From a virus, in the IMG/VR virus record IMGVR_UViG_3300042879_001491, positions 1-23,880 of that record: a stretch of DNA of 23,880 nucleotides. One strand, 5' to 3'. The notes under the pieces were generated by a model. It did no database searches. It was given only the letters and a program-made list of their open reading frames with translations, and was not told the DNA's origin. Made by a program: the position numbers and the translations under genes. Of this stretch, positions 1 to 23,880 are shown piece by piece; the first letter of the stretch is position 1, and every line of letters starts with the position of its first letter.

Positions 1-188
1 ATGCCGGAGTCATCAGACTCACGTACCTTGAGCACCGCCATCGTCGCATCGATCGACCCGAGATTCACATAGATGGCCAGCTTACCAAAGCCAGCCGTGT
101 CGATGGCTGTCGTCGTAAACGCAGCACCGTCCTTGATGGCTGTCGGTGGGCAGAAGTTGACAGCCTTAACGCCCTGAAGAAAATTCAT
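1..188 (-). CDS. Partial conserved phage protein next to the capsid gene
   Basis: The first 62 codons of a gene that runs off the left edge are visible. The ATG at 188 follows AAAGGG with normal Shine-Dalgarno spacing. The protein begins MNFLQGVKAVNFCPPTAI and later has KLAIYVNLGSIDATMAVLKV and ESDDSG. Small proteins of this style (a residue run about ethe mean shift of a variable, then a beta strand and an ESDDS motif) are familiar to me as hypothetical proteins encoded just after phage capsid genes. I infer a head-decoration or head-completion role from position only. It lies 15 bases downstream of the capsid stop and is probably co-transcribed with it. The C-terminus is missing, so length and function cannot be judged. 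Confidence 0.6.
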   Translation of the reverse strand, partial: MNFLQGVKAVNFCPPTAIKDGAAFTTTAIDTAGFGKLAIYVNLGSIDATMAVLKVRESDDSG

Positions 189-203
189 AGTAGTCCCTTT
201 CGA

Positions 204-1553
204 TTAGGCGTTCTGTGATGAGAATGCAACGATCGGGCCCGTCGTGCGGGTCGATGCCGTTGCGCTGTAGTTGCCGACCTCGTGCACGCGGATGTCCACA
301 TATTCGGAAGCCTTGACATGGATCGTGTCAGTCTGGAAGCCGAGGCTGGCATCCTGACGAATCGATACGGCTTGGCGATCTCCCATGGTCGAAGCCAGGG
401 CGAGGTTGCCAAAGTATGCGAAGATCTGAGAGTTACCGTCTGCCGATGGCATGACGTCCACGAACTCGACAGGGTAGCCGAGGAACCGCTGACCGAATGA
501 CGAGGCCAGCTCGGCAGCTGTTGCGCCACCCTGAGCATAGGCCAGACGCTCGACAGTTGCGCCGAATGCCACCTTGTTCATATACCACTTCGAACCAGCT
601 AATGCATAGGTCGGAACCTTGCGTGCTCCAGCTGTGAAGTCTGTGATGACGGCTTCGCTGAAAGCATTGCCACTGATGACTTGCACGGATCCAGCCTTTG
701 ACTTGTCGGCATCGGTCGTCCATGTCCCGCCACCGTCCGTGACGACTTTCTTGATGCGACCATCAAGACCGAGGATGCCACCGTAGGTGGATGTTCCGTC
801 GCCCAAGAAGCCAGCCGAATCTTCAGCCTTGGCAAACTGGCGAGCTACCGATTGCGCGAACTGCTGACCGAGTGATACGGTCGAGTTTGCAAGCAGCTCC
901 TCAGAGATGAGAGCATAGCTGGTGAGCTTCTTTGCAGTGAGCACGATTGAGTCAAAGCTCATGTCAGAGGCTGTGTACGTGCCACCTTCTCCGATCCATG
1001 CAGCAGAGACATCGTCACCGGTACGGAAGATCTTGAGTGTCTCCGAGCCCATGCCGACGACGTTCGTGTTGCGACGGAATACGCCGTAGCTGTCTTTAAG
1101 GTCGATGATGAATGATGCCACTTCCTGCGGAACGAAGAGGCCACCAGTAGCATCATTACTTTGCGTGTGGGTCTTGTATTCCACACCAGTCACATCAGCA
1201 TACTTCTGACGTGCTGCTTCGCTGTTCATGCCAGCGATGAAGAGACCAGTCACGAGTGACTTGTACTCTTTGTCGTCGCTGTTCTTCTTAGCTGCAGATT
1301 CACCGACCTTGATGTCGGCTGTCTGTGGAAGCTTGTTCACTGGCGTCTTGATTTCGGCAGAACGCTTGGCGTTGGCTGCCTTGATGGCTTCGAGGCTCTT
1401 GAGCTCTTCAGCCTGATTGGTGAGGCTCTCGATTTCGCTGTTGAGCGTCTTCGCTGCCGTCACTTCGTCCATCGTTGGCTCGGCCTTGGCGAGCAGGGTG
1501 TCCAGCTCGGCAGACTTTGCGACGATGGCGTCGTTGATCTGTTGGATGTTCAT
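204..1553 (-). CDS. Major capsid protein, HK97 fold
   Basis: This 449-aa protein would form the icosahedral head shell. Residues 1-65 are strongly helical and charged, like the delta (scaffolding) domain of HK97-family capsid proteins, which the prohead protease removes. A linker follows at about 66-95, then the shell domain with the typical start TGGLFVPQEV (136-145). The family-like stretch SYALISEELLANS and the GDGTSTYGGILG loop support the call. Length is normal for a capsid precursor with a delta domain. The ATG overlaps the protease stop by four bases (ATGA at 1550-1553). The upstream bases CGCAACAAACC contain no Shine-Dalgarno motif, so initiation may depend on coupling to the protease gene. 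The exact cleavage site cannot be fixed from sequence alone. Confidence 0.95.
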   Translation of the reverse strand: MNIQQINDAIVAKSAELDTLLAKAEPTMDEVTAAKTLNSEIESLTNQAEELKSLEAIKAANAKRSAEIKTPVNKLPQTADIKVGESAAKKNSDDKEYKSLVTGLFIAGMNSEAARQKYADVTGVEYKTHTQSNDATGGLFVPQEVASFIIDLKDSYGVFRRNTNVVGMGSETLKIFRTGDDVSAAWIGEGGTYTASDMSFDSIVLTAKKLTSYALISEELLANSTVSLGQQFAQSVARQFAKAEDSAGFLGDGTSTYGGILGLDGRIKKVVTDGGGTWTTDADKSKAGSVQVISGNAFSEAVITDFTAGARKVPTYALAGSKWYMNKVAFGATVERLAYAQGGATAAELASSFGQRFLGYPVEFVDVMPSADGNSQIFAYFGNLALASTMGDRQAVSIRQDASLGFQTDTIHVKASEYVDIRVHEVGNYSATASTRTTGPIVAFSSQNA

Positions 1554-2299
1554 GGTTTGTTGCGTTTGTTGATAAGATGACGAAGGGCCTCCATCTCCAT
1601 GGCTGCCTTCGCACTGACAGGTTGCGCACCATCAATCAATGACTTGATCGACTGGGCTGCGCTGGTGAGGGTGTCCATGAGTTCGGTGAGGCGTGCCACG
1701 TTTGCCGACGATAGCGTGCGCCCCTCCTTCTGGCGAATCTCAGCACGCGAGTTCAGCCTCGTGACAAGACGCTTGATGTCACTGCCGACACCATCTACGT
1801 CGTCATTGAGTCCCTTCGCACTGATAACTGCCGTCATTGGGTTTGCACCGAACAGCACAGGACTCCACTCGTAGAGTCGTCCTTTGACGAGTTCACGGCT
1901 GCCGTCTGTGGCTAGTGCTTCCTCTGCCACTGTGTAGCCTATGCTGAACTCGTCGATGATACCGTGCTTGATATTCGAGAAGGTCTCACGACCTGCTTGT
2001 GTTTCAAGGTTGAATTGTCCCTTGATGTATAGACCACCAAGATCCCGAAGCTGCATCGGCAGCATTGGGTCACCTGGCAGCAGTTCTTTGGCTTCGAGGG
2101 TCTTTGCTACTGGTGTGTTCCAGTCATGCTGCCATACACCTTTCGGCATCTTGTATGCAAGTGAATCTGCAAAGAAACCGAACTTGACCCTGTCACCGTA
2201 ACTATCGACGTTGTTGAATACACTCACGATGGCTTCGACGATACCGTCGTCAGCCAGTGCTTTCATCTCAGTCGAATATGATTTGCGTTCAATGTTCAT
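1550..2299 (-). CDS. HK97-type prohead protease (peptidase S78 family)
   Basis: This 249-aa serine protease would mature the prohead by cutting the capsid delta domain. I chose the ATG at 2299 because GGAG sits six bases upstream; an in-frame ATG at 2320 adds only seven residues and has no such site. The protein starts MNIERKSYS, continues with VEAIVSVFNNVDSYGDRV, and carries the two catalytic signatures of the family: His58 in WQHDWNTPVAK and Ser119 in DEFSIGY. The last ~100 residues are helical with many charges, as in proteases that carry a scaffold-like tail. It lies between portal and capsid, the usual order, and its stop overlaps the capsid start (ATGA). It is preceded by a 57-base AT-rich gap. 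Confidence 0.92.
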   Translation of the reverse strand: MNIERKSYSTEMKALADDGIVEAIVSVFNNVDSYGDRVKFGFFADSLAYKMPKGVWQHDWNTPVAKTLEAKELLPGDPMLPMQLRDLGGLYIKGQFNLETQAGRETFSNIKHGIIDEFSIGYTVAEEALATDGSRELVKGRLYEWSPVLFGANPMTAVISAKGLNDDVDGVGSDIKRLVTRLNSRAEIRQKEGRTLSSANVARLTELMDTLTSAAQSIKSLIDGAQPVSAKAAMEMEALRHLINKRNKP

Positions 2300-2356
2300 G
2301 GATACTCCAATCGTATGCACAAACCTACTGGAAAAAACAAGAAAAAATTTTACACA
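2300..2356 (-). other. AT-rich gap between portal and protease
   Basis: On the minus strand this gap opens with TGTGTAAAATTTTTTCTTG and a further run of T, and ends with the GGAG site of the protease gene. It stands out from the GC-richer flanks. There is no hairpin before the T-run, so it is not a convincing intrinsic terminator. A weak -10-like hexamer (TACGAT) lies near the protease end without a good -35. The first motif resembles TGTGTAAATTTTTG in front of the small terminase gene. It may be a late promoter or just spacer. Confidence 0.25.
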
Positions 2357-4357
2357 TTATGTACGTGTTGCCCGTGCGAAGCACCGGCAGTTTACAGCGT
2401 TCCAAGCAGACAGCCCCGGGCCCGATGGGTATGGCGTGACCTCACCACCGACGGTAAAGTTGCCGTTCGCATCTTCGAACGTTCCGTGGGCTGCGTCGTG
2501 CTCAGGACGTGCGCCAGCTAGCGCAGCCCACTGACGACGTATGCCACCGATTTCGTCCCAGACGTTTTTCTGCACAGTGCCCGTGGTGGCCGTGGCCGTC
2601 GTCCGTGCGATCAGTTCGGCACGGGACTGCTTGACCGTGGGGATGACTGGCATCTTGAGACTTTCGAACTTCTCTTTCAATAAGCCGGACAGTTCACTTT
2701 CAGATAGCCGAGGGTTATTTACGATGAGTTCCTGCACTTCCGTGCGGATTGTCCCCACACTCTCTGAGATCATGTCAGCACTTCTTTGCATCCCCTCACG
2801 TCGTGCCTTGCCAAACTCACCCTCTGGTGCATCGCTGTTGACCTCCTCAGCTGCCAGCCTCAGCACCAAGGCCACGAGCTCCTCACGGCTGCCCTCGGTG
2901 GCGTCTGCAAATTCTCTCTCCCATACATCGAGGCTGAAGTCATCGATCTTGAGCTCCAGCGATTTTGTCCCCGTTATGCTCTTGTATAGCTTGTCAAGTG
3001 CTCGGCCCCATTGCCTGGCGATCTTCACAGAAGCTTTGGTGAGCAGCTCGTCATAGGCTTTGACATAGACCTGATCGTCTGTAGAGTGCAGCCATGCCTT
3101 TGTCTCCGGGCCAATGACGACCACGGTCTTTGGCTCCTCGGTGTCAATGTCCACGATTACGGAAGGCTGATCACCTGCGACTTTGCGAAAGGGCGCAGCC
3201 GTAACAGCCGCACCTCCTTTCAGGCTAAGGGTCTGCACATCGCCATTGTCTGGGCTGTCGTCACTGATGTCGTCATCAGTCATGCCGATGGCCTCTGATG
3301 CGATGGCCTGACCTGCAAGGGCTTGCACCGTGCTCAGGTCAAAGCCGATCTGCACACCAAAGTCTGGGATGGCCAGCTGCGCATTCAGCTGCTCAGCCAA
3401 CAGATTCCAGAACGGCACACGTGACATTGTAGTGAAGTCCTTGCTGGCCTGCTCGAAATTGGAATAGGTCGATGTGGCCATACCAGCGTGCGTAAACGCA
3501 ATGATGGGATGCACACGGTACACGCCACAGATGCGTGTCTCGTATTGACCGAACGTATCAGACAGACCCATTTCAGCCCAGTCTAGGGCAAGACGCTTGA
3601 TGTCCTTGATGCCCCACATATGACCGACCGCGCCGCGCCGATCACCACCATATTTGCGCTTGAAGGTTCTTTCGGCTGCGGCGATTTGTTCGGTCGTGAG
3701 TTCTTCGTCGTAGATCACGACGGTCTTTGGCATCGCGTCGTTCTTGTGGATGTTGAATACCGTCGCACTGGCTTCGTTGAAACCCTCGATGGATTGCGAT
3801 GCCATATCGATTGGTGACCCTCCACCCATCGGCTTCTCGGGATCATACCAGAAGCCCACCAGATGCACGACGTCTGTCTTCTCGACACGGTATGTCTGCA
3901 TCCCGTCATAGTAGAGATAGTAGGCAACATCACCCCAGCCGTCATTGACGGGGGCAAATCTCTTGTCTGTGTACCATCTGATGCCGATCACAGCACCGCT
4001 GCCATTGCGCAGCTTGTAACCGTAGGCATTGCCACCGATGCAAAGGATGGTCATGATTTCAGACATGGTCACACGCCACTGGTCACGAGTCAGCAGCTCG
4101 ACAATGGGCTGCTCGAAGTCGTAGTCACCATTGGGCTGGATAACTCCTATCTGTGCTTCTGGCATCATGAGGGAATACGCCAGAGTGCATCCTTGCGCAA
4201 TGGGGTTGGCTTTCCACATGGCATAGGCTGCGGGCCAGTTCGTTACTGGCGTGAAACTATGACGGCTCCAAATATCACCCACGATGGCTGGAACGTCATT
4301 GACCGCCTGTTCGCCGGTTGGACTGATGTACTGTTTGATTCGAGTTAGGATACTCAT
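2357..4357 (-). CDS. Portal protein with C-terminal MuF-like domain
   Basis: A single 666-aa ORF joins two head proteins. Residues 1 to about 370 look like an HK97-family portal, the dodecameric DNA gate at one head vertex: the family-like stretch ILCIGGNAYGYKLRNG, the VVHLVGFWYDPEK region, and the late motif TSTYSNFEQASKDF. Residues ~370-480 are an acidic and basic linker. From about 585 the protein matches the Mu gpF-like head-morphogenesis domain: RTTATATTGT, Trp610, HDAAHG with His624, then a conserved ending NAVNCRC at 653-659. I see no stop or frameshift between the parts. In many phages these are two adjacent genes. No Shine-Dalgarno motif precedes the ATG (bases CCGACTACC). The gene lies 18 bases after the terminase stop. 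Confidence 0.9.
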   Translation of the reverse strand: MSILTRIKQYISPTGEQAVNDVPAIVGDIWSRHSFTPVTNWPAAYAMWKANPIAQGCTLAYSLMMPEAQIGVIQPNGDYDFEQPIVELLTRDQWRVTMSEIMTILCIGGNAYGYKLRNGSGAVIGIRWYTDKRFAPVNDGWGDVAYYLYYDGMQTYRVEKTDVVHLVGFWYDPEKPMGGGSPIDMASQSIEGFNEASATVFNIHKNDAMPKTVVIYDEELTTEQIAAAERTFKRKYGGDRRGAVGHMWGIKDIKRLALDWAEMGLSDTFGQYETRICGVYRVHPIIAFTHAGMATSTYSNFEQASKDFTTMSRVPFWNLLAEQLNAQLAIPDFGVQIGFDLSTVQALAGQAIASEAIGMTDDDISDDSPDNGDVQTLSLKGGAAVTAAPFRKVAGDQPSVIVDIDTEEPKTVVVIGPETKAWLHSTDDQVYVKAYDELLTKASVKIARQWGRALDKLYKSITGTKSLELKIDDFSLDVWEREFADATEGSREELVALVLRLAAEEVNSDAPEGEFGKARREGMQRSADMISESVGTIRTEVQELIVNNPRLSESELSGLLKEKFESLKMPVIPTVKQSRAELIARTTATATTGTVQKNVWDEIGGIRRQWAALAGARPEHDAAHGTFEDANGNFTVGGEVTPYPSGPGLSAWNAVNCRCFARATRT

Positions 4358-4375
4358 GGTAGTCGGTTGGTTAGG

Positions 4376-5551
4376 TTAGATGATAACAGACCCCGCACCC
4401 TGTGACTTGACAGCAGCGAGGTCGGCATAGACGAGGGCATCGACCATGTCGTCATGGTCTGACGTGGGGAATGATAAGAGCTCGTTCTCGAAAGCTGGGT
4501 CGATACCTCGCACGTGTGTGATGAGCATCTGCTCGTAGCGTGCGAGCACGCTGTGGAATCGTGCGACCTTATCCCGGTCTGGCTTGATGGCCTTCACAGG
4601 CAGAGACGTTTTGCGCAGGAGTTCCTGCACTACAGCGACTTGATACTGCACAGCCTCGATGTTGATCCGAGTGGGTGACCATTTAGAGGCGTAGCTCTTG
4701 ATGGTCTCAATGATCTCGTGAAACGTCACACGGCCACGCCAGACATCGAGCACGTACCGACGTCCGGTATCCTTGTGATAGCCCACGATCACTATGGCCG
4801 AGTAGTCTGCAGTCTCCTTCTGGCTGATGGCAAGGTCAACACCCATCCCGATGCGCAGGTCACTAGGGACTTGATCGGCACTGATGTGGGTGAGCATCTC
4901 ACGTTTCACCAGCGCACCCTGGACATCGATGAACTCAGCTAGAAACTCCTGTTGGAAGACGATGCTCGGCAGCTCCTGACGTGCAGCCTCAATCTCGTCT
5001 GCACTGATGTATGGATTCACGTCTGATGGCATTTGCCAGTATGACCACCTCTCGTCAGTCTGTGCACGCTGTGCAAGGCTGTAAAAATAGTTACGGCCTT
5101 TCGGTGTCGAGAAAAACCATGCATCGCCTTTGTAGTCTGCAAGAGTTGGACGTATGGCCATCGTCCAAGCTTCTTCCAAATTGGGAACCATGGCAGCCTC
5201 ATCGATCACCACCCTGCGGTACTTGCGACCACGAACAGCGTCGAAGTTGTCCAGTGACCACATGTCGAGCTGACCACCATTGATGTACGTGATGCGCTTC
5301 TCTGACTCATTGGTCTCTGCTATCACGTCTGCAAGGTCGCGCTTGACAGTGCGCCAGACCTCCATGAGCATCTTGTATGTAGGGGCGAAGTATGCAGCCG
5401 GGTCACCGGTGGTGATGTTCTCTGCTAGGACGGCTTCAGCTAGGATGGTCTTGCCAAACCTACGACCGCAGTTGATGACGTTGAAACGCCTGCGGTGTGT
5501 CCAGATGCGCACCTGCTCAGGGTGCAGTTCGAAGTTAAGAGTTGCCGGCAT
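4376..5551 (-). CDS. terL: Terminase large subunit (packaging ATPase and nuclease)
   Basis: This 391-aa motor protein pumps DNA through the portal and cuts the concatemer. Numbered from the ATG at 5551, the ATPase half has Walker A NCGRRFGKT (27-35), Walker B RRVVIDEAAM with Asp117-Glu118, and the coupling motif FFSTPKG (146-152). The RNase H-like nuclease half has Asp239 in GMGVDLA, Glu299 in INIEA, and DHDDMVDAL at 365-373, the expected acidic triad. An in-frame GTG at 5575 would add eight residues; I prefer the ATG because GGCGAG lies just before it and the overlap with the small terminase gene is then shorter (17 bases). Gene order small terminase, large terminase, portal is standard. Confidence 0.95.
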   Translation of the reverse strand: MPATLNFELHPEQVRIWTHRRRFNVINCGRRFGKTILAEAVLAENITTGDPAAYFAPTYKMLMEVWRTVKRDLADVIAETNESEKRITYINGGQLDMWSLDNFDAVRGRKYRRVVIDEAAMVPNLEEAWTMAIRPTLADYKGDAWFFSTPKGRNYFYSLAQRAQTDERWSYWQMPSDVNPYISADEIEAARQELPSIVFQQEFLAEFIDVQGALVKREMLTHISADQVPSDLRIGMGVDLAISQKETADYSAIVIVGYHKDTGRRYVLDVWRGRVTFHEIIETIKSYASKWSPTRINIEAVQYQVAVVQELLRKTSLPVKAIKPDRDKVARFHSVLARYEQMLITHVRGIDPAFENELLSFPTSDHDDMVDALVYADLAAVKSQGAGSVII

Positions 5552-5930
5552 CGAGCTCGCCAGCAGAGCGAGCACCGCCCAAGTTCACAGTGATCGATGT
5601 GTCACCCTTGACCGTCTGCTCGACCTCTTGGCGATCCCGCCATCCGAGGACGTTCTTAGCGATGAAGATGGCCACAGAGCCATTGCCCTTCTCGATGTTC
5701 CCCGTAGCATGGTCATCGAGGAGTGAGGCGATACGATGCTTGCATGACATGCGCACCTGCTTCACTGCGGCGGAAAATTCTGGATAGATCTTTTCCCATT
5801 CCCTGACAGTCTCGTCGTGGATGCCGAGGTGCTTGGCAAGTTGCTCGATGTACATACCACGCTCGATGGCCTCAGCCATGAGCGGCTCGATTTTATCCCA
5901 GTTGTACTCTCGTGGTCTCCCTGCTGGCAT
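5535..5930 (-). CDS. terS: Terminase small subunit
   Basis: The 131-aa protein probably recognises the packaging start site and hands DNA to the large subunit. It begins MPAGRPREYNWDKIEPLM and has an N-terminal helix-turn-helix: AEAIERGMYIEQLAKHLGI followed by HDETVREWEKIYPEF (about residues 19-52). A helical core with SVAIFIAKNVLGWRDRQ (about 85-102) resembles the oligomerisation part of many phage small terminases. The tail is glycine-rich and low in structure. It overlaps the large subunit gene by 17 bases. No Shine-Dalgarno sequence precedes its ATG. The 34 bases upstream are AT-rich and hold a short direct repeat. Confidence 0.88.
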   Translation of the reverse strand: MPAGRPREYNWDKIEPLMAEAIERGMYIEQLAKHLGIHDETVREWEKIYPEFSAAVKQVRMSCKHRIASLLDDHATGNIEKGNGSVAIFIAKNVLGWRDRQEVEQTVKGDTSITVNLGGARSAGELDAGNS

Positions 5931-5964
5931 GTGTCAAACATACCAAACATGCAATAGCAAAAAT
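5931..5964. promoter_or_regulatory. AT-rich spacer with direct repeat before terS
   Basis: The spacer separates the last replication gene from the packaging module. On the minus strand it holds TGTGTAAATTTTTG followed by two copies of ATGTTTG separated by two bases (5935-5941 and 5944-5950). A TTGACA hexamer at 5932-5937 is two bases from the terS ATG and has no -10 partner, so it is not a promoter for terS. The spacer could hold a late promoter or a small-terminase binding site, since such sites often lie near terS. Neither is proven. Confidence 0.25.
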
Positions 5965-6255
5965 TTACACAAAGCCAACACTGTCGATAGTGCGTGACAC
6001 CAGGTCACCGATCTCGGAGTTGTATGGGGTTTCTGCAATGCGATTGACACCGTGACGGATGGTCACACGGTGAAACATTGGTGCTGATCGCTGGATGCGA
6101 GAGTGAGACCAGCCGTGCTTCGTGTTCAGCACATACCAGCCGATATATCGTGCTGTGGTCACCTCGTGCTTGTGGACTCGTGTAAGGACTTTTTCGACCG
6201 GCACTGAGCACACGTCGGCAGCTGCAGTCATCACTGCGATGTAGAGATCGGTCAT
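5965..6255 (-). CDS. Stand-alone DnaA domain IV-like DNA-binding protein
   Basis: This 96-aa protein resembles the C-terminal helix-turn-helix domain of the replication initiator DnaA. Visible parts are SVPVEKVLTRVHKHEVTTAR (the basic helix and its conserved Arg), YIGWYVLNTKHGWSHSRI, and a recognition-helix stretch HRVTIRHGVNRI that parallels the RDHTTVLHA signature of DnaA, although the key Asp-His pair is not kept. The AAA+ part of DnaA is absent. The true start is the ATG at 6255, which overlaps the stop of the VRR-NUC gene by four bases; an upstream in-frame start would add 17 residues inside that gene. It may bind the phage origin or act as a regulator. It is the last gene before the packaging module. 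Confidence 0.7.
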   Translation of the reverse strand: MTDLYIAVMTAAADVCSVPVEKVLTRVHKHEVTTARYIGWYVLNTKHGWSHSRIQRSAPMFHRVTIRHGVNRIAETPYNSEIGDLVSRTIDSVGFV

Positions 6256-6725
6256 GGGTATTGATCCATGGTTGATGAAATGAAGTTGCGTGCATCGTCT
6301 GCACATGTCACGATGGAGTAGGGGACGCCGTAGCGTTTACAGCAGGATGCAAACCGTTCTTGGCTTTCGGACTTCTTGCCACGCTTGTCACGCTTGACTT
6401 CCAGCATCCAGGCTTTCCCGTTCCGATATACCACGAGATCGGCATGGCCAGCCGTGGCATTGATGTTAGTGACCCGATACGATGACAGACGCGTGCCAGA
6501 CTCTGCAATTTGCGTGCTGGAGTTGATGCGGATGACCATGAAACCATCCTTTTCCAGCTCGGAGGCTATCATTCGCTGTACTTCATGCTCCAGCAATGGC
6601 CTTTTTTGCCCCTTTCCAGCCCCGCCACGGCGTTTTTCTGCTTGTAGGCGGCTCCAAGTACGCTCGAAGCGTTCATCGGCCTCCTCGATCAATTTGTGGA
6701 GGTCTTCATCATCCGAATGTTGCAT
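6252..6725 (-). CDS. VRR-NUC domain nuclease
   Basis: This 157-aa protein belongs to the VRR-NUC branch of the PD-(D/E)XK nucleases, found in phage Holliday-junction resolvases and in FAN1. Numbered from the ATG at 6725, residues 1-40 are charged and helical. The core then shows EHEVQRMIASELEKDGF (46-62), GHADLVVYR with Asp96, and MLEVKRD with Glu109 and Lys111, followed by SQERFASCCKRYGVPYSIV (Gln122). The Asp, Glu-x-Lys and Gln are the expected catalytic residues. GAGGTGG lies upstream of the 6725 start; another in-frame start at 6779 would lengthen the overlap with the previous gene. A likely role is resolving branched DNA before packaging. It is coupled by ATGA to the DnaA-like gene. Confidence 0.85.
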   Translation of the reverse strand: MQHSDDEDLHKLIEEADERFERTWSRLQAEKRRGGAGKGQKRPLLEHEVQRMIASELEKDGFMVIRINSSTQIAESGTRLSSYRVTNINATAGHADLVVYRNGKAWMLEVKRDKRGKKSESQERFASCCKRYGVPYSIVTCADDARNFISSTMDQYP

Positions 6726-7215
6726 AGCTATGCCACCTCTTCGTTGTTGGATGTTCGTACCATTCGAATCGACCCTCATGGCATGGGTACATCAGTGCCA
6801 GAGTTGTCTTGCGTCCCCATTGCCTCTCCTGCTCAGCACCCGCCATGACCTCGGGCCACGTCAAAGACCTGCAGAGCTGCACCCCTTCGAAGGTCTCGAC
6901 ATCGGCAGGGGGATCGTCTGGCATCTCGCCCTCCCATGCGTCCCCCGGCACGTGCCCTGTCAAGTCAAAGAATCGCTGCTCTTCAGGTGTTAGGGGTGAA
7001 GGGGGTGAAAAGGCGTTTTCTATAAGTTCCCCTTTTACTATTGATTTTAAGTCTTTCAAAACAAGGGTTTTACCCCTACACCCCCTACACTCGTGTAAGT
7101 CGCAGTTTTTACAACGTGTTACGGGTTTTACTTCAGACGAAATAGCCTCTTTAGGTGTTAATCTTTGCCCAAAATACCCCTCATCGAGGTCTCCTTCGTC
7201 AAAATTGAACGGCAT
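6709..7215 (-). CDS. Zinc-ribbon-like protein of unknown function
   Basis: The 168-aa product is not a family I recognise. The start at 7215 is chosen because AAAGGGGG precedes it; an in-frame start at 7263 lacks this. Residues 33-46 read TRCKNCDLHECRGC, a pair of CxxC motifs spaced by four residues, suggesting one bound zinc. The C-terminal part is rich in Trp, Pro and acids (GHVPGDAWEGEMPDDPP, LTWPEVMAGAEQERQWG, HEGRFEWYEHPTTKRW). It overlaps the primase-helicase gene by 17 bases and the VRR-NUC gene by 17 bases, so it belongs to the replication unit. It may be an accessory nucleic-acid-binding protein. The part coding for residues ~35-70 is locally more AT-rich than its neighbours. Confidence 0.6.
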   Translation of the reverse strand: MPFNFDEGDLDEGYFGQRLTPKEAISSEVKPVTRCKNCDLHECRGCRGKTLVLKDLKSIVKGELIENAFSPPSPLTPEEQRFFDLTGHVPGDAWEGEMPDDPPADVETFEGVQLCRSLTWPEVMAGAEQERQWGRKTTLALMYPCHEGRFEWYEHPTTKRWHSYATFG

Positions 7216-9346
7216 CTTCGCCCCCTTTCGACAGATCAGGCACCTGCTGAGAACCGTAGGCAACCCGAGCCGTACTAAGTATTTCTACTAAGTAACCAGA
7301 CTTCAGGTGGCCTTGATGACGTTGTGCTCGGTGCTCATAACCAGCCCTCGTCATAGCCCTTCCGACGTCTCTGATGAACTGAGCATTCAAGTTGATCGGC
7401 ACAGCGAACATATCGGAGTGTTTCTTTTGGATGATCGATGCGATCTCAGTGGCACTCATGCGGGGCCTTGTGCCGTCGTCTTCGACCTTCTTGCACCACG
7501 TGTTAACCAGGTCGTCAGCCATCGAAGTGGCCTCGAATTGCTGGTTTTGACGCTGCACAAAATCATTCATTTCTGAGTCAAACCACGACTGGCCACCGTT
7601 CTTGTATAGGTACAATGCTTGAGCCCACAGCCTCTCAATGTCGATCTTCTGCAGGGCTTCTAAGTCCACGACACCACCGACCACCAGCACCGGGAACCGT
7701 CTCGACCCGGTCTCGTCGGTTAGGAACGTGCGCTTGTTCACAGACCCTGCAAAGCTCACACGTCTAGGAACTGTGATATGGTAGTGCGCATAGGGGTGAC
7801 GGATCGTGTGCTGGTCTTTAGACGTGGTCTGTTTGATGAGATCGACCGACTTCTTCGTCATCCCTTCGAGCTCGTCATCGACCACGATGAAGCACTGGCT
7901 GAGCTTAATTTCGTTGTCCTTGTCACCAGTTATCATCCCTTCGAAGTAATGGTCACGACGTAGGGCCTTAGGTGTCAGGTGACGCAGGAACGTTGTCTTG
8001 CCCACCCCTTGCGCCCCCTGCAGGATCGGCATCACGTGATTGGGCTTGTGCTCGAGTGCGCACGCCACGCACCCTAGTATCCACGTCTGCATGACCTGTA
8101 GCACATACTTCTGCTGTGCTGATGCCGTCATCGATGTAATTGATTCCGAGGGTGGAATCAGACTGCACAGAGCAGCTATCTCATCACGGTCACCGGGCTC
8201 CCACTTCTCGAGTGAGTCAAACCAATCCTTGATGGGGTCGTGCATCGGTGAGAAGTCCGAATCAAGAAGCTTATAGACACGCTCCTCTGTGATCTTCAGG
8301 CCAGCAGCCCTCATGCGTCTGCATTCGGAGTTGATCCAGTAGTCAGTGACACGTTCCCACGTCGATGAGTCTGCGCTCTTGTATTCGATCACGTTGGTGA
8401 CGATGTTCTTCCGAAAGTTATAGCCAGACTGCAGGAAAGTTTCTACTTTAGTTGTCACTTCGACTGCTGACTTGGGTGGCTCCTGATAAAATCCCGGCCG
8501 AGGGTTCCAGCCGTGACGCTTGGCAGCCCAGATAAGGGTGGCGGCGTGAACTCGTGAAAGTCCAGACTTGGCAATCTCAGTGTACGGGATCTCAGATGGT
8601 GACCACTGCTCGAGCATGGCGATCACATCAGGCCCCGTGCCGACTGCGTCGAATACTGCAGCTGCTATCTTCTTCCAGTCGATATGGGTCCCGGGCCGAG
8701 GTGGGATGTAGCGCAGCATGTCACGCACATCATCGATGCCGATCTTGGCAGCACTGAAGGTGTCATACATGCGCTGTTCGTGGTGCTGGTCTTCAGATGA
8801 CCTGACGAGGGCTTCGACGGTGCGATCACTCAGGACGTTCCCCCAGATGATCGTGCCTGCATTCACAGAGCCGTACCAGATACGGACGTTGTCTTTGGCG
8901 TTCTGATCTCCACCGAGCTTGTCAATGAGAGCAGCCACGATGGCACGGTACTCGTCAGAGCTCTGAACTGGCTTTGGTAGCACGAACATGATCCTGTAGC
9001 GAGGCTCGGCTTCAGTATGGCTTGCCGTGGTGTATGCAAAGCTGGCGTGTGCTTTGAGCCATGGGTCGTCTTTCAAGGCTGCGAACGGTGTCGAGGTCTT
9101 GTCAATATCGACACCGATGATCTGTGCTGACTTGAATGCAGCCCCCTCACGCTTGCACAGGCCATCGTCATTGACAGCAAGGTCAGCGCAGCAGATGGGG
9201 TGTCCCATGATGGTCAGGTGCTGCATGATCTCTTCTGGAGACATGACCATTGGTTTCAGCCGATTGGATAGGTCATAGAAATCGGCTTTGGAAGCCTTGC
9301 CCATGACTGAGCTGTTGATGCTGAGTCGAATCAGTGGCGAGTTCAT
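7199..9346 (-). CDS. Primase-helicase (primase-like N-terminus, PriCT-like, VirE/VapE-type ATPase)
   Basis: This 715-aa protein is the probable replication engine. Residues ~1-185 look like a BT4734/archaeo-eukaryotic-type primase domain: GVDIDKT (79-85, the DxD metal site), YRIMFVLPKP (117-126) and RIWYGS (155-160). Residues ~205-285 resemble a PriCT linker (HIDWKKIAAAVFDAVG). The C-terminal half is a VirE/VapE-type P-loop helicase: Walker A GAQGVGKTT (444-452), acidic Walker B FIVVDDELEG (486-495), sensor region SFAGSVNKRTFLTDETGSRR (531-550) with a probable arginine finger. GAGGG lies ten bases before the ATG. No DNA polymerase gene is visible, so the phage may use the host replicase or a polymerase outside the window. 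Which exact primase subfamily it is remains open. Confidence 0.88.
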   Translation of the reverse strand: MNSPLIRLSINSSVMGKASKADFYDLSNRLKPMVMSPEEIMQHLTIMGHPICCADLAVNDDGLCKREGAAFKSAQIIGVDIDKTSTPFAALKDDPWLKAHASFAYTTASHTEAEPRYRIMFVLPKPVQSSDEYRAIVAALIDKLGGDQNAKDNVRIWYGSVNAGTIIWGNVLSDRTVEALVRSSEDQHHEQRMYDTFSAAKIGIDDVRDMLRYIPPRPGTHIDWKKIAAAVFDAVGTGPDVIAMLEQWSPSEIPYTEIAKSGLSRVHAATLIWAAKRHGWNPRPGFYQEPPKSAVEVTTKVETFLQSGYNFRKNIVTNVIEYKSADSSTWERVTDYWINSECRRMRAAGLKITEERVYKLLDSDFSPMHDPIKDWFDSLEKWEPGDRDEIAALCSLIPPSESITSMTASAQQKYVLQVMQTWILGCVACALEHKPNHVMPILQGAQGVGKTTFLRHLTPKALRRDHYFEGMITGDKDNEIKLSQCFIVVDDELEGMTKKSVDLIKQTTSKDQHTIRHPYAHYHITVPRRVSFAGSVNKRTFLTDETGSRRFPVLVVGGVVDLEALQKIDIERLWAQALYLYKNGGQSWFDSEMNDFVQRQNQQFEATSMADDLVNTWCKKVEDDGTRPRMSATEIASIIQKKHSDMFAVPINLNAQFIRDVGRAMTRAGYEHRAQRHQGHLKSGYLVEILSTARVAYGSQQVPDLSKGGEDAVQF

Positions 9347-9347
9347 A

Positions 9348-9521
9348 CTACAGCACCCTCGCTATCACTGAGCAGAGGTAAATGACGATCTGCGCAAGGA
9401 TCAATGCAGACATGAATGCAATGCTCAGGAGCACCCCGAGGATAACGTGCACGAGTATCTCGACCGATTTAGGCAGTTGATACCGACGCAGCTCATCGCC
9501 ACGTTTCAAGTTAATGTTCAT
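9348..9521 (-). CDS. Small single-pass membrane protein
   Basis: A 57-aa protein starting MNINLKRGDELRRYQLPKS, then a hydrophobic segment of about 30 residues from VEILVHVILG through ALILAQIVIYLC to the end. The basic N-terminus and hydrophobic C-terminus suggest an N-in topology with one long or two short membrane helices. GGAG is six bases before the ATG at 9521, and the ATG overlaps the previous stop by four bases, which rules out the longer in-frame ORF starting at 9680. It ends one base before the primase-helicase ATG. It could be a membrane anchor for replication, a superinfection or host-takeover factor, or less likely a holin, since no endolysin is nearby. Confidence 0.65.
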   Translation of the reverse strand: MNINLKRGDELRRYQLPKSVEILVHVILGVLLSIAFMSALILAQIVIYLCSVIARVL

Positions 9522-9886
9522 ACGGGCTCCGTAGTTATCGGCTCCCACGTGGTAAGCCGGAATTGTGTATAATATTCGTGATACTTGGCAGTGTACTTGA
9601 TGACGTCCGTCTCGACCTGGTAACCACGTTTCCGCAGCGTTGCGATGCACCATCTCAGTACGGTCGGTGACATCTTCCACAGCTCACGAGCCATCACGGT
9701 GGTCAGCCATTCCCCCGATCGCATGTAGTCGAAGACCTGTTGAATTATGCCGTGGTTATTCTTGTGTTCGGCATATAAATAGATCCTCATGTCAGGTGCT
9801 GATGGCCTTGCAGACTGGGCACGTTCTCGAAACATGGCAGCGGCTTGCTCGGTGTAGATGAGTCTGGTGGCCCACTTGGTTTTCAT
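9518..9886 (-). CDS. Probable winged-helix DNA-binding protein
   Basis: The 122-aa product is not a named family to me. Residues ~48-95 read like a winged helix: GIIQQVFDYMRSGEWLTTVM, ARELWKMSPTVLRWCIATLR and KRGYQVETDV, i.e. three helices, with SPTVLRWCIATL as recognition helix, and a beta wing. This pattern is common in small phage proteins that regulate or help replication. Its ATG overlaps the previous stop by four bases (9883-9886) and its stop overlaps the membrane-protein gene (9518-9521). It sits two genes upstream of the primase-helicase, so a replication accessory or transcription role is an inference from context. Confidence 0.6.
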   Translation of the reverse strand: MKTKWATRLIYTEQAAAMFRERAQSARPSAPDMRIYLYAEHKNNHGIIQQVFDYMRSGEWLTTVMARELWKMSPTVLRWCIATLRKRGYQVETDVIKYTAKYHEYYTQFRLTTWEPITTEPV

Positions 9887-10194
9887 CGCATCTTCTCGGC
9901 AATGTGTAAGATAGCGTAGGCCCGGTCAATGCGACCATCAGAATCATCGGGATAATAGTCCATCTCATATGCCACAGCCGACGGCAGAACATGTCGCAGC
10001 GTTTCGCAAAGCCTTTTGTTGATCGCTGCAGTCCAGCCCAGACGCTCTGCTGCTTCTCGTAAGGCTGCATTCGCCACGCCATCGGTGGTCTCGATTTCGT
10101 CAGCCAAGATGTGCAAGGCCTTGACTAGCGTTTCCGTGGATGTGCGATTGGCGGTTTGTTCGCCATCGTGTGATTCTTGGTAGGTTCGGCTCAT
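9883..10194 (-). CDS. Hypothetical small helical protein
   Basis: A 103-aa protein of unknown function, starting MSRTYQESHDGEQ. The middle is one long helical region (ETLVKALHILADEIETTDGV, then ANAALREAAERLGW) and the tail is acidic then helical (YYPDDSDGRIDRAYAILHI). No catalytic motif is visible. The ATG at 10194 is fixed by GAGGT upstream and by the four-base overlap with the stop of the previous gene; the longer ORF from 10302 would lie inside that gene. It is part of the coupled chain of small early genes. Confidence 0.6.
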   Translation of the reverse strand: MSRTYQESHDGEQTANRTSTETLVKALHILADEIETTDGVANAALREAAERLGWTAAINKRLCETLRHVLPSAVAYEMDYYPDDSDGRIDRAYAILHIAEKMR

Positions 10195-10499
10195 GGCACG
10201 ACCTCGTTGTAAATGTCGGCGATTCGTTGGGCGGTAGATATGCCATCTACATCTATACGTAGTGTAGCTACAACAGATCCATCTTCGCCTACGATATTCC
10301 ACCTGCTCATGAGTTTATTCCAGTGAGCCGTCCACCGCTTCGGTTTGACGTAGGGGGCGGGGAGTGGTTGCCATGGCTCACCTAGTAAAAGACATTTCGC
10401 GATTTGAAATATCACGACTCCATCTCTCATACCAAGAACCGCACCATCACTGTCGGCATCCTCCACCGTCGGCAGTCTGTCTGTTATCCATTCACTCAT
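10191..10499 (-). CDS. DUF551-like protein
   Basis: The 102-aa product opens MSEWITDRLPTVEDADSDGA and continues to GEPWQPLPAPYVKPKRW at about residues 40-56. A Trp-Ile start, a LP..D segment and a W.PLP.P ending are the hallmarks of DUF551, a small domain very common in phages and prophages whose function is not known. The remaining half (WNIVGEDGSVVATLRIDVDG and DIYNEVVP) is extra. Its start is preceded by AAAGGAGGGCAGCC in the last codons of the upstream gene, with an ATGA overlap. Confidence 0.7.
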   Translation of the reverse strand: MSEWITDRLPTVEDADSDGAVLGMRDGVVIFQIAKCLLLGEPWQPLPAPYVKPKRWTAHWNKLMSRWNIVGEDGSVVATLRIDVDGISTAQRIADIYNEVVP

Positions 10500-10705
10500 G
10501 GCTGCCCTCCTTTGGCTTTGGCTTCAATCTGCTTGCGCTTTATTTCATGGAACCGTTCGTTCCATTCGCTGCACATTAGCTCATACTCTGCGTGCAAAGC
10601 GTCTACTGGGCTTATCGCCTGGTTCAAAACGTCAATGTCGATCATCCTCGATATTCGCAGACCTTCGCCTACAATTGCAATTTGTAGCATTGGCTTGTCA
10701 CTCAT
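10496..10705 (-). CDS. Hypothetical small protein
   Basis: A 69-aa protein: MSDKPMLQIAIVGEGLRISR, an acidic middle, then a charged helix EYELMCSEWNERFHEIKRKQ ending AKAKGGQP. No family recognised. The end is forced by DNA: the 18-base stretch that encodes AKAKGG is repeated in the next gene upstream and supplies the Shine-Dalgarno sequence of the following gene. Its own start overlaps the previous stop (10702-10705). The short length, good ribosome-binding site and tight packing support a real gene. Confidence 0.6.
   Translation of the reverse strand: MSDKPMLQIAIVGEGLRISRMIDIDVLNQAISPVDALHAEYELMCSEWNERFHEIKRKQIEAKAKGGQP
10505..10522 (-). repeat. 18-bp junction repeat, copy 1
   Basis: GCCAAAGCCAAAGGAGGG, identical to 10711-10728. 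It encodes the end of the 69-aa protein (AKAKGG) and at the same time provides the GGAGG site for the DUF551-like gene that starts at 10499. Confidence 0.75.
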
Positions 10706-10977
10706 GGCGTCCCTCCTTTGGCTTTGGCTATGGCGGTTCGTGCAAGGGTTCTCATGTCCACTCTATAGGCATAGCTGAGATTACCTAGCATGTCGTCTAT
10801 CGGCTCCAATGCCGCCAGCATCTCAGGGGCGGCGCAAATCAATTCCATGTCGACCGGCTCGCAAGCGTAAATGTCAGTAGCTATGATGTCGTTGTTCGAA
10901 TCTAGGATAACGTAGCCGTGATGCATCATGTCTACCCATCGCCACGGCCCGGGCGTATGCTTTCGTGCTGTGCTCAT
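10702..10977 (-). CDS. HTPGPW-type conserved phage protein
   Basis: The 91-aa product starts MSTARKHTPGPWRWVD and has ELICAAPEMLAALEPIDDML at about residues 45-64. HTPGPW plus a LI.AAPEML.AL segment is the signature of a very widespread small phage/prophage protein of unknown role. It ends IAKAKGGTP, matching the end of the next gene in the chain because both carry the same ribosome-binding junction. The ATG overlaps the previous stop by four bases, with GGAG eight bases upstream. Confidence 0.72.
   Translation of the reverse strand: MSTARKHTPGPWRWVDMMHHGYVILDSNNDIIATDIYACEPVDMELICAAPEMLAALEPIDDMLGNLSYAYRVDMRTLARTAIAKAKGGTP
10711..10728 (-). repeat. 18-bp junction repeat, copy 2
   Basis: Identical 18 bases to 10505-10522 and in the same phase. 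It encodes the end of the HTPGPW-type protein and the ribosome-binding site of the 69-aa gene starting at 10705. Confidence 0.75.
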
Positions 10978-11180
10978 GGTGTTTCTCCATTCTCACGTGC
11001 GGCGATCATGGCGTCGGCCCGTTCGTAGCAAGCCTTTGCAATTCTTACAGCATCAAGTGAAGAGCTGCCTGCACTTGCCAACGCCTGCCCTGCAAACCAG
11101 TCCCGCAGGGTCATGCCGTAGCTCCAGCAACCATTTCCGCGCGGGAACGCCTGCCCTCCGTCTTTCGGTGCCTTGCTCAT
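10974..11180 (-). CDS. GMTLRDWF-type conserved phage protein
   Basis: The 68-aa product reads GGQAFPRGNG near residue 8, then YGMTLRDWFAGQALASAG (about 21-38), and ends with a helical alanine-rich stretch. GMTLRDWFAGQAL is a recurrent motif of small phage and prophage proteins with no known function. Its start overlaps the upstream stop (11177-11180) and GGAAGGGAG precedes it. It is part of the coupled chain. Confidence 0.7.
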   Translation of the reverse strand: MSKAPKDGGQAFPRGNGCWSYGMTLRDWFAGQALASAGSSSLDAVRIAKACYERADAMIAARENGETP

Positions 11181-11419
11181 TGGGTGCTCCCTTCCAGCTT
11201 TGCGATGGATTTCTTAGCTATTGACCACATGGCTAGCGCCCTTTCTTGGTACGGTGTGCTGTTGTTGTATTCGTAAACATCTGTAATGGCTTTGAACGCT
11301 TGCATGACCTCATCTGTCATAGCTTCGATGTCCTCGTGCCAGATGTATTCGCCGTCTTTCTCTTCGACCATTTCTAGGTTGGCATAGCTACCGAACCTGA
11401 GTGCGTTGTATCGTCTCAC
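11177..11419 (-). CDS. Hypothetical protein with GTG start
   Basis: An 80-aa protein starting at GTG 11419 and reading (M)RRYNALRFGSYANLEMVEE, then an acidic helical part (DIEAMTDEVMQAFKAITDVY) and SIAKKSIAKLEG. The longer ORF from 11488 would lie inside the previous gene. The GTG start is supported by a GTGA overlap with that gene's stop and by GGAGG nine bases upstream, the same layout as the other genes in the chain. No family recognised. Confidence 0.62.
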   Translation of the reverse strand: MRRYNALRFGSYANLEMVEEKDGEYIWHEDIEAMTDEVMQAFKAITDVYEYNNSTPYQERALAMWSIAKKSIAKLEGSTQ

Positions 11420-11799
11420 GGCTGGCCTCCATTCGCGCTCATCTGCCTGACACAGATCTCGTGGTATAGTGGGATCCGCTGCATCCACGACTTGTTTCGT
11501 TCCCGCTTATTCGGGAGGGTGATCGTCCGTGACGGTGGATGCTTACCTGCTGCCTGCTTACGTGTCCGGTCGGTGATGCGCACAGCCCAGTAGATTTTCC
11601 CATTGGCATTGTAGTGGGCCTCACCTCGGATGGCCAGCCCCGACCGGAGGTGCTGACTGACACCTCCGGTACGTTCGTAGAGTAGGATCTCGGCATCCTG
11701 AATGCCAGCCTGCTTGGCTTCTCGGTAGCGTTCTGCAAACATTCCGTCTGCATCGCATAGCTCTTGAATCTTGGCCGATGGCTGTGCTTGGTTACTCAT
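11416..11799 (-). CDS. Short member of a tandem paralogous pair (IPLYHEIC family)
   Basis: The 127-aa product matches the C-terminal two thirds of the protein encoded just upstream. Shared stretches are ERYREAKQAGIQDAEILLYE, RTGGVSQHLRSGL, a TITLPNKRERNKS segment and RIPLYHEIC near the end. The alternation of TGG, an H.R.GL turn, aromatic strands, RTIT and a final helix containing RIPLYHE recalls the AP2/integrase-like DNA-binding fold, but this is only a visual analogy. The ATG at 11799 is used because it overlaps the previous stop by four bases; an earlier in-frame ATG lies inside that gene. It ends SANGGQP, the last codons carrying the ribosome-binding site of the next gene. Confidence 0.65.
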   Translation of the reverse strand: MSNQAQPSAKIQELCDADGMFAERYREAKQAGIQDAEILLYERTGGVSQHLRSGLAIRGEAHYNANGKIYWAVRITDRTRKQAAGKHPPSRTITLPNKRERNKSWMQRIPLYHEICVRQMSANGGQP

Positions 11800-12377
11800 G
11801 GCTGCCACCCACGCTTTGACGTCTTGCGTGCCTGTTCTGCACAGATCTCGTGGTAGAGTGGGATGCGCAGCGCAGCTGACTTGTCACGTTCGGCTTGCGT
11901 GTCGAATGTGATAGTGCGCCGATTATTCTTGCCTGTCCTGGTGTAATCTAAGACAGCAGCCTGATATAGTCGATGCTCATTCTTCTTGGTGCTCTGCTTC
12001 CAAACTTTCAAACCATTCCTGCGATGCTTTGCATAACCACCGGTCTCTTCATAGACCAGTATCTCCATGTCCAGCACGCCGCACTGCACTGCTGTCTTGT
12101 ATCTCTCGTCAAAGGCTGCATCGATGGCACGCAGTTCTTGTATGCGATTCTCACCAATCTTTCCGGTCTTCTGCAGCCACGTTTTACTTGTATGCTTGCG
12201 CTGTGGCTTGATAGCCTTCGCACCCTTGACCGTCACCTTATCCTGACTCCCGTCACGGTTCTTGACAGTCAATGTCTGGCCAGGCTTGAGATGGCCTAAG
12301 GTTTGCCGAGGGTATGTTACCCTCGGTGCATCTTCCCGCACTACGGCACGGATCCAATTTTTAAGCATGTTAATCAT
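11796..12377 (-). CDS. Long member of a tandem paralogous pair (IPLYHEIC family)
   Basis: A 193-aa basic protein. Residues ~1-75 form a separate part: MINMLKNWIRAVVREDAPRV, then LGHLKPGQTLTVKNRDGSQD, a small beta unit, then a lysine-rich linker. From about residue 95 it is homologous to the next gene: AFDERYKTAVQCGVLDMEIL, VYEETGGYAKHRRNGLKVW, RRTITFDTQAERDKSA and LRIPLYHEICAEQ. The family is unknown to me; the basic charge and AP2-like strand pattern hint at DNA binding. GAGGAG precedes the ATG at 12377, which rules out the longer ORF from 12413. It starts 10 bases after the SSB-like gene. Confidence 0.65.
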   Translation of the reverse strand: MINMLKNWIRAVVREDAPRVTYPRQTLGHLKPGQTLTVKNRDGSQDKVTVKGAKAIKPQRKHTSKTWLQKTGKIGENRIQELRAIDAAFDERYKTAVQCGVLDMEILVYEETGGYAKHRRNGLKVWKQSTKKNEHRLYQAAVLDYTRTGKNNRRTITFDTQAERDKSAALRIPLYHEICAEQARKTSKRGWQP

Positions 12378-12387
12378 GGCAGTCTCC

Positions 12388-13047
12388 TCAGAATGGCAGG
12401 CTGCCGTCATCATCGGTATCTACCGATTCGACGCTGCCTATGGTGGATGATACTGGTACTTCTTTGGCAGCCAGCCGTTGGCCTACCTTCGACTGGAACT
12501 CGCTCACGATGAACTCCATCTGCGCGGTGTCGTCGTAGATGGTCTCACCACGCACCTGCATGACTTCGAGATCAGGCAGCAGAGTGCGCCCTGCAGGCTC
12601 GGGGTCACGTGGCGAGCAGTATGGACGCTCGAGCTTCTGGTCAAACTGCATGACAGTCGTACCGATGATGGTCTTCTTTGGGTTGTCCTTAGGTGCGAAG
12701 CTGTAGGGCTTGATGGTTACCGGCATGCTAGGGTCAAACTTTGCATTGCATAGTGCCATAATGAGGGTCTTGGCATACCCAGACGCATACTTGATGCTCA
12801 GCACATAGGTCTGCTTTGCATCTGAAAATACCAGCTTCCACTGCTTGCCATAGTCGGTATCCACTACAGACGCAGCCACAAGGTTGCCGACAAACTGATC
12901 GTGCACGTACTCATGCACGGTGTTGCCTTCTTTGGTCACGCGCGTGACACAGCCCTCTGCAGGCTCCTTGAGACGGATGCGACATTTACCGTCGCTCATG
13001 GTGAAATACGTTGCACCTGTGATGGTGCTGCTTTGAACGAATCCCAT
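12388..13047 (-). CDS. Probable single-stranded DNA-binding protein
   Basis: This 219-aa protein has no single clear motif in its body, which is rich in beta-prone segments (QWKLVFSDAKQTYVLSIKYA, PVTIKPYSFAPKDNPKKTII). Its last residues are ESVDTDDDGSLPF: an acidic run closed by a hydrophobic residue and Phe, exactly the kind of tail by which SSB proteins and T7 gp2.5 recruit partner enzymes. It lies between a RecB-like nuclease and the replication genes. AAAGGAG precedes the ATG at 13047; the in-frame ORF start at 13143 lies in a GC-rich hairpin and is rejected. I infer an SSB-like role; a different recombination accessory protein is possible. Confidence 0.65.
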   Translation of the reverse strand: MGFVQSSTITGATYFTMSDGKCRIRLKEPAEGCVTRVTKEGNTVHEYVHDQFVGNLVAASVVDTDYGKQWKLVFSDAKQTYVLSIKYASGYAKTLIMALCNAKFDPSMPVTIKPYSFAPKDNPKKTIIGTTVMQFDQKLERPYCSPRDPEPAGRTLLPDLEVMQVRGETIYDDTAQMEFIVSEFQSKVGQRLAAKEVPVSSTIGSVESVDTDDDGSLPF

Positions 13048-13121
13048 ACTGGTGACTCCTTTGAGTTGGGATATTAGGGGATATGCGGCATGGTGACCGC
13101 TGTTGTTTTCGGTAAAAGATG

Positions 13122-13158
13122 CCTCGCCCGCCGCACCCACCACGGGCGACGGGCAAGG
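13122..13158 (-). terminator. GC-rich hairpin after the nuclease gene, possible attenuator
   Basis: On the minus strand CCTTGCCCGTCG (13147-13158) can pair with CGGCGGGCGAGG (13122-13133), a 12-bp stem with two G-U pairs. It starts three bases after the nuclease stop and is followed by CATCTTTTACC, with only four U. This is weaker than the terminator at 15.6 kb. It may reduce read-through or protect mRNA ends. Confidence 0.4.
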
Positions 13159-13160
13159 AC

Positions 13161-14006
13161 TTACGCAGGCTCGGAGGACGGGCCTGCTTCGCTGGTGTTA
13201 GGTGATTCGATAGGTTGTGGAGAGGTGGCAGCGTGTCTGTCGAGGATGGTCTTATTCGGATCTGTGCTGGTGATGAGCACGTTCTTGGGCAGCGTCCCCG
13301 TTATGAACAGCCGGGGCTTTGGTGCTGGATCGTTGGTGGCATGGAATAGCTGGCAGCGATACTCGATCTCTCCACCGGTACGGGCAAGCATTGCCTTCTC
13401 GGTTTGGTCAGTCAGTGTATAGGTCGGCTCCTTGCGCCAGTCCTTAGGTGACCAGTTGAATACACGGTCGATGTAGTGATGCTGTTCTTCGCTGGCCTTC
13501 CAGTACATGCCAAGCTGCACAGCGTAGTCGTCATGTATGCTCGTGCCAGACTTGTAATCGATCAGCGCACGCACTTGCGTCTTTTTGTACGTCATTGTGC
13601 AGATCAGATCGCAAGCACCTGCGTAGATGTGGTCATCGCTGTAAATGACACGTTCGGTGTAAACAGGCCGCACGTCGTGGTCTTCACAGAATTGCACGAA
13701 CGAGCAGAGGGCTTTCTTGTGAAACTCTGGCAATCCATCCAAGCTAACCACGCCAGTCTGCAGGTACTCCTCGATAAGAGCGTGCATCTGAGTCCCACGT
13801 TCGGCAGCCTCGTCTCGCATCTTGTTAGCTTCATCGATGCCGTGCTTTGCATACCAGGCCATCAGGCCCGGTGGCATTGGGCTCGTGGCCCTGATGATGC
13901 GGGTGACGCTAGGATACCAGATGACCTTACCGTCTTTTACACGAGCATAGAAACGCTCACCATTGTCATCGTATCGATACAGTCCGTTGTATGCTCCTTC
14001 AATCAT
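13161..14006 (-). CDS. RecB/Cas4-like PD-(D/E)XK exonuclease
   Basis: This 281-aa protein carries the RecB-family nuclease motifs: AERGTQMHALIEEYL with His75, an upstream Glu in YTERVIYSDD (Glu118), GACDLI with Asp133, IDYKSG with Asp150 and Lys152, and QLGMYW with Gln164 and Tyr168. Before the core are WYPSVTRIIRA and PPGLMAWYAKHG, typical of phage exonucleases of this group. The last 60 residues are proline- and serine-rich and look disordered. A likely role is DNA-end processing for recombination or genome maturation together with the SSB-like protein encoded next. The ATG overlaps the membrane-protein stop by four bases (14003-14006). Confidence 0.87.
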   Translation of the reverse strand: MIEGAYNGLYRYDDNGERFYARVKDGKVIWYPSVTRIIRATSPMPPGLMAWYAKHGIDEANKMRDEAAERGTQMHALIEEYLQTGVVSLDGLPEFHKKALCSFVQFCEDHDVRPVYTERVIYSDDHIYAGACDLICTMTYKKTQVRALIDYKSGTSIHDDYAVQLGMYWKASEEQHHYIDRVFNWSPKDWRKEPTYTLTDQTEKAMLARTGGEIEYRCQLFHATNDPAPKPRLFITGTLPKNVLITSTDPNKTILDRHAATSPQPIESPNTSEAGPSSEPA

Positions 14007-14236
14007 GGCATCACCCCGTACTTAGGCTGCACATCAATGATGGGGCTGTCCTTGGCACTGACGTCTGTCATGACCATCCCGATCACGAGCAGCAGGATGA
14101 ACCCGGTGATGCACGTGATGACGGCCACAGCTCTGGTGCGCTGGTGCTTGGTGGCTTCTCTGATGACTGGTGCGCATCGCACCCACACTTCGCCGTTCTC
14201 GTCGTGCTTGACACGGCAGTCGATTCCTATAAACAT
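14003..14236 (-). CDS. Small single-pass membrane protein
   Basis: The 77-aa product has a soluble N-terminus with MFIGIDCRVKHDENGEVW and a basic stretch REATKHQRTR, then a hydrophobic span AVAVITCITGFILLLVIGMV (about residues 36-55) and an extracytoplasmic-looking tail. The basic residues before the span suggest N-in topology. CGGAGG lies seven bases before the ATG within a leader that is repeated twice upstream. No family recognised. A role at the host membrane during early infection is plausible but unproven. Confidence 0.65.
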   Translation of the reverse strand: MFIGIDCRVKHDENGEVWVRCAPVIREATKHQRTRAVAVITCITGFILLLVIGMVMTDVSAKDSPIIDVQPKYGVMP

Positions 14237-14263
14237 GTGTCCTCCGATTGTAAATGGTGGTGG
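14237..14263 (-). repeat. Repeated translation leader, copy 3
   Basis: Third copy: CCACCACC, a four-base insertion relative to the others, then ACAATCGGAGGACAC before the ATG at 14236. It starts directly after the glycosyltransferase stop codon. Confidence 0.7.
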
Positions 14264-14890
14264 TTAGATCAAGTTAGCAAATTCGGGACGATTTTCAGCG
14301 CACCACTTGCGTGATGCTTCGCGGTCTGCAGATGCATGCTTGCCGCTGGTGATGCCACCGATATGGTGAACATAGGCACGGCTGACACAGATGCGATGAC
14401 CTGCAGCTATCATGTCATAGCATTGGATGATGTCGGATCCCCAGTTGATTGGTGGAAAGTTGACCCATCGGTCACGGTGGATCATGCTGAAGATCGGTGC
14501 TATGGCCTGCTCATATTGAATCTGCGCAGCATGGCCGAGAGGGTTGCGATATATGTTCTGCAGGTTCTGCATTACACGGTCGGTGCGAGCAGCGATGTGT
14601 CCCCAGCGAATGCCAGCCTGGTCGAGCATGTCGGCATCCTCGATGAGCAGCTGCATCGTTTCCGGGTGGAGCACCACGTCGTCATTCGCGATGATGAACC
14701 GGTCGTGGTGTGGGAACTCTGCAAAGGTCACGCCTACGGCTGCATTGTAGTCAGCACCGAATGTCGAAGGGCGTGCTTTGAATATCTCGACATGCGAGTC
14801 ATTGGCATAGTAGTCGCAAGAATGTTCGAACATGCGCACGTGGTCTGCGAATCTGTTGAGTGTGCAGACGATGATTGGTGGCGTTGTCAC
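14264..14890 (-). CDS. GT-A-type glycosyltransferase
   Basis: A 208-aa protein resembling family 2-type glycosyltransferases. It starts with strand IIVCTLNRFADH (6-17), has FGADYNAAVG (44-53), and the metal/nucleotide-sugar site FIIANDDVVLHPE (65-77). Later it has PPINWGSDIIQCYDMIAAGH, where the Asp could be the catalytic base, and HHIGGIT. It uses a GTG start that overlaps the stop of the 47-aa gene (GTGA, 14887-14890). Phage glycosyltransferases modify phage DNA bases, virion proteins or host surface sugars. Its place in the early operon rather than among tail genes favours a DNA- or host-directed role, but no modified-base synthesis gene is visible. Confidence 0.78.
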   Translation of the reverse strand: MTTPPIIVCTLNRFADHVRMFEHSCDYYANDSHVEIFKARPSTFGADYNAAVGVTFAEFPHHDRFIIANDDVVLHPETMQLLIEDADMLDQAGIRWGHIAARTDRVMQNLQNIYRNPLGHAAQIQYEQAIAPIFSMIHRDRWVNFPPINWGSDIIQCYDMIAAGHRICVSRAYVHHIGGITSGKHASADREASRKWCAENRPEFANLI

Positions 14891-15030
14891 TTGCGACCTC
14901 GCTTGGTTACGGCTTCGTAGTTTTTGCGGGCCTGTTCAGCAGCCCTAACAGCTGCGGGCAATGTCGTGCCAGTGCCATAGATCTTGCGACCGTCGCTGGC
15001 GATGACGTAGGCAGTCTCCTGCTTGGTCAT
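14887..15030 (-). CDS. Hypothetical 47-aa protein
   Basis: A short ORF reading MTKQETAYVIASDGRKIYGT, then GTTLPAAVRAAEQARKNYEA and a basic end TKRGRK. It has CGGAGG in a leader nearly identical to that of the preceding gene, and its stop overlaps the GTG start of the glycosyltransferase gene by four bases. Leader and coupling are the evidence that it is translated. A short beta hairpin followed by a helix is the likely shape. Function unknown. Confidence 0.6.
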   Translation of the reverse strand: MTKQETAYVIASDGRKIYGTGTTLPAAVRAAEQARKNYEAVTKRGRK

Positions 15031-15059
15031 GGTGTCCTCCGATTGTGGTGGTGGGTGGG
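15031..15059 (-). repeat. Repeated translation leader, copy 2
   Basis: Same element as at 15510-15540: CCACC repeats and ACAATCGGAGGACACC before the ATG at 15030. It fills the whole gap between the 149-aa gene and the 47-aa gene. Confidence 0.75.
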
Positions 15060-15509
15060 TTATCCAAGAATCTGCATGTTGCGTTGTGGCGATGTCAGGA
15101 TGCCATCATCGCGGCGAACATCAATCGACTTACCAGACGTTGAAACCTTCTCAATTACACCATAGAATGTTTCGCCGTGAATGTTCTGCCAGCTAATGCG
15201 AGCACCAATACGTGGTTTGTTAGATTTCTTGGCCCGAGCCGATGCCTTGCGTGCGGCTTCGAACTCAAGAGCGAGGGTATTTGCAGGTTCGCATTGTTGG
15301 TCAAGCGTATGCATTATTGCGCGCGCCGTTGAAAGAATATCGGCTGCAGTGGCTTGGGCGGCTTCTGTAATGCCATAGAACCCGAGGAGCCGACGGTAGA
15401 GGTGGTAGCTCGAAGCGTAGCAGTTACGGCTATCTGCCATTGCATCTGTGAGATCGCTTGCAAGGGCTGCTGTTTCTTGCGCGCTCAAGTGTGCCGTGTT
15501 GAGTGTCAT
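15060..15509 (-). CDS. First early gene: helical protein with SH3-like C-terminus
   Basis: The 149-aa product is the first one after the early promoter. Residues ~8-95 are helical (QETAALASDLTDAMADSRNC, RRLLGFYGITEAAQATAADI, LALEFEAARKASARAKKSNK). The C-terminal part RIGARISWQNIHGETFYGVI, EKVSTSGKSIDVRRDDG looks like a small SH3/KOW-type beta barrel, a fold often used to bind nucleic acid or ribosomes. No named family recognised. CGGAGGACACC precedes its ATG. First genes of phage early operons often act on the host, so it is a candidate host-takeover or regulatory protein; this is inference. Confidence 0.65.
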   Translation of the reverse strand: MTLNTAHLSAQETAALASDLTDAMADSRNCYASSYHLYRRLLGFYGITEAAQATAADILSTARAIMHTLDQQCEPANTLALEFEAARKASARAKKSNKPRIGARISWQNIHGETFYGVIEKVSTSGKSIDVRRDDGILTSPQRNMQILG

Positions 15510-15540
15510 GGTGTCCTCCGATTGTGGTGGTGGTGGGTGT
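15510..15540 (-). repeat. Repeated translation leader, copy 1
   Basis: The minus strand reads a CCACC-rich run, then ACAATCGGAGGACACC directly before the ATG at 15509. Near-identical copies precede the ATGs at 15030 and 14236, and a degenerate version (ATAATCGGAGACTATC) precedes 16392. The core is a strong ribosome-binding site. Confidence 0.75.
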
Positions 15541-15554
15541 CACGTCGTGTGACA
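15538..15554. promoter_or_regulatory. Palindrome at the early transcription start (possible operator)
   Basis: TGTCAC and GTGACA flank a five-base centre (GTCGT) in a perfect inverted repeat. It overlaps the predicted start point of the early promoter, 6 bases past the -10 box. This is where a repressor dimer could block transcription; alternatively the RNA could form a short 5' hairpin. Confidence 0.5.
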
Positions 15555-15559
15555 GATGC

Positions 15560-15587
15560 AATATAACACAATATCTACACCTGTCAA
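15560..15587 (-). promoter_or_regulatory. Strong sigma70-type early promoter
   Basis: The minus strand carries a perfect -35 box TTGACA (15582-15587), a 16-base spacer and a -10 box TATATT (15560-15565, five of six consensus bases). Transcription would start near 15553, about 44 bases before the first early ATG, and serve the operon from 15509 downwards. It lies just after the terminator of the tail transcript. I saw no other match this good in the window. Confidence 0.8.
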
Positions 15588-15597
15588 TAGGCCAGCC

Positions 15598-15645
15598 CAA
15601 AAAAAACAAAAAAAAAATCCCGTAGTGCATCGGGCCACTACGGGA
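15598..15645 (-). terminator. Rho-independent terminator of the tail transcript
   Basis: On the minus strand TCCCGTAGTG (15636-15645) pairs perfectly with CACTACGGGA (15618-15627) around an eight-base loop, followed by nine T, one G and eight T (15600-15617). It is placed 23 bases after the last tail-side ORF, in front of the early promoter. This is the strongest terminator in the window. Confidence 0.93.
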
Positions 15646-15667
15646 CGTGATTGGTTAGTTGTTGTTC

Positions 15668-15853
15668 CTAGCGATTCGTGCGCTGCTCTGATGCGGTTTT
15701 CGTCTCCAGATCGCCAGCACCCGGCTTATATCGTTCTCGCATAATTCGCAGCATGCGCTCCATCTCGTAACGTCGCACCGGTATCTGCTCGATGAGGATG
15801 GCATCGTGCAAGGCCATCACTAGCCTGGTGTATATGGTCTGCTTGTCAAACAT
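15668..15853 (-). CDS. Hypothetical 61-aa protein at end of tail operon
   Basis: A small basic helical protein: MFDKQTIYTRLVMALHDAIL, IEQIPVRRYEMERMLRIMRE, then a polar tail. Its ATG shares one base with the stop of the previous gene (TGATG). It is the last ORF before the strong terminator. No family recognised; its position could suit a chaperone or regulatory peptide. It could also be non-coding read-through space, but the tight junction supports translation. Confidence 0.5.
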   Translation of the reverse strand: MFDKQTIYTRLVMALHDAILIEQIPVRRYEMERMLRIMRERYKPGAGDLETKTASEQRTNR

Positions 15854-16392
15854 CAGAGTGCAGTCCCCTGTTCTGTGAATGCTCGTATGCGAGCAGTGGC
15901 AGAAGATGCATAGGTCACGCTTGTCGCTGAATTACTCAAGACCACAGCGTACATGTTCGCAGCCCCAGCGGCTGAGGTCACACGATAGTACAGATCAGGA
16001 TTGACTGTTGCCACCCAGACCGTCGAAGACAGACGCTTATAGTCCGTGTCCTTGATCTCCACAATCCCCACGAGGTTTGTAGATGATGCGTTGTAAACAG
16101 CACCAGCCGTCGGTGTGGTAGGGGCTGTGCCCGAGTAGATCAGCACCTGCAGTGGGGCCTTCTTGATATTCGCAGAACTCGATGCCGTTTCTTCAAACTC
16201 CAGCTGGCGAATCACACCGTGCTGGCGTGTGGTCTGGGCTTGTGAGTACAGCACCACCACAGCCTCTGCCAGTGGATAGTATTGTGATAGTGCCGAGGTG
16301 ATGAGTCCCGTGCCCACGGCTTGCCAGCCGTAGTCAGTCGTGGGGTCGGTGAGAATGTTATCGACCACTGGTGTCGATTGAATGCAGCTCAT
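15853..16392 (-). CDS. Putative structural protein of the tail region
   Basis: The 179-aa product starts MSCIQSTPVVDNILTDPTTD and is rich in Ala, Thr, Ser and Val with beta-prone stretches: APLQVLIYSGTAPTTPT, STNLVGIVEIKDTDYKRL, TVWVATVNPDLYYRVTSA and ATSVTYASSATARIRAF. This all-beta, low-charge composition fits a virion surface or fibre-associated protein. It lies directly after the receptor-binding candidate with a 12-base gap, and CGGAG precedes the ATG. I do not recognise a named family. Confidence 0.6.
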   Translation of the reverse strand: MSCIQSTPVVDNILTDPTTDYGWQAVGTGLITSALSQYYPLAEAVVVLYSQAQTTRQHGVIRQLEFEETASSSANIKKAPLQVLIYSGTAPTTPTAGAVYNASSTNLVGIVEIKDTDYKRLSSTVWVATVNPDLYYRVTSAAGAANMYAVVLSNSATSVTYASSATARIRAFTEQGTAL

Positions 16393-16404
16393 GATAGTCT
16401 CCGA

Positions 16405-17223
16405 TTATGGTGCGTTGTTATAACCAGAGCCTGTGTCTGGTGTTTCGATGTAATACTGACCAGTGCCCTCCCACGTGGTAGGGGCGCAAGATACGCGATG
16501 GCCAGACACGTAAGCATAGTAGTTGCTCGTGGCAATCAGTGTGCCGGTCTGGGGCCCGTTGCCGTCGTCAGTCAAGTACACTGCGAACGAGACGTAGTCA
16601 CCTGCTTTGAGTGGCACGAGCCCCGAGCCCTGCAGGGCTGCGTCTTCGACGTGGTTCTTGTCATTGTGACTGTTATTGGTCATATCCACATGTCTCCACA
16701 GCTGACCATTGAGCATGACTGCAAGACGTACCTCGCGAATACGGTCGGCTGGTGAGAACTTCATGAATGCAGCGATGTCAAAGTGATACACACCGACTGC
16801 ATCGGCTGGTGCGTAGAATCGCCACGTGTTAGCAGTCGCCCTGTAAACACCAGGACTGCGCAGTACTTCATGATTGAAACGCAGTGGAGTTGACACAAGG
16901 CCAGTGACAGATGACGACCAAGGCTGCGGTATTACGCTGGCATCCCACTCGAATGCTCGATGCCAGTCACTGATAGCGTGCTTGGCCCTGAGCTCGGCAT
17001 CGGCTACGTTACGCAGAATGGCCTGCGCTTCAAGTGCTGCGATGCGCTTGGCTTTCAAGGTGTCAAAGGGGTTGAATACCAGCTGTGTGATGAACTGCTG
17101 GTAGTTCACGACATCCGGCACGGGGGCACTGGCAAGGATAGCAGATGACAGCTGGCGTCTTCCTTCGAAGGCCAGCGAAGCCGGGGCCACCTTAGCACGG
17201 GCGATGGGGTCATTGATTGGCAT
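16405..17223 (-). CDS. Probable receptor-binding / tail-tip protein with C1q-like domain
   Basis: The 272-aa product has an N-terminal helical part (FDTLKAKRIAALEAQAILRN and beyond, about residues 53-85) that could trimerise, and a C-terminal jelly-roll-like region from about 115: GVYRATANTWRFYAPADAVG, VYHFDIAAFMKF, EVRLAVMLNGQLWRHVDM, LVPLKAGDYVSFAVYLTDDG. The pattern 'VYHFD..., V.LMLNG..., L.L.AGDYV...' is typical of C1q/TNF-like domains in phage fibres and other binding proteins. It lies after the tail-tip genes, the usual place for a receptor-binding protein. No Shine-Dalgarno site precedes the ATG, which is one base after the previous stop. Confidence 0.65.
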   Translation of the reverse strand: MPINDPIARAKVAPASLAFEGRRQLSSAILASAPVPDVVNYQQFITQLVFNPFDTLKAKRIAALEAQAILRNVADAELRAKHAISDWHRAFEWDASVIPQPWSSSVTGLVSTPLRFNHEVLRSPGVYRATANTWRFYAPADAVGVYHFDIAAFMKFSPADRIREVRLAVMLNGQLWRHVDMTNNSHNDKNHVEDAALQGSGLVPLKAGDYVSFAVYLTDDGNGPQTGTLIATSNYYAYVSGHRVSCAPTTWEGTGQYYIETPDTGSGYNNAP

Positions 17224-17224
17224 A

Positions 17225-19054
17225 TCAGTTGGCCGTTGTTGGTTTCAATAGATAGTAGCTCATCTTGCTCTTGCCCTCGATCCAGTTGACTTCCACAGAA
17301 ACAGGCAAGGCTCGAGTCCATGACAGGTTTGTGAAGATATCAGCAGGGCCCCCTGTGAGGTTGTGACGACCGCAAAGCCCCGACGGCAGTACGTAGCTGC
17401 TGATCGTCACAGGCCACTCGATCTCCACAAGTGCGTTGTTGTCGTCACTGAATGCTTTGAGGTGCAGCTTCGTCAAAGCTGCAGCCATTGAGGTTTCGGC
17501 CTGCATCGCTGCCAGCTGAAGCCCCGTCTGTTGCTGCGTCTCTTCGCGTTGATCCCATGGGTTATCAGATGCTGTCGATGTCACACTGACGTAGTGATTC
17601 GCACCCGGCCCGTACCAGTACAGGGTATCCTCGTGCACCTTCATGATCGAGCCGTCTGGAGATCCACCAGCCCCATTGCCGTTGAAATACACGTGATTGG
17701 TTTGCCGAAACGGCCCGTACCTACCACGTCTCTCGTCATACTCAGAATAGAAAACAGGGATGTTGTGCACGATGGGCTCGACGTTCATTGACCGGCTGGC
17801 ACGTGCCCCATTAGCAATGCGGACAATTTCGGTCTTGTCTTCCTGGTTCGAAGTTTCATAGCGCACCTCACTCTTCAGAATGTTCTCACCACGCACTGTG
17901 ATCTTGGCATCTGTCAGGGCTTTGGTCATGTCAAGTGTTACGTCTGCAGTGTCAACGTTGTTGGCATAGTCACGAGACGAGCCGATGCGCTTGACATCCC
18001 ATACCAGACCTATGGTGTCGTAGGGCTGGTCAGTCTGTGTGTTTGCTGGCACGATGGTGTAGCGATAGCTGACCTTGACACCTAATGTCTCGCACAGATC
18101 ACGTAACAGGTCATATGCGCTGGCTCCCTTGGCATTCCATGCGTAGTTGTCTGCAGATGAAAACAGACCACCGATAAGGGTCTCCACACCAGAGGCCACA
18201 CGATTCACGTGCGTTGTCAGCTTCAGATCGGTACTAGCTAGTGCGGAGCCTTTGCGCCTTAGCTTGCCACCGACATCGACACCATCGGTCGTGCATCCAT
18301 ACAACGTCAGTGCTGCGGTGAAGATGTTGCGCAGGCTGTTAGTGGTGTCCCATAACACGTTCGGCGACTCGGGATAGTTTCCGGTTGCCTGTGCAAGGAT
18401 TGCACCCAAGTTGTAACAGACGCGATTCATGGCCTTGTATGCATCTGTCACATACAGCTTGCAGCCGCTTAGGTCTCCGGATTGGTTGCGCCCCCGTGTT
18501 GCTGTTAGGTAGATCTGCCATGGTGTGTTATTTGGAACCCACTCGGGATCGTATCCGGTAGCTGGCACAAGTGTCGAGAGGTTGTAAGGATTGCGCACGT
18601 GGTCTGTGGTTCGCTTCATCACCATGTATGCAAAGTCAGCAAGCTCAATGCTGTACGCATACTGACCATCGCCCAAGGGCTCGAGCTCGAAAGCCTCGAT
18701 GTTATCCTCCATCCCTACGAACTCCAGCGACCACGTCGCACCGTTCGTGCCACGGTCGGTGTAAAAGTAAAACAGCGTCGGACGCACCGTGCCAGTGGTT
18801 TGTATCCACGTTTTCAGATCTGTCGGCAGTCGTGACCATGCGAGCTTGATCTTAAGCGTCTGAGTTTTACTCATGCCATACGGCACGGCGTCAAACTCGT
18901 TTTTCTGGCTGCTCAGTTCCAACAGGCTGACAGCATCCAATTCCACAAGCGTGTTCGCAGGGTCATTCAGATTGCTGATCGGAGGTAAGATGTCTAGTCT
19001 TGTCTGCCAGCCGTTCGGTAGCGTTCGGGAGATTCGGTATTGATAGGTCGGCAT
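17225..19054 (-). CDS. Large tail-tip protein
   Basis: This 609-aa protein follows the tape measure and a 154-aa gene, the position of the tail hub (Dit/Tal-like) in siphoviruses. Its N-terminus (residues ~1-150) is a beta-rich domain: YQYRISRTLPNGWQTRLDIL, TQTLKIKLAWSRLPTDL, LFYFYTDRGTNGATWSLEFV, QYAYSIELADFAYMVM. The middle (about 300-400) has AYDLLRDLCETLGVKVSYRY and TKALTDAKITVRGENI, hub-like. The C-terminal part holds EVEWPVTISSYVLPSGL-like beta strands. I see no peptidase or lysozyme motif, so it is called only as tail-tip. Its ATG overlaps the previous stop by one base without a Shine-Dalgarno motif. Confidence 0.65.
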   Translation of the reverse strand: MPTYQYRISRTLPNGWQTRLDILPPISNLNDPANTLVELDAVSLLELSSQKNEFDAVPYGMSKTQTLKIKLAWSRLPTDLKTWIQTTGTVRPTLFYFYTDRGTNGATWSLEFVGMEDNIEAFELEPLGDGQYAYSIELADFAYMVMKRTTDHVRNPYNLSTLVPATGYDPEWVPNNTPWQIYLTATRGRNQSGDLSGCKLYVTDAYKAMNRVCYNLGAILAQATGNYPESPNVLWDTTNSLRNIFTAALTLYGCTTDGVDVGGKLRRKGSALASTDLKLTTHVNRVASGVETLIGGLFSSADNYAWNAKGASAYDLLRDLCETLGVKVSYRYTIVPANTQTDQPYDTIGLVWDVKRIGSSRDYANNVDTADVTLDMTKALTDAKITVRGENILKSEVRYETSNQEDKTEIVRIANGARASRSMNVEPIVHNIPVFYSEYDERRGRYGPFRQTNHVYFNGNGAGGSPDGSIMKVHEDTLYWYGPGANHYVSVTSTASDNPWDQREETQQQTGLQLAAMQAETSMAAALTKLHLKAFSDDNNALVEIEWPVTISSYVLPSGLCGRHNLTGGPADIFTNLSWTRALPVSVEVNWIEGKSKMSYYLLKPTTAN

Positions 19055-19518
19055 CAGTAATTGAACCTATGCTTTAGTGTCACGCTCAAAGTACGTGTTC
19101 CGTACTCCTTGTTACTTGCTGTTGACCACTCCTCGATGTACACAGGATGCACGAGCCCAGCGGCTGGCGTCACACGTTCGCCCGCAGCGATCCGAGCCCA
19201 CAGGTACTTCTTGCCTGAGATGTTGTCGGCAATGGTCAATAGGTCAGTCAGACTGTCTTGACCGGTTGTGGCCTTGTAATAGAATGGATAGCTCTCCACA
19301 GCCCACCGGGTGCGCCGTCGTGGGGTCGAGATGACACCGCCACCGATGTCCTCAAGTTTGAAGAACGAGAACTCGCTATCCTCATTCGGGGCCAGTATGG
19401 CGATGGTCGCCACCGTCGGTGTTGCTATTGCCGTCACAAATGCCGTGTCGTAGGCAGTGCTCTGCACGTCCTGATCGCCCGCATATAGATACAGCTGCCA
19501 GCTTGCATTTCCTGCCAT
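19054..19518 (-). CDS. Tail protein after the tape measure
   Basis: The 154-aa product begins MAGNASWQLYLYAGDQDVQS, has ILAPNEDSEFSFFKLEDIGG, a basic RRRTRW turn, RWAVESYPFYYKATTG and a beta ending TRTLSVTLKHRFNY. It lies between tape measure and the 609-aa tail-tip gene, the slot of small tail-tip or distal-tail components. GAGGGG precedes the ATG, one base after the tape-measure stop. No named family recognised; the role is inferred from position. Confidence 0.6.
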   Translation of the reverse strand: MAGNASWQLYLYAGDQDVQSTAYDTAFVTAIATPTVATIAILAPNEDSEFSFFKLEDIGGGVISTPRRRTRWAVESYPFYYKATTGQDSLTDLLTIADNISGKKYLWARIAAGERVTPAAGLVHPVYIEEWSTASNKEYGTRTLSVTLKHRFNY

Positions 19519-19519
19519 C

Positions 19520-22500
19520 TTAGCCCCTCAGATTGCGCACCGCAGTGCGGTGCATGTTACGTGAATACAGGTACTGGTCAAAGCCGACATCGAGTGCAAC
19601 AGCCGTGCGCCCCTCGATGCCGTTCGGCATGGAGTCGAGACGCTTGCGTATCATGGAGAGCTCAGAACGCATGGCACTCATCTCACTCACTAGGCCATCA
19701 TTGGTTTGCATCGGCACGCCAGCCAATGCAAGTGGAAAATTGCCCTCGTTCATCTGCTCTAAGATACCACGATACTTGCGCGTGTTTTCTTTGTTGATAA
19801 CGAACTCGCCCCTGTGCACCACACCAGCCGGTGTGTACTTGCCACCATCCCCAGTGTATCCACCCTCTGCAAACCCCGAGACCGCAGCTCTAGCAGCACC
19901 GAGAAGGCCATACAATACGGCACTTAGTGCAGCACCGGTGGCCAGACCAACAAAGGTCTTGTCAGCCAGTTCCTTACCTACAATCTCAGCTACAAGGATG
20001 GGAACGAGAGCGTTCAAAATGTCAAGGGCAATGAGGAGGCTGTTCTTGCCATATTCACCCTGTGCAGTGAGCAGGTCGAGAAATGCCGTTGTCGTCGTCT
20101 GGTATAATGCAGCATAGAAATCATCTGTCAGCCCCAGCTGCACATCATAGGCCTCGGCTTGGCTTTGCAAAGCCTGCAAGCTCAGGTCTCTGGCTTCACT
20201 GAATTTTTGATTTAGCTTTCCAAGAACCACATCGAAAATTCCCGGCTGAGCACCAAGGCTGGTCTGCAGTTGCGTGATGCCGTCCTGGTAGGACAGCAGC
20301 CCCTGCGTTATTGAATCAGTGATCTTGGTGACGGCCTCTTCGCTGGCTTTGGCCGGTTTGTTGAATACTCCAAACCAGTCGATGGAGTTGACTGCCTTGG
20401 CTGCGGTCTTGATCGTGTCGGCAATTACTCCCTTATCCTGCTTGTCATCAATGGCGATCGGAATTTTGAGGATAGCCTTCTGCAGACGCAGCTGCTTGTT
20501 CTTTTCTTCGAGTGCGTTCTTTTCAGTCAAGGTCAGTGCTCTGGTGATCGCCAGCTCTGCAGGCAGCTTGATCTTCAGACCACGCAGTTCTGCCTCACGT
20601 ACCGCGTCGGTGTAGGCTTCAAGCACCTGCACTTTCGTGCTTTCCTTATCGACTTTCAACGTCGTCGTAAGTGGCACGCCATCAGTGCCGCCGGCAATGG
20701 CGAACAGCTCGGCAGCCTTGGCAATGTACTCGGCCACCTGCGTCTTCTCAAGCTTTTGCAGTCGGAGCTTGATTTCTTGTTCACTCAGGCCCTGCTTAAG
20801 CAGCTGGATCTCGAGATCCTTGACAGCATCCAGCTGATCGTTACGGTACTTCTTCAGAGCGTCCTGCGCAGCCTTGAATGCAGCCTCGGCTTCTTTGGAC
20901 TTCTTGATGTTGTTGTCTTTAGAGTCCGTGTTTTTGTCTGTCGCGTCGGTGTTGTCTTTGACCTCAACAGTGGCCGCTGCAATAGGAGCTTCTGCCTGCT
21001 TAAATGTGGCAGCCGTCTTAGCGATTACGGCATTGGCTGCCTCATATATTTTGTTCAGCTCCTGCGGGTCAATGCCAAGGCCACCGATGCTCTTCTGAAG
21101 AGTCTCGAGTGCCAGCTGTGCCTGCTCAATGGTCTTCGCATTGTAGATGGAATTTGAGAAGGCCTCACCAGCCTGCTTGAGTTCTGAGCTCTTCAGAAAG
21201 CCAGTCGTCAGATCCTGCAGTTCTGCTATGGCTGCGTTACGTGCTGCAAATGCGATGGCACGTGTCGAAGCTTCGAGACGCTTGGCAAGGTTCGCAGCCT
21301 CCTTGTCAAGCTTGCCCAGCTCATCGGTCGTCTGCTTACCGATCTTCTGCACAGCCCCGAGGTTGTCAGCGAATGATCCGGTCTTATCGATAAGGTCAGG
21401 ATACTGCCTGTCCAGTTGGTTCTGTACTTCGCGCAGCCGCTTCTCTTCGTCGGCAGTGCGTTCTGTTTTCTGCGCAAGCTTTGTAAACTCGTCAGCGAGG
21501 CTCTTCGTCTGGGTAACACTGACCTTGCGTTCTTTGTTGGATTGAATCTGCTGCTCGACCAGTTTCTTCTCAGCCTCGGCATTGCCGAGCGCCTCCTCTG
21601 CGCTGATGTTCATCGCATCGGCAACAGCATACACACCAGCTGCAAGCAGAGCCAAAGCCGCTACTGTTGCCCCGATTGGATTGGCAGCGAGTACAGTGTT
21701 GAAAGTACCGGCTTCGATTGTTGCGAGCTTCGTTGCGATTGCGGAGACTCCCATCGCCGCACCGTATGCCACCAAAGCACCTGCAGCAATGGCCAAGAAC
21801 GGAACGAACTCTTGGAAGTTGTCAAGTACACTCTTGATGATAGGTGACACAGCCTGGAACGCATTGATAAGTCCCACCTCGATGGCAGCCTTGAACTTGT
21901 CAAACCGTGCCGCGACCGTATCGCTGTTCTTGGCTGCTTGTGTCAGGGCCTCCTGCGTTCCGGTGACGCCATCAGTAAATGACTTGATGTTGTCAACGCC
22001 ATTGAGCAGGATGCCAGCCGTAGCTGCGTTCTCAGCACCGAACAGCTTGGACAGTGCAGCTGCTTTCTCGGCATCAGTGCCGAGCTTATTGAAACCGCCC
22101 TGCAGCTTCTCAAGTGCGGGTGCTAGACCTTGCGTCGTGAGGGTCTCACCAAGGTCTTTATATGACAGCCCTACCGACTGCAGAATCTTTGCCTGCTCAG
22201 CACCGCCATCGATGAGCTTGCCGATCACATTGCGCAGACCGATACCGGCCTCGGATCCTACCTTGCCACCGACTGCAAGCTGCTGGATGGCTGCGTTCGT
22301 TTCTTCGAATGATAGGTTCGCACCCTTGGCAGCAACACCGGCCTGCAGGATGGCCTCGGCCACCTGTGGAATTTCGGCAGCACCGACCTTGGCAGACGCT
22401 GCCAGGACATTGATGAACCGCCCCGATTCTTGTGCCAGCTTTGCAGGATCTGATGCATCGACACCGAACTGCAGCATCGAGTTGGATAGTGCATCCACCG

Positions 22501-23059
22501 ATGCCTTCGCATCAAGACCTGCAGCTTTGCCCAGAACATTGACAGACTCAGCTACTGTGCTTAGGGCCTCCGGTGTCTTTGCCAGATCAGGGCCGAACTT
22601 CGAAAGTACCGTCTGGAAAGCTTCGAGCTGAGTCGTGGCCGAGCCACCGAACTGCAAAGCTAGATTCTTGGCACGTTCCCCGAGGTCATTCAGCCCCGCA
22701 CCAGTTACGCCAGTGACGGCAGAGACGGATTGCAGTGCGTTCTCAAAGTTTGTGCCTGCAGCGATGGCCTCGGTGAAGCCCTGCTGTATCAACGCTCCAG
22801 CCTGCGCTGCAGCCGCCCCAAGCAAACCCCCAGCGAACGCTCCCTTGAAAGATTCCCCGATGCTTGATGATGTTGCCTTTGCCTGCTGCTCAAGAGAGCT
22901 AAATGCAGACTTTGCACTTGCATCATCTACATCGACCACAATGTTGCCGAGGCTTTTGTCCAGCACCGCAGCCGTAGCCTTGCCGTCAGCAGCTATCTTC
23001 TTTAGCGATGCTGAGAAGTTGGTGGTGTCGAGCTGGAGTTCGTTCTTGAATACAGCCAC
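19520..23059 (-). CDS. Tail tape-measure protein
   Basis: At 1179 aa it is the longest gene in the window. It sets tail length and is injected with the DNA. Residues ~95-300 match the conserved tape-measure core: LQSVSAVTGVTGAGLNDLGE, ALSNSMLQFGVDASDP, AAIQQLAVGGKVGSEAGIGL. Hydrophobic spans lie at about 419-440, 458-480, 1006-1026 and 1035-1060. Residues ~490-870 are long charged helices. Near the end EGGYTGDGGKYTPAG and VHRGEFVINKEN (1065-1092) form a C-terminal motif common in this family. At roughly 0.15 nm per helical residue the tail would be near 175 nm. The GTG start overlaps the previous stop by one base and GAGGAG lies upstream. No muralytic motif was seen. Confidence 0.93.
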   Translation of the reverse strand: MAVFKNELQLDTTNFSASLKKIAADGKATAAVLDKSLGNIVVDVDDASAKSAFSSLEQQAKATSSSIGESFKGAFAGGLLGAAAAQAGALIQQGFTEAIAAGTNFENALQSVSAVTGVTGAGLNDLGERAKNLALQFGGSATTQLEAFQTVLSKFGPDLAKTPEALSTVAESVNVLGKAAGLDAKASVDALSNSMLQFGVDASDPAKLAQESGRFINVLAASAKVGAAEIPQVAEAILQAGVAAKGANLSFEETNAAIQQLAVGGKVGSEAGIGLRNVIGKLIDGGAEQAKILQSVGLSYKDLGETLTTQGLAPALEKLQGGFNKLGTDAEKAAALSKLFGAENAATAGILLNGVDNIKSFTDGVTGTQEALTQAAKNSDTVAARFDKFKAAIEVGLINAFQAVSPIIKSVLDNFQEFVPFLAIAAGALVAYGAAMGVSAIATKLATIEAGTFNTVLAANPIGATVAALALLAAGVYAVADAMNISAEEALGNAEAEKKLVEQQIQSNKERKVSVTQTKSLADEFTKLAQKTERTADEEKRLREVQNQLDRQYPDLIDKTGSFADNLGAVQKIGKQTTDELGKLDKEAANLAKRLEASTRAIAFAARNAAIAELQDLTTGFLKSSELKQAGEAFSNSIYNAKTIEQAQLALETLQKSIGGLGIDPQELNKIYEAANAVIAKTAATFKQAEAPIAAATVEVKDNTDATDKNTDSKDNNIKKSKEAEAAFKAAQDALKKYRNDQLDAVKDLEIQLLKQGLSEQEIKLRLQKLEKTQVAEYIAKAAELFAIAGGTDGVPLTTTLKVDKESTKVQVLEAYTDAVREAELRGLKIKLPAELAITRALTLTEKNALEEKNKQLRLQKAILKIPIAIDDKQDKGVIADTIKTAAKAVNSIDWFGVFNKPAKASEEAVTKITDSITQGLLSYQDGITQLQTSLGAQPGIFDVVLGKLNQKFSEARDLSLQALQSQAEAYDVQLGLTDDFYAALYQTTTTAFLDLLTAQGEYGKNSLLIALDILNALVPILVAEIVGKELADKTFVGLATGAALSAVLYGLLGAARAAVSGFAEGGYTGDGGKYTPAGVVHRGEFVINKENTRKYRGILEQMNEGNFPLALAGVPMQTNDGLVSEMSAMRSELSMIRKRLDSMPNGIEGRTAVALDVGFDQYLYSRNMHRTAVRNLRG

Positions 23060-23364
23060 TAGCGTCTCCTCATTCTCCGTTGGTTACGTGATTCCGCAGC
23101 CTGTGCTGCAGTCGGTTGGCTCCATGTTGACGCTTTTACGATTGCTAAACGGCGCAGAAACTCACTGGCCCGCAGGTCAGAGACTACCTGATCGGGTGTC
23201 ATATGCCATGCTTTTGCTATTTCCATACCCGTTAGGGTGTCATGCTCATCGACAGGCATGACGTCATAGCCTGTGATTCGTTTTGGGTATGGCTTGCCCT
23301 CGTCATCGACAGCTTCTTTCGTCAGGACGGGATAGTACATGTATGCATGGCGCACTGCAGTCAT
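23059..23364 (-). CDS. Second tail-assembly chaperone-like ORF
   Basis: The 101-aa product reads MTAVRHAYMYYPVLTKEAV, MEIAKAWHMTPDQVVSDL and ends in a very basic tail NQRRMRRR. It lies between a probable chaperone gene and the tape measure, the slot of the second (T-like) chaperone ORF made in many phages by frameshifting from the first. Here it has its own ATG one base after the first ORF's stop and is in the +1 frame relative to it, so the usual -1 slip is not possible. It may be translated by coupling. No Shine-Dalgarno motif is visible. Confidence 0.6.
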   Translation of the reverse strand: MTAVRHAYMYYPVLTKEAVDDEGKPYPKRITGYDVMPVDEHDTLTGMEIAKAWHMTPDQVVSDLRASEFLRRLAIVKASTWSQPTAAQAAESRNQRRMRRR

Positions 23365-23365
23365 T

Positions 23366-23880
23366 TCAGAGTTTAGCGATTTCTCGAAACGATGCGACCA
23401 CAGTGGTCACCTCCGTCAAGTCTTGTTCATCCCAGAAGTCAGCAGATGCCAGTGCAGTCTTTTCCGATTCGGTAAGCTGGCTGTCATCGATGATGATGCG
23501 CAGCAATGCAAAGCAGGCGTTCACGGCTTCGTAGTTGTCGTAAGGGAATGCCGTGACGGGGTTGTTGAGTGCATCCCAGATCTCAGGGAATGACTCCAGC
23601 AGTTCGGCCTGGATGCGCTGTTGCACCATTGCCTGCAGATCATTGTCCGTGATGTTCGGAATCTCGGCCTTGATGCCAGCCGAGATGCGGGCCGAGTGCT
23701 CGGTATTCGCACCACCTGTCAGGGTCACGATCTTGGCAGCGTTCGGACTGCGTCGCATGGCCTCCTGAAAGGCTTGGTTCTGGCCTAGCGTCCTAAGCAC
23801 CGCTATCGGGGCTTCGACGGCCTTGATGAGCTTGCGACTGACGACGGCCTTGATCGGCACGGCCTTAGGGCCCGTAGCAA
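23366..23880 (-). CDS. Probable tail-assembly chaperone, 5' end missing
   Basis: The frame is open to the window edge, so the start lies outside; a GTG at 23860 is only an internal codon candidate. The visible 170 residues contain VVSRKLIKAVEAPIAVLRTL, a basic middle, and an acidic helical C-terminal half: LQAMVQQRIQAELLESFPEI, YEAVNACFALLRIIIDDSQL, SADFWDEQDLTEVTTVVASF. An acidic helical protein just before the tape measure is typical of chaperones that coat the tape measure before tail-tube assembly. Identification rests on position and character, since these proteins diverge strongly. Confidence 0.6.
   Translation of the reverse strand, partial: ATGPKAVPIKAVVSRKLIKAVEAPIAVLRTLGQNQAFQEAMRRSPNAAKIVTLTGGANTEHSARISAGIKAEIPNITDNDLQAMVQQRIQAELLESFPEIWDALNNPVTAFPYDNYEAVNACFALLRIIIDDSQLTESEKTALASADFWDEQDLTEVTTVVASFREIAKL

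Follow-up and report, generated by a model that had tools for sequence, protein, structure and literature searches.

An orphan phage protein family from a variable slot of a replication operon, with apparent exchange of a domain

Genes A and B and their surroundings

The window, by which we mean the whole 23,880-nucleotide stretch of DNA that was analysed, is part of a tailed phage that encodes an HK97-type capsid, a prohead protease, a portal, a terminase and a tape measure protein. Two genes, here called A and B, lie within a run of minus-strand genes that encode, in order of transcription, an exonuclease-like protein (by PHROGs), an SSB-like protein, B, A, small ORFs, a 122-aa protein and VapE. 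The features of this run are as follows.

15617-15646, terminator-like hairpin with a long T run; the promoter-like site comes just after it
15560-15587, minus strand, promoter-like site TTGACA-16-TATATT of the extended -10 type, by consensus match only
12388-13047, minus strand, SSB-like protein with an acidic DDDGSLPF tail; upstream neighbour and left border of the variable slot
11796-12377, minus strand, gene B, 193 aa, basic (pI 10.2); N-terminal module plus family domain
12217-12377, minus strand, N-terminal module of B; 91-100% DNA identity with the sister contig L002
11868-12215, minus strand, central segment of B; L002 has a distant family member instead
11841-11867, minus strand, RIPLYHEIC codons in B; apparent downstream crossover of the replaced segment
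11416-11799, minus strand, gene A, 127 aa, basic (pI 9.9); family domain only
11452-11478, minus strand, RIPLYHEIC codons in A
9518-9886, minus strand, 122-aa protein; winged-helix match PF14090 at E=0.004, below cut-off
7199-9346, minus strand, VapE-type primase-helicase (PF05272, E=5.7e-43; phrog_1313); right border of the slot

The replication operon to which A and B belong probably starts at the promoter-like site. The label SSB-like is based on the acidic tail and the position of the protein, with no Pfam or profile match. A distant relative of this protein in L034, a Bacteroidetes MAG (8001-8720), ends in DDVPF, has no Pfam match and lies near ORFs that by reading are exonuclease-like, MazG-like and primase. 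Elsewhere in the window, the portal protein (2357-4357) has a long C-terminal extension whose end pattern is like that of Mu gpF-type minor head proteins (WxxxxxARPEHxxxxG...NCRC); it is possibly a portal/minor head fusion.

The earlier note had described A and B as adjacent, coupled ORFs; both are there, and the ATGA common to the B stop and the A start, a 4-bp overlap, fits coupling. Translation of A most likely begins at ATG 11799 (MSNQ...) rather than at GTG 11808, which can also open the ORF. B most likely begins at ATG 12377 (MINMLKN...), with GAGGAG just before, in an ORF that opens at 12413. The two proteins are 45% identical (54/121 residues, 88.6 bits, E=1e-27 by BLASTP). Their Smith-Waterman score is 217, compared with a mean of 30 and a maximum of 59 in 500 shuffles of one sequence, and with RIPLYHEIC and everything after it removed the score is 159 against a shuffled maximum of 56. 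The likeness of A and B is far above chance. The motifs ERY, EILLYE/EILVYE, TGG, HLRSGL/HRRNGL, RTIT and RIPLYHEIC follow one another in both proteins in the order first reported, and the basic character ascribed to the proteins is borne out by their pI values. The extra basic N-terminal part ascribed to the upstream copy is present in B, with a length of ~65-77 residues and not the ~90 proposed.

One shared feature has another origin. The C-terminal G-x-Q-P of A and B is encoded by the Shine-Dalgarno sequence and ATGA junction to the next gene, and it is no evidence of homology because the same kind of junction forms the ends of several unrelated neighbours, small overlapping genes at 10191-11488 whose products end in KGGTP, KGGQP and NGETP. 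Such common junctions could help cassette shuffling.

Distribution of the family and replacement of a domain in B

Family members have no meaningful match in Pfam, PHROGs, NCBIfam, PADLOC or PDB sequences, in agreement with the earlier description of the family as unrecognised. The phage-database search proposed at that time has now been run by tblastn and gave zero matches in 50,697 phage records, with none in 72,556 plasmids either. A pattern scan of genome_contigs and a search of the L034 genome found nothing, and no occurrence of RIPLYHEIC was found in the literature searched. In IMG/VR the family is present in five viral contigs, the window included, whichever conserved patterns are used; a profile search in 23 related records returned the same five, other conserved patterns yielded no distant relatives among viral contigs, and the N-terminal module of B used alone as a query found no relatives elsewhere. 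By these searches, A and B belong to an orphan phage protein family with no relatives found outside one phage group. None of the libraries searched annotates the family, so a name and limits for it would be useful for annotating this phage group.

The genes between SSB-like and VapE differ across the 23 contigs that have an SSB-like gene. In other phages this stretch holds a 162- or 167-aa gene, nuclease-like ORFs of the T5orf172 (E=2e-4), HNH-like and PDF...EIK kinds, and assorted small genes. On gene content, the stretch is a variable cassette slot. A and B occur together in the window and in L001/L002, and a counterpart of B is found only there; L003, L004 and L005 have A without B, and an unrelated 162-aa gene occupies the B position. 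A relation of the family to these B-position genes (162/167 aa) was rejected at an hhalign probability of 0.1%, and a relation to the 122-aa protein, at 1.8%, was not accepted. The 122-aa protein is present in every A-carrying contig (5/5). Between the window and L003, L004 and L005 it is 92-94% identical with a dS of 0.4-0.6, while VapE there is 41% identical with saturated dS; it is likely, on these distances, to be a more recently exchanged cassette. In L009, the SSB-adjacent slot (5676-5859) has a short ORF that by reading resembles a ribbon-helix-helix protein, followed by a coiled-coil ORF.

Between the window and L002, DNA identity is ~95-97% over most of the compared operon. Within B, the first 55-65 codons have 91-100% DNA identity, the middle falls to ~40% nucleotide identity with about one-third of the protein identical, and the last part, beginning with the RIPLYHEIC codons, is again 100% identical. 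The blastn blocks stop at 12216 and restart at 11867. Because both versions of B are open and keep the invariant residues of the family, the difference is a replaced segment and not a broken gene. The two B family domains are about as distant from each other as either is from A. On this evidence, the family domain of B has been replaced by recombination, with the RIPLYHEIC codons as the downstream crossover, in one comparison (two contigs with B). In the window, the codons for RIPLYHEIC agree between A and B at 25/27 nucleotides, and the crossover therefore lies in the only stretch in which members of the family have enough DNA in common. This stretch may promote exchange. Gene conversion between A and B at the same codons is suggested, and only suggested, by three synonymous sites at which the window A follows B and not other A genes.

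This pair of B genes is a clean natural example of the in-frame replacement of a single domain with both ends kept, and the replaced domain adjoins a conserved paralogue, A, that nearly shares the crossover sequence. Orthologues of A in the four other viral contigs have 85-97% identity. In phages without B, the SSB-like and VapE proteins have only 50% and 41% identity to their window counterparts, and A still has 85-87%. Its dN/dS of 0.06-0.12 indicates purifying selection. By comparison, B is ~45% identical to every A.

Predicted structure and comparison with known families

The AlphaFold model of A, built from 7 sequences, has a pLDDT of 86.6 and a pTM of 0.79. In the numbering of the 130-residue ORF, its elements are helices at 8-20, 22-33, 38-46 and 49-56, strands at 60-66, 72-79 and 93-98, and a long helix at 101-125. 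The second half of the B model has the same element order, and its N-terminal module is of low confidence. The strand-and-helix order proposed earlier for the shared half is thus predicted in both proteins as strands followed by a long helix; the models come from overlapping alignments, and their agreement is expected and not independent. Differing structures, or placement in unrelated known families, had been named as what would speak against kinship; we found the same predicted order and no match to a known family. Foldseek gave no significant match for A or B (E above 0.03). The best structure-comparison Z is 4.1 for A and 4.5 for B, which is within the range of a common arrangement. The recurrent weak matches include SRP14 and dsRBD structures, and also PH and FERM, which are non-nucleic-acid folds.

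The earlier proposal that the shared half is AP2- or integrase-like has no statistical support as regards family membership. PF00847 had no match at E<=1 in the window or its relatives, with a working control; no family member has a Pfam match to the AP2 domain, and the hhalign probability is 0.3%. The AP2 domain is found in phage HNH-AP2 homing endonucleases and in plant AP2/ERF proteins. Like AP2, the A/B domain has three predicted strands followed by a helix, and hhalign places strand 2, strand 3 and the helix start in register. Unlike AP2, it has four extra helices in front, and its invariant RIPxYHEIC lies in a 25-residue helix that is no AP2 feature. The fold matches listed for the two models include no AP2 structure; an AP2-like fold is nonetheless possible. 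The integrase arm-binding domain was likewise rejected: the Tn916 Int N-domain reached an hhalign probability of 0.2% with no meaningful alignment, and there was no Pfam match and no confident Foldseek match. A and B resemble this N-domain in having a small basic domain with three strands and a helix, but as proteins of 127 and 193 aa they differ from integrases in lacking a catalytic recombinase domain.

Among other folds, A and B share with dsRBD and SRP9-14 the predicted order helix-strand-strand-strand-helix, and SRP14 and dsRBD were weak matches for both models (Z ~2-4, not significant). The hallmarks of dsRBDs are a GPxH loop and a KKxAK motif. By reading, both are absent from A and B; the loop in A is NANGK, and the helix starts with NKRERNK in A and TQAERDK in B. 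Homing endonuclease domains (HNH, GIY-YIG/T5orf172, PD-(D/E)XK, LAGLIDADG) had no match in any family member, unlike the slot ORFs of sister phages, which do match T5orf172/HNH. Erf, RecT and Rad52 had no Pfam or PHROGs match in the family, and their fold matches were non-significant. A Sf6-type small terminase (PF20901) was rejected, with one member at a non-significant E=0.058 and an hhalign probability of 0.2% against the window's own small terminase.

Possible roles of A and B

Our preferred reading, to which we give a probability of roughly 0.45, is that A and B are exchangeable accessory cassettes of the replication operon, with B a composite, and that they would serve as nucleic-acid-binding early accessory factors. 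The two lie in the slot between the SSB-like gene and the VapE primase-helicase, where they would be exchangeable cassettes, and B joins a basic N-terminal module to the family domain. We infer nucleic-acid binding, through the helices and the beta-beta-beta-alpha domain, from the basic charge, the predicted element order and the replication-operon context; a basic pI alone is weak evidence, and the fold matches are weak and scattered. Acting early in infection, A and B might modulate phage replication or transcription, or host takeover; that they bind an origin, as the earlier note suggested, is conjecture. The recognition part of B would then be changeable and the target of A fixed, and exchange would alter what B recognises. 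As a class of function, a nucleic-acid-binding accessory or host-takeover protein seems most likely. In kind, the pair is familiar, since exchangeable accessory genes are what it amounts to; the family itself is unannotated. It is improbable that A and B go further and form a two-part DNA-recognition system of a new fold family, the B domain being swapped as a unit at conserved-DNA crossovers and A staying fixed. If they did, the phage could retarget one partner, with a new origin, operator, satellite or site in the host as examples.

The strongest rival, which we consider doubtful, is that the two proteins act in counter-defence or host takeover by binding a host protein instead of nucleic acid; the exchanged middle part of B would then reflect an arms race with variable host targets. 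Host-protein binding would equally explain a B whose middle is replaced and both ends kept, and it is in keeping with a hypervariable cassette slot of early-type genes and with the narrow distribution of the family. The strong conservation of A across otherwise diverged phages, however, is more in line with a fixed partner than with an arms race. The lack of a PADLOC match also counts against this rival, but weakly, as PADLOC lists defence and not counter-defence. Less probable is that A was simply duplicated in tandem on the spot and the copies then diverged by point changes, in line with the earlier note. The genes are adjacent, homologous and overlapping, as duplication would leave them, but the family domains of B and L002 B differ as much from each other as from A, between flanks of 91-100% identity, and three contigs have A without B, with another gene in the B position. 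The conservation of A where B is missing, and the replacement of the B middle in a ~95-97% identical sister phage, argue against that account. From the sequences, the pair is better read as the outcome of exchanged cassettes and domains at a variable slot than of simple duplication and drift. An old duplication may have come before the exchange; the three lineages, compared without an outgroup, leave its order unrooted.

Two further alternatives look to the neighbouring genes. The satellite repressor CapR is reported to originate from T5orf172 nucleases, and nuclease genes at boundaries of exchange have had their DNA-binding domains co-opted (PMC10448857). By this published precedent, A and B could be DNA-recognition domains that now stand alone, either as remnants of homing-endonuclease-type genes or co-opted from them. 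Like CapR-type regulators (PMC10448857), they are small and basic, and their slot is one where sister phages have T5orf172 (E=2e-4), HNH-like and PDF...EIK ORFs. Unlike CapR, they have no detected sequence relation to those nuclease ORFs: hhalign of the family against five of them gave 0.1-0.3%, and neither A nor B has a nuclease domain. We regard this origin as unlikely, about on a par with the two-part system. Least probable of all is a role in single-strand annealing, with A or B as a diverged protein of that kind partnering the exonuclease and SSB-like genes just upstream. The gene order (exonuclease, SSB-like, B, A) would suit such a protein, and the weak fold matches include two Erf models from phages and one RAD52 chain. 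Yet these matches are not significant (E ~0.1-0.35) and there is no Pfam match; A and B are small, and the family is missing from most sister phages that have the SSB-like gene.

Returning to A and B as exchangeable accessory cassettes, what the replacement in B means depends on its domain. Should it recognise specific DNA, the window and L002 alleles of B would be a ready pair for studying how phages retarget accessory DNA-binding proteins; otherwise, the replacement is ordinary phage mosaicism. Both genes also contain perfect inverted repeats. These were rejected as operator sites, since the repeat in A is broken in L003-L005 and the numbers of repeats are near chance. The repeat in A (11643-11670) has 10-bp arms and an 8-nt spacer and is kept in L002; that in B (12306-12326) has 9-bp arms and a 3-nt spacer.
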